Of a stretch of 64,000 bases of DNA, positions 1 to 64,000 are shown piece by piece (position 1 is the first letter of the stretch; each line of letters starts with the position of its first letter). Where the stretch lies: positions 1,240,001 through 1,304,000 of the forward strand of contig JAGTPG010000001.1 of assembly GCA_018195615.1 (NCBI GenBank). The letters run 5' to 3'. A program made the position numbers and the translations under genes. The notes below the pieces were generated by a model. It worked only from the letters and a program-made list of their open reading frames with translations. It did no database searches and was not told where the DNA came from. The DNA is from Streptomyces tuirus. Its GTDB lineage: Bacteria; Actinomycetota; Actinomycetes; Streptomycetales; Streptomycetaceae.

Positions 1-370
1 GGCGTGGCCGGGATGACCACCGCGCGCAGCTTCATCGCCGCGAGGGCGGTGATCCACAGTTCGGCCTGGTTGCCGAGCATGACGAGGATCCGGTCCTCGG
101 CGCGCACGCCCGGACGCGCAGCCAGTTGGCGCACTGGGACGACCGCACGGACATCTCCCCGAAGGACAGCTGTGTCTCGCGGCCGTCCTCCTCGACGATG
201 TGCAGGGCGGTGCGGGCGTTGCCGTCCGCGATCTCGTCGAACCAGTCGAGCGCCCAGTTGAAGTACTCGGGGCGAGGCCAGCGGAAGCCCGTGTAGGCCG
301 TCGTGTAGTCCTCGCGGTGTTCCAGCAGGAAGTCCCGCGCCTCGCGGAACAGCTCCGTCGCCGATGTCAT
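1..370 (-). CDS. AMP-dependent acyl-CoA synthetase, N-terminal part (cut by window edge, frameshifted)
   Basis: The protein begins MTSATELFREARDFLL and continues with RWPRPEYFNWALDWFDEIA, the N-terminus of the medium-chain acyl-CoA synthetase (AMP-binding) family; these enzymes activate carboxylic acids with ATP and CoA. The ATG at 370 follows a perfect AGGAGG. After NWLR the frame is lost near 109-114; adding one C/G there restores the expected GVRAEDRILVMLGNQAELW reading toward the window edge, so this is probably a one-base sequence error. The gene is divergent from the GAF-LuxR regulator at 495, a natural candidate for its control. The adenylation core motifs lie outside the window, so the substrate cannot be judged. 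Confidence 0.85.
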
Positions 371-444
371 CTGTCCTCCTGGGTGCCGGACCATTGCCGG
401 ACGGCTCTCAGCCATCGTGTAATCCGTGATGCAGGTCTCACTAC

Positions 445-454
445 CCCGAACGGG
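445..454. promoter_or_regulatory. CCCGAACGGG element, copy 1 (possible operator)
   Basis: A short imperfect palindrome (CCCG-AA-CGGG, embedded in a larger ACCCC...GGGGT) lies in the divergent intergenic region between the acyl-CoA synthetase and the LuxR regulator. The same ten bases recur at 1357-1366, upstream of the next regulator gene. A shared operator is an inference from position only; another copy occurs inside pntB near 35.67 kb, so the motif is not unique. Confidence 0.3.
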
Positions 455-494
455 GGGTGCGCCCGCGCAGCAGCCGTAGTGAAGGGGCGAACAG

Positions 495-1307
495 GTGGCA
501 GTGGACGCGTCCGACGCGGTCGACATACGGAACGCGCTGCTGCGTCTGCGGCGCACCACCGGCCTTCCGGTCGCCTTCGGCGGCCTGCTGGAGGCCGGGC
601 AGCAGATACGCATCAGCGAACTCAGCGGGACGGCGACGCACGCGCTGCGGTCGCTCGTGGTGACGTCCGGGAACGGGCTGGGCGGGAAGACGGTGGCACT
701 CTCCCGGCCGTGCGTGGTGACGGACTACTCGGCGTCGCGGCGGATCAGCCACGAGTACGACGCCCCGGTGGCCGTGGAGGGGCTGCGCTCGGTGCTGGCC
801 GTGCCGGTGGTGGTGCGGCACCGGGTGCACGGGGTGCTCTACGGGGCGCTGCGCGCGGCCCGGCCGCTGGGCGGACGCATGCTGGACGCGGCCGTGGAGG
901 CGGCGCGGGACGTGGAGCGGGCGCTGGTGGTGCGCGACGAGGCCCGTACGCTCGCCGCCGAGGCCGGGGCGGCGGGCGCGGGCTGGGAGCAGGTGCGGGA
1001 GGCGCACGCGGCGCTGCGGGCACTGGCCCCGAAGATCGCGGACGAGCGGTTGCGTGCCGAGCTGCTCGACGCGTGTGGGTTGCTGACGGCGGGGAGCACG
1101 CCGCCGGCCCGGGTCCGGCTCGCGCCGCGCGAGGTGGACGTGCTGGCCTGTGTCGCCGCCGGAGCGACGAACGCGGTCGCGGCGGAGCGGCTGGGTGTGA
1201 CGCCCGAGACCGTCAAGGGGTATCTGCGGTCGGCCATGCGGAAACTGCGGGCCCGTACCCGTGGCGAGGCCGTGGTCGCCGCGCGCCGGACGGGGTGGTT
1301 GCCGTAG
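495..1307 (+). CDS. GAF-domain LuxR-family transcriptional regulator
   Basis: This 270-aa protein has a GAF-like sensor domain in residues about 10-150 (GLPVAFGGLL, then the typical GLRSVLAVPVVVRHRVHGVLYG) and a C-terminal LuxR helix-turn-helix (about 208-265: LAPREVDVLACVAAGATNAVAAERLGV followed by TVKGYLRSAMRKL, split by PE). There is no receiver domain with a phospho-acceptor, so it is not a classical response regulator. The GTG at 495 follows GAAGGGG by about 7 nt. Streptomyces often place such GAF-LuxR proteins divergently from acyl-CoA synthetase genes, as here, suggesting control by a small carboxylic-acid-derived ligand; the ligand is unknown. Confidence 0.85.
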   Translation: MAVDASDAVDIRNALLRLRRTTGLPVAFGGLLEAGQQIRISELSGTATHALRSLVVTSGNGLGGKTVALSRPCVVTDYSASRRISHEYDAPVAVEGLRSVLAVPVVVRHRVHGVLYGALRAARPLGGRMLDAAVEAARDVERALVVRDEARTLAAEAGAAGAGWEQVREAHAALRALAPKIADERLRAELLDACGLLTAGSTPPARVRLAPREVDVLACVAAGATNAVAAERLGVTPETVKGYLRSAMRKLRARTRGEAVVAARRTGWLP

Positions 1308-1356
1308 GTTTGTGGTGTTTTCTGTGATGTCGGTCCGTTCGATATGCCGACGGGTT

Positions 1357-1366
1357 CCCGAACGGG
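1357..1366. promoter_or_regulatory. CCCGAACGGG element, copy 2 (possible operator)
   Basis: An identical copy of the element at 445-454, in the 204-nt gap upstream of the large LuxR/LAL regulator. If real, one of the two flanking regulators could bind both sites. No direct evidence beyond sequence identity and position. Confidence 0.3.
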
Positions 1367-1511
1367 CGCCGACGTCGTGTTCCACCACATTCGGGAGGCC
1401 GGTGAATTCGTCCGCCGAGGCCCGTTGTTATTTCCCTCACGACACCGTCCGTCCGAAATTCAAAGAGCTGTTGCCTAATATTGGCCAGGACACGACACAG
1501 GGAGGGGAGCC

Positions 1512-4364
1512 GTGACCGTGCGACGGGACTTCCAGGAGCCTCCCAGGAGCCGCCCCGACCTGGTCATCGGCCGGGAGGATGCGTTCACGTCGGCGCGTGA
1601 GCAGCTCGGCCGGGGCGGGAGTGTGCTGCTCCACGGCCCCGCCGGAATTGGAAAGTCGACGGTTCTGCGGGCGCTGGCCGCGGATTACGCCGGTGCGGCC
1701 CGGACCGTGTTGCGCTGCTCGGCCACCGAGTCCGAATCCCACCTGCCCTTCCTGGCCCTGGCCGACCTGTTCGGCCTGGTGCTGGACGAGGTCTCCGGCC
1801 ATCTGCCCGCCGCCCAGCGCACCGCCCTGGAGTCGGCGCTCACGGGCCGCGGGGAGTCCACCCTGCAGCGCGACGGGCTCGCGCTGCGCCTCGCCGTGCT
1901 GTCGGCTCTGCGCGCCCTGGCCGCGAAGGGCCCGGTGCTCATCGTCGCCGACGACCTCCAGTGGCTGGACGCGGCCAGCGCCGAACTGCTCGGCTTCGCC
2001 GCCCGGCGGCTGGGCGACACGCCCGTGCAGATGCTGTGCGCCGTGCGGATCGAGGGCCAGGAGCACGACCGCCATCTACGCGCGTCCCCGCCCGACACGC
2101 TCGCCGTCCGGCTGGGCCCGCTGTCCCGTACGCAGGTGTCGGCGCTGCTCGACCACCGCGGCTACACGCCCCTGTCCCGCTCCACCATCCGCGACATCCA
2201 CCGCACCAGCGGCGGCAACCCGCTCTTCGCCCTGGAACTGGGGCGTGCCCTGGCCGAGAGCCCCACCCGGCCCCGGCCCGGCGAGCCGCTGCCCGTGCCC
2301 ACCTCGCTGCGGGCCCTGGTGCTGAGCCGGCTGGAGATGCTGTCGGACGAGGCGCGCCGCACCCTCCTCGTCGCCAGCGCCGGTGCCCGTCCCACGCTGG
2401 CGCTGCTGCACGCGGCCGGCCGGGAGCACGCCGAGGTCGAGACGGCCCAGGCGGCGGCGCTGGGGCTGCTGGCGACCGAGGCGGAGGGTCCCGCCGTACG
2501 GTTCGCGCATCCGCTGATCTCGGCCGCGCTCTACGCGGAGGCCCCGGCCCAGGAGCGGCGGGCCGTGCACGCCGCGCTGTCCACGGCCGCCTCCGACCCG
2601 ATCGAGCGGGCCCGGCACCTGGCCCTGGCGACCACCGGCACCGACCCGGAGGTGGCGGCCCGGCTCGCCGAGGCCGGTGCGCTGGCCCGGGACCGCGGGG
2701 CACCTTCGGTGGCCGCCTCGCTCGGGCTGCTCGCGGCCCGGCACACCCCGGCGGACAGTACGCCCGGCCCGGACGAGCGGCGCCTGCAGGCCGCCGAGGA
2801 CGCGATCACCGCCGGCGAGGCCGATCTCGCCCGGGACATCGCCCGGGACGTGCTGACCCGGGCCACCGTGCCCGCCGAGCGGGTGCGGGCCTGGATGGTG
2901 GTCATCGAGGCGGCCGGGCAGGCGCTCGGCGAGGTCGACGCGGTGTTTCCGCAGGTCCTGGCGGACGCGGGCGACGACCCCGGGCTGCTCGCCCTGGTCC
3001 ACTACCAGCTGGCCTGGCGCGGCCTGGTCGTCGAGGGCGACTTCGCCGAGGCCCGGCAGGAGGCCGCGCACGCGGCGGATCTGGCCGCCCGGGGCGCGGA
3101 CCGGCGCACCGAACTGATGGCGCTGTCCTTCCAGGCCTCCACCGAGACCCTGATGGGCCACCCCGACGCGCCCGCGACGGTCAAGCGGGCCCTGAGGGAA
3201 CCGCAGGACCCTTACGTGGCCTGCCACCACAACGGCGCCGGCTCGGCCCGGTTCCGCTGGCTGATCATGAGCGACCAGCTGCCCGAGGCGCGGACGACGA
3301 TCACCGCGCTGCTGCGCGAGGTGCGGCGGCGCGGCATGGTCGAGAGCGAGGTGCACTTCCTGCGCTTCCTCGCCGACACGGAACTGCGCAGCGGGCACTG
3401 CGGCCGGGCCCTGGACCTGGCCCGTGAGAGTCTGCGGCTCGCCCGGGACTCCGGGATCGGCGAGGGCGCCTCGGCGATGCTCACCTCCCTCGCGGAGGCC
3501 TCGGCCGGGGACGTCGACCGGGCGCTGGCCCTCGCCCGTGAGGCGGCCGACCACGCCGAGGTCGACGGCGACCAGATGTACCTGTCCCGGGCCCTGGCGG
3601 CGCTGGGGTACGCCCAGTTGGTGGCCGGGGACCCGGCGGCGGCGGTCCGTTCGCTGCGCCGGGTACGGGAGCTGGAGCACGGCCTGGGCATCAACGACCC
3701 GGCGCGCGGCCGCTGGCACGGCGACCTCGCCGAGGCACTGGTCCGCATCGGTGAACCGGGCGAGGCCCAGGACGTGATCGACACGGCACGGGCGCACGCG
3801 CTGCGGCTGAGCCGGCAGAGCGTGCTGGCCGTGCTCGACCGGGCCGAGGCGCTGGTCCGGGCGGCACGGGGCGAACACGAGGCCTCCCTGGTCCGGTTGA
3901 CGTCCGTGCAGGACCGGCTCGGCAGGCTGGGCTACGGCCTGGAGGAGGCCCGCGCCGCCTTCGCGCTGGCCCGCCTGCGTACCCAGGCTGCCGCCTTCCC
4001 GCGCACCGGCGCCGCTCCCCTGCCCGGGCCGGCGTCGTACGACGAGGCCGCCCGGCTCTTCCGGCGCTGCCGGGCGCTGCCCTGGCTGCGGCAGGTCGAC
4101 GCGGCCGTCACGGCCGGTCCGGCGGCGGTGGAACCGGCCGCCGTCACGCCTCCCGTCGCGCTCGACGCGCTGGAGGGCCTCGCCTCGATGGAGCGTCAGG
4201 TCGCCTCACTGGTGATGGAGGGCGCGACCAACCGGGAGATCGCGGCCCGTCTGTTCATCAGCGTCAAGACCGTCGAGGCGACCCTCACCCGGGTCTACCG
4301 GAAGCTGGGGATCCGCTCTCGGGTGGACATCGTGCGGCTGGCTGCGGGCCGCCGCAGCACCTGA
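1512..4364 (+). CDS. Large ATP-binding LuxR-family (LAL) regulator
   Basis: A 950-aa STAND-type regulator. Near the N-terminus it has a Walker A loop, HGPAGIGKST (residues 41-50), and a Walker B with following residues, VLIVADDLQWLD (about 145-156). A long helical TPR-like middle region (about 400-850) follows, then a C-terminal LuxR helix-turn-helix (about 885-945: ERQVASLVMEGATNREIAA, then SVKTVEATLTRVYRKLGI). This is the LAL/MalT architecture: ATP and inducer binding drive oligomerisation and activation of target promoters. The GTG start follows GGAGGGGA at 1501. Target genes are not evident; the trypsin gene downstream on the same strand is separated by 207 nt of G/C-tract-rich DNA and is a possible target only by proximity. 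Confidence 0.93.
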   Translation: MTVRRDFQEPPRSRPDLVIGREDAFTSAREQLGRGGSVLLHGPAGIGKSTVLRALAADYAGAARTVLRCSATESESHLPFLALADLFGLVLDEVSGHLPAAQRTALESALTGRGESTLQRDGLALRLAVLSALRALAAKGPVLIVADDLQWLDAASAELLGFAARRLGDTPVQMLCAVRIEGQEHDRHLRASPPDTLAVRLGPLSRTQVSALLDHRGYTPLSRSTIRDIHRTSGGNPLFALELGRALAESPTRPRPGEPLPVPTSLRALVLSRLEMLSDEARRTLLVASAGARPTLALLHAAGREHAEVETAQAAALGLLATEAEGPAVRFAHPLISAALYAEAPAQERRAVHAALSTAASDPIERARHLALATTGTDPEVAARLAEAGALARDRGAPSVAASLGLLAARHTPADSTPGPDERRLQAAEDAITAGEADLARDIARDVLTRATVPAERVRAWMVVIEAAGQALGEVDAVFPQVLADAGDDPGLLALVHYQLAWRGLVVEGDFAEARQEAAHAADLAARGADRRTELMALSFQASTETLMGHPDAPATVKRALREPQDPYVACHHNGAGSARFRWLIMSDQLPEARTTITALLREVRRRGMVESEVHFLRFLADTELRSGHCGRALDLARESLRLARDSGIGEGASAMLTSLAEASAGDVDRALALAREAADHAEVDGDQMYLSRALAALGYAQLVAGDPAAAVRSLRRVRELEHGLGINDPARGRWHGDLAEALVRIGEPGEAQDVIDTARAHALRLSRQSVLAVLDRAEALVRAARGEHEASLVRLTSVQDRLGRLGYGLEEARAAFALARLRTQAAAFPRTGAAPLPGPASYDEAARLFRRCRALPWLRQVDAAVTAGPAAVEPAAVTPPVALDALEGLASMERQVASLVMEGATNREIAARLFISVKTVEATLTRVYRKLGIRSRVDIVRLAAGRRST

Positions 4365-4571
4365 CCCGACCTGGGCCGACTGGACCCGACCGAGGGTTTT
4401 CCCTCCCCAACTCCCTTAGGGGGTTCCCTCATTGGGGGCTCCCCGTGCCGGGCTCTAGCTTTGTCGCGTGCCGCTCGCCGGGCACACGGAGATCCGAACA
4501 ACGGCGTCAGGGTCCCCGTGCTTCACCACCACCCGCGCGACCCCCCACCGGCAACTCCCCCGAGGAGACCC

Positions 4572-5362
4572 ATGTTCGGGCTCGACCGTGCCAAGAAGGC
4601 CGTCGCCGTCGCCGCGGCGACCGCTGCCGCCGCCACGACCGCGCTGCTCACCGCTCCCTCCGCGGTCGCCGCGCCCCAGCCGATCGTCGGCGGTACCACC
4701 ACCACGGCTTCCGCGTACCCGTACGTCATGCAGATCACGGACGCCTCGCAGAACCAGTTCTGCGGCGGCACGCTGGTCTCGCCCACCAAGGTCGTCACCG
4801 CCGCCCACTGCATGGTCGACGAGACCACCGGCAGTGTGCGCGTGGTCGGTGGCCGCACCTTCCGCAACGGTACCGACGGCACCGTCAGCCGGGTCAGCAG
4901 GATATGGATCCACCCGAGCTACACCGACGCCACCAACGGCGACGACGTGGCCGTGCTGACGCTGTCGACGTCGATGCCGTACACCCCGGCCAAGTACGTC
5001 TCCTCCTCCCAGACTTCGGTGTACGCGGCCGGCACCACCGCCCGCATCCTCGGCTGGGGCACCACCGCCTCGAACGGCAGCTCCTCCAACCAGCTGCGCA
5101 CCGCGACCGTACCGACCGTGTCCGACGCCGGCTGCGCGAGCTCCTACGGCTCCGACTTCGTGCGCAGCGACATGGTGTGCGCCGGAAAGACCTCCGGCGG
5201 CGTGGACACCTGCCAGGGCGACAGCGGCGGCCCCCTGCTCATCGGGGGCGTCCTGGCAGGCATCACTTCCTGGGCGAAGGCTGCGCCCAGGCCGGTTACC
5301 CGGGTGTCTACACCCGGCTGACCACCTTCTCCGACCTGGTCACGACGCAGGTCAACTCGTGA
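4572..5362 (+). CDS. Secreted trypsin-like serine protease (S1), one-base frameshift
   Basis: Residues 1-35 form a Sec signal peptide (MFGLDRAKKA..., Ala-rich, SAVAAPQP cleavage area), then the mature chymotrypsin fold starts at IVGG. The catalytic triad is visible: His in TAAHC, Asp in GDDVAVLTL, Ser in DTCQGDSGGP, with the Asp six residues before the Ser giving trypsin-like Arg/Lys specificity. The frame breaks at 5271-5274: restoring one G in the TGGG run rebuilds TSWGEGCAQAGYPGVYTRLTTF, the standard S1 C-terminus with the SWG substrate-binding strand, ending at 5362. As read, the protein would lose that strand and end aberrantly. ATG at 4572 lies after GAGGAGACC. It resembles Streptomyces griseus trypsin in layout. 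Confidence 0.92.
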
Positions 5363-5400
5363 CCGGACACAGCTCCTGAGCACCCCTCAGGTGAAATACC

Positions 5401-5443
5401 AGGGGGCGTTGCGGGCCTCCACGAGCGGCCCGCAACGCCCCCT
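5401..5443. terminator. Bidirectional hairpin terminator
   Basis: A perfect 17-bp inverted repeat (AGGGGGCGTTGCGGGCC, loop 5418-5426, and its complement at 5427-5443) sits between two convergent genes, the trypsin (ending 5362) and the winged-helix gene (ending 5482). Position and symmetry fit a terminator serving both strands. Confidence 0.88.
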
Positions 5444-5481
5444 CTCCATGTCTCCCCGCCGGGACCGGCCGGCGGCCGGGC

Positions 5482-6596
5482 TCACGTGCGTACGACACCG
5501 AAGCGGATGTCGTACACGGTCTCCGGGTGCATCACGCGCAGCATCCGCTCTCCCTCGGCGGTGATCTCGTCGCGTTGGGCCCGGGTGAGCCGGTCGAAGG
5601 GCTCGATCACGAGGGTCTGGTCCCGCAGGCGCCACAGCCCCGCGAGGAAGCCGTCGACGAGGAGCGTGCAGTAGGCGATGTTCCCCTGCCAGGACCGGCC
5701 CCGGTGCTCCGGCGGGACGACGCGGGTGCGGTCGGCGTGGGAGAGCAGGAGGTCGTCGAACTCGGGCAGGAAACGCGGCGGGGCCGGGGTCTCCGGGTCC
5801 GGGCGAGGAGCGTCCGGGAGGTCGAAGAGCTCGACGCCCTTGTCGTCCCGGAAGGTGACCAGGCGCGGGCGGAGCCGTTCGAAGGCGTCGCTCAGGCGGG
5901 TCAGCCCGGCCCAGGTCTGCATGTCCCGAACGGAGGCCGGGCCGAACGCGGCGAGGTAGCGCGGCACGACCGCGTCGGCCGTGGCGGCCGGTTCGGCATG
6001 ACGGCCGAGCCAGTGCTCGGCGGTGGTCAGACTGACCTGTCCGCTCCTGCCCCACAGTCCGCGCGGCGTCACCTGCACGAGCGGGAGACGGCACCGGGCG
6101 GCGACGGCCAGGGACTGGGGTCGGCGTCGGGCCACTCCTTCAGCAGGGCCTCCCGCAGTTGCCTCATGGTGCGGGGCTCGGCCTCGACGAGGTCGCGGGC
6201 GAGGCGGGCGAGCCGGTCGAGATCGACCCCGGCGAGTCCCTTGCGGAAGTTGGTCAGCTCCCGCTCCATGGCCGGCTGCGTCAGCGGCCGCAGGGCGAGG
6301 CAGTCCTGAGCGGTGTGCGTGTGGATCGTGGAACGCATCGTCACGATCCGGACGACCTCGCGGTCGGCCATCAGCCGGGACAGCGCCTCGGGGGCGAAAC
6401 CGTCGAGACGGGCCGCGAGCGCGTAGTACGGAGGCTTGACGTTCTGCGCCTGGAGACCGACCAGGTGCTCGACGGCCGCGGCGGCGGAGATCCGCGCGGG
6501 GCGCAGCAGCAACTGCCGGTCGAGCGTGGCGCGGTTGAGGGCACGGGTGCCGAGCCGAGGTGCCGTGCCGGTGACGCTCCGCTTGGTGTTCGACAT
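5482..6596 (-). CDS. Winged-helix DNA-binding domain protein (HTH_42, YcaQ-like family), frameshifted
   Basis: Reassembled from two frames, this is a protein of about 370 aa of the HTH_42/AlkZ-like family. The N-terminal part has LNRATLDRQLLL and EHLVGLQAQNVKPPYYALAA, the middle has REVVRIVTMRSTIHTH, and the C-terminal part has VDGFLAGLWRL. Family members are winged-helix proteins; the YcaQ/AlkZ branch contains DNA glycosylases, but many actinobacterial members are uncharacterised. The frame is lost at 6117-6120; one additional G there (C on the coding strand) links DADP to QSLAVAARCRLPLVQV. The ATG at 6596 is preferred to a GTG at 6605; neither has a strong Shine-Dalgarno sequence. Glycosylase activity is not claimed. 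Confidence 0.82.
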
Positions 6597-6700
6597 GTCA
6601 GGCACGGTAGCGGGACTTGCGGACAGCTTCTGGCCGCGATCCCCCGGCGACGCGCCGGCCCCGCCGAGAAGGCCCAGCCGACCGCCCCGCCCTCACGGCC

Positions 6701-7423
6701 TCACTTCAGGTGTCGGCCGAAGAACCGGTTTCCGTCCTCCAGCTCGAACCAGGGGGTGCCGGTGTGCCCGCCCATATTGGCGTGCAGTGTCTTCTCCTTG
6801 CTGCCGAAGGTGTCGAACAGGTCCAGGGCCCGCTGACGGGGGTTGCCTTCGTCGTCCCACTGCAGCAGCAACAGCAGCGGAATGGAGACGTGCCGGGCCT
6901 CCTCGCGCTGGGCGCGGGGCACGTAACCCCCGGCGAAGAAACCGGCGGCCGCGATGCGCGGCTCGACCACCGCGAGGCGGATGCCGACGGCGGTCCACCC
7001 CGAGTACCCCACCCGGCCGCCGATCCCGGGCAGCGAAAGCAGGGCGTCCAGGGTGGTCCGCCATTCCGGGACCGCCTTTTCGACCAGCGGGCCCACGAGG
7101 GACTCGAAGATCTCGTCGACCGGCTCGCCGGTCTGCATCGCCCGGCGGAGGTCGGCGCGGGCCTGCTCGTCGGCGACGGAACGGGGCCGGTCACCGCACC
7201 CGGCGGCGTCGATGGAAGCCACCGCGTAGCCGTACGCCGCGGTCTGCCGAGCCCGGGCCACCAGCCGGGATTGCCCCTTGGGCAGGCCGTTGTTGTGGGC
7301 CATCAGGATCAGCGGAGCCGGTGCGGCGGTTTCAGGCGTCCACAGAGTGCCGGGGATCTCGCCGAGGGCGAATTCGCGTTCGAGGACGCCGTCGTCGAGA
7401 CGCTGTTCAGAAGTGAACCGCAT
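6701..7423 (-). CDS. Alpha/beta hydrolase (dienelactone-hydrolase-like)
   Basis: A 240-aa cytosolic protein with no signal peptide. It has an alpha/beta hydrolase layout: an early strand-loop LILMAHNNGLPKG, the nucleophile-elbow-like GYSGWT, an acid region LLLLLQWDDEGNPR, and a late His in NMGGHTGTPWF. These fit a Ser-Asp-His triad, with GYSGW as the elbow. The ATG at 7423 is preceded by GAAAGG. It lies 333 nt downstream of the P450 gene on the same strand. The substrate is not deducible. Confidence 0.78.
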   Translation of the reverse strand: MRFTSEQRLDDGVLEREFALGEIPGTLWTPETAAPAPLILMAHNNGLPKGQSRLVARARQTAAYGYAVASIDAAGCGDRPRSVADEQARADLRRAMQTGEPVDEIFESLVGPLVEKAVPEWRTTLDALLSLPGIGGRVGYSGWTAVGIRLAVVEPRIAAAGFFAGGYVPRAQREEARHVSIPLLLLLQWDDEGNPRQRALDLFDTFGSKEKTLHANMGGHTGTPWFELEDGNRFFGRHLK

Positions 7424-7756
7424 GGTCGTGCCTTTCGGGAGTGCGCTTGAACGGCGCTCCCGGACGACCTATCGCCCGACCGTGACCCCGGAGGGAAGCA
7501 CCCATGTCGATACGTTCACGGGTACCACCTCCTCGTTCTCTCGCACGGCCTCCGGAAAAGTAGCAGCGGTCGCCGTGGTCCGCCAACGGGTTTCACGGCT
7601 CTGAGCCGTGACGAGGGGAGGCCCCCCCCATGCCTCACCATGCGTCGCCGCGGCGTCAGGTGCTCGCGCTCCCGCGCGGTGGGCGGTGGGCGGCTCGGCG
7701 TGCAGCAGGAGCACGCGGCCGTCGTCGCTCGCGGTCGGCGCGCAGCAGCGTCGTCC
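7424..7756 (-). other. Gap between P450 and hydrolase with a possible broken short ORF
   Basis: An ATG at 7760 overlaps the P450 stop codon as ATGA, so a coupled downstream reading frame is plausible. It opens MRTTLLRAD but reads through for only about 34 codons, to 7656. An alternative frame gives the more protein-like GRVLLLHAEPPTAHR before becoming arginine-rich and stopping at 7469. This may be a small gene damaged by a frameshift or a decayed remnant; no family is recognised. Nothing else is evident here. Confidence 0.25.
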
Positions 7757-8959
7757 TCATGACGCCTCCGTGTCCCAGGTGACCGGCAGGCTCTTGACGC
7801 CGTAGATGTCCGCGGCCTCCGGGCGGAGGCCGACTTCTTCGGCCGGTACGGCCAGGCGCAGCGTGGGGAACCGGTCGAGCAGCGCCCGGAACGCGACGCG
7901 CATCTCGACACGGGCCAGTTGCTGGCCCAGGCACTGGTGGATGCCGTGGCTGAAGGCCAGGTGCCCACCCGCGTCCTGCCGTCGGAGGTCGAGCACATGG
8001 GGGTCGGCGAAGCGCTCGGGGTCGCGGTTGGCGGTGTGGTACGACAGGACGACCGTCGTGCCGGCCTCGATGGTCCGGCCGCCCAGCTCGACGTCCTCCA
8101 GGGCCGTCCTCATGAACGTCTTGGCGACGCTCAGATACCGCAGCAGTTCCTCCACGGCCCCGTCGGTGAGCGCGGGGTCGGCGCGCAGCGCGGCCAGTTG
8201 CTCCGGGTTCTGCAGCAGCGCGAAGGTACCGAGGGACAGCATGTTCGCGGTGGTGTCGAATCCGGCGGCCAGCAGGATCAGGCTGATCCCCTTCAGCTCC
8301 TCGTCGGTCAGGTCGCTGTCGGTGAGTTCGCTGAGCACGTCGTCGGTGGGGTTGGCGCGCTTGGCGGCCACCAGCGCCGCGAGGTACTCCTGGGTCGCGG
8401 TGTAGGCCGCTATCAGCTCCTCCTCGCTCGTCTCCCCTCCCATGAACGTGTCGATCTGTTCCTGGAAGGAGTCCCGGTCCTGGTACGGCACCCCCAGCAG
8501 CTCACAGATGACGATGGTGGGGATGGGCTTGGCGAACGCGGTCACCAGGTCCGTCGGCGGCCCGGCCTTCTCCATGGCGTCCAGGCAGTCGGCGGTGATC
8601 TGCTCGATGCGCTCGGTGAGCAGTCGCATCCGCCGTACCGTGAACTTCCCCGCCAGCGGCTTGCGGTAGCGGCGGTGCTGCGGGTCGTCCATGAGGAGGA
8701 ACTCGCCGGGCGGTGCCGGAGGAACCTCGAAGTCGCCGACGTTCAGCAGCTCCTTGCGTGAGCTGAACCGCGAGTCGGCCAGGACCGACCGGACCAGGTC
8801 GTATCCGGTGATCAGCCAGCCGGGTCTGCCACCGGGGTGGGTGCAGCGGCTGATGGGGCCGTGCCGGCGGGCGTCGAGCAGTTCGGCCGGCGGGTCGAAG
8901 GGGCAGCCGGGCCGACGCTCGGTCGGCAGCGTCGTGACGGTGTGGACGGGCTCACTCAT
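7757..8959 (-). CDS. Cytochrome P450
   Basis: A 400-aa soluble bacterial P450 resembling the CYP105/CYP107-type actinobacterial enzymes. Diagnostic motifs are the I-helix oxygen-activation segment AGFDTTAN (about 230-237), the K-helix ExxR in EELLRYL, and the heme-ligand loop FSHGIHQCLGQQLAR (about 336-350) with the cysteine ligand. It would hydroxylate or epoxidise an unknown small molecule using partner ferredoxin and reductase, neither of which is adjacent. The start at 8959 is chosen over the ATG at 8965, because GAGGA abuts the upstream ATG and is correctly spaced (6 nt) only for 8959. An operator-like palindrome lies about 140 nt upstream (9096-9110). Confidence 0.95.
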   Translation of the reverse strand: MSEPVHTVTTLPTERRPGCPFDPPAELLDARRHGPISRCTHPGGRPGWLITGYDLVRSVLADSRFSSRKELLNVGDFEVPPAPPGEFLLMDDPQHRRYRKPLAGKFTVRRMRLLTERIEQITADCLDAMEKAGPPTDLVTAFAKPIPTIVICELLGVPYQDRDSFQEQIDTFMGGETSEEELIAAYTATQEYLAALVAAKRANPTDDVLSELTDSDLTDEELKGISLILLAAGFDTTANMLSLGTFALLQNPEQLAALRADPALTDGAVEELLRYLSVAKTFMRTALEDVELGGRTIEAGTTVVLSYHTANRDPERFADPHVLDLRRQDAGGHLAFSHGIHQCLGQQLARVEMRVAFRALLDRFPTLRLAVPAEEVGLRPEAADIYGVKSLPVTWDTEAS

Positions 8960-9095
8960 GATCATTCCTCAGCTCGCGATATGACGTGTTTGACAGCGCT
9001 CGAACGCTACGTTGCATTCATCATCACGTCAATGCGCTTGAGTGCATAACCCCAGGTACAGGCAGGCAAATTGATGCAATGGGCTGGCGTTAAAC

Positions 9096-9110
9096 GCAAC
9101 GGTCCGTTGC
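9096..9110. promoter_or_regulatory. Perfect 15-bp palindrome, probable repressor operator upstream of P450
   Basis: GCAACGG-T-CCGTTGC is a perfect inverted repeat (7-bp arms, 1-nt centre) in the AT-richer 157-nt gap between the caspase/WD40 gene and the P450 gene. The ACGGTCCGT core is like operators of many TetR-family repressors. Related TTGCA/TGCAA half-sites recur at about 9014-9120. The cognate regulator is not identified, and no TetR gene is in the window. Confidence 0.55.
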
Positions 9111-9116
9111 AATGGT

Positions 9117-12100
9117 TTAGGCGAAAGCAATGGATGTGCACCAGGTGAAGCAGGCCGTCCCGGCTGCGTGCGCGACGACGAATCCCGTGGCACAGGCCGC
9201 TATCGAGGAGACGGCGGTGGGCAGGTGGTAGGGCTCAGCCAGCTGCCGCCGGGTCTCGAGGTCCCAGACCACGACACGCTGGTCCTCACCTCCACCGACG
9301 GCGAGGACGCGGCCTCCTGGCAGCGTCGCCGTGGCCAGTGCGGTCACCCGGCGCCGCAGACCGGTGAGTGGTTCGGCCACTCCTGGGCGGTCGAGGTCCC
9401 ACACGCGGACCTCGCCCCCGTCCCCACCGGACAGCGCCACCCTCCGCTCCCCGGGCAGCACGGCCGTGGCCACCGCCTGAATCCGTCCACCGCGGCGGGT
9501 CAGGGCCGCCACCTCGTGACCGGTCGTCACGTCCCAGACCAGCAGGGCGCCCGCGCGGTCACCGCTGATCGCGACCCCGGGCGGCGTGGCACCGCCGTCG
9601 GCCAGGGCCATCGCCAGTATCCAGTCGCCGTGCCCGGTGAAGGTGCCGAGCCCCGCCCCCGTCCGCAGGTCCCACACCGTCGCTGCGGCGTTGTCCCCGC
9701 CGGCGACCAGAACCTGCCGGCCATCCGCGGCGCGGCCCACCGCCAGCGCCCTGATCCGTCCCGTCCCGTCGGGAAACCTGCGGACCACGGTGCCACCGGT
9801 CAGCTCCCACATCCGCAGGGAACCGTCCCGGCCGCCCGCCACGACGACCGGACCCAGGTCCGGCAGCTCGGCCGTCACCAGCGCCCGCACCAGCAACCGC
9901 CGCCCCGAGTCGTCCAGCGTGTGCCTGCGGTCGCCCGTCGCCAGGTCCCACACCTCCGCGCGTCGCTCACCGCCCCCGGCGACGCACAGGGCGGGCCCCT
10001 CCTCGGGCACGGCGACGGCCACCGCCTCCATGACCTCCTCGTGCCCGGTCTCCGGGACGTCCGGGCGGGCGTCCGCGACGTCCCAGACGACGGCGTGCGC
10101 GTCGGCACCGCCGCTCACCGCCACGAGACGCTCCCCGATCAGCGCCACGTCGACGCTGTGCACACCACCGGGATGCGCGGCGAACACGTAGGTGCGCCGG
10201 CCCGTGCCGAGGTCCCACACGGCGACGCGGCCGTCGGCGCATCCCGTGACGACCCACCCGCGCTCACCGTCCCCGCCGAGCGCGAGGCAGGTGATCACCC
10301 CGTGGCCCGCGGTCACCAGCTCGTGCAGCCGCCGGCCCGAGTCGAGGTCCCACACCAGGACGCGCCCCGCACGGTCACCGCTCACCGCGATGTGCCGTTC
10401 GCCGACGGTGCCCGTGGCCAGGCGGGTCACCCGGTCCCCATGCCCCCTCAGCCTGTGCAGCCTGCGCCCGTCGGCCGCGTTCCACACCAGCACCCGCCCG
10501 TCGTAGCAGCCGGTGACGGCCACGACCGTGCCGCCACCCAGCGTCGCCGTGGCCACGGACCGGACGAAGTCGGCGTGTGGGCCGAGGGTGCGCAGCCGCT
10601 GTCCTGTCCGCATGTCCCAGACCCGGGCCGACCGCTCCTCCCCCACGGCGATCGCGACCGGGGTGCCGTCCGGCAGGCGCGCGGCGGCGATCGCCGAGAC
10701 CAGCACCATCGAGCTGTCCAGCCGGGTCGGCCTCCCGTCGTCCGGGTTCCACAGGAGCACCTCGTGGCGGTGCCCGGCGGCCACGACACGGGTGCCGCCC
10801 TCCGGGAGGGTGACGGTGCCGAGCGTCCGGATCGGTCCGATGCCGCCCGCCCGCCGATGGACCCGGTCGCCCTCGCGCAGGTCGTGGACGTACAAGTGGC
10901 CGTCCTCCCCTCCGGAGACGAGGACGTGGCGTCCGTCGGCGAGCCGGGCCGGCGCGATCGCCCGGGCCGGGCCCGACAGACCGTCGAGGGGGCGCAGGAT
11001 CCTGCCGCTGAGCGGGTCCGACAGCCGTGTCCGGTGGGTGTCCCCGGTGCTGACGACGGCGTACGTCCCGTCGCTCTCCGTTTCCCCCTTCCCGTCGCCG
11101 CCCGGCACCTGAGTGAGCATCACCTGGGAGACCGGCCCTCCGTGCGGACCGAGGGTCTGCAGCCGTGCCGTGTTCGCTGTCCGGCTGACGGCCCAGACCG
11201 GCCGGGCCGACGCCGGAGGCGGACCCGGCTGGGAGGCCAGCAGGTCGGACAGCCCGGTCTCCCGCCACACGGTCGCGTCGAGGCACAGCAGGTCCCGCCG
11301 TACGGCCGTGATGTGCCGGAGCGGATGGTGTGCCGTGGTCTGGCGGTAGACGTCGGCGTGCGTTCGGGCCTGGTCACCGCAGGCGCGGTGCAGGTGCCGT
11401 ACGAGTCGCTCCGGGTCGGCGTGCAGCAGGTACGACACGTCCTGGAGCAGCGCGTCCAGTCGGTCCGGGCCGGCGTCGGCCGCGTGGTCCGCCGCGTGCC
11501 GCCGCAGGTATCGGTCCGCCCTGGACCAGTCCCGTACACCGCGTTCGGCCGGCACGGTCGACAGCAGGGCGTCCAGTACGACGTGGGGGTCCGTGCGCGC
11601 TTCCATGTGCTCGGCGAGCGCCTGGTGGAAGAAGCGGTAGAGCTTCCCGTCGTCCACGCCGTCGACGTCGACGGCCGGGCCGGCACCGGAGTCGTGGGTG
11701 GACCGGAGATAGAACCGCGCCCCGGTGAGCGCCTCCCGCGTGTCCCGCGGCCGCGGCGTCAGTGCTCCGTCACGGGCCTCGGGGCGCAGCGCGAGGGCCA
11801 CCTGGTGCACCAGGCGGGGCGGCATGCCCGGCCCGGCCGCCCGGGCGAGCGCCGCCAGCACCGCGCCGGCCCAGGGCAGTTCGGCGGTGAGCGTGCCCAG
11901 GCTCAGCTCCAGCATGCCCGGCAGATCGCACGGCAGGTCCCGGGCGATCTCGGCCTTGGACAGGCGCGTGCCCGCCTGGGCGAGTGCGCGCAGGTGCGCG
12001 CCGTACACAGCCGCGGTCAGGAACGCCCCGTGCTCGGCGGGGCCCGACAGGCGAAGCGCGATCATCTCCGTCACGTCGGAGGAGTAGTCGGTGTCCAGGA

Positions 12101-13630
12101 GCCGGCCCAGGTACGTGCCCAGGTGCTCGGCCAACGACGCGGGTTCCTCCGCGTCGAGGTCCAGGAGTCGACCGGGCCGGCCGGTGACAGCGGCGTGCAG
12201 GTCGGGCAGGCTGTCCGGCCACAGCCGGGTGCCGATCAGCACCCGGCAGCCGGGCACCGGATCGCCGGCTTCGCCCGTCAGCGGCAGCAGCACGTGCCGC
12301 AGCAGCCCGTCGGGGTCGCCGGCCTCGTCGAGCGCGTCGAGTACGACGGTGACGTCCCCGACCGCACGCAGCGCGGCGGACAGTTCCTCGAAAGTCGTCT
12401 TCGCCGCCTCGGCCCGCACATGCCCGCCTCCGTCCTGCTGCCTGGGCGGGCGCAGTGCCTGTACCTGCCGGTGCAGCGAGTCCACGACGTCCTGGGTGGA
12501 CAGGTCGTGGGCGTGCACGGCCAGCAGCCGGGGGTTCTGCGGGGGACGGAAGTGGTGCAGGCCGAGGCGGTCCCGCAGGGGACGCAGCCGGGGGTGGACG
12601 GTGCACACCGTCGCCCCGAGGAGTGCCGACTTCCCCGCGCCGGGTCTGCCGGTGACGACCAGCAGACGGTGCTGCCGGGCCCGGGGGGCGCCGAGCCACT
12701 CCTCGATGCGCCTGAGCTCGGTGCGGCGCCCGCTGAAGAAGAACGCCTCCGCGTCCGGGGTGCCGGCGGCCCGGGCGGCGAAGTGGTGCAGGTCCAGCCG
12801 GGGTCCAGTCTCTCGGCGTATCGCCGCAGCGCCGCGACCGCCTCGGCCTGGAACTGCTCCTCGGCCTCGACGGCGTGGTGCGGGTTGCGGAGGAAGGGAG
12901 CCGGGGCCTGGGACGCCTCGTCGTGCTTGGTGCACACCACGTCCTGCCTCGGCATGCCCGCGGCGGTGTCGATGCGCGCCAGTTCCTCGTCGATCTGCTC
13001 CGCCAGCAGGGTCACGGGAACGTGCTCCAGGTGGGGTGGGACGTCCAGGAGGCGGCGGGCGATGCGGTCGACCACCGTCGCGGTCGCCTTGCTGAAACGC
13101 GCTCCGTAGGTGATCTCCCGGGCACCACAGGCCGCGATCACCCAGGCGTTGCGGCTCTCCATGCCGAGCAGGCGCTGGGTGAGCTGGGAGGTGAGGGCCG
13201 TACCGCCGCCGCACACGTCGAGCAGGAACAGGACCGGCCCGCCGTCTTCGTGTTCGACGTCCCGGAGCAGTTCGTCGACGTCCACGCTGGTCCTGCGGAT
13301 GCCGTTGGGGACCGTCGTGGTTCCCTTCATCGCCAGGTAGAGCACGGGCCCGACCGTCTGCGCATGGCCGCTGAAGTGCACCACGAGGGGATGTGGGCCG
13401 CTCCGTTCACGCGCCGTCCGCCACGCGACGCGGAACTCGGCGGGTGTCGGGTCGAACAGCGGCTCGGTGACCTCGAGGCCGGCTCGACGCAGCGCGTGGG
13501 CGACGTTCCGTACGGAGTCGTCCACACTCGGCAGGGGTTCGAGCGGAAACACCCCCGCGGCCTCTTCCTCCTCGGTCGGCACGCGCGCGGGGAAGCCGCC
13601 CGCGCCCACCACGAGTGCGTGCACTGTCAC
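9117..13630 (-). CDS. Caspase-like / P-loop STAND / WD40 protein, one-base frameshift
   Basis: When one base is restored at 12800-12803 the gene encodes about 1,504 aa. Residues 1-250 are a caspase-like (C14) protease: His in VVHFSGHAQ (about 87) and Cys in FLLDVCGGGTA (about 137) form the expected dyad. Next comes a NACHT/STAND NTPase with Walker A GRPGAGKSALLG (about 325) and Walker B VTVVLDALDE (about 427), then a helical linker, then about 13 WD40 blades (repeating VWDL/VLVWDL signatures) from about residue 820 to the C-terminus, probably two propellers. By analogy with NLR/APAF-1-like proteins, WD40 sensing would trigger NTPase oligomerisation and caspase activation. The GTG at 13630 follows GAGGGGG. 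It is the last gene of a three-gene operon with the HExxH enzyme. Confidence 0.9.
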
Positions 13631-13688
13631 GGCCGTGTTCCCCCTCCGTACCGCATGAGTCCGCGGACGTGCGCCCGCCCTGCCGGGA

Positions 13689-14570
13689 TCAATCCGCGAG
13701 GTGGGGCGCGAGCGCGGCCGCGGTCAGTCCGGCCGAGAGATAGCCGCCGAAGGTGTGGGGATCGAAGACGCCGATGTCCGTGGTCGCGTGCGCGTCGACC
13801 GGGAAGGCACCGCCCAGCTCCCGCGGCACTGCCAGCAGGTCGCCCACGTCGGCGATGTTCACCCAGCGCCGCACGCCGGGGGGCCGCGTGCCGCGCCCGT
13901 CGACGGGTTCGGGGTCCAGCTTGCGCCGGAGCGCGGGGAGCCCCAGCGGCGAGCCGAGAGTGAGCAACAGGTCGAGTTCCAGGTCCGGGTGGGCGTGCAG
14001 CGTCTCGTACGCGACCACGCTGCCCAGCGAGTGAGCCACCACGACCCGTGCGTCGTGGTCGCGGACGGCCTGGGCCACGGTCGCCCGAACCGCCTTACGG
14101 CGACCGGGACGCGAGGTGTAGGCATCGGTGTCCTGAAGCAGGGCCACCACGAGGCGCGACAGCAGTTCCGCCAGCCGCTGCCGGGCCGCGGGCGGCGCGT
14201 CCCCGGCACGCTGGTCCACGAGCCGGTCGACGGCCCACCGCAGCGGCGAGAGCACGCCGGCCTGGCCCTCCCGGGGCCGTGCCACTCCGGCCGTCTCCAG
14301 CCATTCCCACGCCTCGCCCTCCTGGACGGACGTCAGGTCCTCCAGGGCGCCCGCACCCGCGGACTGCTGTTCGGGCCGGTAGTCATCGGCGAGCTGGTGG
14401 GCGTAGTACGCCATGACCAGCTCGGGCACCGGCACATGGGACAGTCCTGCCGCGCCCAGCCCCTTGCGCAGCCGGTCCGCCGCGGCGGCGGCCTTGAGTT
14501 CCGCGGCCTGCTGCGGCGACGCGCCCCGCACGAGGTTGCCGATACCGTGCACGAGCACCACGGTTCCCAT
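13689..14570 (-). CDS. Alpha/beta hydrolase, lipase-like
   Basis: A 293-aa protein that opens directly with TVVLVHGIGNLVRG, the first strand and oxyanion loop of lipase-type hydrolases. The nucleophile elbow is VVAHSLGSVVAYETL (GxSxG variant AHSLG); the acid (NIADVGDLLAVP) and a histidine in DPHTFGGYLS complete a plausible triad. No signal peptide, so the protein is cytosolic. It lies between the HExxH enzyme (107 nt upstream) and the caspase-STAND gene (58 nt downstream), all on the minus strand, and is probably co-transcribed. It may cleave an ester or peptide bond, or act as an effector, within this conflict/RiPP-like locus; the substrate is unknown. Confidence 0.83.
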   Translation of the reverse strand: MGTVVLVHGIGNLVRGASPQQAAELKAAAAADRLRKGLGAAGLSHVPVPELVMAYYAHQLADDYRPEQQSAGAGALEDLTSVQEGEAWEWLETAGVARPREGQAGVLSPLRWAVDRLVDQRAGDAPPAARQRLAELLSRLVVALLQDTDAYTSRPGRRKAVRATVAQAVRDHDARVVVAHSLGSVVAYETLHAHPDLELDLLLTLGSPLGLPALRRKLDPEPVDGRGTRPPGVRRWVNIADVGDLLAVPRELGGAFPVDAHATTDIGVFDPHTFGGYLSAGLTAAALAPHLAD

Positions 14571-14677
14571 CCCCCACCACCCCCATGGCCCGGTCCAAGA
14601 CCTGATGTGGGGAGTCTTGTACCCCGTGCGCGGCCCCGCCCAACACCGGTGGCCGAGGGGCGGGACGTCGGCGCGCC

Positions 14678-16030
14678 TCAGCTCTCCGTCCGCCCGGCCC
14701 GGTTCCGCTTCGACCAGCGCGCGCGGTGGGCCTCCGCCTGCCGCCGTGCCTCCCGCACGGCGGACCGCGGCAGCGGCACGGTGCGCAGCTCGGCCAGGGC
14801 CTGGCCCATGGTGGCGACGAACCGGCGCCCGGTGTGCGTCAGTCCGCTCGGGTCGGCCAGCATCGCCTCCTGCGTTTCGGAAGCCGCCTCACGCCACCGG
14901 GCACACCGCACATGTGCCCGATGCCGCTCCGCCGGGTCGGACACGAAGCCGGCCTCCCGGGACCAGAAACGGGCCACGGACAGAAAGGCGTACGTGCCGT
15001 GCAGCAGGCCGTACAGCGGCCTCGGGTCGTCCCGCCACGGCGCGTAGTACCGCGCTCCCGGCTCCGCCGCACTCGGCTCGGCGAGCAGGTCGACGAGGTG
15101 CATCACGGCGGCGAGCTTGCTGTGCTGCATCTCGTGGACCAGCGTCTCGGCCAGGTCGCGGGCGTGCGTGGGCCGGGACAGTGTCACTCCGCCGAACATC
15201 TCGGCCGCGCTTCCGCTGTGCCGCGCCCGCGAACCCTCGGCGACGGGCACCGGAGTCAGTGTGCGCAGGCCTGCGTCCAGCTCCGCGGCGTAGTCGGCGT
15301 GCCGGTCCCGCAGCAGCCGCATCGCGCCCTCGGCCGTGGACCGCCAGACGCGCAGTTCGTCCTCGGGCAGCCGGTACGGTCGATCCGCGGCCGTCACCAC
15401 GACCTGGTCCACATCGTCGACCAGGAAGGACGACTCCGGTCCCGCGGTCGCGCCCCGCAGCGGCCACCAGTCGGCCCGCTCGGCACCGAGCGCCGTCGTC
15501 GGCGGGAGGCCCACCCGCAGTCCCGTCCCGGTTTCGAGGACACCGCCCAGGCGGTTGACGCGCAGCAGCAACGGGGTACCGGGGGCGGTGTCCGGCAGGC
15601 GGACCGCCCCCAGCCCGGGCAGCACGACTCCCGGTGGGGCGACGGTCAGACCGATCGAGACGTCCAGGCCGGTGGCGGTGGCGGCAGCGGCGGCCACCGC
15701 GGCCAACGGCAGGGGGCCGGCGGCCGACCCGTTCCCGTCGAGCGCCCGCCAGGTCGTCACCAGTCGTGGCCCCACCGCAGGGTGACGGAGGATGCGCCGG
15801 GTCACGTCCGGCGCCGTGCGCCAGGCGTCGGCGAGCACGCCGAACAGCCGGCTCATACCGCGCCCCGTGTCTCCGCCGTGCTCTCCGGCCCGGTCCAGCA
15901 CGGCCCTGAGCAGCAACAGCCGCCGGCTGTACTCGCTGTCGCGGAGCAGCCGGACGGTCTCGGCGCCCCCGCCGCCCCGGGCGAGTGCGGCGAGCAGCCG
16001 GCTGTCCAGGCGGTACGCGGACGGTGTCAC
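14678..16030 (-). CDS. HEXXH-motif putative peptide beta-hydroxylase (aKG-HExxH type)
   Basis: A 450-aa protein with the N-terminal signature LARGGGGAETVRLLRDSEY, followed by RRLLLLRAVLD, and a central ETLVHEMQHSKLAAVMHLVD carrying HExxH (about residue 298). This matches the HEXXH-motif family (TIGR04267-like) found beside FxSxx-COOH precursor genes. Recent work assigns members as iron/2-oxoglutarate-dependent peptide beta-hydroxylases, whereas the same domain fused to FxsB radical SAM enzymes is often inactive; here the motif is intact. It is not expected to be a protease despite the zincin-like motif. The GTG at 16030 has only a weak ribosome site. It is divergent from the precursor-like gene at 16354 and first in the operon leading to the caspase-STAND gene. 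Confidence 0.82.
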   Translation of the reverse strand: MTPSAYRLDSRLLAALARGGGGAETVRLLRDSEYSRRLLLLRAVLDRAGEHGGDTGRGMSRLFGVLADAWRTAPDVTRRILRHPAVGPRLVTTWRALDGNGSAAGPLPLAAVAAAAATATGLDVSIGLTVAPPGVVLPGLGAVRLPDTAPGTPLLLRVNRLGGVLETGTGLRVGLPPTTALGAERADWWPLRGATAGPESSFLVDDVDQVVVTAADRPYRLPEDELRVWRSTAEGAMRLLRDRHADYAAELDAGLRTLTPVPVAEGSRARHSGSAAEMFGGVTLSRPTHARDLAETLVHEMQHSKLAAVMHLVDLLAEPSAAEPGARYYAPWRDDPRPLYGLLHGTYAFLSVARFWSREAGFVSDPAERHRAHVRCARWREAASETQEAMLADPSGLTHTGRRFVATMGQALAELRTVPLPRSAVREARRQAEAHRARWSKRNRAGRTES

Positions 16031-16353
16031 CGTCGCGTGTTGCGGAGTCAGGTCCGCTCCCGAAGCCGTGCGGTGTCCTTTGCGGGAGCGTCGCGCGCCA
16101 CTTCCGGCTCACCCGTTTCGGTATCCATCGAGCTCCCGTGTACGAACGAATTTGCGCTCCGAACCAGGAAGGTTTCCCGCGGCGAACCGGACGGCCCGAG
16201 GACCGCCCGAAGCGTCGCACTTGTCGGTAGACTCATTCGAGTCTGACAGCAAGTCATCGGTTTGGCAGCCGAGTTGAGCGGCCACACCACAACTGTCCGG
16301 CAGTCCTCCACGTGTGGCGGATTCTCGACTCAATCGGGACGGCGGGGCTCCGT
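16031..16353. promoter_or_regulatory. Divergent promoter region of the HExxH/FxsA-like locus, with a 16-bp palindrome at 16229-16244
   Basis: This 323-nt region separates the two divergent operons and is visibly less GC-rich than the flanking genes. It contains the inverted repeat AGACTC-ATTC-GAGTCT at 16229-16244, with a further GACTC half-site near 16327. Control of both operons from one operator is an inference. No reading frame here looks coding. Confidence 0.45.
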
Positions 16354-16635
16354 ATGAATGATCTGACCAAAACGCGGGACGTGCTGGATTCTCCCTTGGT
16401 TGATCTTTCGAATTTTCCCTTGGACGCAATCCGGTCACTGCCCGAATCCGTGATAGTGAGGGCCTTGCGGCGTGTGCGGCAGGAAGCGGCACACCCCGAG
16501 GCCATGTTCACCACGAATCACGAGAAGGACCCCGGGGCGGTGAAGCGCGGGAGGAGTGACCGCCCCGGCCCGCCCACCGCCCGTCCCCTGCGTCCGATCA
16601 CCACCGACGAAGCGAAGCGGAGCCGAGATGTCTGA
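16354..16635 (+). CDS. FxsA-like (FxSxx-COOH family) precursor-like peptide, C-terminally extended
   Basis: A 93-aa protein whose first 50 residues match the leader of FxSxx-COOH precursor peptides: DSPLVDLSNFPLDAIRSLP, then SVIVRALRRV. Where typical members end in F-x-S-x-x and a stop, this one has an MFTTNH segment at 51-56 and continues for about 37 further polar residues (KDPGAVKRGRSD..., ending KRSRDV). It lacks the canonical carboxy-terminus. Its stop at 16635 overlaps the start of the FxsT-like gene by 8 nt, so translation is coupled. Neighbours support the call: an HExxH peptide-hydroxylase gene lies divergently and an FxsT-like gene downstream. The product of modification is unknown. 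The ATG at 16354 is chosen by homology; a weak GGCGGGG precedes it. Confidence 0.7.
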   Translation: MNDLTKTRDVLDSPLVDLSNFPLDAIRSLPESVIVRALRRVRQEAAHPEAMFTTNHEKDPGAVKRGRSDRPGPPTARPLRPITTDEAKRSRDV

Positions 16636-19600
16636 GGCGGACGGCCGGATCTCCCGCCCCCGTGTGGCCGCGTTCTGTTCCACGGCGGAGGACATCGGCC
16701 AGACGACCACGCTGCTCAACACGGCCGTGCTGCTGGCCCGTTCGGGCCGCAGGGTGCTCGTGCTCGACGGCCGCAACGCGGATGTGCGCACCCGGCACTA
16801 CGTCCGCTCGGTCGCCCCGGCCACCGCCCTGCTGCCGGACGAGGAGGGCGGTCCGTCCGTGGAGGAGTGGTCTCCCTCCGGTGCGGTCCTTCCCATCGGA
16901 CTGGCGACCCTGAAGGGCCCGGATCCGCTGGCCGCGGTGTCCGGAGCGGGCCCGGATCATCCCGCCTTCCAGGGGTACGACGACGTGCTGATCGACGCAC
17001 CGCTGCCCCGTACCGAGCAACAGACCGCGCAGCTCGCACGGCTGCCGGATCTGCTCGTGGTCTGCTTCACCGCCGACTCCTCCTTCATCGAGGACGCCGC
17101 CGTGCTGGCCCGGAGCATCCTGCGGCACACCGACCGCTCCCTGGACGTCATCGCGCTGGCCCTGCAGACCGACTGGTCGCACGAGGACCAGTTGCGCATC
17201 GCCCGGGACCGGGTCGGGCCGAGCTTCGCCCGGCTCTTCGGCCGCCCGGTGCGCTACCTGGAAGTCCCCTACCACGCGATGTCGGCCCGCAGCACCCGGC
17301 TCGGCACGGAGCTGGACAACGGCAACGGCTTCGACGAACGGGTCCTGCCGTCTCTCGAACGCCTGGTCTCCGCCCTGGACCGGCCGCACCCGGTCGTGCC
17401 GGCGCACGTCACCCTCGTCCACACCTCGCGCCACGCGGTCTGGGCCGACTGGATCGGAGCCCAGCTGCGCGCCGTCGGTGTCGGCGTCGTACGGCGGACC
17501 TACGGCGGCTGGCGTCCCGAGCGCCCGGCGGACGACGCCGCCGTACTGCTGCTGCAGCCGACCACGGTGCGCCGGGAGGAACAGCGGGCCCTGCGGACCC
17601 TGTCCGACCCGGGGATCCGGATGGTGCTGGTGGACAGCGAGGCACTGCCGCCCGGGTTCGCCCACCACCAGCAGATCGACCTGCGCCGCCACGACGAGCA
17701 GCGGGCCGCCGAACTCCTGCTGAGCGGACTGTCGCTGCCGGTGCCGCGCCGTCCGCCGATCTCCCCCCACCGCTTCCCCAGCATCCCCAACCGCACCAAC
17801 ATCGCCGCCCGCAGCGTCACCTTCGTGGGCCGCGAGGCCCTGCTCGACGACATCCGCGAGGCGCTGCGCGGCGTCGCCGGCCAGGACCGCCCCTGCCTGC
17901 TCCTCGGCGCGCCCGGCGTCGGCAAGTCCGAGGCCCTGCTCGAGTTCTGCCACCGGTTCGGCGGCTCCTACGACGTCGTCTGGTGGTTGCGGGCCGACGC
18001 CCCCGAGAACGTCCGGGCCTCGCTCGCCGCGCTCGGTGACGCCCTCGGCGAACCCACCGCCCAGGAACTCAGCGGCCACATCCGGGCGCTGCGGGCGAAG
18101 GCCGACGAGACCGGCGAGCGCTGGCTGCTGGTCTGCGACGAACTCGACGACGTGGCGTCCCTGGGCGCCATGACGGACCTGCTGCCGACGCCGTCCGGCA
18201 ACTGCCACATCCTGTTCGCCGCACGTGACGGGAAGGGACCCGCGCCGGCCGGCGCCGTGCAGGTCGCCCCCTTCTCCCGGGGCGAGAGCGAGGCGCTGCT
18301 CCTGACGCTGCTGCCCGGGCTCACGCCCTCCCACGCACGGGACGTCGTCCACCGGGTCGGTCCGCTGCCGCTCGCTCTGCGCCTCGCCGCCTGCTGGATC
18401 GGGGCCCGGGCCACCCGGGTCGCGGAGAGGGACAACCTGAGCGGCGCCCAGGCCCGGCACTCCGCCGTCGAGGCGTTCCTCGAAGCCTTCACCGACCTGC
18501 AACAGACCTACGGCCCGGGCGCGCTGGCCGGGACACAGATCCTGCTGCGCATGGCTCGCTCCTCCGTCCGCTCCAGCCCGGCGGCCGAGGCGTGGTCGCA
18601 CGAACCGGCGGGTGTCGCGGCGCTGAACTGGCTGATCGACGCCTGCGCGCTGATCACCGGCGCGGGCGTCGACCTGCGGATGCTGCGCTCCCGGTCCATG
18701 AGAGCGGCGCTGGCGCAGGCAGGTCCGGATCACACCGCGGACGGGAAGCCGGTCCGCCCGGCAGACGTCCTCCTCGTCGACGCCGCGTTGTGGGCACTGC
18801 ACCAGCACGGGCTGGTCGAGTTGGACTTCGCCCGCCCCGGACAGCCCGTCCGCCAGCACCGGGTGCTGCGGGAGCTCATCGTGGCCGGACTCGGCGGTGA
18901 GCCGCGCATCGAAGGGCAACTGCGCGCGGCGCTCAGCGACAACCTGCTCGGCATGGCCGACAGCCCCGCCCCGCCCGACTCCGAGACCATCACCCGGCGC
19001 GGCAGACAGATCGACGCGCTGCGGCTCTGGGAGGACGCCCGCCCCGCGGTACGGCAGTCGCTGTTGAACCACCTGGCCGACCTCGTCCGCACCCAGGAGG
19101 AAGAGGCGCTCAAGGAGTGTCTGCGCCTGGGCCGGCTCGCACTCCAGGGCTGGACGGAACACGACTCCCTGGAGCACCGGCGGCTGCGCGCCCTGCTGTC
19201 CGACGCGCAGCACCTGCGGGGCGAGTACGCGGAATCCGGCAGTCTCGCCCTCGGCGTGCTGCGGGAGTACCGGGGGAACCTCGGTCTCAGCCACCCCCGC
19301 TCCCTGCAGATGGCCGACAGTTATGCGGCGAACCTGGGCTCCGCGGGCCATGTGGGCGACGCCCTCGACGAGGCTCTGCATGTCGCCCGCTGCATGGCGA
19401 GGCTGCTGGGCCCGCGGCACGGCAGCACCGAGCGGGTCCACCGCAACCTCGCCTGGTGCTACGCCGCCGCCGGCGACTACGCCGAGGGCATGCGGCTGTA
19501 CCGCCAGGTCTACGAACAGCGTCGGGCCATCGGCGGCGACGACGACCCCGCCGTCCGGGACATGGTCCCCTGGCTGGCCGAGATGCACCGCCTGCTCGGC

Positions 19601-20302
19601 CAGGACGCGGAGTCGTACCAGTTGCTCAGGCACGGCTGGACACCGCGCAGCACGTCGGGGCCCGCGATCAACCGCGTACCGATCACGGTCGTGGCGGAGA
19701 ACGGGCTCGCCGTGAGCGAGCGCAGGCTCGGCGATCCCGACCGGGCCTGGGAACGCGACACCCGGGCCCTGGACATGGCCGTCAGCGTGCTGGGAGAGCA
19801 GCACATGATCACCCAGCGATGCCGGTTCAGCCTCGCCATCGACCACCATCTGCTGGGCGAGCACGAACCAGCGGTGGAGTACGCCGAGCGCTGTCTGAAC
19901 ACGCTGGCGGGCCGGTTCGGCCCCGACCATCCGTCGACCCACGTGTGCCGTACGCGCCTGGGCGTTCATCTGCGCGGGGCCGGCCGGCTGGAGGAGGCCC
20001 GCGAGGTCGGCCTGGCCGCGAACAGCGGACTCGAGGCGGTACTCGGCGGCCGGCACCCCTGGACCCTGGCGTCCGCCGTCGCCCTGGCGGGAACCCTGGT
20101 GGCGGGCGGAGCCCGGGAGGCGGCGGCGGAGCTGGAGGAGACCGCCCAACGCGGCTACGACCACCTCGGCCTGAACCGGCACCCGGCCAGGGCGATCGCC
20201 GCCGGCAACCTCGCCCTGACCCGCGCCGAGCAACGGGGCGCGGCGGGCAGCGGCGAACTCCCCCGGGCGCGCCGCGACATCGACGTGGAACTGATGGTGT
20301 GA
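16628..20302 (+). CDS. FxsT-like protein: SIMIBI NTPase / TIR-like / NB-ARC / TPR
   Basis: A protein of about 1,224 aa. Residues 10-220 resemble a MinD/ParA-type SIMIBI domain with a degenerate P-loop (STAEDIGQTTTLLNTA) and DDVLIDAPLP. About 258-370 resembles a TIR-like fold (VTLVHTSRHAVWADWIGAQL). An NB-ARC module follows, starting FVGREALLDDI with Walker A GAPGVGKSEAL (about 427) and WLLVCDELDDV. A tetratricopeptide array occupies about 845-1200. This is the layout of the tetratricopeptide proteins of FxSxx-COOH systems (FxsT). NLR-like architecture suggests a sensor or signalling role rather than catalysis in peptide maturation; this is inference. The ATG at 16628 overlaps the precursor-like gene by 8 nt. 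Confidence 0.83.
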   Translation: MSEADGRISRPRVAAFCSTAEDIGQTTTLLNTAVLLARSGRRVLVLDGRNADVRTRHYVRSVAPATALLPDEEGGPSVEEWSPSGAVLPIGLATLKGPDPLAAVSGAGPDHPAFQGYDDVLIDAPLPRTEQQTAQLARLPDLLVVCFTADSSFIEDAAVLARSILRHTDRSLDVIALALQTDWSHEDQLRIARDRVGPSFARLFGRPVRYLEVPYHAMSARSTRLGTELDNGNGFDERVLPSLERLVSALDRPHPVVPAHVTLVHTSRHAVWADWIGAQLRAVGVGVVRRTYGGWRPERPADDAAVLLLQPTTVRREEQRALRTLSDPGIRMVLVDSEALPPGFAHHQQIDLRRHDEQRAAELLLSGLSLPVPRRPPISPHRFPSIPNRTNIAARSVTFVGREALLDDIREALRGVAGQDRPCLLLGAPGVGKSEALLEFCHRFGGSYDVVWWLRADAPENVRASLAALGDALGEPTAQELSGHIRALRAKADETGERWLLVCDELDDVASLGAMTDLLPTPSGNCHILFAARDGKGPAPAGAVQVAPFSRGESEALLLTLLPGLTPSHARDVVHRVGPLPLALRLAACWIGARATRVAERDNLSGAQARHSAVEAFLEAFTDLQQTYGPGALAGTQILLRMARSSVRSSPAAEAWSHEPAGVAALNWLIDACALITGAGVDLRMLRSRSMRAALAQAGPDHTADGKPVRPADVLLVDAALWALHQHGLVELDFARPGQPVRQHRVLRELIVAGLGGEPRIEGQLRAALSDNLLGMADSPAPPDSETITRRGRQIDALRLWEDARPAVRQSLLNHLADLVRTQEEEALKECLRLGRLALQGWTEHDSLEHRRLRALLSDAQHLRGEYAESGSLALGVLREYRGNLGLSHPRSLQMADSYAANLGSAGHVGDALDEALHVARCMARLLGPRHGSTERVHRNLAWCYAAAGDYAEGMRLYRQVYEQRRAIGGDDDPAVRDMVPWLAEMHRLLGQDAESYQLLRHGWTPRSTSGPAINRVPITVVAENGLAVSERRLGDPDRAWERDTRALDMAVSVLGEQHMITQRCRFSLAIDHHLLGEHEPAVEYAERCLNTLAGRFGPDHPSTHVCRTRLGVHLRGAGRLEEAREVGLAANSGLEAVLGGRHPWTLASAVALAGTLVAGGAREAAAELEETAQRGYDHLGLNRHPARAIAAGNLALTRAEQRGAAGSGELPRARRDIDVELMV

Positions 20303-20354
20303 ACCACAGGCACAGTGCCCGCATCCGTCGTCTGCCGTAAGGAGTTGCACCTAG

Positions 20355-21329
20355 ATGAACCCGGACGCCTCGGCGGCGGTGAGCGAGCCCAGGCTCCTGA
20401 GCGTGCCGCAAGTAAGCCAGAGCTACGGCCACCTGAGCAAGGAGTGCCGTACCACGGTCGCGGCCTGCCCGGAGATCCGGTCCATGACCCACGTCGTCAG
20501 CAACACCGTCGTCTTCGCCGTTCGCGAAGCCGACGCCGTGCCGTTCTCCGGCGGGCTGCCCTGGGAGGACGAGGCCGACACCGAGGGCCGGCCGGGGCGC
20601 CGGCTGGTCCGCTGGGTCCTGGAGACGGAAGAGGTGATGCGGCGGCTCGACGTGGGCGATCTGATGCGGACTCTCGTCGTCACCCCGGAAGGCGGAATGC
20701 AGTGTTCACGTCTGCACTCCGCCCAGTACCTGGTGGGCATCAGCGCGTCCGGGCCGGGCTGCGACGTCATGGACACGAGCATGAACCGGCTGGTCAGCAA
20801 GATCAGGTCCGAGCGTCACATGGTCGACGAACTGCCCGGCGGCCGCCCGGGGGAGGTGAAGGAGCCGTTCGTCCAGGGGGGCTCGCTGTTCATGCACGTC
20901 CTCACCCGCGACTCGCAGGAGGCACAGCGGCTGCGGGGCGTATGGCACCGCCATCTCAACCCCGGCGACCTGCACTACGCGGCCTACTATCGCGACTGGT
21001 CGCTGGTGTGTTCCGGCGACGCCTTCGAGCACCAGGAGCTGGAGGACTCCTTCGCGGTCGTCTCGGTGGCGGCCCGCCGGGCGATATACCGCGACCTCGT
21101 CAGCCGCCTGCGTGAGGAACTGACGGATCTGGCGGGCATCATCGCCCCCGTCACCCGTGCTCCGATCCGACGCCTGGTCCTCGACGTCGTCGACGGGGCC
21201 TTCTACATGCACTGGCTGGGCGACGCGGAGGGCGACTTCGTCGTGGGAGTCACCTTCCGCCAGCCCAAGGTGGGCGTGGCGGAGGAGCGCCTGCGTGATC
21301 TCATCGCAGAGGTGCGGGTCCCTCACTGA
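20355..21329 (+). CDS. Uncharacterised protein, third gene of the FxsA/FxsT-like operon
   Basis: A 324-aa soluble protein that I do not recognise. Coding is supported by strong third-position GC bias, a good AAGGAG at about 20339-20344, and position 52 nt after the FxsT-like gene. Visible features are two conserved-looking blocks: THVVSNTVVFAVREAD near the N-terminus and VLDVVDGAFYMHWLGDAEGD near the C-terminus (about 277-300), and the acidic SFAVVSVAARRAIYRDLVSRL. There is no signal peptide, membrane segment or P-loop. Its 3' end overlaps the convergent NTPase gene by 29 nt. A role with the upstream signalling protein is likely from operon context only. Confidence 0.8.
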   Translation: MNPDASAAVSEPRLLSVPQVSQSYGHLSKECRTTVAACPEIRSMTHVVSNTVVFAVREADAVPFSGGLPWEDEADTEGRPGRRLVRWVLETEEVMRRLDVGDLMRTLVVTPEGGMQCSRLHSAQYLVGISASGPGCDVMDTSMNRLVSKIRSERHMVDELPGGRPGEVKEPFVQGGSLFMHVLTRDSQEAQRLRGVWHRHLNPGDLHYAAYYRDWSLVCSGDAFEHQELEDSFAVVSVAARRAIYRDLVSRLREELTDLAGIIAPVTRAPIRRLVLDVVDGAFYMHWLGDAEGDFVVGVTFRQPKVGVAEERLRDLIAEVRVPH

Positions 21330-24300
21330 ACGCTTCACCCAGCTCACGCAGCACCCGGTCGGCGAGGTGTGCGAGCAGGTCCTGCGCCCTCTCACCGGGC
21401 TCCGTCGCGGGGGCCGGCGGGCCGCTCAGCGGATCGGCGGCGCCCCGGTCCAGGCGGGGCAGCGACTCCATCGAGATCTCGAAGCCTCGGCAGATGGCGA
21501 ACAGTTCCCCCTGGTCGCGTCCGGCGGGTTCCGGGTCACTGCCGGCCGCGTCGGTCTCCCACCAGCCGACGATCGCCTCGCGGAACGCCTCCAGCAGCCT
21601 GCGGGCCAGCACGACCGCTCCCATGTTCCGCAGGGCGGAGTCGTCGACGAGCAGCCGGCGCGGCCGCGGCGGCCGTCCGGCGGCGGTGCGGGCGACGGGC
21701 ACGAGGCTGATCCGCGGCCCCTCCCCCTCCTCCAGCAGCCGGTCCAGCGCTTCCTGGGCTTCCCGGAAATGCGCCCGCACCGGCACCGGCACCCGCTCCC
21801 CCGACCGGTCGGCCATCGGCGGCGAGGAGACGACACGCGGGTTGTCGAGAGTGCGGTCGATGCTGTCGACGCGTTCCAGGAGGGTCTGCTGCTGTCCCTG
21901 GAGGACGTCGAGCCGGTTGGACATCTTCTCCAGCACGGTGTTGTCCTGGCTCGCCCGCAGCCGCCCGGCCAGGCTCTGGACACCGCTGCGCAGTGCGGTG
22001 TCGAAGCGGGGGTCGTCGAGCACCAGGGGCATGGTCCCGGTGACGTCGGCGACCTGCCGGCGCATCTGCCTGCAGGCGTGGCCGTTGACCACGACGAGCA
22101 TCTCGATGCTGTACCCGGCCGCGGCGTCGCGCGCGTGGCCGAGGAAGTCCGCGATGCCGGCGATGCCGGCCCGAGTCAGCAGTGAACGCACCGGCAGCAG
22201 GACGATCCACGCCGTACGGGTGACCTCGATCCAGCGGGGCTCGCCCGAGCCCGGCGGTCCCGGCAGGTCCCCCAGGTCACGCGGCGGCACGTTGTGCCAC
22301 CACTGGTCGCCGGCGAGTACGCGTTCCAGCCGACGTGCCGCCTCCCCCATCGGCCGCTTCTCGTGGGTCGTCCGGATCGCCTCGTGCACGGCTTCGACGT
22401 CGATCTTCGAACTGTGTCCGAGCGCCGCGTGGTCCCAGGCTCCTTCGCAGATCCGCAGGATCTGCCGGGGCACCCCGTCGGAGAGGGTCACGATCTGCGC
22501 CACGGCGGGGTCGGAGAACGGCGCGCAGGGCTCGCTCAGCGGCCTGCGCCCCGACCGGAGCAGGTGCTGTTTGATCAGCTCCTCGGTCGCGGGGCGCTCC
22601 CAGCTGTCGAGCCACAGCGGCAGCACCCGCTCGTGCAGGGAAGCGGGCAGGGAGCCCCAGAGGTCGGGCCGGACGCAGAAGATCAGCAGGCCGCCCTGGT
22701 TGACGTACCGGTTCACCAGCATCTCGAAGGCGTTCAGGAACAGCGCCCGGTCCAGCGCCGTCCATTCGACGATCTTGTCCACCTCGTCCAGCACCAGCGC
22801 GTACGGTCGCCCGCTCTGTCCGTAGACGAGGCTGAACACCGAGAACGCTTCGAAGACACCCTGGATGCCCTGGATCGGCTGGGTGACACCGCGCTGTTGC
22901 AGGGGGGCCGCGGGGCCTCGCCGGACAGCCAGCGCCAGACGTCCGCCTGGTACGCCTGGTTGGGGAGCAGGGCGAACGCGGTGGCGAAGGCCCGGTGGTC
23001 GGTGACGCCCCGCAGGTGCCGGCGGAGATGGCTGTGGATGAGCTCCTCGTCGAGGTCGAAGGCCCGCGCGATCTTCTGCGGATCCAGCCTCCGGTCCCTC
23101 AGGCCGCGCAGGAAGTCGTCACGAGCGACTCCCAGTCGGCCGGTGTCGTCCTGTTCCAGCAGCTCAGCCGTGACGTCCGCGTAGAAGTCGGTGATGGCCT
23201 GCATGAAGTCGGCCATGGCTTCGAGATCGTCGCGAGGGCTCATGACGCGGTGCTGGAAGACGGACCGCATGTCCACCGAGGGCTGACCGATCACCCACAG
23301 CGCGGGCATGGGGTCGCTCTGCCTGAGGATGTCCGTGACCTGGGCGGCGAGGTGGCTCTTGCCCAGTCCGAACTCGCCGACGAGGGCGAGGACACGGCCC
23401 CTGGTCGAGGAGTCTCCGGTGTGCTGGAGGTAGCGCTGCACCTGTTCCATGAGCTGTTCGTTGATCCGCCTGCGCACATGGATGGGCGGACGCGGGGGAC
23501 CGGTTCCGACCTGGGTGGTGTCGGCGAATCCCTCCAACTGGACGCTCGTACTGCCTCGGAAGGGGTTCTCCCCCGCGACCGGGAAGGCGTCAGGGCTCAT
23601 CTCGTCGGTCCTCTTCGTCATCAGGAAGTTCATTCGGTTCGAGACCGGCCGTCTCTGGTGGTTCCTTCGCGGGTCGTCCGGATCGGACAGGCCCCTTCTC
23701 AGGAAGTGGTCCGGGTTCGGTTGCTTCCTGTCGAACCGGAGGACTACGCGGTTTCGCCGCAAGTAGGCCTCGTCGGCCTGCAGTGCTTCGTCCGCCGCCT
23801 CACGCAGAAAGGTCTGGAGTTTCGAAATGCTGACGAAGACCCAGGGCTCCGGCTCGCAATCGAGCAGATCGTCATGGATGGCGATCTTCGGGTTCGGAAT
23901 TCCCGGAAGTTCCATCCACAGCCGCAGATACCTGCCCCAGTCCTCCCGGGCGAGCGCTCCGGTCTTGAGGTGCGTGACACCACGCCGTTGGGATTCATTG
24001 AAAATCAGGCCGATCTCTTTATCCAGCTCGGTGTACTCCGTCTCGACGAAGAAGACCACCCCGCGGTCGGCCTTCTTGTGACAGAACCGGAGGAAGTCCC
24101 AGCGGGAGCCCTGATCCTCCCACTGAATGTGCGGAATGATCACGGCGAGTCTGCGGCCCAATCGCCCCAGCGCGTCGGTGAGAGCGAGCCAGGAGTCGAA
24201 GTGGTCGGGCGAGTCGATCTCCGGACGGCAGACTTCTTCGAATCCGGGCGTTTCTCTCAGCTCGGCCACGACCGTGCGGACGATGCGCTTGATCACCGTG

Positions 24301-24788
24301 GGCAGCTCCGGCGCCTCCGTGTGCCCGCTGGGCGACGACTCCAGGTCGCGCCCGTTGTTCCGCACGCCGGTGACCGGCACGATGGAGATCGAATCCGACG
24401 GACCGCGATGGCGCCACCGCGTCGGCCTGTCGCCGCCCTCTTCGGCGTCGGGCCGTTCGGCGTCGCCGCCCTCGCGCTCTTCGAACCCTCTGACGAGCTC
24501 GTGGACGCACTGGTGGAGGAGACTGCTCTTGCCCGTGCCGGGCAGTCCGCTCACCACCACCAGGTGCCCGCGGCCGTCCCGGCCCGGGGTGATGCTGCGC
24601 GCCACTTGTATGAGCTGGTTGCGAAAGGCGTGCACCGCCGCGGGCACGTGATCGAGCTCCACCCACAGGTCTTCGTGACCTTCGATGCACCATGGCACCA
24701 GCGGCTCGTACGGGAGCCACGGCGGCTCGCCCCCGCGGGAGGCGTTCCGAACATGTTGCACTGGATGAATGGCATGGTGTTCCCCCAT
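21301..24788 (-). CDS. Large protein with two P-loop NTPase modules, one-base frameshift
   Basis: With one base restored in the G run at 22902-22907 this gene encodes about 1,162 aa. Module 1 has Walker A VVSGLPGTGKSSLLHQ (about 80). Module 2 has Walker A LVGEFGLGKSHLAAQ (about 473) and Walker B YALVLDEVDKI (about 666), followed by a helical arginine-finger-like region (LLIFCVRPDLW). The C-terminal third contains NTVLEKMSNRLDVLQGQQQ and QTLLERVDSIDR, likely coiled coil. The ATG at 24788 (MGEHHAIHP) follows GGAG; upstream in-frame codons are arginine-rich and look non-coding. STAND/ORC-like NTPases of this kind occur in conflict systems. It is convergent with the FxsT-like operon. The precise family is not recognised. 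Confidence 0.82.
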
Positions 24789-24974
24789 GTTCGTGCTCCG
24801 GGCGTCCCGTCCCCTTGGATCGCCCGGTGTGGTACGTGTCGTGCGGTGTCGCCGGGCGGCCCGGTGCCGTTCGCAGCCGTCGCTGATCGCCCCACGCCTC
24901 CCCCTCCTGCCCATCGGCTCTCTTGAGCCGCCGCAGCCCTTCTCAGGGCGATCCCCTCCGCGGCGGCCGGCTAC

Positions 24975-26285
24975 TCATCCGGGTTCTGCTTTCAACTCCT
25001 GGCCCAATGGCTCGGAAACGTGCTGAGGCGCCGGTGCGGTGGAGGCCTCGGACCCGGGAGCGGACTCCGCGGAGGCCGGCGGGGGCGGGGCGTGCTGTGC
25101 ACGCCGCCTGGTCCGCGCCCGGGCAAGGATCCACTCCCGGCTCCACCTGTCGGCACGGGCCCACTGGAAGGCGTGGTGCAGCAGGTTGACCGTCACGATC
25201 GCGGGTCCGACGACACCCACGGTGCCGGGGAACCTGGGCTCCAGAGCGAGGGCGAGGAGGATGGCGGTGATGCCGTTCTGCTGGCCGAATCCGAGATGAG
25301 CGAGGTCCGGCCAGGTGAGCCGGGGGCGTACCAGCAGCCGGCTGATCAGCACGGTGGCGAGGAACTGCGCGGCGAACGCGCCGGCGCCGAGTACGAGCCC
25401 TTCCCGGAGGAAGACCTCGCCGGACGCGAGGACCACTCCGAGGACGCCCGAGGCGATGAGAAACGCCAGGGCGACCGCGGTCTCGAGGGCCACGCCGAAG
25501 CGGCCCAGGCGCACGAACAATCCGAACAGGGCCACGGCGAGGACCATCATGTCCTGCGCGGCGACCAGGATCAGCGCGACGACCAGGACCAGTGCCACCG
25601 TGTCGGCAGGCGGCCGCGTGCCGAACCGCCGCGGCGCCGCCGCCGGCGCTCGCTCCCCGGCCCGGGGGCGCCGGAACCAGCGGCCGGCAGCCCACCAGGC
25701 CGCTCCCGCCAGGGCGAACAGTCCCACGTTGAGGAGCAGATCGCCGAACACGGTGACCGTGTCCGACACCACCGAGCCGTCACCGGCCGCCCCGGCGCCG
25801 TACCGGACGGCGAGGGCGGAGAAGTAGACCGTGAGCAGGACCGTCATGGGGTCGTCGAACGAGGCCCACACCGACAGGATCGCTTTGGCCCTCGGCGACA
25901 CCCGGTCGTTGTTCTGCGTGGCGGCGACCGACAAGGGGTCGATCTGAGCCACGACGATTCCCAGGACGAGGTATTCCGGCTTGTGGAAGGCCCACACCAT
26001 GACGGTGGCGATGAGGGTGGCCTTCAGGACGACGCCGACGGTCACGGCGACCAGGACGACCTTCAGGGAGCGTTTGACCTCGGCGAAATCGATGTCGTGC
26101 GTGCTGCCGTAGAGGCCGATCGCGAGCAGCAGTCCCGCGGCGTACTGGTATCCGGGTGCGTGTGAGAGGTCCTGAGGGTCTGTCAGCAGTCCGACGGCCA
26201 CCCCGGCGGCCAGGGTGACGCAGGCACCGACGACGATGCGCGGCAGGCCGATGCGGGTTCTGCCTCGTAACAGACTCAGTCCCAA
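24975..26285 (-). CDS. Cation/proton antiporter (CPA/NhaP-like membrane protein)
   Basis: A 436-aa integral membrane protein with about 11-12 hydrophobic segments (for example VVGACVTLAAGVAVGLLT, VALVLVVALILVAAQDMMVL, TAVALAFLIASGVLGVVLA). A polar substrate region, VVAQIDPLSVAAT, and then SVWASFDDPMTVLL, correspond to the ion-binding acidic pair and adjacent segment of CPA antiporters. The C-terminus is a hydrophilic Pro/Ala/Arg-rich tail. It would exchange Na+ or K+ for H+. The start is a TTG at 26285, preceded by GGAGCAAAGG; this unusual initiation codon is the only one that places the first membrane segment correctly. A kdp potassium-pump remnant lies just upstream. Confidence 0.85.
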   Translation of the reverse strand: MGLSLLRGRTRIGLPRIVVGACVTLAAGVAVGLLTDPQDLSHAPGYQYAAGLLLAIGLYGSTHDIDFAEVKRSLKVVLVAVTVGVVLKATLIATVMVWAFHKPEYLVLGIVVAQIDPLSVAATQNNDRVSPRAKAILSVWASFDDPMTVLLTVYFSALAVRYGAGAAGDGSVVSDTVTVFGDLLLNVGLFALAGAAWWAAGRWFRRPRAGERAPAAAPRRFGTRPPADTVALVLVVALILVAAQDMMVLAVALFGLFVRLGRFGVALETAVALAFLIASGVLGVVLASGEVFLREGLVLGAGAFAAQFLATVLISRLLVRPRLTWPDLAHLGFGQQNGITAILLALALEPRFPGTVGVVGPAIVTVNLLHHAFQWARADRWSREWILARARTRRRAQHAPPPPASAESAPGSEASTAPAPQHVSEPLGQELKAEPG

Positions 26286-27282
26286 TGCCTTTGCTCCGTC
26301 CGCCCTGGTACCGGGTTTCGTCGCGCGGCGTGGTTCTGGGAACCGTGAGGTTCATGGTCGTGGCAGCGCGGGTGGTTCATCATGCACCACACGCGCACCA
26401 GCGCAGTCAAAGATCGGCTCACAAGCAACGCCTTCTCACCCCCGTAGCTGCCCGCTGGACAAGGCGCACCCAATTCAGCGTATCGGGATACCGGCCTGTC
26501 GGGCAGGGAATCGACGCCTCTCTTGTCGCTCATGCGGATCATTGAGCCCAGGGGTGCCGATCGGGCACGCACAATACGCGGTCGAGGGACATCACGGTGT
26601 TGACCGCGCGCATGCGCTCACTTTCCGTCCGGCCGGTAGTCCGAAATGACGTTGAAATGAGATGGTCTCTTTTCGAACAGCTCAGAAGCTGTCCGCGAGA
26701 GCCTTGAGCGCGATGTCGAGTTCGAGGACGTTCACACCCGGGTCTCGCCCATGAAGCCCAGGGTGCGGCCCTCGGTGTGGTCCGCGGGGAGATGGATGAC
26801 ACCCGGGCGCCGTCCGCGTCCTCCGCGACCGCGCCGCGTCGGCATCGACACCGGACATGCGGGTCCGGGCGGTGAAGGCGATCCACTCGGCGCCGACGAG
26901 CTCGCGCTCGCGCAGACCGTACCTCTCCTTCGCCAGGACGAGGTCGGCCGGTCTTGTCGAGCAGCGGTGTGGAGACGTCACCGGCCGCCTCGACCGCGCT
27001 GCCGGACATCGCCAGCACGTTGCACTGGACGAGGCTCGGTGTATGCGGACGATTAGAGGCGGCGGACGATTGACGACCGGCGCCGGTACGGGCGACGATC
27101 CCGGCCGGACGCGCGCTCGGGAGCCGCGCTCGCCCGTCGCGTCGCCCGCGCGCGGTGCCATAGGGCCTGACCAGCTTTGATTCAAGGACGGTCGGTGGAG
27201 ATCAGGACCACATTCCCAGGGAGTGAAAGGTCACAGCCTCGCCCTCTGCTGCTCCTTCGAGTCCATGACCTAGCATCCGAGC
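26286..27282. other. 997-nt gene-poor region containing a decayed kdp remnant
   Basis: No intact gene is seen. The stretch holds the upstream region of the antiporter (direct GGTTCAT repeats at about 26350 and 26381), the kdpB/kdpC remnant at 26682-27053, and the promoter region of mutA. A TAGCAT hexamer at 27271-27276 would place the mutA transcription start at or next to its ATG, so mutA may be leaderless; this is inference from spacing. Confidence 0.6.
26682..27053 (-). pseudogene. kdpB: Decayed remnant of kdpB fused to the tail of kdpC
   Basis: Reading across frames on the minus strand gives NVLAMSGSAVEAAGDVSTPLLDKT, in two parts NVLAMSGSAVEAAGDVS and LLDKT, the phosphorylation-site region of the potassium-pump P-type ATPase subunit KdpB. 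Then come LVLAKERYGLRERELVGAEW and IAFTARTRMSGVD, from its nucleotide-binding domain, and finally HTEGRTLGFMGE plus NVLELDIALKALADSF, like the C-terminus of KdpC. The catalytic DKTGT continuation, the transmembrane domains and most of both genes are missing, with several frame changes. Unlike the single-base interruptions elsewhere, whole domains are lost, so this is a true relic of a kdpFABC operon. Confidence 0.72.
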
Positions 27283-29090
27283 ATGACGGTCCTGCCTGAC
27301 GACGGGCTTGAGCTGGCCGGCGAGTTCCCTGATGTGCCCCACGAGCAGTGGCAGCGCCTGGTGGCGGGCGTGCTGCGCAAGTCGGGCAAGGACGTGGAGG
27401 GCGCCGAGGCCGAGGAAGCCCTGTCCACCGCGCTGGAGGACGGGCTGCGCACCCGTCCCCTCTACACCGCCCACGACACCGCGCCCGAGCCGGGCCTGCC
27501 CGGGTTCGCCCCCTTCGTACGCGGCGCCCGCGCCGAGGGGAACACGCTCGGCGGCTGGGACGTACGGCAGCGGCACACGGTGGCCGACCGGGACGCGGTA
27601 CTCGCGGACCTGGAGAACGGCGTCACCTCCCTGTGGCTGGGCGTGGGCCAGGACGGCATCCCGGTGCCGGAGCTCGGCCGGGTCCTCGACGGTGTCTACC
27701 TCGACCTCGCGCCCGTCGTCCTCGACGCGGGACGCGAAACGGAGCCCGCCGCACGGGAGTTGCTGCGGCTGTACGACGAGCGCGGTGTCGCCCGGGACGC
27801 GGCGCGGGGCAACCTGGGCGCGGACCCGCTGGGGCATCAGGCCCGGAGCGGACAGCAGGGCGACTTCGCGCCGGCCGCGGACCTCGCGCGGCTGTGCGCC
27901 GAGGAGTACCCGGGGCTGCGGGCGCTGACCGTGGACGCGCTGCCGTACCACGAGGCCGGTGGTTCGGCCGCCCAGGAGCTGGGCTGCTCGCTGGCCACGG
28001 CGGTGGCGTATCTGCGGGAGCTGGCCGAGGCGGGGCTGAGTGTCGAACAGGCCTGTGGCCAACTGGAGTTCCGGTACGCGGCGACGGCCGACCAGTTCCT
28101 GACGATCGCCAAGCTGCGGGCCGCGCGCCGGCTGTGGGCGCGGGTGGCCGAGGTGTGCGGGGCGCCGCGTGCCGGGGCGCAGCGCCAGCACGTCGTGACC
28201 TCCGCGGTGATGATGACGCGCCGCGACCCGTGGGTGAACATGCTGCGCACGACGATCGCCACGCTGGCCGCCGGCGCGGGCGGGGCCGACTCGGTCACCG
28301 TCCTGCCCTTCGACCACGCACTCGGGCTGCCGGACGGGTTCGCACGGCGTATCGCCCGCAACACCTCCACGATCCTCATCGAGGAGTCGCACCTGGCCCG
28401 GGTGATCGACCCGGCGGGCGGCTCCTGGTACGTGGAGCGGCTCACCGACGAACTGGCCCACGCGGGCTGGGAGTTCTTCCAGCGGATCGAGCGGCTCGGC
28501 GGCATGCCCGCGGCCCTGCGTTCGGGGGACCTCGCTCGGGACCTGGCCGACACCTGGCAGGCCCGCAGCGGCAGGCTGGCCGAGCGGCGCGAACCCGTCA
28601 CGGGCGTCAGCGAGTTCCCGCACCTCGCGGAGAAGCCGGTCGTCCGGGACAGCGCGCCCGAGCCGCCGTCCGGCGGGCTGCCGCGCGTGCGCCGCGACGA
28701 GGCGTACGAGGCGCTGCGCGCCCGCTCCGACGCCCACCTCGCCGCGACCGGCTCCCGGCCGCGGATCTTCCTCGCCGCGATCGGCCCGGCCGCGGCCCAC
28801 ACCGCACGTCTCACCTTCGCCTCGAACCTCTTCCAGGCGGGCGGTGTCGAGCCGGTCAGCGAAGGCACGTTCGAGGAGAGCGGCGCGACGGAGGCCGTGC
28901 TGTGCTCCAGTGACGCGCTGTACGAGGAACAGGCCGAGGCCACCGCCCAGGCCCTGAAGGCCGCCGGCGCGCGGCAGGTGTTCCTGGCGGGCCGTCCCGG
29001 GCGGCACCCGGGTGTCGACGCGTACGTCTTCGCGGGCTGCGACGCCGTGGCCGTGCTGTCCGCGACCCTCGACCGCATGGGAGTGTCCTG

Positions 29091-29091
<1 letters not shown>
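27283..29091 (+). CDS. mutA: Methylmalonyl-CoA mutase small (beta) subunit
   Basis: A 602-aa subunit of the heterodimeric adenosylcobalamin enzyme that interconverts succinyl-CoA and (R)-methylmalonyl-CoA, linking the TCA cycle to propionyl-CoA metabolism and polyketide extender supply. It has the mutase TIM-barrel signature ([20 protein letters not shown], then [20 protein letters not shown]) and a C-terminal flavodoxin-like domain lacking the cobalamin-binding DxHxxG, as expected for the non-catalytic subunit. The stop overlaps the mutB start (ATGA), so translation is coupled. No strong Shine-Dalgarno precedes the ATG; a -10-like TAGCAT 7 nt upstream fits a leaderless transcript. Confidence 0.97.
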
Positions 29092-31273
<2,182 letters not shown>

Positions 31274-31277
<4 letters not shown>

Positions 31278-32266
31278 TCGATGTCGACGCGTATGTGAAG
31301 GGCGTGCTCGACGGGAAGCGGGCGATCGTCGCCCGTGCCATCACGCTCGTCGAGTCCACCCGCCCGCAGCACCGGGCGCTGGCACAGGAGTTGCTGACGG
31401 AGCTGCTGCCGCACAGCGGGCGGGCCCGGCGGATCGGCGTCAGCGGGGTGCCGGGCGTGGGCAAGTCGACGTTCATCGACGCGTTCGGCACGCTGCTGAC
31501 CTCGCTCGGGCACCGGGTGGCCGTGCTGGCCGTCGACCCGTCCTCCAGCCGTACCGGCGGTTCGATCCTCGGCGACAAGACGCGTATGGAACGGCTGGCC
31601 GTGGACCCGGCGGCGTTCGTCCGCCCCTCCCCCACCGCGGGCACGCTGGGCGGGGTGGCCAAGGCGACCCGCGAGTCGATCGTGGTGATGGAGGCGGCCG
31701 GCTACGACGTGATCCTGGTGGAGACGGTCGGTGTCGGCCAGTCCGAGACCGCGGTCGCGAACATGGTCGACTCCTTCCTGCTGCTCACCCTCGCCCGCAC
31801 CGGCGACCAGCTCCAGGGCATCAAGAAGGGCGTCCTGGAACTGGCCGACGTGATCGCCGTGAACAAGGCGGACGGGCCGCACGAGCGGGACGCCCGGGCC
31901 GCCGCCCGGGAACTGTCGGGCGCGCTGCGGCTGATGCACGGCAAGGACGCGTTCTGGACGCCGCCGGTCCTGCACTGCAGCGCCCGCGAGTCGACCGGCC
32001 TGGACACGGTGTGGGAGCGCCTCGAACAGCACCGCACGCTGCTGGACTCGACCGGCCGCCTCACCGCCAAGCGCCGCGACCAGCAGGTCGACTGGACCTG
32101 GACCATGGTCCGTGACGAACTCCTCGGCCGCCTGCACGCCGACCCGGCGGTACGGGCCCTCGCGCCCGTTCTCGAACAGCGGGTCAGACAGGGCGAGTTG
32201 ACGCCCACCCTGGCGGCCGAGCGGATCCTCGGGGCGCTCGGGGGTTCCGGGCAGGACATTCTCTGA
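31274..32266 (+). CDS. meaB: MeaB/ArgK GTPase, methylmalonyl-CoA mutase chaperone
   Basis: A 330-aa G3E-family GTPase that protects and reloads methylmalonyl-CoA mutase with adenosylcobalamin (MeaB; once annotated as the lysine/arginine/ornithine transport kinase ArgK). It has Walker [13 protein letters not shown] (about 55-66), the switch region [19 protein letters not shown], the Walker B-like [12 protein letters not shown] and the guanine-specificity NKAD. The GTG at 31274 overlaps the mutB stop as GTGA. A much longer upstream open frame exists but only as antisense-type overlap inside mutB, so this start is clear. A hairpin terminator follows. Confidence 0.97.
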
Positions 32267-32267
32267 G

Positions 32268-32324
32268 CTGATTCCGGCCGGGGGCCCGGGGGCGGCACAC
32301 GCCCCGGGCTCCGGCCGGAATCAG
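32268..32324 (+). terminator. Hairpin terminator after mutAB-meaB
   Basis: A perfect 14-bp inverted repeat (CTGATTCCGGCCGG at 32268-32281 and its complement at 32311-32324) with additional internal pairing (GGGGGCG/CGCCCC) lies directly after the meaB stop and before the argG promoter. Confidence 0.85.
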
Positions 32325-32334
32325 CACAACCCAC

Positions 32335-33824
<1,490 letters not shown>

Positions 33825-33845
33825 CCAGCGCCCTGGTCTCACTCG

Positions 33846-33881
33846 AAGGCCGGCTCGGCACCCAGGTGCCGGGCCGGCCTT
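33846..33881 (+). terminator. Hairpin terminator after argG
   Basis: Inverted repeat AAGGCCGG (33846-33853) with CCGGCCTT (33874-33881), plus an inner GGCACC/GGTGCC stem, followed by a short T stretch. It separates argG from the DUF4333 gene. Confidence 0.75.
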
Positions 33882-33901
33882 TCCCGAACCAGGAGTACGA
33901 G

Positions 33902-34269
33902 ATGGAGCGTGGTTTCCTCGTCGGTGCCGTCGGCGGCGTGATCGCCGCGGCCGCCATCGGTGGTGCCCTCACCTGGCTCCTGGGCGCCAAGGATGTGCAG
34001 CACACCACGATCGACACCGTCCTGGACGGCCACCCGGCGGTGGAGAGGAAGATTCTCGAGGCCCGTATCGAAGGCTGGTACCACCCGCTGCCATGGGTCG
34101 GGAAGAACGTCCACGACGTGTCCTGCCCGGCCCGCCTCGAGGGGTGGCCGGGGCGACCGGGACGTGCACGGCGCGGGCCGACGGCGAGCGGATCTCGATC
34201 CCCGTCCGCGTGCTCAAGGTCGAGGGCAACCCCGCGAAGCCGCGGGTCACCTGGAAGTTCGAACGCTGA
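33902..34269 (+). CDS. DUF4333-type membrane-anchored protein, one-base frameshift
   Basis: When one G is restored in the run at 34141-34144, the frame gives a 122-aa protein. It has an N-terminal membrane anchor (FLVGAVGGVIAAAAIGGALT), then a small extracytoplasmic domain with DVSCP and GTCTARADGE, the two cysteines typical of DUF4333, ending VTWKFER. Its function is unknown; family members are exported or membrane-anchored actinobacterial proteins. A good AGGAG (33891-33895) precedes the ATG by 6 nt. Without the correction the C-terminal half becomes arginine/serine-rich nonsense. Confidence 0.82.
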
Positions 34270-34280
34270 CACGCTACCCC

Positions 34281-34319
34281 GGGGACGCCGTCCCCGCCCT
34301 CAGCGGCAACGGCGTCCCC
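34281..34319. terminator. Bidirectional hairpin terminator
   Basis: Perfect 11-bp inverted repeat (GGGGACGCCGT at 34281-34291, complement at 34309-34319) between the convergent DUF4333 gene and pntB. Confidence 0.82.
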
Positions 34320-34336
34320 CTACGACTGGGCCCGGT

Positions 34337-35768
34337 TCAGCGTGAGCTGCCGGCCATCTCCGGGATCGGTGCGTCGAGGCTGTCGAGGGCGCGCAGGATG
34401 TCCTCGACGCGCTGCTTGGCGTCGCCGAAGAGCATCTGGCTGTTGTCCCGGAAGAACAGCGGGTTCTGCACACCCGCGTACCCGGCGGCCATGGACCGCT
34501 TGAAGACGACCACGTCGGCCGCCTCCCACACGTGCAGCACGGGCATGCCGGCGATGGGGCTGGCCGGGTTGTCGGTGGCGGCCGGGTTGACGGTGTCGTT
34601 GGCGCCGATGACCAGGACGACCGAGGTGGCGGCGAAGTCGTCGTTGATCTCGTCCATTTCGAGAACGATGTCGTAGGGCACGTTGGCCTCGGCGAGCAGC
34701 ACGTTCATGTGCCCGGGCAGCCGGCCGGCGACGGGGTGGATGCCGAAGCGCACCTCGACGCCCCGCTCGCGCAGCTTGCGCGCCAGTTCGGCGACCGGGT
34801 ACTGGGCCTGGGCGACCGCCATGCCGTAGCCCGGGGTGATGATCACCGAGGTGGCGTCGCGGAGGAGTTCCGCGGTCTCCTCGGCGCTGATCTCGCGGTG
34901 CTCGCCCTGCTCGCCGTCGTCGGACGCCGCGGCCGGGGTCCCGAAGCCGCCCGCGATCACCGAGATGAAGGAGCGGTTCATCGCCTTGCACATGATGTAC
35001 GACAGGTAGGCACCGGAGGAGCCGACGAGCGCGCCGGTGACGATGAGCAGGTTGTTGGCGAGCAGGAAGCCCGAGGCGGCCGCCGCCCAGCCGGAGTAGC
35101 TGTTGAGCATGGAGACCACCACCGGCATGTCACCGCCGCCGATGGAGGCGACCAGGTGCGCGCCGAGGGCGAGCGCGATCACGGTGACGGCGATGAGCAG
35201 GCCCATGTCGGGGCGGGCCACGAACACGGCGGTGAGCACGACGAAGGCGACCAGGGCGCCGACGTTGAGGATGTGCTTCCCGGCAGTGTCAGCGGCCGGG
35301 AGTCGATGCGCGCCGAGAGCTTCAGGTAGGCGACGACGGAACCGGTGAAGGTGACGGCGCCGATGAACACCCCGATGAACACCTCGGCGTGGTGGATGCC
35401 CAGCAGCGAACCGCTGAGCTCGGCGTCGACGTCGAGGTAGCCGTTCCAGCCGACGAAAGCGGCGGCGAGACCGACGAGGCTGTGCATGATGGCGATCAGC
35501 TCGGGCATGCCGGTCATCTCGACCACCCGGGCGCGCCACAGCCCGATGCCCCGCCGACGGCGGTGGCGACGACGATCAGCACGAGCCCGGTGGCGGTGAT
35601 GCTCTCGGAGGCGAGCCCGATGGTGGCGGCCAGGGCGATGACCATGCCCGCGATGCCCCAGACGACTCCCGAACGGGAGGTGCGGTGCTGCGAGAGCCCG
35701 GCGAGGCTGAGGATGAACAGCAACGCGGCGACGACGTAGGCGGCTTCTGAGGCCGTGACTGTGCTCAT
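34337..35768 (-). CDS. pntB: NAD(P) transhydrogenase beta subunit, two one-base frameshifts
   Basis: Reassembly across three frames gives a PntB of normal size (about 477 aa). It has N-terminal membrane helices ([17 protein letters not shown] onward; [17 protein letters not shown]), then a C-terminal NADP(H)-binding domain III with [36 protein letters not shown] and [10 protein letters not shown]. With PntA it uses the proton gradient to transfer hydride from NADH to NADP+. Breaks are at 35549-35552 (C4 run) and 35279-35281 (C3 run), each repaired by one base. It starts 6 nt after the pntA stop. Confidence 0.92.
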
Positions 35769-35774
35769 CCGTGA

Positions 35775-37336
35775 TCAGCCCTTCGAGAACATGCCGAGCA
35801 TGCGGCGGGTGACGGCGAATCCGCCGAAGATGTTGATGCTCGCCAGCAGGATCGCGGCGAACGACAGCACGGTGACGGCGGTGTTCCCGTGCCCGATCTG
35901 CAGCAGCGCGCCGACCACGACGATCCCGGAGATGGCGTTGGTGACCGACATCAGCGGGGTGTGCAGCGCGTGGTGCACATGGCCGATGACGTAGAAGCCG
36001 ATGACGATCGCCAGGACGAAGACCGTGAAGTGGCCGATGAGTTCGCTCGGCGAGAAGGCGGTCACCAGGAACAGCGCGAGCGCTCCGGCGCCGACGAGGG
36101 CGTAACTGGACCACGCCGGGCGTGCGGGCTTCGCCGGTGCCTCGGAGGAGGGCGGGGCCGCGGGTTCCGGGCCCCGCCGGCGGCGGCGGGCGCGGCGGAC
36201 ACCTGGACCGGGGGCGGGGGCCAGGTCTTCTCGCCGTCGCGGACCACGGTCATCGACCGCTGCACCACGTCGTCGAAGTCGAGGACGAGCCGGCCGTCCT
36301 TGCCCGGGGTGAGCAGCTTCAGCAGGTTGACGACATTGGTGCCGTACAGCTGCGAGGCCTGGGCGGGGAGCCTGCCGGGCAGGTCGGTGTAGCCGATGAT
36401 CGTCACGTCGTTGTCGGTGACGACCGCCTTTCCGGCGACGGTGCCCTCGACGTTGCCGCCCTGGGCGGCGGCCATGTCGACGATCACGCTGCCGGGCTTC
36501 ATGCGGGCGACGTCCTCGGCGGTGATCAGCCGCGGCGCGGGCCGGCCGGGGATGAGCGCGGTGGTGATGATGATGTCGACGTCGGCGGCCTGCTCGGCGT
36601 ACATCCGCGCGGCGAGCCGGTTGTAGTCGTCCGAGGTGGCCTTGGCGTAGCCGTCGCTGCTGACCTCCTGCTCGGCCGTCACCGTCAGGAACTCCCCGCC
36701 CAGCGAGCGCACCTGCTCGGCGACCTCGGGCCGGGGGTCGGTGGCGCGGACGACGGCGCCGAGGCTGCGGGCCGCGCCGATCGCCGCGAGTCCGGCCACA
36801 CCGGCGCCGGCCACCAGCACCTTGGCGGGCGGCACCTTGCCGGCGGCGGTCACCTGGCCGGTGAAGAACCGGCCGAAGGCGTGCGCCGCCTCGACCACGG
36901 CCCGGTATCCGGCGATGTTCGCCATCGAGCTGAGCACGTCCAGGGACTGGGCCCGGGAGATGCGCGGGACGGCGTCCATGGCGAGCACGGTGATCGGCCG
37001 TCGCGCCAGCTCGTCGACCAGCTCCGGGTTGAGCGCGGGACTGATCAGCGCGATCAGCGTCGCTCCGTCCCGCAGCCGGGCGATCTCCTCGGTCGAGGGG
37101 CCGTTGACCTTCAGGACGACATCCGCCGCCCACGGGTCACCGAGTTCGGCGCCCGCCTCCTGGTACGCCGCGTCGGAGAAGCGGGACGAGGCTCCCGCCC
37201 CCGGTTCGACCACCACGTCGTATCCGAGTGCGGCAAGTCTCCCCACGGTGGCCGGCGTCGCCGCCACCCTGGTCTCGCCCGCAGTGGACTCGGCGGGTAT
37301 GCCGATCCGCTGGGGTTCCGGTTCCGCTGGGACCAT
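35775..37336 (-). CDS. pntA: NAD(P) transhydrogenase alpha subunit, one-base frameshift
   Basis: About 520 aa after restoring one base in the G/C run at 36169-36175. The N-terminal two-thirds is the NAD(H)-binding domain I ([59 protein letters not shown]); a Pro/Ala linker carries the frameshift, then come hydrophobic helices ([12 protein letters not shown]-like; [19 protein letters not shown]) ending [12 protein letters not shown]. This is the fused alpha1-alpha2 form. The ATG at 37336 follows GAGGAGAG. It is divergent from the MFS transporter gene. Confidence 0.93.
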
Positions 37337-37616
37337 CGTCTGCCTCTCTCCTCGTCTCTCGCTCGCCGGCTGCCGTCGTCGAGTGCTCGTCCATCCATCG
37401 GTGCCCGAATCTTGCACGCTCGACGCCGGATCCGCGGGCGGTCGTCTTCACACGGCTGAAGAGTCCTGCCTCACACGGACGAGGGGTTGCCCGGGAACGG
37501 GCTCGCGGGTATGGCGGCGCTCTCCGAGGCCCGTAGCCTCCTGGGGTTTCTGAGGCTTGCGGGGCTCTGTCCGGCTTGTGATGCGGCGGGGGACGGCCGG
37601 GCGCAGACTGAGTGGC

Positions 37617-39214
37617 GTGAGCAGCACGCCCCGGGAACCCGGCCGGACGGCGGCCCCTTCCCCGACCGCGCCACGGCAGACCGTGGCGCTGGCGGCGATG
37701 ATGTTCGCCGTCGCCATGACCTTCATCGACCAGACCATCGTCTCCATCGCGGCTCCGGACATCGTCCGCGAACTGGATCTGTCGTCGTCCGGCATGCAGT
37801 GGGTGGTCAACGCCTACCTGCTGTCCCTCGCGGCCTTCTTCGCCCTCGGCGGGCGTCTCGCGGACCTCTACGGGCCCCGCCGGGTCGTGGTGATCGGCAC
37901 GCTGGTCTTCGTCGTGTCGTCGGTGCTGTGCGGCTGTGTCCCGAGGGCGGCGCGGCGCAGACCTGGCTGATCGTGTTCCGCGCCACCCAGGGGCTCGGGG
38001 CGGCACTGCTCTTCCCCGCGGCACTGGCCGTGGTGGTGGCGGTGTTCCCGGTCGAGCGGCGTGGCCGCGCCCTCGCCCTGTTCTTCGGCGTCTCCGGCGC
38101 GCTGACCGCGATCGGCCCGCTCCTGGGCGGCTGGCTGACGAGCTGGACCTGGCGGGCCGTCTTCTGGGTGAACGTGCCCGTGGCGATCGTGGCGCTGGTT
38201 CTGACGGCCCTCGCGCACCTCTCCGACCGGCGGCGGTCCGGCACCCTGGACGTTCCCGGTGCCGCCCTGATCGCGGTCGGAATGGGGCTGAGCGTCCTCG
38301 GCTTCCAGCAGGCCTGGTCGTGGGGCTGGGACAGCTGGGCGACCTGGGTCTGCATCGCGGGCGGCCTGGCGGTGCTCCACGGGTTCGTCCGGTACGAGCG
38401 CGGGGTGCGGCATCCGCTGATCGACCTGCGGGTCTTCCGGGACAAGGCGTTCACCGTCGACGCGGCGGTGCTGTTCTTCTCGATGCTCGCCTTCGTCCCG
38501 CTGTTCTTCTTCACCTCGGTCTACGCCCAGGTGTCCCTGTCCGCCTCCCCGAACCAGGCGGCCCTGTTCCTGCTGTACTTCTTCGTGGGCTTCGCGATCG
38601 CCTCGCAGTGGGGCGGCCGGATCCTCGACAAGCAGGGCGCCCGCCCGGCGCTCAAGCTGGGCACGGCCCTGGGCTGCGTCGGATTCGCCCTGTGGGCGGG
38701 CAAGCTCACCGACCTGTCCATGCACGACCAGTGGCCGTACGCGGCGATGGCCGGGGCCGGTATCGGCTTCGTCCTCGCGCCCGCCTCGACGGACGCCGTC
38801 AACCGGGCCATCGGCGCCTCGTACGGCGAGGTCACCGGCATCACCCAGACGGTGCGCAACTACGCGGCGAGCGTGGGCCTGGCCGTCTACGGGACGATCC
38901 TGACGCACGTCACGACCGGCAACGTGGTGTCCACGCTGGAGTCCCGCGGCATGTCCGCCGGTGATGCGGAGACCGTGGCCCGGGACGTCACCGAGTCGAT
39001 CACGGGCAGCGGCGACTCCCGGGCGCCCACGGGCACCGGCCAGGCCGCCGAGGCGACCCGGGACGCGATGAACGCCATCCGCATGGACTTCGCGGAGGCC
39101 AACCAGTGGGTGTTCTACGGTATGGCCATCGCGCTGGGCCTCGGATTCCTGTGCGCGCTGCGCCACCCGGGCGGCAGGGCGACCACCAGCGCGGCGGCGG
39201 AACGCGTCAGGTGA
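37617..39214 (+). CDS. DHA2-family MFS drug exporter, one-base frameshift
   Basis: A transporter of about 532 aa with 14 predicted helices (EmrB/QacA type). It has FIDQTIVSIAAPDIVREL in helix 1, MFS motif A GGRLADLYGPRR, and the DHA2 motif C-like region ALTAIGPLLGGWLTSWTW. The frame breaks at about 37941-37943; one added G rejoins VLCGC to PEGGAAQTWLIVFRATQG. The GTG at 37617 is preferred; the upstream in-frame ATG at 37581 adds an arginine-rich tail. The substrate is unknown; exporters of this type confer resistance to hydrophobic compounds. Its 3' end overlaps the convergent VOC gene by 8 nt. Confidence 0.88.
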
Positions 39215-39659
39215 ACAGGTCGGTCGTGCGCTGCTGGATCTCCTCCGGGGTCAGCTCCTCGATCGTCTGGGAGATCATCCAGAGATGACCGAACGGATCG
39301 GCGAGACGGCCGCCGCGCTGCCCGTAGTGCTGGTCGGCGACGGGATACACCACGCTCGCCCCGCCCCGCAGCATGGCCTCGGCCACGGCGTCGGCGTCGG
39401 ACACGTCCAAGGCCATGATCACGGGCGTGCCGCCCAGGGAGGACGGTGCCGGGTCGCCGTCGTCGGCGTCCTTGACCGCGATCACCGCGTCGCCGATCCG
39501 CAGCATGGCGTGCACAATCTTCCCGTCGGGGTCGGTGTACCGCTCGATCTCCTCGGCGCCGAGCGCGGTCCGGTAGAAGTCGATGGCCCGGGGCCCGTCG
39601 GAGACCACGAGCCGCGCGTAGAGCCGGGTGAGGGCCGGCTTGTCGGTTGCGTTCGTCAT
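39207..39659 (-). CDS. VOC-family (glyoxalase/bleomycin-resistance fold) protein
   Basis: A 150-aa protein of PhnB/YnfB-like type with the paired beta-alpha-beta layout: LYARLVVSDGPRAIDFYRTA, HAMLRIGDAVIAVKD, then GGASVVYPVADQHYGQR and GGRLADPFGHLWMISQ. The metal-ligand pattern of active glyoxalases is only partly visible, so the activity is open. It is 63 nt downstream of the AraC-type regulator on the same strand, possibly co-transcribed, and convergent with the MFS exporter. Confidence 0.88.
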   Translation of the reverse strand: MTNATDKPALTRLYARLVVSDGPRAIDFYRTALGAEEIERYTDPDGKIVHAMLRIGDAVIAVKDADDGDPAPSSLGGTPVIMALDVSDADAVAEAMLRGGASVVYPVADQHYGQRGGRLADPFGHLWMISQTIEELTPEEIQQRTTDLFT

Positions 39660-39722
39660 GCCTTCACGATCGCCGCTCCGGGCGGCCGTGGATTGTAGAA
39701 ATCGGTCGGCCGGGCAGACCCG

Positions 39723-40544
39723 TCATCCGCCGAGCGGAACGTGGTTGCGTTCCCGGGGCGAGCGCGGTGCGTACGCGGTCGGGGTGATCCCGGCGAGCGC
39801 CCGGAACTCGTGGATCAGGTGCGCCTGGTCGTGGTAGCCGCACTCCGCGGCCAGGAGCGCCCAGTCCGGGGGCCCGGCGTTCACGCGGCCCAGCAGCCGC
39901 TGGAAGCGCCGTACCCGCGCATACCGTTTCGGCGGGAGTCCCAGTTGCTCGGCGCACCTGCGGGCCAGCCGCCTGGAGGTCCAGCCGAGCCGGTCGGCGA
40001 CCTCACCCACCGGCGTTCCGCGGTCGAGCAGCGCCGCGGCGAGACGGACCGCCGGGTCGGGCTCCAGGGGACGTTCCGCCCGCCGCAGCAGGACCGTCTC
40101 CAGCTCCCGCAGACATGCCTGCGGGCCACCGGCTGCCATGGCCTCCAGCAGCCGCTCGCGCAGCACCGCACCGTCCGTGCCCCACAGCTCGTCGAGCCCG
40201 GCGAGCCGATCGCGGACCGCACCGACCGGGACGGTGAGGAACGGATACGCCCCCGCAGGACGGAACGCCACCCACACGACGGCACGCTGCTGCGCCGGGT
40301 CGATCACCGCCGGCTCCGTGTACGGCCCCTGCAGAGCCGCGCCCCGGGTCCGCCTGTCCGACGAGGACAGGGCGTCCCCGTCGAGGTTCACCAGCAGCTG
40401 CGCCCCGCCCGTCGGCAGGGCCAGCTCGGCGGAGTGCGCGAACCGTCCCTCGACATAGCCGAGCGCACCGATCAGCGGCGCGAGCGCCGGCGCCGACGGC
40501 CGGACCGTGAGCGAGACGGGGATCTCCTCCGCCGTGCGAGCCAT
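39723..40544 (-). CDS. AraC-family transcriptional regulator
   Basis: A 273-aa protein. The N-terminal part (about 1-160) is a cupin-like domain (ELALPTGGAQLLVNLDGDAL; AVVWVAFRPAGAYPFL) of the DUF6597 type. The C-terminal part (about 170-260) holds the two AraC helix-turn-helix motifs (VGEVADRLGWTSRRLARRC and ALLAAECGYHDQAHLIHEF, followed by GITPTAYA). The ligand is unknown. The VOC gene directly downstream is its most obvious partner. Confidence 0.9.
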   Translation of the reverse strand: MARTAEEIPVSLTVRPSAPALAPLIGALGYVEGRFAHSAELALPTGGAQLLVNLDGDALSSSDRRTRGAALQGPYTEPAVIDPAQQRAVVWVAFRPAGAYPFLTVPVGAVRDRLAGLDELWGTDGAVLRERLLEAMAAGGPQACLRELETVLLRRAERPLEPDPAVRLAAALLDRGTPVGEVADRLGWTSRRLARRCAEQLGLPPKRYARVRRFQRLLGRVNAGPPDWALLAAECGYHDQAHLIHEFRALAGITPTAYAPRSPRERNHVPLGG

Positions 40545-40587
40545 GTGTCCAGCCTAGAGGGGCGTCCGCAAAGTCCCGCCTGCTCCG

Positions 40588-42248
40588 CTACACGGCCAGC
40601 CACACCGCCTGGTCGGGCCCCAGCACACCGTCCTCGAGCGGGCCGCTGGCCAGGAGGAGCCGGGCGTGTGCGGGCAGCTCGTACGGCTCCGCCGAGAGGT
40701 TGACCACGCACATGAAGCCCGGCTCGCGGCCGAAGGACAAGACCCCCTCCGGAGCCTCCAGCCACGTCATCGTGCCGTCGCCGAGGGCGGGCTGGTCGCG
40801 GCGGATGCGCAGGGCCGTGCGGTAGAGCTCCAGCATGGCGGCCGGGTCGCCGGTCTGGGCCTCGACGCTGAGACCGGCCCAGTCGCCGGGCTGCGGCAGC
40901 CAGGGTTCGGCCGTCGCGTCGTCGGGACTGAAGCCGTAAGGGGCCGCCCGGCCCGACCAGGGGATGGGCACGCGGCAGCCGTCGCGGCCTCGGTCGGTGT
41001 GCCCGGAACGCTCCCAGATCGGGTCCTGGAGGGCGGATTCGGGCAGGTCCTCGACCTCGGGGAGGCCGAGTTCCTCGCCCTGGTAGACGTAAGCGCCGCC
41101 GGGCAGGGCGAGCATCAGCAGGGCGGCGGCCCGGGCGCGCCGGGTGCCCAGGTCCAGGTCCAGGGCACCGTCGGGCTCGTACCGCGCGTTGGCGAGCCAA
41201 CTCCGCGCGGCGGTACGGCCGTAGCGGCTTGGGTGGCGCATGACGTCGTGGTTGGACAGCACCCAGGTGGCGGGGGCGCCCACCGCGCCGAGCATGGTGA
41301 GGGAGTCGTCGATGACGGCGCGCAGGTCCTTGGCGTCCCAGCCGCACATGAGGAAGTCGAAGTTGAAGGCGGTGTGCAGGCCGTCCTGGCGGACGTAGGC
41401 GGCGAGTCGTTCGGGGTGTCGGCCCAGGCCTCGGCGACGAAGGAGCGGTCGCCGGGGAACTCGTCGGCGACCTTGCGCCAGGCCCGGTATATCTCGTGCA
41501 CCTCGTCGCGGTCCCAGTGCGGATGGTCGAGGTGCTGCCGGATCTCGTCCCGGCGGGTGAGCGGGCCCGTCACGGCGGGTTCGGCGCGGGGCGGCAGGTC
41601 GGGCAGTTCCGGGTGCTTGATCAGCCCGTGGGCGACGTCGATGCGGAAGCCGTCGACGCCGCGGCTGAACCAGAACCGCAGGATCGACTCGAACTCGGAC
41701 CGGACCTCGGGGTGCTGCCAGTTCAGGTCGGGCTGCTGGGGTGCGAACAGGTGCAGGTACCAGTCGCCGTCGGGCAGCCGGGTCCAGGCCGGGCCGCCGA
41801 AGCAGGACACCCAGTCGTTCGGGGGCTCGGTGCCGTCGGGTCCGCGCCCGGGGCGGAAGACGTAGCGCTCGCGTTCCGGGCTGCCCGGCCCGGCCGCCAA
41901 CGCCGCCTGGAACCATGCGTGCTGGTCGGAGGTGTGGTTGGGCACGATGTCGGGGATGACGCGGATCCCGTGCTCGTGCGCTTCGGTGATGAGCTGCTCG
42001 GCGTCGGCGAGGGTGCCGAAGCGGGGGTCGATGGAGCGGAAGTCGGCGACGTCGTAGCCGTGGTCCGCCATGGGCGACTTGTACCAGGGGTTGATCCAGA
42101 TGGCGTCCACGCCGAGGGACTTCAGATACGGCAGCCGGGAGCGGATGCCGGCGATGTCGCCGACGCCGTCGCCGTTCCCGTCGGCGAAGCTGCGGATGTA
42201 GACCTGGTAGATGACGGCACTGCGCCACCAAGGGGTGGTGGGGAACAC
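40588..42248 (-). CDS. aglA: GH13 alpha-glucosidase, one-base frameshift
   Basis: About 553 aa after adding one G at 41413-41416. The four GH13 motifs are present: DIVPNHTS (I), GFRIDVAHG with the nucleophile Asp (II), FVAEAW with the acid/base Glu (III) and LSNHDV (IV). YQVYIRSFADGNGDGVGD is typical of oligo-1,6-/alpha-glucosidases. It has no signal peptide, so it acts on imported sugar. The GTG at 42248 follows AGAAGGAG; upstream in-frame codons lie in the permease end. The frameshift falls just after motif III. It is the last gene of the sugar-uptake operon and would hydrolyse imported maltose/isomaltose-type glucosides. Confidence 0.92.
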
Positions 42249-42271
42249 GCGGAATGGCTCCTTCTGTGTGA

Positions 42272-43105
42272 CTACTTGGCCGCGCCGGCCGTGAGCCCGG
42301 CGACGATACGGCGCTGGAACAGCAGCACCATCACGACCAGCGGGATGGTCACCACGACGCCCGCGGCCATCTGGCTGCCGAACGGCGTCTGGTACGTGGT
42401 CGCTCCCGAGAACTTGGAGATGGCGACGGTCGCGGTCTGCATGTCCGGCTTGTTGGTCATCGACAGGGCGATGAGGAACTCGTTCCAGGCGGCGATGAAG
42501 GTGATGATCGCGGTGGTGAAGATGCCCGGCGCGGCGAGGGGGACGATGACCTTGCGGAAGGCCTGGCCGCGGGTGCAGCCGTCGACCATGGCGGCGTGTT
42601 CCAGTTCGTCGGGCATCTGGCGGAAGAACGTGGTCAGGTTCCACACCGCCAGTGGCAGCGTGAAGGACATGCTGGGCACGATCATGGACTGGTACGTGTT
42701 GATCCAGCCGATGTCGGTGAACAGCTTCAGCAGCGGGACGACGATCGACACCACCGGGAACATCGAGGTGGCGATGATCAGCGTGAGGATCAGCCGCTTG
42801 AAGCGGAATTCCAGCCGGGCCATCGCGTACGCGGTGAACGTGGCCAGCAGCAGCGACATCGCGGTCGTGATGCCGGCGACGATCAGGCTGTTGAGCAGGG
42901 CCCTGGTGAAACCCTGGGCCGGGCTGAACACCGACCGGTAGTTCTCGAACGACACCGGGGAGGGGAACAGCGAGGTGCTGAAGATGTCGCCGGTGCGGCG
43001 GAGGCTGGAGACCAGCATCCAGTAGAACGGGGCCAGGCAGTAGGCCACCACCACGGCGATGCCCAGATACGGCAGCCACTGCCGCCACTTGGCCGTGAGG
43101 GTCAT
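42272..43105 (-). CDS. Alpha-glucoside ABC transporter permease (MalG type)
   Basis: A 277-aa inner-membrane permease with six predicted helices and the EAA loop characteristic of MalG-type proteins (LEHAAMVDGCTRGQAFRKVI followed by VPLAAPG). The start at 43105 overlaps the stop of the preceding permease (ATGA). It lies between the companion permease and the GH13 glucosidase. In Streptomyces such systems lack a dedicated ATPase and share the multiple-sugar ATPase MsiK encoded elsewhere, which fits the absence of an ATPase gene here. Confidence 0.94.
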   Translation of the reverse strand: MTLTAKWRQWLPYLGIAVVVAYCLAPFYWMLVSSLRRTGDIFSTSLFPSPVSFENYRSVFSPAQGFTRALLNSLIVAGITTAMSLLLATFTAYAMARLEFRFKRLILTLIIATSMFPVVSIVVPLLKLFTDIGWINTYQSMIVPSMSFTLPLAVWNLTTFFRQMPDELEHAAMVDGCTRGQAFRKVIVPLAAPGIFTTAIITFIAAWNEFLIALSMTNKPDMQTATVAISKFSGATTYQTPFGSQMAAGVVVTIPLVVMVLLFQRRIVAGLTAGAAK

Positions 43106-44169
43106 GCCGTCACCTCCCGGACGCGGCGGCGCGGCATCCTGACCGCGTGGGACCTGCGCTTCTTCGTCCCGGCGGCGCCCCCGATGAGGTCGGCACCGAG
43201 CAGCCGCACGAAGGCGAGCGCGATGAGGAAGACGTAGAGGAAGAGGAGGACCGCATACGCGGAGGCCGGTCCGAAGCGGACGTTGGACGCCTCGTTCTGC
43301 GCGAGCATCGACAGCGTCTCTACGGAGCCCTTCTGGGCGCCGATGAGGATGTAGGGCAGGTCGAACATCCGCAGCGCGTCCAGGCAGCGGAACAGCACCG
43401 CCACCAGCAGCGCGGGCTTCACCAGCGGCAGGGTGATGCGCCAGAACTGCTGGAGGGCGCTCGCCCCGTCGAGCCTGGCCGCCTCGTAGACCTCCTTCGG
43501 GATCACCTGGAGGCCGGCCAGGACCAGCAGCCCGATGAAGGGGGCGGTCTTCCACACGTCGGCGATGACGACCGCGATCTTGGCGGAGAATCCGTCGGCG
43601 GTCCACAGGACCTGGTGGCCGAGGAGGACGTTGGCGATCCCGTCGGCGTTGAAGATCCACTTCCAGAGCAGTCCGGAGATGGCCGTGGGGATCGCCCAGG
43701 GCACGAGGATGCTGGCCCGCACCACGGCCCGGCCCCGGAACGCCCTGTGCATGATCAGCGCCATGGCGACACCGATCACGGTCTCCAGCGACACCGTGAC
43801 GACGGTGAAGAAGGTGGTGTTCCAGAAGGCGTTCCAGAAGCGGTCGCCGGCCTGGGTGAAGATGTCGGTGTAGTTCTTCAGCCCGACGAACGGCTCGGTG
43901 TTGCTGATGAACCCGGTCTTCGGGTCCAGGCCCTTCGGCCCGTACAGGGACTCGTCGAGTGCCATGAGCGTCGGGTAGAGCACGACGATCGTCAGCACCA
44001 GCAGCGTCGGGGAGACCAGGAGTGCGGCCAGGCGGCCGGTGCCCGCGGTGGCCCGGGAGCGTGGACGCCGCCGGGGGCGTTCGGGTGCCGGGGGCCGCCC
44101 GGGGCGGCGGCGGGCCGCCGTCCCGAGCTCGTGCGGGGCGGTGTCGGGCGGGATCGCGGTGTCGGCCAT
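43102..44169 (-). CDS. Alpha-glucoside ABC transporter permease (MalF type)
   Basis: A 355-aa permease. An arginine/proline-rich cytoplasmic N-terminus precedes the first helix (LAALLVSPTLLVLTIVVLYP). It has about six helices and the EAA motif YEAARLDGASALQQFWRITL followed by PLVKPAL. It forms the channel with the MalG-type partner, whose start it overlaps by 4 nt. The ATG at 44169 starts MADTAIPPD, 11 nt after the binding-protein stop. Confidence 0.94.
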   Translation of the reverse strand: MADTAIPPDTAPHELGTAARRRPGRPPAPERPRRRPRSRATAGTGRLAALLVSPTLLVLTIVVLYPTLMALDESLYGPKGLDPKTGFISNTEPFVGLKNYTDIFTQAGDRFWNAFWNTTFFTVVTVSLETVIGVAMALIMHRAFRGRAVVRASILVPWAIPTAISGLLWKWIFNADGIANVLLGHQVLWTADGFSAKIAVVIADVWKTAPFIGLLVLAGLQVIPKEVYEAARLDGASALQQFWRITLPLVKPALLVAVLFRCLDALRMFDLPYILIGAQKGSVETLSMLAQNEASNVRFGPASAYAVLLFLYVFLIALAFVRLLGADLIGGAAGTKKRRSHAVRMPRRRVREVTA

Positions 44170-44180
44170 GACCCGCGGCC

Positions 44181-45485
44181 TCACTGTGCCGTCAGCTTCT
44201 GAAGGTCCCCCTGGAGGTCCTTCAGCGCCTGCGCGCTGCTCTTCTTCCCGGTGAGCGCGGCGTAGACCTCGTTCTGGATCGCGGCGGTCACGTCGCCGTA
44301 CTGCACGACGCGCGGGCGTGGCACGGCCTTGGTGATGGACTGCTTGAGGTCGGGCAGGTACGGATACTGCTTGTCCAGCGAGGCGTTGTCGTAGAGGTCG
44401 GCGTACGGCGGGGCGAGGGAGGCGTTCTTGAGGAAGTAGGTCGCGCTCTCCTCGCCGGTGAAGAACTTCATGAAGTCCAGGGCCGTGGCCTTGTTCTTGG
44501 CGAAGGACGACAGCGCCAGGTTGGAGCCGCCGAGGCTGGAGGCGCCGGGACCGTTCAGACCGGGCAGCGGCGCGACCGCGAACTTGCCCTTGACGGCGCT
44601 CTTCTGGGCCAGGGAGTACACGTAGGGCCAGTTGTTGAGGAAGACCAGCTTGCCGGCCTGGAAGGCCTGGCGGCCGTCCTCCTCCTGGTAGGTGATGGCT
44701 TCCTTGGGGATCGTCCCGTCCTTGAAGGAGTCGACGAGGAAGTCCAGGCCCTTCTTGGCCTGCGGGGTGTCGACGTCCGGCTTGCCGTTCGCGTCGGTGA
44801 TGCGGCCGCCCGCGGAGTTGACGGCCTCGGCGAAGTTCACCGTCAGCCCCTCGTACTTCTGGAACTGCCCGGCGTAGCAGGACATGCTCTTCGCCTCGGG
44901 GAGCTTCTTCACCTTGGTGCAGTCGGCGGTCATCTGCGCCCAGGTGGTGGGGGGCCGGGAGATGCCGGCCTTCTTCAGCAGGTCGGTGCGGTAGAACAGC
45001 AGGCCGCCGTTGGAGCTGGCGGGGACGGCGTAGAGCCTGCCGCGGTACTTGCCGGTCTCCACGACCGGCTGGAGCATCTTTCCGAGCGGGAACTGGTTCG
45101 CGGGCAGCGGCTCGATCCACTGGTGGGCGGCGAACTCCGACGTCCACACGACGTCCGTGGCGAGGACCGTGTAGGCGTCGGACTTCGTCTCCGCGTTCTG
45201 GATCATCTGCTGGCGCTGGGAGTCGGCGTCCGTCGGCAGCTGGATGAAGGTGACCTTCTCCTTCGGGTGTGCCTTGTTCCAGCGGTCGATGATCGTCTGG
45301 ACGGTGCCGGTGGTGTCCTTGCCCGCGACGTAGGTGATGGGGCCGCGGCCCTTGAACGACGTAGCGGCGGCCTGCGCGGACCCGCCGGAGCCGCTGCCTC
45401 CGGACGAGCCGCAGGCGGTGAGGAGGAGCCCGGCGGCGGCGAGCGCTGCGGAACACTGGATCGTTCTGGAGGTGTTGGTCTTCAC
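44181..45485 (-). CDS. Alpha-glucoside-binding lipoprotein (family 1 SBP)
   Basis: A 434-aa lipoprotein. The signal peptide ends at the lipobox LLTAC (Cys 25) followed by a Gly/Ser linker, so it is anchored on the outer face of the membrane. The body matches maltose/trehalose-type binding proteins (KEKVTFIQLPTDADSQRQQM; LYAVPASSNGGLLFYRTDLL; EEDGRQAFQAGKLVFLNNWP). It delivers the sugar to the two downstream permeases and is first in the operon, under the promoter region shared with the divergent LacI gene. Confidence 0.95.
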   Translation of the reverse strand: MKTNTSRTIQCSAALAAAGLLLTACGSSGGSGSGGSAQAAATSFKGRGPITYVAGKDTTGTVQTIIDRWNKAHPKEKVTFIQLPTDADSQRQQMIQNAETKSDAYTVLATDVVWTSEFAAHQWIEPLPANQFPLGKMLQPVVETGKYRGRLYAVPASSNGGLLFYRTDLLKKAGISRPPTTWAQMTADCTKVKKLPEAKSMSCYAGQFQKYEGLTVNFAEAVNSAGGRITDANGKPDVDTPQAKKGLDFLVDSFKDGTIPKEAITYQEEDGRQAFQAGKLVFLNNWPYVYSLAQKSAVKGKFAVAPLPGLNGPGASSLGGSNLALSSFAKNKATALDFMKFFTGEESATYFLKNASLAPPYADLYDNASLDKQYPYLPDLKQSITKAVPRPRVVQYGDVTAAIQNEVYAALTGKKSSAQALKDLQGDLQKLTAQ

Positions 45486-45774
45486 TGTGTCTCCCGGTCG
45501 TGACGAACCGTCGGTCGTGGTCTGTTCCCCCGGAATGGCTTTTGGTCATGGGATTGCGTTGCCACGGCATTGTGCTGATAAAAACCGCAGGTCACAGCGG
45601 AACAGAGGCGTCCCTCGGGGGCGACTTCGAACCTGTCGAGACAACGTTTGCACGCTAGGAGCGCTCCACCGGGAAGTCAATGCGCCGGATAGTGGTAAGA
45701 AGGCAAGAACTAGGTGAGACAGCGCTGCCACCAACGGCCGTGCACGGCAGGGTCCCTGTGCTAGCGTCCGGCGC
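45486..45774. promoter_or_regulatory. Divergent promoter/operator region of the sugar operon and its LacI repressor
   Basis: A 289-nt region of lower GC. GACAACGTTTGCAC at about 45639-45652, centred on AACGTT, is a LacI-type operator candidate. On the minus strand a TAGCGT follows it, a possible -10 for the binding-protein gene. On the plus strand another TAGCGT (45762-45767) lies 7 nt before the repressor ATG, suggesting a leaderless repressor transcript. Autoregulation is likely for this family but not shown. Confidence 0.5.
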
Positions 45775-46833
45775 ATGCCACCAGGTCAGCGGCACCCCAC
45801 GATGGCTGACGTCGCCGAACGGGCCGGGGTCTCCACCTCCACCGTCTCGCACACCCTGCGCGGCCTGTCCACCGTCTCACCGGAGGTCCGCGCCCGCGTC
45901 GAACAGGCCGCCCGGGAACTGGACTTCGCGGTCTCGCGCCATGCCGCCAGCCTGGTGACGGGCAGGACCGGCAGCGTCGCGGTGCTGGTGCCCACGCTCA
46001 GCTCGTGGTTCGTGGGCACGGCCCTGTCGGGGCTCGGCCTCGTCCTGCGCGCGGCCGGGATGGAGCTGACGGTGTATGTGATCTCCGACCTGGCCGAGCG
46101 CACGGCGTTCTTCGAGCACCTCCCGGCGCGGCGCAACGCCGACGCGCTGCTGGTGTTCTCCTTCGACCTCACCGACGAGGAGACCGCGCGGCTGGACGAC
46201 CTCGGCATGCCGGTCGTGTACGTCAGCCAGCACGTGGCCGGGCGGCCGAGCGTCTACGTCGACGACGTGGCCGGCGCCCTGCGCGGCACCCGGCACCTGC
46301 TCAACCTCGGCCACCGCCGGATCGCCTACGTACGGACGGTGGGCGTCGGCGGCTTCTCCTTCAGCTCCCAGGAACGGCTGGTCGGTTACCGGCAGGCGCT
46401 CACCGAGGCGGGTCTCCCCCTGGACGACGAGCTGGTGGTCGCCACCCCGGCGGGCGACAAGCGGGGCGCCGCCGAGGCGGTCGGCGGGCTGCTGGGGCTG
46501 CGGGAACCGCCGACGGCGGTCTTCGCCGAGCAGGACGAGGTGGCCGTGGCGGTGATCTGGACCCTGCGTGCGACGCGCATCGAGGTACCCGGGCAGGTGT
46601 CGGTCATGGGCTTCGACGACCAGCCGGTGGCCCGGTGGTTCGATCTGACCACCGTGGCCCAGTCGCCCGCGCACACCGGCCGGGAAGCCGGCGAGTTGGC
46701 CCTGTCGCTCATCAACGACCCCGGCGCGGACCGCGAGCGGCACCTCGTGCTGCCGACCCAGGTGATCCCCCGGGCCACCACCGCCCCGCCCCCCGCGGCA
46801 CCCGGCGCCCGGGACCAACTTCCGCAGGGCTGA
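45775..46833 (+). CDS. LacI-family repressor of the alpha-glucoside operon
   Basis: A 352-aa regulator. The N-terminal helix-turn-helix (about 10-30: MADVAERAGVSTSTVSHTLR) with the hinge following (VSPEVRARVEQAARELDF) binds DNA. The periplasmic-binding-protein-like body holds the inducer (SVAVLVPTLSSWFVGTALSG; SVMGFDDQPVARWFDLTTVA). It lies divergently from the sugar operon, the usual place for its repressor. There is no clear Shine-Dalgarno; the ATG is placed about 7 nt after a -10-like hexamer. Confidence 0.92.
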   Translation: MPPGQRHPTMADVAERAGVSTSTVSHTLRGLSTVSPEVRARVEQAARELDFAVSRHAASLVTGRTGSVAVLVPTLSSWFVGTALSGLGLVLRAAGMELTVYVISDLAERTAFFEHLPARRNADALLVFSFDLTDEETARLDDLGMPVVYVSQHVAGRPSVYVDDVAGALRGTRHLLNLGHRRIAYVRTVGVGGFSFSSQERLVGYRQALTEAGLPLDDELVVATPAGDKRGAAEAVGGLLGLREPPTAVFAEQDEVAVAVIWTLRATRIEVPGQVSVMGFDDQPVARWFDLTTVAQSPAHTGREAGELALSLINDPGADRERHLVLPTQVIPRATTAPPPAAPGARDQLPQG

Positions 46834-46904
46834 CGGAAATCGCCGTGCGCCGATGAACGCCGGCGACCTAGACTCGGCCGGAGAACGAGGGGGGCCGACT
46901 GCTC

Positions 46905-47717
46905 ATGACCACCGGACAGAACACCGTCGGAGACGTCTTCAGCGCGGGAGCCGAGGAGTTCCACCGCTGGTCGGAAAGGCTGTGGGACCCGATCGGCGAG
47001 GCCACGGCGGACGCGGCGGTGCCGGCCGACGGCGAGTCGGTGCTGGACGCCTGCTGCGGGGCGGGGGCGTCGGCACTGCCGGCCGCGCGAGCCGTCGGAC
47101 CGGCGGGGCGGGTGGACGCCGTGGATCTCGCGGACGGACTGTTGGCGATCGGTGAGCGCCGGGCGCGGGAGGAGCACCTGCGGAACATCAGCTTCCATCA
47201 CCATGACGTCACCTCGTGGCCCGCCCCCGGTGCCGGTTACGACGTCGTGCAGTGCGCGCTCGGTGTGTTCTTCTTCCCGGACATGGACCGGGACTCCGCC
47301 GCGCTGACCCGGAAGGTGCGCCCCGGCGGCAGGTTCGTCGTGACGGTCTGGGAGAAGGGCTCGCTGGCCGGCTGGCAGTCGGCGTTCCGGGGCGCGGTCC
47401 TGACCGAGCGCGACCTGCCCCGTCCGCCGCAGATGGAGCAACTGGCCCGGATCGACACCGCCGACACCCTCGCGGCCTGGCTCGGGGACCTGGGCGGGAG
47501 CGAACCACGGGTCGTGCGGCGGCGGTTCGACGCCCCGCTGACGCCGGAGTCGGCCTGGGTCCTGGCCACCGGGAGCGGTACGCGCAGGATGCTCGACGGC
47601 CTGTCACCGGCCGCCGTCGAACGGGTGCGCACCGAGTTCACCGCCCGGCTCACGGCGGACGCCGTCGACGACCTCGACGTACGGGTCCTGACCGGGACGG
47701 CCCGCTTCTCCGGCTGA
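46905..47717 (+). CDS. SAM-dependent class I methyltransferase
   Basis: A 270-aa cytosolic protein of the ubiquinone/menaquinone-methyltransferase-like group. Motif I is VLDACCGAGASALPAA, the acidic loop AVDLADGLL follows, then FHHHDVTSWP and a motif-III region RKVRPGGRFVVTVWE. The substrate is unknown. The gene follows the LacI repressor by 71 nt with its own candidate -10 TAGACT (46869-46874), so it is probably a separate unit. The C-terminal third (AWLGDLGGSEPRVVRRRF) is a variable lid. Confidence 0.88.
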   Translation: MTTGQNTVGDVFSAGAEEFHRWSERLWDPIGEATADAAVPADGESVLDACCGAGASALPAARAVGPAGRVDAVDLADGLLAIGERRAREEHLRNISFHHHDVTSWPAPGAGYDVVQCALGVFFFPDMDRDSAALTRKVRPGGRFVVTVWEKGSLAGWQSAFRGAVLTERDLPRPPQMEQLARIDTADTLAAWLGDLGGSEPRVVRRRFDAPLTPESAWVLATGSGTRRMLDGLSPAAVERVRTEFTARLTADAVDDLDVRVLTGTARFSG

Positions 47718-47760
47718 TCGCGCGGACGGCACGCCTCGCACGTCACACCCGTCCGAACCG

Positions 47761-47789
47761 TTGACGAGGGTAAGAGCCCCCCTTATCTT
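47761..47789 (+). promoter_or_regulatory. Strong vegetative-type promoter (TTGACG - 17 nt - TATCTT)
   Basis: The -35 TTGACG at 47761-47766 and -10 TATCTT at 47784-47789 with 17-nt spacing match the HrdB (sigma-70) consensus well. A direct repeat CCGAATTCA follows (about 47795 and 47810), possibly an operator. The promoter drives the broken GH43/AbfB gene at 47863. Confidence 0.6.
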
Positions 47790-47862
47790 CTGACCGAATT
47801 CATGGCCGAATTCACGAACTGCGTTCGAAATCACGGACAGAGAATCGGCAGAGGCGGCTCGC

Positions 47863-48539
47863 ATGCTCCGGACTCCCCCTGCGGCCAAGCGCCGCAGCCC
47901 CCTGCTCGTGTGCGTGCTCGCAGCAGCGCCGCGACCAGCCAGTACGGCCCCGGCCACAACTCGTTCACCGTCTCCGAGGACGGCAAGAGCGACATCCTCG
48001 TCTACCACGACCGCAGCTACAAGGACATCAGCGGTGATCCGCTCAACGATCCCAACCGCCGCACCCGGGTGCAGAAGGTCTACTGGAAGGCCGACGGCAC
48101 GCCCGACTTCGGCATCCCGGTGGCCGACGGGGTCACACCGCAGCGTTTGTCGTCGTACAACTTCGCCGACCGGTTCGTCCGGCACTGGGACTTCCGCGCC
48201 CGCATCGAGGCGAACGTCTCGCCGCTCGCGGACTCGCAGTTCCGGGTCGTCACCGGTCTGACCGGCAGCGGCACGGTCTCGCTGGAGTCGGCCAACTTCC
48301 CCGGCTACTACCTGCGGCACAAGAACTTCGAGGTGTGGCTGGAGAAGAACGACGGCAGCGCGCGGTTCGCGGCCGACGCCAGTTTCCTGCGGCGCGCCGG
48401 TCTCGCCGACCCGGCCGGTGTGTCGTACGAGTCGTACAACTACCCCGGGCGATACGTCCGCCACTGGGAGTACCTGCTGAACGTGCAGGCGGTGAGTACG
48501 GCCACGGACCGGGCGGACGCCACTTTCTACGCCCAGTGA
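47863..48539 (+). pseudogene. GH43 / AbfB arabinofuranosidase with the catalytic domain deleted
   Basis: The ATG at 47863 opens a Sec signal-like segment (MLRTPPAAKRR, LLVCVLAAA). About 50 nt later the sequence jumps, in a different frame, into the very C-terminal part of a GH43 domain (SQYGPGHNSFTVSEDG, TRVQKVYWKADGTPDFGIPV) followed by a complete AbfB arabinose-binding domain (about 140 aa: SLESANFPGYYLRHKNFEVW ... ESYNYPGRYVRHWEYLL). Normally several hundred residues of beta-propeller separate signal and C-terminus. The junction lies around 47915-47930. Loss of the catalytic domain plus the frame change means no functional secreted enzyme, although promoter and binding domain remain. Confidence 0.75.
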
Positions 48540-48618
48540 CCGGGGAGTAAACGCCCGTAATGCCCTGATTGCTCTCCCGGCGGGCGGGCACTCAGGGCAT
48601 GTGCACACACAAGACGGC

Positions 48619-49527
48619 ATGCGACCGCGCAGGGTCCTGCTGGCCGGGTGGTTCAGCTTCCGGGACGGGGAGGCGACCGCCGGGGACGTGCTGGCCCTGC
48701 GCCGGGTCGAGGACGTACTGCTCGGCACGGGCATCCCCTACGACGTCGCCTGGAGCCCCGGCTTCCGCCCGGAGGCCCTGCATCTGGACCGGCTGTGGCC
48801 CGAGGACTACTCCCACCTGGTGTTCGTGTGCGGCCCGCTGCACGGGCCGCAGATCGAGGAGTTGCACCGGCGGTTCGCGCACTGTGTGCGGATCGCCGTC
48901 GGCACCTCGGTGATCGACCCCGCCAGCGCGGCCGTGACCGGGTTCCACCGGGTGCTGCCGCGGGACGCGCCGGACAGCGAGCCGGTGGAGGACCTGGCGG
49001 CCCGCGCCCCGGACGTGCCCGCCCGGCCGGTCGTCGGGGTGATCCTCACGCACGGGCAGCACGAGTACGGGCGGCAGCGGCGGCACGGGCAGGTCGCCGA
49101 GGAGCTGACGCGCTGGCTGGCCGGGAAGGACTGCGGGCGGCTGGAGCTGGAGACCCGGCTCGACACCCACGACTGGCATCTGAGCGCCACGCCCGCGCAG
49201 CTCCAGTCCGTGCTGGCCCGGATGGACCTGGTCGTCACCGACCGGCTGCACGGACTGGTCATCGCGCTGCGGGTCGGCACCCCCGTACTGGCGGTCGACC
49301 CGGTCACCGGCGGCGCGAAGATGACCGCGCAGGCCCGCGCCTGCGGCTGGCCGGCGCTGATCCCCGCCGAGCGGCTGGACGTGCAACAGTTGGACCGCTG
49401 GTGGGACTGGTGCCTGACCGGCGGCCGGGTGACCGCCCGGCAGATCCGCGACGGTTTCCGTGAGGGCACCGTCCCGGACAGCGCGGACCGACTCGTCGAG
49501 GCCCTGGCACGCCAGGTACCCGGTTAG
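48619..49527 (+). CDS. Polysaccharide pyruvyl transferase-like protein
   Basis: A 302-aa protein starting RRVLLAGWFSFRDGEATAGD (an N-terminal GT-B-like strand and loop). It carries LVVTDRLHGLVIALRVGTPV (about 205-225), the motif shared by polysaccharide pyruvyl transferases and related WcaK/CsaB proteins, which add pyruvate ketals to surface glycans. Pyruvylation is a family-based suggestion. An in-frame GTG at 48601 is an alternative start; neither has a convincing ribosome site. Its placement beside the heptose-glycan operon suggests a role in the same polymer. Confidence 0.75.
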   Translation: MRPRRVLLAGWFSFRDGEATAGDVLALRRVEDVLLGTGIPYDVAWSPGFRPEALHLDRLWPEDYSHLVFVCGPLHGPQIEELHRRFAHCVRIAVGTSVIDPASAAVTGFHRVLPRDAPDSEPVEDLAARAPDVPARPVVGVILTHGQHEYGRQRRHGQVAEELTRWLAGKDCGRLELETRLDTHDWHLSATPAQLQSVLARMDLVVTDRLHGLVIALRVGTPVLAVDPVTGGAKMTAQARACGWPALIPAERLDVQQLDRWWDWCLTGGRVTARQIRDGFREGTVPDSADRLVEALARQVPG

Positions 49528-49661
49528 CCCTGCCGCCGGCGCGACCCGGCCCGGTTAGCTCCGGGACCTCACGGGGCACCCGCTTTGTCAGTCCCCGCTT
49601 CCTGTCCCGCCGCACGTCCCCCGGGGGGAGAGACGGTCCGGCCGCCCGGAAGGAGAACCGC

Positions 49662-49987
49662 GTGTCCATCGGCCGACTTCCCGATCACGAGCAGCACATC
49701 CTCGACGAGATGGAACGCGCGCTGCGCCGCGACCGCCGTCTCGACCGCCGACTGCGCACCCTGCGGCTGAGCCGCCTCCCCGACCCAGCCCGGGTCCTCG
49801 CCCGCCTGGCCTCCTACCGCCCCGCGTCCGGACCGTGGCGGTCCTGCTCGCCGTGTCGGTCGGTTTGCTGGTGACCGGGATCGTCACGTCCGAGCCGGGG
49901 GTGCTCTGGGGGTTCGCCGCCCTGTGGCCGCTGACGCTGTTCGCCCTGTTCAGGCTGATGTGCCGCAGGTGCGGCGGCGGGAGCTGA
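49662..49987 (+). CDS. DUF3040 membrane protein, one-base frameshift
   Basis: A 108-aa protein once one C is restored at 49827-49829. It opens LPDHEQHILDEMERALRRDRR, a DUF3040 signature (in two parts, LPDHEQHILDEME and RALRRDRRLDRRL), followed by two membrane helices (VAVLLAVSVGLLVTGIV; LWGFAALWPLTLFALFRL). The function is unknown; such small proteins are widespread in Streptomyces. A good AAGGAG precedes the GTG at 49662. Uncorrected, the second half reads as nonsense and both helices are lost. Confidence 0.85.
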
Positions 49988-50013
49988 GCGTCGCCGAACA
50001 CCCGGGCAGCGGT

Positions 50014-50910
50014 TCAGCCCGTGTAGCGGCGGGCCTTCGAGGCACGCTGGGCCGGTTCCAGCAGACGCAGGCGGGACTCGACCTCGTGCGGCAGAACCCG
50101 CCGTTCGCGCAGGACCCACGGCAGCGCGGCGGCGGCCTCGGCGAAGGCGCGCAGGGACGCGGCGTCCCGCGGGACCGTACGGGCCAGGTCGACGGTCCGG
50201 CGCAGGGCGGAGCCGGCCGGGCGGCGCAGCCAGGTGAACCACAGGGTGTTGCGGATTCCGTGGGTGCGGCGCAGGGTGGCGTCCCGCGCCACGGACGGGT
50301 GGTGGTGCACCGCCAGGTGGTCGGCGTACGTCAGCCACCACCCGTCGGCCGCCAGGTCCGCCGCGAGCAGTTCCTCCTCGCCGCCCAGCCACAGCCGCGG
50401 ATGGAAGCCGCCCGCCGCCCGGAAGGCGCCGGTGCGCAGCACGGTCGCGGCGGCCAGGAAGGAGCCGAGGGCCGGTCCGGGCAGCCAAGCGGGCCCGGGC
50501 ACGGGCGAGTTGCGCAGTTCCTCGACGATGGGGTCGTCGGTGCCGTCCGGTTCGACGACGATCCGGGCCGTGACCGAGCCCAGCGCCGGATGCCGGTCGA
50601 GCAGATCGGCGGCGCCCGTCAGCGACCCGGGCGCCCACCAGGAGTCGTCGTCGCAGAAGGCGATGTAGGGCGTACGGACCTGCCGGACGGCGAGGTTGCG
50701 GCCCACCGCGCCGAGGTTGCGGCCGGACCGCAGCAGCCGGACCCAGGGGTGGCGGCCGGCGACGGCGTCGGCGGTGCCGTCCGTGGAGCCGTTGTCGGTG
50801 ACGATCACCGGTGGGTTCTCCGGCAGTCCGGCGAGGTGGTCGAGGGTGCGCAGCAGTTCCCGGCGCCGGTTGTGGGTGATGACGACGACGGTCGTACGGC
50901 TGTCGGTCAT
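50014..50910 (-). CDS. GT2 glycosyltransferase (last gene of the heptose operon)
   Basis: A 298-aa GT-A fold enzyme. It has TVVVITHNRRRELLRTLDHL, IVTDNGSTDGTADAV and the metal-binding DxD-like IAFCDDDSWWAPG (about 87-100), with a C-terminal region GIRNTLWFTWLRRPAGSALR. It transfers a sugar from an unknown nucleotide donor. Its start overlaps the preceding GT2 stop (ATGA). It closes the eleven-gene operon. It is a close paralogue of the upstream GT2 (shared SDDDSWWAPG-type motif), suggesting duplication. Confidence 0.9.
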   Translation of the reverse strand: MTDSRTTVVVITHNRRRELLRTLDHLAGLPENPPVIVTDNGSTDGTADAVAGRHPWVRLLRSGRNLGAVGRNLAVRQVRTPYIAFCDDDSWWAPGSLTGAADLLDRHPALGSVTARIVVEPDGTDDPIVEELRNSPVPGPAWLPGPALGSFLAAATVLRTGAFRAAGGFHPRLWLGGEEELLAADLAADGWWLTYADHLAVHHHPSVARDATLRRTHGIRNTLWFTWLRRPAGSALRRTVDLARTVPRDAASLRAFAEAAAALPWVLRERRVLPHEVESRLRLLEPAQRASKARRYTG

Positions 50911-51787
50911 GCGGCCGCTCCCTCGGCCAGGCGCGCGGCCCGCTCCACGTGCGGCGGCAGGCGCCTGCGGGCCCGCAGGGCGGCGGGCAGCCGGGCCAGC
51001 GTCCCGCGCAGGGCGCGCCGGGCGTGGTCGTCGTGCCGTGCCTCGGCGGCCAGGGCGCGGGTCCGGGCGAGCGCGTAGGGCACGGGGCGGCGCAGCCACG
51101 CGGTGAGGAGTTCGTTGCGGCGCTGGACGGCCGGGCGGCCGGTGCGCGGCGCGGGCGCCGGGTGGTGGTGGGCGATGACGTCCGGGCAGTGGGTGACGCC
51201 CCAGCCGCGGGCGGCCAGGTCGTAGGCGAGGAGGGTCTCCTCGCCGCCGAAGAACAGCAGCCGGTGGAAGCCGCCCGCGTCGAGGTAGGCGTGGCGGCGG
51301 ACCACGGAGGCGCAGGCCAGGAAGCCCAGGACCTGGGTGCCGGGGAGGTCGCCGACCCGGCCGAGGGGCGAGTCGGCGAGCACTTCGTTGAGCGGGTCGG
51401 AGTCGGCGGTGGGGCCGACGAGGGTGCGGGCGGCGATGAGGCCGAGCCGCGGATGGTCCTCGAACAGGCGGACCGCCGTGCTCAGGGCACCGGGTGCCCA
51501 CCAGGAGTCGTCGTCGCTGAACGCCACGTACGGGGTGTTCAGGGCCCGGGCGCCGTAGTTGCGCGCCAGGGCGCCGTGGTTGAACGGCAGCGCCAGGACG
51601 CGGACCCGGGGAAGTCGTGGGCGAGCATGGCGCGCGTGCCGTCGGTGGAGGCGTTGTCCGCGACGAGGATCTCGGGCCGTTCCGGGAGGGCGAGGAGGTG
51701 GCGCAGGGCCTCGGCGAGGGCGGCCGACCGGTTGCGGGTCGCGATGACGACGCCGACGGGGCCCGGGTCCGGGCGCGGGATGGTCAT
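50907..51787 (-). CDS. GT2 glycosyltransferase, one-base frameshift
   Basis: After adding one base in the G4 run at 51608-51611 this is about 294 aa. The N-terminus reads VGVVIATRNRSAALAEALRH and LVADNASTDGTRAMLAHDFP, and continues in the other frame to AFSDDDSWWAPGALSTAV. ATG at 51787 is chosen because GAGGGGG lies upstream; ATG at 51808, overlapping the GT9 stop, is an alternative. It is paralogous to the next gene and is likely an adjacent-step transferase in the same glycan. Confidence 0.87.
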
Positions 51788-51804
51788 CGTGGTGGCGTGC
51801 CCCC

Positions 51805-52764
51805 TCATGGGTGTCGGATGCCGGGCAGTTCGTCGACGGCGCGCAGGACGTCCTCCGGGGTGATGCGCAGCAGCGCGGGGTCGGGTCGGCGGCCGTGCGG
51901 GTCGCCTTCCGGGCCGTACCACAGCGCGCGGTGGCGTGGACTGTCCGGCGGGCCCCAGCGGCTCGGCGGGACCGGGCCGAAGAGGGTGACGGAGCGCGTG
52001 GCGTGGGCGACGGCGAGGTGGGCGACGCCGGTGTCGCCGCTGATCACGACGTGCGCGTCGGCGACGAGGGCGGCCAGCCGGCCGAAGGGCAGACCGCCGC
52101 CGAACACGTCCGTGTCGGGCAGCCCTGTCCGCTTGGCGAGCCGGGCCACGAGGTCGCCCTCGTCCGCCCTCCGGTGACGACGACGCGCAGGCCCCGGGCC
52201 CGCAGTTCGGTCGCGACGGCCGCGTACCGCTCGACGGCCAGCAGCGGGCGGGTGACCCGGCACCGGGGTGCAGCACGACCGCGCCGGGTGCCGGGAGGCG
52301 GTGCGGGGGCGGGGCAGGTACACGTCGGCCGGGTCGGCGTCGATGCCGTACGCCTGGAGCAGCCGGCACCAGCGGTCGCGTTCGTGTTCCTCCGCGTACC
52401 AGGGCGGGCCGTCGATCCCGGGCGTGCCGGGGTGGGCGAAGGCGAGCAGCTTCAGCGGGCGCAGGCCCATGAGCAGCCGGTGGCTCGGCGGGCCGTTGCC
52501 GTGCAGGTCGACGGCGACGTCCGGTGGGGGCCCGCTCCAGTCGAGCGCGTCCGGCACCTCGCGCCCCGGTGCGGAGGCGGGCAGCAACCGGTCCACGGCT
52601 CCCGTCACCGCCGCGACCGGTTCGAGTTCGGCGGGCGCGGCCAGTACGAGTTCATGGTCGGGGTAGGCCCGCCGCAGGCCCCGCAGCGCCGGGACACCGG
52701 CGAGGAGGTCGCCGAGGCCGAGGGCGCGCAGGACGAGCAGGCGGGGTGACTCGGGGCGCGTCAT
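51805..52764 (-). CDS. GT9 ADP-heptosyltransferase-like, three one-base frameshifts
   Basis: A protein of about 320 aa. It begins LLVLRALGLGDLLAGVPALR (the GT9 N-terminal strand) and has the C-terminal donor-site block VISGDTGVAHLAVAHATRSV and TLFGPVPPSRWGPP, typical of heptosyltransferases that use ADP-heptose. The centre (VVLHPGAGSPARCWP) is scrambled by three single-base losses, at 52305-52314, about 52235-52239 and 52167-52169, which together restore the original frame so the gene stays open as a chimeric reading frame. The start overlaps the hldE stop (ATGA). It directly follows the heptose-nucleotide genes, supporting heptose as the donor. Confidence 0.87.
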   Translation of the reverse strand: MTRPESPRLLVLRALGLGDLLAGVPALRGLRRAYPDHELVLAAPAELEPVAAVTGAVDRLLPASAPGREVPDALDWSGPPPDVAVDLHGNGPPSHRLLMGLRPLKLLAFAHPGTPGIDGPPWYAEEHERDRWCRLLQAYGIDADPADVYLPRPRTASRHPARSCCTPVPGHPPAAGRRAVRGRRDRTAGPGPARRRHRRADEGDLVARLAKRTGLPDTDVFGGGLPFGRLAALVADAHVVISGDTGVAHLAVAHATRSVTLFGPVPPSRWGPPDSPRHRALWYGPEGDPHGRRPDPALLRITPEDVLRAVDELPGIRHP

Positions 52765-54125
52765 CGCGCGCCCTCCGCCGCCCGTGCCATCAACGCCGTC
52801 GAGGAGCGGCCGTCGAGGTAGGGCAGGAGGACGGCCTGGCCGCCCCACTTCTGGAGGAGGGCGGCTTCCGGGAGGTCGGCCGCCGCGTAGTCGCCGCCCT
52901 TGACCCAGACGTCGGGGCGCAGGTCGGCCAGGAGGCGTTCCGGTGTGTCCTCGTCGAAGACGGCGACCGCGTCGACGCAGGCCAGGGCCCGCAGGACCCG
53001 GACGCGGTCGGCGAGCGGGGTGACCGGCCGGCCTTCGCCCTTGCGGCGCCGGACCGAGGCGTCGGAGTTGACGCAGACGACCAGGCAGTCGCCGAGCCGC
53101 CGCGCGGCCTGGAGCAGGCCGACGTGGCCGGCGTGCAGCAGGTCGAAGCAGCCGCCGGCGGCGACGACCGTGCCGTGCGCGGCCCGGACCCTCGCGGCCA
53201 GGGCGTTCGGGTCGTCGTCGGCGGGCGGGGGTCCCGGTTCGGCGTCCGCGCTCGGTACCGCCGCCGCCCCGCCCGCGGCGACGAACCCGCTCGCGGCGGC
53301 CACGGCTCCCTCGACGGCCTCGGCGACCAGCGCACCGTCGGCGAGCAGCCCGGCCGCCGTCGCGGCGAACCGGTCCCCGGCGCCGCAGCTGTCGCCGTGG
53401 TGCGCGGCGGGCGCGGGGACGAGCAGCGGGTGCTCGCCGTAGGACAGCAGGGCGCCGCGCGCGCCGAGGGTGACCGCGACGGCGGCGGCCCGCCAGTGCC
53501 GCACGAGTGCGGCGGCGCTGTGCGCGGCGGCGTGCAGGTCCCGGCGCGGTGTCCCGTCCTGCGGGGCGAGGCCGTGGGCCTCCTTCTCGGCCGGGGTCAC
53601 CAGCCGGGTGCCGGGCACGGGCGGACCGCCACGCGGGTGCGGGTCCCAGACCAGCGGAGGGCGGGCGGCGAGGACGTCGCGGAGGGCGTCGGCCGTGCCG
53701 CGGCCGTAGTCGGAGACCAGGACGGCGTGCGCGGAGCGGACGGCCTCGCGGGCGGCGTCGGTGGCCTCGCGGGCGCGGCCGGCGCCGCGGTCCAGACGGA
53801 CCACCGGGCGGTCCTGGGCGAGGACGCGGGTCTTCTCGGACAGGGGGCCGGTCAGCGGCAGGGGGATGAGGGTGAGCCAGGGTTCCAGGAGGCGGCGCAG
53901 CGCGTGACTGGCCGGGTCGTCGCCCACCCCCGCGACCAGCGTGACGTCCCGGCCGTCGCGGGCCGCGAGGTACGCGGCGAGCGCCGCGCCACCGGGCCGC
54001 GTCCGCTCCCCGCAGTCGTCGACGACCGGCACGGGCGCGTCCGGCGCGAGCCGCTCCGCGCGGCCGGTCAGATCCCGGTCCAGCAGGGCGTCACCCACCA
54101 CGACCAGCGGTGTCTTGCCGTTCAT
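52761..54125 (-). CDS. hldE: Bifunctional heptose-7-phosphate kinase / heptose-1-phosphate adenylyltransferase
   Basis: A 454-aa fusion. The N-terminal PfkB/ribokinase domain (VVVGDALLDRDLTGRAERL; catalytic GDSCGAGDRFAATAAGLL) phosphorylates D-glycero-D-manno-heptose 7-phosphate. The C-terminal nucleotidyltransferase domain (AAGGCFDLLHAGHVGLLQAA, with HxGH as HAGH) makes ADP-heptose. A further conserved piece is VKGGDYAAADLPEA. Together with GmhA and GmhB in this operon it completes ADP-D-glycero-beta-D-manno-heptose synthesis. The ATG at 54125 has an excellent AGGAGGTGA. The spacing from gmhA is 1 nt. Confidence 0.94.
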   Translation of the reverse strand: MNGKTPLVVVGDALLDRDLTGRAERLAPDAPVPVVDDCGERTRPGGAALAAYLAARDGRDVTLVAGVGDDPASHALRRLLEPWLTLIPLPLTGPLSEKTRVLAQDRPVVRLDRGAGRAREATDAAREAVRSAHAVLVSDYGRGTADALRDVLAARPPLVWDPHPRGGPPVPGTRLVTPAEKEAHGLAPQDGTPRRDLHAAAHSAAALVRHWRAAAVAVTLGARGALLSYGEHPLLVPAPAAHHGDSCGAGDRFAATAAGLLADGALVAEAVEGAVAAASGFVAAGGAAAVPSADAEPGPPPADDDPNALAARVRAAHGTVVAAGGCFDLLHAGHVGLLQAARRLGDCLVVCVNSDASVRRRKGEGRPVTPLADRVRVLRALACVDAVAVFDEDTPERLLADLRPDVWVKGGDYAAADLPEAALLQKWGGQAVLLPYLDGRSSTALMARAAEGAR

Positions 54126-54126
54126 G

Positions 54127-54729
54127 TCACCTCCTGCCGTCGCCGTCGCGCCGGCCACCGCGTTCCACCGCCGCGTCGAACGCCGCACACACCATGTGCA
54201 CCGCGACCAGGTGCAGTTCCTGCACGGTCGCCGCCGTCGGCGCCTCGACGCACAGGTACTCGTCGCTGCCCGCCATCAGCGGGTTGGGGGCGCAGCCGGT
54301 GAGGGCCCACACGCGTACCCCGGCCGCCCGGGCGGCGTCCGCGGCGGACAGCAGGTTGGCGCTGGCACCGCTGGTGGACAGCAGCATCAGGACGTCGCCT
54401 CGGCGGCCGTGGGCGCGGACCTGGCGGGCGAACACCTCGTCCACGCCGTAGTCGTTGGCGATGGCGGTGGTGCTGGAGGTGTCGGCGTGCAGGGCGAGCG
54501 CGGAGAACGGCGGCCGGTCGTCGCGGTAGCGGCCGACGAGTTCGGCGGTCAGGTGCTGGGCCTGCGCGGCGCTGCCGCCGTTGCCCGCTGCCAGCAGCCG
54601 GCCGCCGCCGGTGAGGACGGCCGCCAGGCGCTCGCCCCACCGCTCGGTGATGTGCGCCGAGCCGCGGAACGCGGTCAGGGCGTCCTGGAGTTCGTCGCAG
54701 TGCCCGGTGACGGGCGGGTGCACGGTCAT
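54127..54729 (-). CDS. gmhA: Phosphoheptose isomerase (SIS domain)
   Basis: A 200-aa SIS-domain enzyme converting sedoheptulose 7-phosphate to D-glycero-D-manno-heptose 7-phosphate, the first step of heptose-nucleotide synthesis. It shows AAGNGGSAAQAQHLTAELVG and LLSTSGASANLL, and IANDYGVDEVFARQV, which match GmhA. A good AAGGAGG precedes the ATG; its start overlaps the upstream glycosyltransferase stop by one base (TGATG). The placement before hldE fits the pathway. Confidence 0.92.
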   Translation of the reverse strand: MTVHPPVTGHCDELQDALTAFRGSAHITERWGERLAAVLTGGGRLLAAGNGGSAAQAQHLTAELVGRYRDDRPPFSALALHADTSSTTAIANDYGVDEVFARQVRAHGRRGDVLMLLSTSGASANLLSAADAARAAGVRVWALTGCAPNPLMAGSDEYLCVEAPTAATVQELHLVAVHMVCAAFDAAVERGGRRDGDGRR

Positions 54730-55946
54730 CACGCCACCTCCTTCTGCTGTGCGTGTCCGGCGAGGACCTGACGGTGGACCTGCTCCACGCCGTCGGCGAC
54801 GCGCCGCCAGGTGTAGTGGGTGAGGACGCGTTCCCGTCCGGCCGTGCCGTAGCGGCGGCGCAGTGCTTCGTGGTCGAGGAGTTCGCGTACGGCGGCGGCG
54901 ACCGACTCGGGGTCCTGCGGCGGGACGAGCCGGCCGGTGGTGCCGTCGGCGACGCTGTCGCGGTGGCCGCCGACGTCGGTGGCGACGACCGGCACGCCGC
55001 AGGCCATCGCCTCCAGCGGCACGATGCCGAACGGCTCGTAGACCGGGGTGCACAGCACCAGGTCCGCGCTGCCGATCAGGGCGGGCATGGCGGCCGGGTC
55101 GACCGCGCCGAGCATCCGGACCCGGTCGGCCACGCCGGCGCTCCGCGCGAGCCGCCGCAGCCGCCGCGCCTCGGGGTCGTCGGCGAGCAGGCCGGCGTCG
55201 GGACCGCCCGCGACGACGAGTTCGGTGTCCGGGATCCGGGCGAGCGCCCGGACGGCCTGGTCGTAGCCCTTGCGCGGGACGAGCCGGCCGCAGGCGAGCA
55301 GCCGGTGCCGGGCACGGCGTTCCGGGACGCCGTCGGGCGGTACGCCGGGCCGGAACTGCCCGGCGTCGACCCCGCAGGGCACCACGGACACCTGCCGGCG
55401 CTGCACGCCCATCTCGGCCAGTTCGTGCACCTCGTCGGTGCAGGTGGCGAGGACCCGGGCGCAGCCGCGGCCGATCTGCCGTTCGATGCCGACGCGTTCG
55501 GGCGGGCTGGTGTCGAGCCGGCCCTGGTGGCGGCGCTTGACGGTGCCGAGGGCGTGGAAGGTCTGCACCACGGGCACGCCGTGCGGGTGGGCGCCGATCC
55601 GGGAGGCCATGCCGGACATCCAGAAGTGGGCGTGGGCCACATCGGGCCGTGTCCGGGCCCAGGCGCGGGCCAGCCAGGCGCCGAAGGCGGGCATGTACGG
55701 GAACAGTTCGTCCTTGGGGACGGCCTGGGCCGGTCCGGCCGGGACGTGCTCGACGACGGCGCCGCCGGGCAGCGGCACCCGGTCGGGCAGGTCGGCCGCG
55801 TCGCGGCGGGTGTAGACGGTCACGTCGTGGCCGCGCCGCGCCAGTTCCTCGCTCAGGCGGGCCACGTACACGTTCTGGCCGCCGGCGTCGACGCCGCCGA
55901 GCGCGGCGAGCGGGCTCGCGTGCTCGGAGACCATGGCGATCCTCAT
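54729..55946 (-). CDS. GT4 glycosyltransferase
   Basis: A 405-aa GT-B retaining glycosyltransferase. The N-terminal domain reads MVSEHASPLAALGGVDAGGQ followed by NVYVARLSEELARRGHDVTV. The C-terminal domain carries RLVPRKGYDQAVRALARIPD and the donor-site EPFGIVPLEAMACGVPVVAT with the EX7E motif. The N-terminus resembles actinobacterial GT4 proteins of the sucrose-synthase/MshA-like group. The start overlaps the next upstream gene by 4 nt. The acceptor is probably the heptose glycan. Confidence 0.92.
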   Translation of the reverse strand: MRIAMVSEHASPLAALGGVDAGGQNVYVARLSEELARRGHDVTVYTRRDAADLPDRVPLPGGAVVEHVPAGPAQAVPKDELFPYMPAFGAWLARAWARTRPDVAHAHFWMSGMASRIGAHPHGVPVVQTFHALGTVKRRHQGRLDTSPPERVGIERQIGRGCARVLATCTDEVHELAEMGVQRRQVSVVPCGVDAGQFRPGVPPDGVPERRARHRLLACGRLVPRKGYDQAVRALARIPDTELVVAGGPDAGLLADDPEARRLRRLARSAGVADRVRMLGAVDPAAMPALIGSADLVLCTPVYEPFGIVPLEAMACGVPVVATDVGGHRDSVADGTTGRLVPPQDPESVAAAVRELLDHEALRRRYGTAGRERVLTHYTWRRVADGVEQVHRQVLAGHAQQKEVA

Positions 55947-56892
55947 CGGGCCACCTCCTTCAGCAGCCGCTCCCAGTCGTCCAGGAAGCGGGACAGCCCG
56001 TAGCGGGCGAGCGCCGCCGCCCGTGCTCCTTCTCCGACCATGCGCGCGTGCAGCGGGTCGGCCATGAAGTCCCGTACGGCGTCGGTCAGTTCCTCGATCC
56101 GGTTGGAGACCACTCCGGCGCCGGGCGGTACGGCCTCGGTGACCTCGGTGGTGGCGAGCGCGACCACGGGCATGCCCAGGTGCATGGCCTCCAGCAGGGA
56201 CAGGCCGAGGGAGGTCCAGCGGACGGGGTGGACGTAGACGCGGCGGCGTGCCATCGCCGTGTGGAGTCCGGCCTGGGTGAGTTCGTGGGAGCGGCAGCGG
56301 TCGCCGGGGATGCCGAGCCGGTCCGCGAGCCCCTCGGTGCCCATGCCGAAGACGTCCAGCGGGGCGGCCTCGGCGAAGGCCGGCAGCAGGTCGGTGCCGG
56401 TGGTACGGCCGCGCCGCAGCGGCTCGTTGACGGCGACGGCGGCGCGTTCCAGCTCCCCGGTCCACAGCGGCCCGGGGTCGACGATGCCGTGCTCGATGAC
56501 GGTGCTCGGCACGGAACCGGCGTCCCACATCAGCCGGTTGAAGTGCGTGACGTGGACGAGGGTGACGCCGGGGATGCCGGCTGCGGGGTGGCGGGTGTCG
56601 GGCACGTCACCGTGCGGGGCGTTGTGCTCCAGGTACACCAGCGGCGGGCGGCGGCCCAGCCACCGGTCGACCAGGGCGAGTTCGTGCGGGCGCTGCAGCA
56701 CGACGAGGTCGATGTCCTCGTCCCGCAGCCGCTCCGGCGGCACCTCGACGACGGAGTCGGGCCAGTCCCAGGTGCGGGCGCGGCCGAGTCCGTCGGGCCG
56801 CGGTCGGGGGTGACGGGGACCACGTAGGTGTGCGGGCCCTGCACGAAGGCCGTGGTCCACGACCCGTGCACATGCCAGATGAGGATCCTCAT
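55943..56892 (-). CDS. GT4-like glycosyltransferase, one-base frameshift
   Basis: About 316 aa when one base is restored near 56793-56797. The N-terminus reads MRILIWHVHGSWTTAFVQG and PHTYVVPVTPDRGP, then continues in the other frame with WPDSVVEVPPERLRDEDIDL. The C-terminal donor domain has YVHPVRWTSLGLSLLEAMHL and GMPVVALATTEVTEAVPP. This N-terminal opening is typical of a group of Streptomyces GT-B enzymes in such clusters. ATG at 56892 overlaps the GT9 stop. The sugar is unknown. Confidence 0.86.
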
Positions 56893-57876
56893 GCCTCCCC
56901 CCTCAGCTTCTCGACGGCGGTCACCACGTCGTGCGGGGTGACGGTGTCCAGGCACGGATGGCCGGGCACGGGACACTCCCTGGCCCTGCTGTCCGCGCAC
57001 GGCGCCTCCTGGTCGCCGAGCAGCACGTACGGGACGCCGTACGGCCGCCAGCGTTCGGCCGGGACGACCGGCGCGAACAGGGACACGACCGGGGTGCCGA
57101 CGGCGGCGGCGAGGTGGGCGGGTCCGGTGTTGCCGGTGACGACGACGGCGGCGCCCGCGAGGACGCCGCTCAGTTCCGCGGCCCGGTGCGGCCGCCGAGG
57201 TCGAGGGCGTGCGAGCCGGCGACGTACGCGGTGAGGTCGCTCTCCCCGCGCCGCCGGTCACCACCACGCGGTGGCCGGCGGCGGCCAGTTCGCGTGCCGC
57301 CTCGGCACAGCGCTCGGGGCTCCAGGCGCGGGCGGGGACGCTGGCGCCGGGGTGCAGGACGACGTACGGCTCCGGGCCGGTGAGCCCGGCGGTGGCGGGC
57401 GGCGGGAGCACCCGCAGCCGGCCGTCGTCGGCCGGCGGGAACTCGGCGGCCCCGGCGAGGTCCAGCGCGGCCTCGGCCTCGTGGGCGTGCGGCGCGCGGT
57501 GGTGGCGTACGTCGAGGAGGGAGCCGGGGTAGTCCTCGCTGTCGGCGGCGATGAAGCCGACGCCGGCCAGGCGCAGCAGCAGGGCGGCGGGCAGCGGCGA
57601 CTGGTGGAAGGAGGTGAGGATCAGCGCGGTGTCGGCGTCGATCGTGTCGATGAGCTGTTCGACCTCGCCGCGGCCGACGGGCGGCGGTGTGAAGCCCACC
57701 CAGGGCGCGTCCCACACGAGGATGTCGTCGACGCCCGGCAGCAGCCCGGCGGCGGGCGCGCCACGCGGTCCGCACAGCAGGGTGACGGTGTCGGCGCGGG
57801 CGGCGACGGCGCGGACGGCGGGCCCGGCGAGCAGGACGTCGCCGAAGCTGTCGAGACGGGTGACGAGCGCCTTCAC
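56889..57876 (-). CDS. GT9 ADP-heptosyltransferase-like, two one-base frameshifts
   Basis: About 330 aa after restoring bases at 57243-57246 and 57182-57184. It begins VKALVTRLDSFGDVLLAGPA, has YVVLHPGASVPARAWSPERC and, after the breaks, VVVTGNTGPAHLAAAVGTPV, then VSLFAPVVPAERWRPYGVP, the heptosyltransferase signature blocks. The GTG at 57876 follows GGGGAGGTG. With the second GT9 at 51805 it provides two heptosyltransferases, suggesting more than one heptose in the product. The start overlaps the gmhB stop (GTGA). Confidence 0.88.
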
Positions 57877-58469
57877 CGGCACCTCCCCTGCCCGGGGCCG
57901 GTGAAGGCCTCCTGGATGGGCCGCTCGTCGACGAGGACGCGGCCCTGCGGCACTCCGTCCAGCACGGCGCGGACGGCTGTCATCAGGTCGGGGGCGACGT
58001 GGTCGGCCGCCGCGGTCTCCTCGGGTCGGGTCCGCGCGTTGGGGACGAGGATGCCGTGGGCGCCGGCCCGGCGGGCGGCCTCCACGTCGGCGCCGATGTC
58101 GCCGACGACGACCAGGTCGGTGGGGTTCGTGCAGATGCGTCCGGCAGCCCACAGCACCATGCCGGGCTGAGGTTTGCGGCAGTGGCAGCCGTCGTCGGGG
58201 CCGTGCGGGCAGACGGCGAACACCTCGAAGGGGCCGAGGAGTTCGTCGACGCGGTGGTTGACGCGGCGGACGTCGGATTCGGTGAGCAGTCCGCGCGCGA
58301 CACCGGACTGGTTGGTGACGACGCCCGTGCGGACGCCGCCCGCGCGCAGCAGGCCGAGCGCCTCCCGGGCGCCCTCGACGGGGCGTACGCGATCCGGGTC
58401 GCCGTTGTAGGGGACGTCCTCCACGAGGGTGCCGTCGCGGTCGAACAGCACGGCCTTGACCGGGCTCAT
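57873..58469 (-). CDS. gmhB: D-glycero-D-manno-heptose 1,7-bisphosphate phosphatase (HAD)
   Basis: A 198-aa HAD phosphatase with the nucleophile motif FDRDGTLVED (DxDGT), the TNQSGVARG loop, and a zinc-binding cysteine cluster (CPHGPDDGCHCRKPQPGM) characteristic of GmhB. It removes the 7-phosphate (or the second phosphate) before adenylyl transfer. Histidinol-phosphate phosphatases share the fold; the surrounding gmhA/hldE genes decide the call. Start overlaps the upstream GT2 stop by 4 nt. Confidence 0.92.
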   Translation of the reverse strand: MSPVKAVLFDRDGTLVEDVPYNGDPDRVRPVEGAREALGLLRAGGVRTGVVTNQSGVARGLLTESDVRRVNHRVDELLGPFEVFAVCPHGPDDGCHCRKPQPGMVLWAAGRICTNPTDLVVVGDIGADVEAARRAGAHGILVPNARTRPEETAAADHVAPDLMTAVRAVLDGVPQGRVLVDERPIQEAFTGPGQGRCR

Positions 58470-59464
58470 CGCGCCACCTCCTGCCAGGCGGGGGCGTGGC
58501 GGTGGCGCAGGGCGCCGGTCAGCCGGTGCCAGGTCGCGGCGGGCGGGATGAGCACGCTGGTCGCGAGCATGGTCGTCACCTCGTCGCGGGTGCGTGGCCC
58601 GGGGGCGATGCGGGCCCGGGCGAACTCGGCCGTGCCGGCCGCCCAGCCGAGCGCGCAGGCCGTGGCGGCCCGGCCGTGCCCGGTGGCGGCGAGTGCGCAG
58701 GCGGCGACGCCCGCGGTGGTGATCGCGGCGTGCTTGCGGATCCGGCCGCGCGGCGCGACCGCCTTGTCCCACCAGTCGGGTCCGTGCAGTTGCCGCATGA
58801 GGGCGTCGTCGGCGTTGCCGCGCTGCTGGCGCAGCGACACCCAGCGGGAGGCGGGGCGCACGGGGTGGCGGGTGGTGCGGCGGCCCTGCCGGATGCGCCA
58901 GCCCGCGTCGAGGACGCGCAGTGCGAGGTCGGCGTCCTCGCGGAAGGCGCGCCGGAAGCGTTCGTCGAAGCCGCCGACCTGCTTGAGGGCCTCCGTACGG
59001 TAGGCCATGTCGGCGGTGATCCAGTGGGCCCGGGCGAGTCCGGCGGTGCCGCGTTCCCAGTCGGTGGCGCGGCGCTCGCCGGGCAGGGGTACGGCGATGA
59101 CGCCCTGGACGCCCGCGATGTCGGGGGACGCCTCGGCGAGGTCCTCGGCCAGTTGCTCGCACCAGAAGGGCCCGACCTGGACGTCGTCGTCGAGGAACAC
59201 GGTCCACGGCGCGGTCACGGCGCGCAGCCCGGTGTTGCGGGCGGCGGCGGGCCCACGACCGCCGCCGCCCAGCACGGTGGTGCGTTCCCGCAGGTCGCCG
59301 AGGACGCTCAGCGGGTGCTCCAGCCCGTCCGGTTCGGGGTCGGGCCGGTCGTCGACGAGGACGATCTGCTCGGGGCGCGGTCCGGTCGCGGCGGCGAGCG
59401 CCGCGAGACAGTCGGCGAGGGTGTCCCGGACGAGGGTGGGGATCACGACGGCGTACGAGGTCAT
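58466..59464 (-). CDS. GT2 glycosyltransferase
   Basis: A 332-aa GT-A enzyme. It has SYAVVIPTLVRDTLADCLAA, the acceptor/donor loop IVLVDDRPDPEP and the DxD motif WTVFLDDDVQVGPFWCEQL, followed by a helical C-terminal half (AAITTAGVAACALAATGHGR; weakly hydrophobic, so possibly membrane-associated). It is the second gene of the heptose operon, between the carbamoyltransferase and gmhB, with 4-nt overlaps on both sides. Confidence 0.9.
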   Translation of the reverse strand: MTSYAVVIPTLVRDTLADCLAALAAATGPRPEQIVLVDDRPDPEPDGLEHPLSVLGDLRERTTVLGGGGRGPAAARNTGLRAVTAPWTVFLDDDVQVGPFWCEQLAEDLAEASPDIAGVQGVIAVPLPGERRATDWERGTAGLARAHWITADMAYRTEALKQVGGFDERFRRAFREDADLALRVLDAGWRIRQGRRTTRHPVRPASRWVSLRQQRGNADDALMRQLHGPDWWDKAVAPRGRIRKHAAITTAGVAACALAATGHGRAATACALGWAAGTAEFARARIAPGPRTRDEVTTMLATSVLIPPAATWHRLTGALRHRHAPAWQEVAR

Positions 59465-61107
59465 GCGGCGCTCCTCCCTCCGGCGAACGCCCGCCCCCGG
59501 CGGACCGCGTACGGCCCGATGGCCAGCAGGTCGACGGGCGCGGAGCCGAAGCACTCCAGGGCGTCGCGCGGGTCGTCGACCATGGGCCGGCCCGCGGTGT
59601 TGAGGCTGGTGTTGACGACCACGGGCAGTCCGGTGCGCCGCTCGAAGGCGTGCAGCATCCGCGCCACCAGTGGTTCCCGCCGTTCCTCGACGGTCTGGAT
59701 GCGGGCGGTGCCGTCGACGTGCACGACGGCGGGGATGCGGTCCCGCCACTGCTGGGCGACGTCGTGCACGAACAGCATGTACGGGCTGGGCAGCGGGCCG
59801 CCGGAGAACAGGTCGGCGGCGCGGTCGGCGAGGACCATGGGAGCGACGGGCCGGAACTCCTCACGGCCCTTGACGTGGTTGAGGCGTTCCAGGTTCTCGG
59901 CTCGCCCGGGGTGGGCGAGCAGGGAGCGGTGCCCGAGGGCGCGCGGCCCGTACTCGCTGCGGCCCTGGAACCAGGCGACGACCCCGTCCTCGGCCAGTGT
60001 CTCGGCGACGGTCTCGGCGATGTCGTCGGGTGTCTCGTACGGGATCGCCGCCGTGTCCAGCCAGGCGCGCAGGTCGTCGTCGCTCCAGCCGCGGCCGAGG
60101 TCGGCGCCGGGCATGGGGTCGGGCTCTTCGGCGAGGTGCAGCGCCCCGCCGAGCGCGGTGCCGGCGTCCCCGGCGGCGGGCTGCACCCACACGTCCCGGT
60201 AGGGGCCCTTGGCCACGATCTTCGAGTTGGCGACGCAGTTGAGGGCGACGCCGCCGGCCATCGTGAGTGCCTCGCCGCCGGCCTCGCGGTGCAGCCAGTC
60301 GACGAGCTCCAGCAGGACCTCTTCGAGGACGGCCTGGGTGCCGGCGGCGAGGTCGGCGTGGTCCTGGTTCCAGGGTTCGCCCTTGGCGCGGGGCGGGGCG
60401 AAGGACGCCCAGTCGACGCCGTGGGCGCGGAAGCCGCCGTGGCCGGTGGGGTGGACGTACTGGCGCAGCCGGGGCAGGAAGCGGGGGGTGCCGTAGGAGG
60501 CGAGGGCCATCACCTTGTACTCGTCGCTGCTGCGCAGGAACCCGAGGTGTTCGGTGAGCTCCTCGTAGACCAGCCCGAGGGAGTCGGGCAGGGCCTGGGA
60601 GGCGAGGGTGTCGAGCTTGCCGTCGCGGTAGCGGCCGGCCAGGTGGGAGGCGGCCTCGCCGCGGCCGTCGAGGACGAGGACGGCGCTGTCGGGGTGCGGG
60701 GAGGCGGGCCCCGCGGAGGCGGCGTGGGCGACGTGGTGGGGGACGAAGACGACCCGCTCGGGGTCGAGTCCGGGCAGGGCCTCGGCGAGGAACTCGGGGG
60801 CGCGGCGCGCGTACTCCAGGCGCAGCGGGTCCCAGGGGTCGTCCAGGCCCATGTCGCGGGCGGGCCGGGCGAGCGTCGGGTCGAAGGAGTAGGTGACGGC
60901 GTCCAGCTCCGCCGGTCGTATGCCCGCCTGTTCCAGGCACCAGCGGGCGGACAGCTCGGGCAGCTCCCAGGCGGAGAACGGCAGCGGGCGCTTGCCGTGC
61001 TTGCGGCGGCTGAAGCGCTCTTCTTCGGTGGCCGCCACCGTCCTGCCGTCGACCACGAGGGCGGCGGCGGGGTCATGGAACAGGGCGTTGATACCGAGGA
61101 TGCGCAT
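59461..61107 (-). CDS. NodU/TobZ-type O-carbamoyltransferase
   Basis: A 548-aa carbamoyltransferase that uses carbamoyl phosphate and ATP to carbamoylate a sugar hydroxyl. The N-terminal metal/ATP domain shows ILGINALFHDPAAALVVDG, FVPHHVAHAASA with the metal-binding histidines, and TMAGGVALNCVANSKI; the C-terminal domain contains WFQGRSEYGPRALGHRSLLA and VVNTSLNTAGRPMVD. It is first in the eleven-gene operon. Heptose carbamoylation is known in some bacterial surface glycans and natural products, so the likely substrate is a heptose or neighbouring sugar of this operon; this is inference. Confidence 0.93.
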   Translation of the reverse strand: MRILGINALFHDPAAALVVDGRTVAATEEERFSRRKHGKRPLPFSAWELPELSARWCLEQAGIRPAELDAVTYSFDPTLARPARDMGLDDPWDPLRLEYARRAPEFLAEALPGLDPERVVFVPHHVAHAASAGPASPHPDSAVLVLDGRGEAASHLAGRYRDGKLDTLASQALPDSLGLVYEELTEHLGFLRSSDEYKVMALASYGTPRFLPRLRQYVHPTGHGGFRAHGVDWASFAPPRAKGEPWNQDHADLAAGTQAVLEEVLLELVDWLHREAGGEALTMAGGVALNCVANSKIVAKGPYRDVWVQPAAGDAGTALGGALHLAEEPDPMPGADLGRGWSDDDLRAWLDTAAIPYETPDDIAETVAETLAEDGVVAWFQGRSEYGPRALGHRSLLAHPGRAENLERLNHVKGREEFRPVAPMVLADRAADLFSGGPLPSPYMLFVHDVAQQWRDRIPAVVHVDGTARIQTVEERREPLVARMLHAFERRTGLPVVVNTSLNTAGRPMVDDPRDALECFGSAPVDLLAIGPYAVRRGRAFAGGRSAA

Positions 61108-61256
61108 GGGGGCTGTGCTCCGTCCCGTGAAGGGTGTGGCGACTACGGTTCTGGCGAGTGCCGCGGTGCAGCTGTCTCAAACAATTGGAGCCAACTGAGC
61201 GGAAATGGCCAGTTTTGTCACACCCTGTAGGCGGAGTGGGCCGCCTGGTGACCGGC

Positions 61257-62219
<963 letters not shown>

Positions 62220-62281
62220 GAGGCTCTCCCTCCACCGGGTTGCGTTCCGGCGGCGGGTAACCACTCGCAGAGCCGGGAACC

Positions 62282-62314
62282 CTATACACCCCATGTATAC
62301 ACTGTGTGTATAGT
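62282..62314. promoter_or_regulatory. Operator-like inverted repeats overlapping a -10 element
   Basis: CTATACAC (62282-62289) and GTGTATAG (62306-62313) form a perfect 8-bp inverted repeat around a second palindrome TGTATACA (62294-62301). The downstream arm overlaps TATAGT (62309-62314), a -10 whose predicted start of transcription is the A of the deacetylase ATG at 62321. Such nested TATAC sites resemble operators of GntR/YtrA-type repressors. The region also serves the divergent UDP-sugar enzyme gene. Confidence 0.6.
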
Positions 62315-62320
62315 CCCGGC

Positions 62321-63142
62321 ATGCCTTCTCTGACCAAGAAGATTCCGGCCCTCACCAAGAAGACTCCGGCCAAGAAGACGAAGAAGACGGGGATCGCGTT
62401 CCGAACAGCCGGAGCGCTGGCGGCGACCGCCGCGCTGACCATGGCCCTGAGCGGCTGCGCAGGACGCGACACCACGGCCCCCAGCGCCGTCCGGGCCGAC
62501 GCGGCGGCCGATGTCCAGGCCCGCTTCGGCACCGTCGACTGCCGCGAGGCCAAGTGCATCGCGCTCACCTTCGACGCCGGGCCCGGCGAGCACTCCGCAC
62601 GCCTGCTGGACGTCCTGAAGGAGAAGCGGGTCCCGGCGACCTTCTTCCTCCTGGGCGAGCGGCACATCGAGAAGTACCCGGAGCTGGTGCGGCGCATGGC
62701 CGACGAGGGCCACGAGGTGGCAAGCCACACCTGGGACCACAAGATCCTGACCCGGCTGAGACCCGAGGAGATACGCGAGGAGCTGGAACGCCCCAACCGG
62801 GAGATAGAACGCCTCACCGGCCGGCGCCCGACCCTGATGCGCCCGCCGCAGGGCCGCACGAACGACACCGTGCACGAGATCTGCCGAGAGCTGGGCCTCG
62901 CGGAGGTGCTGTGGAGCGTGACGGCCAAGGACTACGCGACCACCGACTCGGACCTGATCACCCGCCGGGTCCTCGCCCAGGCGTCCCGGGACGGGATCAT
63001 CCTGCTGCACGACATCTACGACGGCACGGTGCCGGCCGTCCCGGGGATCATCGACGCGCTCAAGGAACGCGGGTACGTGTTCGTGACGGTGCCGCAACTG
63101 CTGGCACCGGGGCAGGCGGTGCCGGGGAAGGTGTACCGGTAG
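62321..63142 (+). CDS. Polysaccharide deacetylase lipoprotein (NodB domain)
   Basis: A 273-aa protein. A lysine-rich N-terminus (LTKKTPAKKTKKT) precedes a signal segment ending at lipobox ALSGC, so it is probably an exported lipoprotein. The NodB domain has IALTFDAGPGEHSARLLDVL (first metal-Asp; Ala replaces the second Asp of the common TFDDGP, as in many homologues), the HTWDH histidine motif, RPPQGRTNDT and ILLHDIYDG. It would deacetylate N-acetyl sugars in peptidoglycan or the nearby glycan. ATG at 62321 has no Shine-Dalgarno; a TATAGT 7 nt upstream suggests a leaderless mRNA. An earlier in-frame GTG at 62306 lies inside the promoter. Confidence 0.9.
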   Translation: MPSLTKKIPALTKKTPAKKTKKTGIAFRTAGALAATAALTMALSGCAGRDTTAPSAVRADAAADVQARFGTVDCREAKCIALTFDAGPGEHSARLLDVLKEKRVPATFFLLGERHIEKYPELVRRMADEGHEVASHTWDHKILTRLRPEEIREELERPNREIERLTGRRPTLMRPPQGRTNDTVHEICRELGLAEVLWSVTAKDYATTDSDLITRRVLAQASRDGIILLHDIYDGTVPAVPGIIDALKERGYVFVTVPQLLAPGQAVPGKVYR

Positions 63143-63251
63143 TCGGCCGACCCCGGGCGCCGCGCAGGGCCGTGCCCTCGGGCACTGGGCCGAGCGGGTG
63201 AGCTGTGCACGAGCGGGACGCCGAACAGCGCGGGTTTCCTACGATCGTGGC

Positions 63252-63692
63252 GTGGCGAACATCCTGCTCGAACGAACGGCCCCGCTCCCCCTCGACGAGG
63301 CGTGGCGGCGGATCACCCAGTGGGGGCGGCACGGCGAGGTGGTGCCGCTGACGAGGGTCGACGTCGTCCCGCCCGAGCCGACCCGCCCCGGGACACTCGT
63401 CGTGGCCCGGTCCGGTCTCGGGCCGCTGTCCTTCGCCGACCCCATGGAGGTCACGGTGTGGCAGCCGCCGCGGGAGGGGGCCCCGGGCATGTGCCGCCTG
63501 GAGAAGCGGGGCCGGGTGGTGCTCGGCTGGGCGGAGCTGGAGGTGCGGCCGGGGCCCGGGGGACGGACCCGCGTGGTCTGGCGGGAGGAGATCCGGATCC
63601 GGCCGCTGCCGTCGCTCTTCGACGGGGTGGTGCGGCGCTCTTCGCGGTACGTGTTCGGGCGGGCCTTGAATCGTCTGCTCAGGTCACCGTGA
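63252..63692 (+). CDS. SRPBCC-family protein
   Basis: A 146-aa protein of the START/polyketide-cyclase-like (SRPBCC) fold. It begins NILLERTAPLPLDEAWRRIT, has LEKRGRVVLGWAELEVRPGP and TRVVWREEIRIRPLPSLFDG, and ends VFGRALNRLLRSP, the usual helix-grip layout with a C-terminal helix. The GTG at 63252 is preferred over the longer open frame (63198), whose added residues are arginine-rich. The ligand is unknown. Confidence 0.83.
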   Translation: MANILLERTAPLPLDEAWRRITQWGRHGEVVPLTRVDVVPPEPTRPGTLVVARSGLGPLSFADPMEVTVWQPPREGAPGMCRLEKRGRVVLGWAELEVRPGPGGRTRVVWREEIRIRPLPSLFDGVVRRSSRYVFGRALNRLLRSP

Positions 63693-64000
63693 CGACCGTC
63701 GAGCGGGCCCGCCGGGAGAGCCGCTTCGCGCGGGACACGGCTTCCGCCGCACCGACGAGCTCGAACTGCGGCCGCGGCGGCCCTGGCGGGCCTCGGCTGC
63801 CGCACCCCCGCCGTCGGCTGGGCGGACGCAGCGGTGGCCCCGGCACGTGACCGGTACGCGGACGCCGAACCCGGGCTGCGGGTGCGCCGCCCGGCCGCGT
63901 CAGGCCACCGACCCGATCCGCCCCACCGCCTTCGGCCCCGGCTCGTGGTGGATCGGCGTGTGCGCCCCGGCGAGTGGGACCCCGCTGCCGCCCCGCCGCT
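63693..64000 (+). other. Unresolved coding-like region at the window edge
   Basis: No clean open frame spans this region. Fragments in different plus-strand frames look protein-like, for example ALAGLGCRTPAVGWADAAV and later DPIRPTAFGPGSWWIGVCAP. A gene with one or more frameshifts, running out of the window, is likely. No family is recognised, so no function is given. Confidence 0.3.

What the first reader, a model, noticed from the sequence alone, without database searches (positions are those of the whole stretch)
16354..16635. FxsA-like precursor without the FxSxx carboxy-terminus and without a radical SAM partner
The leader-type block (SPLVDLSNFPLDAIRSL ... RALRRV) is typical of the family, but the core ends with MFTTNH followed by about 37 extra polar residues, not F-x-S-x-x-stop. 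No FxsB radical SAM gene is visible in the window. A peptide hydroxylated by the HExxH enzyme but not cyclophane-linked would be a variant of the known class.
Basis: partly seen in the sequence, partly recalled or inferred. Interest (0 to 1): 0.75.

Follow-up and report, generated by a model that had tools for sequence, protein, structure and literature searches.

The report
FxsA peptide locus missing its cyclase
A Streptomyces small-peptide system has lost, by a clean internal deletion, the radical enzyme that would cross-link its peptide, yet its predicted peptide-hydroxylating enzyme is still kept intact by selection; the peptide's strange long tail is mostly a sequencing slip.

Summary
The precursor, the non-FxSxx end and the missing FxsB are real. 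The 37-residue extension is mostly an artefact: close orthologues stop 12 residues after the core (…MFTTNHEKDPGGGEAQKE), the window lacks one base near 16536, and its last 32 residues are out of frame. The assembly has many indels; even rpoB changes frame three times.

The odd C-terminus does not explain the missing FxsB. Orthologous loci with FxsB have the same kind of precursor (FTTNH, FHTNY, FTTDY, each with a tail). FxsB was lost later: window, S. paradoxus, S. massasporeus and one unnamed Streptomyces share an in-frame deletion that leaves a 26-37 codon scar. None of the four genomes has an FxsB over the family cut-off.

The aKG-HExxH beta-hydroxylase gene beside the scar is not decaying: dN/dS after the loss is 0.35-0.42 (six pairs), against 0.43 in an FxsB-bearing pair of like divergence, and 42 of 43 residues invariant in 24 FxsB-bearing homologues are kept. 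Best reading: a standalone FxsA/FxsT system whose peptide is now beta-hydroxylated as a linear peptide, without the cyclophane. The chemistry is inferred, not shown.

The parts
16354..16635 (+). FxsA-like precursor ORF as read (93 aa); by comparison with orthologues the true gene ends at the TGA at about 16557-16559
16507..16521 (+). core F-T-T-N-H (residues 52-56), of an [FY]-x-T-x-[HY] type
16534..16537 (+). place of the missing base relative to L020, L021 and L022; everything after it is out of frame
   Evidence: assembly-error control
16048..16128 (-). fxsB scar ORF, 26 aa: first ~15 codons of FxsB joined in frame to its last 11 codons; about 383 of ~409 codons gone
   Evidence: alignment with L021 fxsB and with the scars of L020, L022, L127
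14678..16030 (-). aKG-HExxH-type peptide beta-hydroxylase (450 aa, HEMQH), directly downstream of the fxsB scar
16628..20302 (+). FxsT-like protein: weak MinD/CbiA-like match at the N-terminus, TIR-like stretch (below cut-off), STAND/AAA ATPase, TPRs; its start overlaps the out-of-frame end of the precursor reading
20355..21329 (+). conserved neighbour of unknown family (324 aa), present in L020-L023 and L025
13689..14570 (-). conserved alpha/beta-hydrolase-like neighbour (AHSLGS by eye; no family above cut-off)
9117..13630 (-). caspase (EACC1-associated type, 39.7 bits against a cut-off of 140), AAA and WD40 protein, broken by a one-base deletion at about 12804 in this assembly
21301..24914 (-). 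conserved neighbour gene(s), ATPase-like by eye (no family scan except PADLOC, no hit); reading frame broken by a one-base deletion at about 22911 in this assembly
16219..16254 (.). 16-nt imperfect inverted repeat with perfect inner AGACTC-ATTC-GAGTCT in the divergent intergenic region; candidate operator

Best explanation
This is a standalone FxsA/FxsT conflict-type system of Streptomyces. The small precursor carries an N-terminal leader-type block (SPLVDLSNFPLDAIRSLPESVIV...RALRRV), an [FY]-x-T-x-[HY] core near its C-terminus and a short polar tail. In the ancestral state FxsB cross-links the Phe-containing core into a cyclophane and the separate aKG-HExxH enzyme adds a beta-hydroxyl to a neighbouring residue. 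In the clade of this window fxsB was removed by an in-frame internal deletion, which leaves a 26-37 codon scar ORF upstream of the HExxH gene. The HExxH enzyme, the precursor core and the NLR-like FxsT protein are kept, so the most likely product now is a linear peptide with beta-hydroxylated T54/N55/H56 residue(s) and no cyclophane, acting as a signal or trigger for FxsT. Shown: the precursor, the frameshift, the shared fxsB deletion, absence of FxsB over the family cut-off in the four genomes, purifying selection on HExxH after the loss. Inferred: which residue is modified, that it happens on the linear peptide, and the biological role.
For: FxsB (447-461 bits) lies between HExxH and fxsA in L021, L023, L024 and L025, and beside fxsA in L026, whose stretch ends there; window, L020, L022 and L127 lack it. 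Scar ORFs in all four keep FxsB's N- and C-terminus in frame. Whole-genome searches, cut-off 370 bits: own 28.2, L020 genome no hit, L022 genome 28.7, L127 genome 30.2. Trees of HExxH (0.998), FxsT (0.980) and the 20355 gene (0.943) separate the four from L021 plus outgroup, so one loss on their stem (the 20355 tree and the FxsT and HExxH trees have 7 rows each). HExxH dN/dS is 0.35-0.42 in the six post-loss pairs (dS 0.17-0.24), 0.43-0.46 in the four pairs of these with L021, and 0.43 in the FxsB-bearing pair L023-L024 (dS 0.25). Neutral simulation: 44-70 amino-acid changes seen against 178-226 expected, 0 of 300 simulations as low, in each of six post-loss pairs. 42 of 43 residues invariant in 24 FxsB-bearing homologues are kept in all four, HExxH and PWRxDPRP included. 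aKG-HExxH enzymes that hydroxylate peptides with no cyclophane partner described exist: PflC/PosC (PMC12636437, abstract and three sections read), PesO (PMC13060819, abstract and passages read).
Against: The HExxH enzyme nearest in kind that I found described (ChlH) is said to need a preinstalled cyclophane (PMC12636437 introduction; the original paper is not held). The precursor itself shows no clear constraint beyond the core: fxsA dN/dS 0.77-1.72 in five of six pairs of window, L020, L021, L022, on 2-4.5 silent changes, and 0 in L020-L022. One post-loss genome reads FTTNQ, so His56 is not strictly kept. Phe52 is also kept in all four, which a purely linear product would not obviously require. 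The hydrolase tree puts the window with L021 (0.985), so some recombination occurred. L020's and L022's genomes are drafts of untold completeness and the own assembly is rated 85% complete, so an FxsB in a gap is not excluded. The AlphaFold model of HExxH was too poor to use (mean pLDDT 42.9). No expression or mass data.
Confidence: 0.55

Rival explanations
1. The system is in decay: fxsB was lost first, and HExxH, fxsA and the rest are on the way out or kept only because the proteins have other uses.
For: fxsB deletion in four genomes; fxsA shows little constraint; core His changed to Gln in one.
Against: HExxH dN/dS not raised after the loss (0.35-0.42 against 0.43 in an FxsB-bearing pair); far fewer amino-acid changes than neutral; 42 of 43 invariant residues kept. 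The absence of stops is no argument: 0.6-0.8 were expected.
Confidence: 0.2
2. The cyclophane is still made, by a radical SAM/SPASM enzyme of another family encoded elsewhere; the local fxsB was redundant.
For: Phe52 and the F-T-T-N core are kept in all four post-loss genomes; in G351, whose locus also lacks fxsB, an FxsB lies elsewhere in the genome (422.6 bits).
Against: No hit to the FxsB model over cut-off in any of the four genomes; the best own-genome hit is a MoaA-type protein (label from recall). I searched the FxsB family only, not every radical SAM/SPASM family.
Confidence: 0.15
3. The HExxH protein is a peptidase that cuts the precursor, as first proposed for these loci, and no oxygenation takes place.
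For: Kaur et al. 2020 (PMC7159879, section 24 and passages read) call the zincin-like gene a metallopeptidase that frees a C-terminal peptide; PflC shows hydrolysis without its leader (PMC12636437, abstract and discussion read).
Against: NCBI's model now names the family aKG-HExxH-type peptide beta-hydroxylase (TIGR04267, 174 bits); it aligns with ChlH 8s5f (residues 287-359) and, over residues 2-410, with 22nu; the PWRxDPRP stretch is invariant.
Confidence: 0.1

Closest known systems
FxSxx-COOH / FxsA-FxsB peptide systems (TIGR04268, TIGR04269)
   Same: Leader-type block, neighbourhood with FxsT (NF040586) and HExxH; orthologous loci carry a bona fide FxsB.
   Different: Core is F-x-T-x-[HY] with a C-terminal tail, not F-x-S-x-x-COOH; in this clade fxsB is deleted.
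Standalone peptide-processing systems with AP-ATPase and inactive MinD/ParA-like domain (Kaur et al. 2020, PMC7159879, section 24 and passages read)
   Same: Same gene set in outline: small precursor, zincin-like HExxH, AP-ATPase/TPR protein with MinD/ParA-like N-terminus, actinobacterial.
   Different: That section lists FxSxx, RxD, acidic and FtsH-associated peptides; it describes neither the F-x-T-x-[HY] type nor loss of the radical SAM gene (its source data were not seen).
ChlB/ChlH fused radical SAM and aKG-HExxH proteins (Morishita et al. 2024; seen only as cited in PMC12636437 and PMC13060819)
   Same: aKG-HExxH enzyme family; sequence match to ChlH 8s5f (31 bits) and to 22nu (85 bits).
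   Different: Here the enzyme is separate from FxsB, and FxsB is gone; ChlH is said to need the cyclophane.
PflC/PosC and PesO (PMC12636437, PMC13060819)
   Same: aKG-HExxH enzymes modifying precursor peptides without a cyclophane partner described.
   Different: Different precursor classes and MNIO partners; Gln or Pro targets.

Membership tests
FxSxx-COOH precursor (FxsA, TIGR04268) | leader-type block matching the profile | tested here: met
   profile 1-34 of 44, E 3e-6
FxSxx-COOH precursor (FxsA, TIGR04268) | score over curated cut-off of 28 bits | tested here: inconclusive
   27.4 bits by hmmscan, 28.4 with neighbours in the frame; of six relatives scanned (L020 25.3, L021 18.8, L023 29.8, L025 24.4, L083 15.8, L084 37.4) 2 of 6 pass, and L082 (15.1) does not
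FxSxx-COOH precursor (FxsA, TIGR04268) | C-terminus F-x-S-x-x followed by stop | tested here: not met
   F-T-T-N-H then a 12-residue tail in close orthologues; but only 9 of 30 sampled genus members meet it to the letter
FxSxx-COOH precursor (FxsA, TIGR04268) | partner FxsB radical SAM/SPASM enzyme | tested here: not met
   no FxsB over cut-off in own genome; present in orthologous loci L021, L023-L026
aKG-HExxH peptide beta-hydroxylase (TIGR04267) | HExxH domain over curated cut-off | tested here: met
   174.3 bits against 40
aKG-HExxH peptide beta-hydroxylase (TIGR04267) | metal motif and invariant residues | tested here: met
   42 of 43 residues invariant in 24 FxsB-bearing homologues kept
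aKG-HExxH peptide beta-hydroxylase (TIGR04267) | aKG-dependent hydroxylation of the precursor | not testable with these tools
   needs expression and mass spectrometry
Standalone peptide-processing system (Kaur et al. 2020) | AP-ATPase/TPR protein with MinD/ParA-like domain next to precursor and zincin-like gene | tested here: met
   NF040586 587 bits; TPR_12 and AAA_16 over cut-off, TIR_2 and MinD/CbiA matches below cut-off

The most novel reading that the evidence does not exclude
The window clade is a natural knock-out of the cyclophane step: an FxsA-class peptide that is beta-hydroxylated as a linear peptide and still works with its NLR-like FxsT partner, so that hydroxylation rather than the cross-link would be the essential mark. 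FxsB-less loci seen elsewhere (L082, where the aligned core Phe is replaced by Leu though a Phe lies two residues before it; L139 and L141 in another family, whose genomes have no FxsB over cut-off) would then be repeated arrivals at the same hydroxylation-only state.
Probability: 0.35. Interest if true: 0.65.

Novelty: new variant of a known kind. Interest (0 to 1): 0.5.

Why it matters
It offers closely related Streptomyces loci (S. viridochromogenes with FxsB; S. paradoxus and S. massasporeus without) with nearly the same precursor, in which one can ask whether an FxsA-class HExxH enzyme needs the cyclophane at all, and what the peptide's modification does for an NLR-like bacterial protein. 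It also shows that an apparent long C-terminal extension was a frameshift in a poor assembly.

Tried and rejected
Rejected: that the 37-residue extension is a conserved follower region (residues 62-93 are out of frame). Rejected: that the core ends at a lost stop codon right after NH (the four close orthologues L020, L021, L022, L127 read on for 12 residues). Rejected: that the tail explains the absence of FxsB (FxsB-bearing L021 and L023-L026, and L059 and L074 of the classical set, have tails). Rejected: that the own-genome 28-bit radical SAM hit is an FxsB (MoaA-type sequence, label from recall).

PADLOC scan of eight window proteins gave nothing. A search in 199 relatives found no new close orthologue. 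One position (G394), invariant in FxsB-bearing homologues and changed in the five FxsB-less ones, sits beside alignment gaps and was not made into a claim. L025 and L026 were left out of both because HExxH is in two pieces or not in the stretch.

Full report
What is there. An ATG at 16354 opens a 93-aa reading that ends at 16635. Residues 16-49 match TIGR04268 (FxsA) positions 1-34 of 44 at 27.4 bits. The next gene on the same strand (16628-20302) is FxsT-like (NF040586, 586.6 bits), and the divergent gene 14678-16030 is an aKG-HExxH peptide beta-hydroxylase (TIGR04267, 174.3 bits). Pfam sees TPR_12 and a STAND/AAA region over cut-off in FxsT, and TIR_2 and a weak CbiA match below cut-off.

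The extension is mostly a frameshift. One genome-contig scan with FxsT gave nine loci: seven orthologous ones (L020-L026, 55-90% identity) and two distant ones (L027, L028, 26%). Alignment of the region upstream of FxsT shows that the window lacks one base in the stretch CCCCGG-GGCGG compared with L020, L021 and L022 (blastn places it at 16536 in all three). Those genes stop at …MFTTNHEKDPGGGEAQKE (L020, L022) and …MFTTNHDKGPSGGDVQEE (L021). L127, found later, stops at …MFTTNQEKEPGGGEAQKE. So the real tail after the core is 12 residues in these four, and residues 62-93 of the window reading are out of frame. The same comparison shows one-base deletions in the window against all three orthologues at about 12804, which breaks the caspase/WD40 gene, and at about 22911, which breaks a neighbour gene; another near 23671 lies close to a gene border, and a pair near 24731 and 24777 adds up to three bases. 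As a control I searched rpoB in the own genome: it comes in five pieces with three changes of frame and one internal stop, which a living cell cannot have. The assembly (2 contigs, 85.23% complete) is therefore rich in indel errors, and the fxsA frameshift is most likely one of them.

The FxSxx end is missing in the whole subfamily, FxsB or not. L023 reads LFHTNYTQQPDPPALP, L025 LFTTDYTQKPSTSPAGPAAE, L026 VQYNTNYEQVPRTSPPGPTRE, L083 IFTADYQDLI, and L084-L089 FVTGHxESx ends; all of these loci have FxsB. The common core is [FY]-x-T-x-[HY] (L083 deviates: F-T-A-D-Y; L127 ends it in Q), followed by a tail of 10-14 residues in L020-L026 and L127 and of 4 in L083-L089. In a survey of 199 genomes of the genus, 77 had a TIGR04268 match at E <= 1e-4. 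Of the 30 loci kept, 27 had FxsB in the roughly 3-kb stretch (not seen for L049, L050, L052). Their precursors: 9 end exactly F-x-S-x-x, 11 F-x-N-x-x, 7 have F-x-S-x-x and one or two more residues, one is Y-N-S-A-L, and L059 and L074 have Y-D-S-G-x with tails of 11 and 15 residues and FxsB present. A non-FxSxx end or a tail is thus not rare among FxsB partners.

FxsB was deleted in this clade. L021 has a 409-aa FxsB between HExxH and fxsA (454.8 bits), as do L023-L025; L026 has it beside fxsA where its stretch ends. The window, L020, L022 and L127 have at that place a short in-frame ORF: MDTETGEPEVARDAPAKDTARLRERT in the window, 37 aa in the others. Its start matches the start of L021 FxsB (MSTETGEPDVARE…) and its end matches the end (…AEDTARLRELA), so the middle, with all radical SAM and SPASM parts, was removed in frame; the window has lost 33 further bases. 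Whole-genome searches with TIGR04269 (cut-off 370 bits) gave 28.2 bits in the own genome, no match for L020's genome and 28.7 bits for L022's, and 30.2 bits for L127's. Trees with L023, L024 or L025 as outgroup group the four FxsB-less loci apart from L021 for HExxH (support 0.998), FxsT (0.980) and the 20355 gene (0.943); the hydrolase gene instead joins window and L021 (0.985), a sign of recombination. One loss on the common stem explains the data.

HExxH is still under selection. Pairwise dN/dS (Nei-Gojobori) for HExxH in the six post-loss pairs is 0.35-0.42 at dS 0.17-0.24; the four pairs of these with FxsB-bearing L021 give 0.43-0.46, and the FxsB-bearing pair L023-L024, at dS 0.25, gives 0.43. 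FxsT gives 0.24-0.33, 0.33-0.39 and 0.31 for the same groups. In a simulation in which four-fold-site changes of FxsT set the neutral spectrum, HExxH shows 44-70 amino-acid changes per pair against 178-226 expected, and none of 300 simulations per pair reached the observed value (six pairs, not independent). Absence of stops is not informative there (0.6-0.8 expected). Of 43 positions invariant in 24 FxsB-bearing homologues, 42 are unchanged in all four FxsB-less genomes, the HExxH and the PWRxDPRP stretch among them. The precursor is another matter: among window, L020, L021 and L022 its dN/dS is 0.77-1.72 in five of six pairs, on 2-4.5 silent changes, and 0 for L020-L022.

Other FxsB-less cases. 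G351 (L082) has HExxH and FxsT at 42-44% identity, no FxsB in the locus, and a precursor (…RPDFLLSTDTPDDK…) in which the aligned core Phe is Leu, with a Phe two residues before it; its genome does hold an FxsB elsewhere (422.6 bits). In the class, 59 of 394 genomes matched HExxH at E <= 1e-30. Of 18 loci fetched from other genera (L129-L146), FxsB was not found in the stretch of four (L137, L139, L141, L143). Their genomes: G690 and G659 have FxsB elsewhere, G699 (92% complete) and G430 (100%) do not over cut-off. The fxsA calls in L139, L141 and L143 are weak to moderate (E 6e-3, 3e-9, 1e-5).

Mechanism. By the literature seen here, aKG-HExxH enzymes hydroxylate His, Asp, Phe, Gln and Pro residues (PMC13060819, passages), ChlH after the cyclophane is made (PMC12636437, introduction), PflC/PosC in precursors with no cyclophane. 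Kaur et al. (PMC7159879, section 24) describe standalone peptide-processing systems with an AP-ATPase and an inactive MinD/ParA-like domain and propose that the peptide is a toxin or signal. The window system fits that outline. The most likely present state is a linear, beta-hydroxylated peptide acting with FxsT. The modified residue and the role are inference. That FxsB joins the core Phe to the residue two positions on is recalled, not read here.

Literature limits. The listings of the searches showed no paper on FxsB loss or on an F-x-T-x-[HY] FxsA type; subscription papers, Morishita et al. 2024 among them, are not held, so this is no proof of absence from print.

Noticed in passing
G000:C2 about 1658800-1662500 (L128, 6295-9986): A second HExxH locus in the same genome, apparently split by frameshifts, next to a caspase-like gene and a TPR protein; no convincing fxsA-type precursor and no FxsB found there.
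   Followed up: partly
window 16219-16254: Inverted repeat in the divergent intergenic region (AGACTC-ATTC-GAGTCT inside), arms kept and one spacer base changed in L021 and L022, degraded in L024; candidate operator.
   Followed up: partly
G000:C1:5859796-5863101: rpoB changes frame three times in this assembly; every short ORF or gene end called in this genome should be checked against relatives.
   Followed up: yes
window 16048-16128: The fxsB scar stays an open in-frame ORF (26-37 aa) in 4 of 4 genomes, ending just before the HExxH start; it may serve translational coupling.
   Followed up: partly
L141 (G430) and L139 (G699): HExxH plus a possible fxsA-like precursor ending RFGGYST or RFSGFSKQGKLS, without FxsB over cut-off in the genome, in another family of the class.
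   Followed up: partly
window 9117-13630 and 20355-24914: Caspase/AAA/WD40, hydrolase, an unknown 324-aa protein and further genes align colinearly beside fxsA/FxsT in L020 (window 9658-24856), L021 and L022, and in pieces in L023 and L025, as if one larger cassette.
   Followed up: partly
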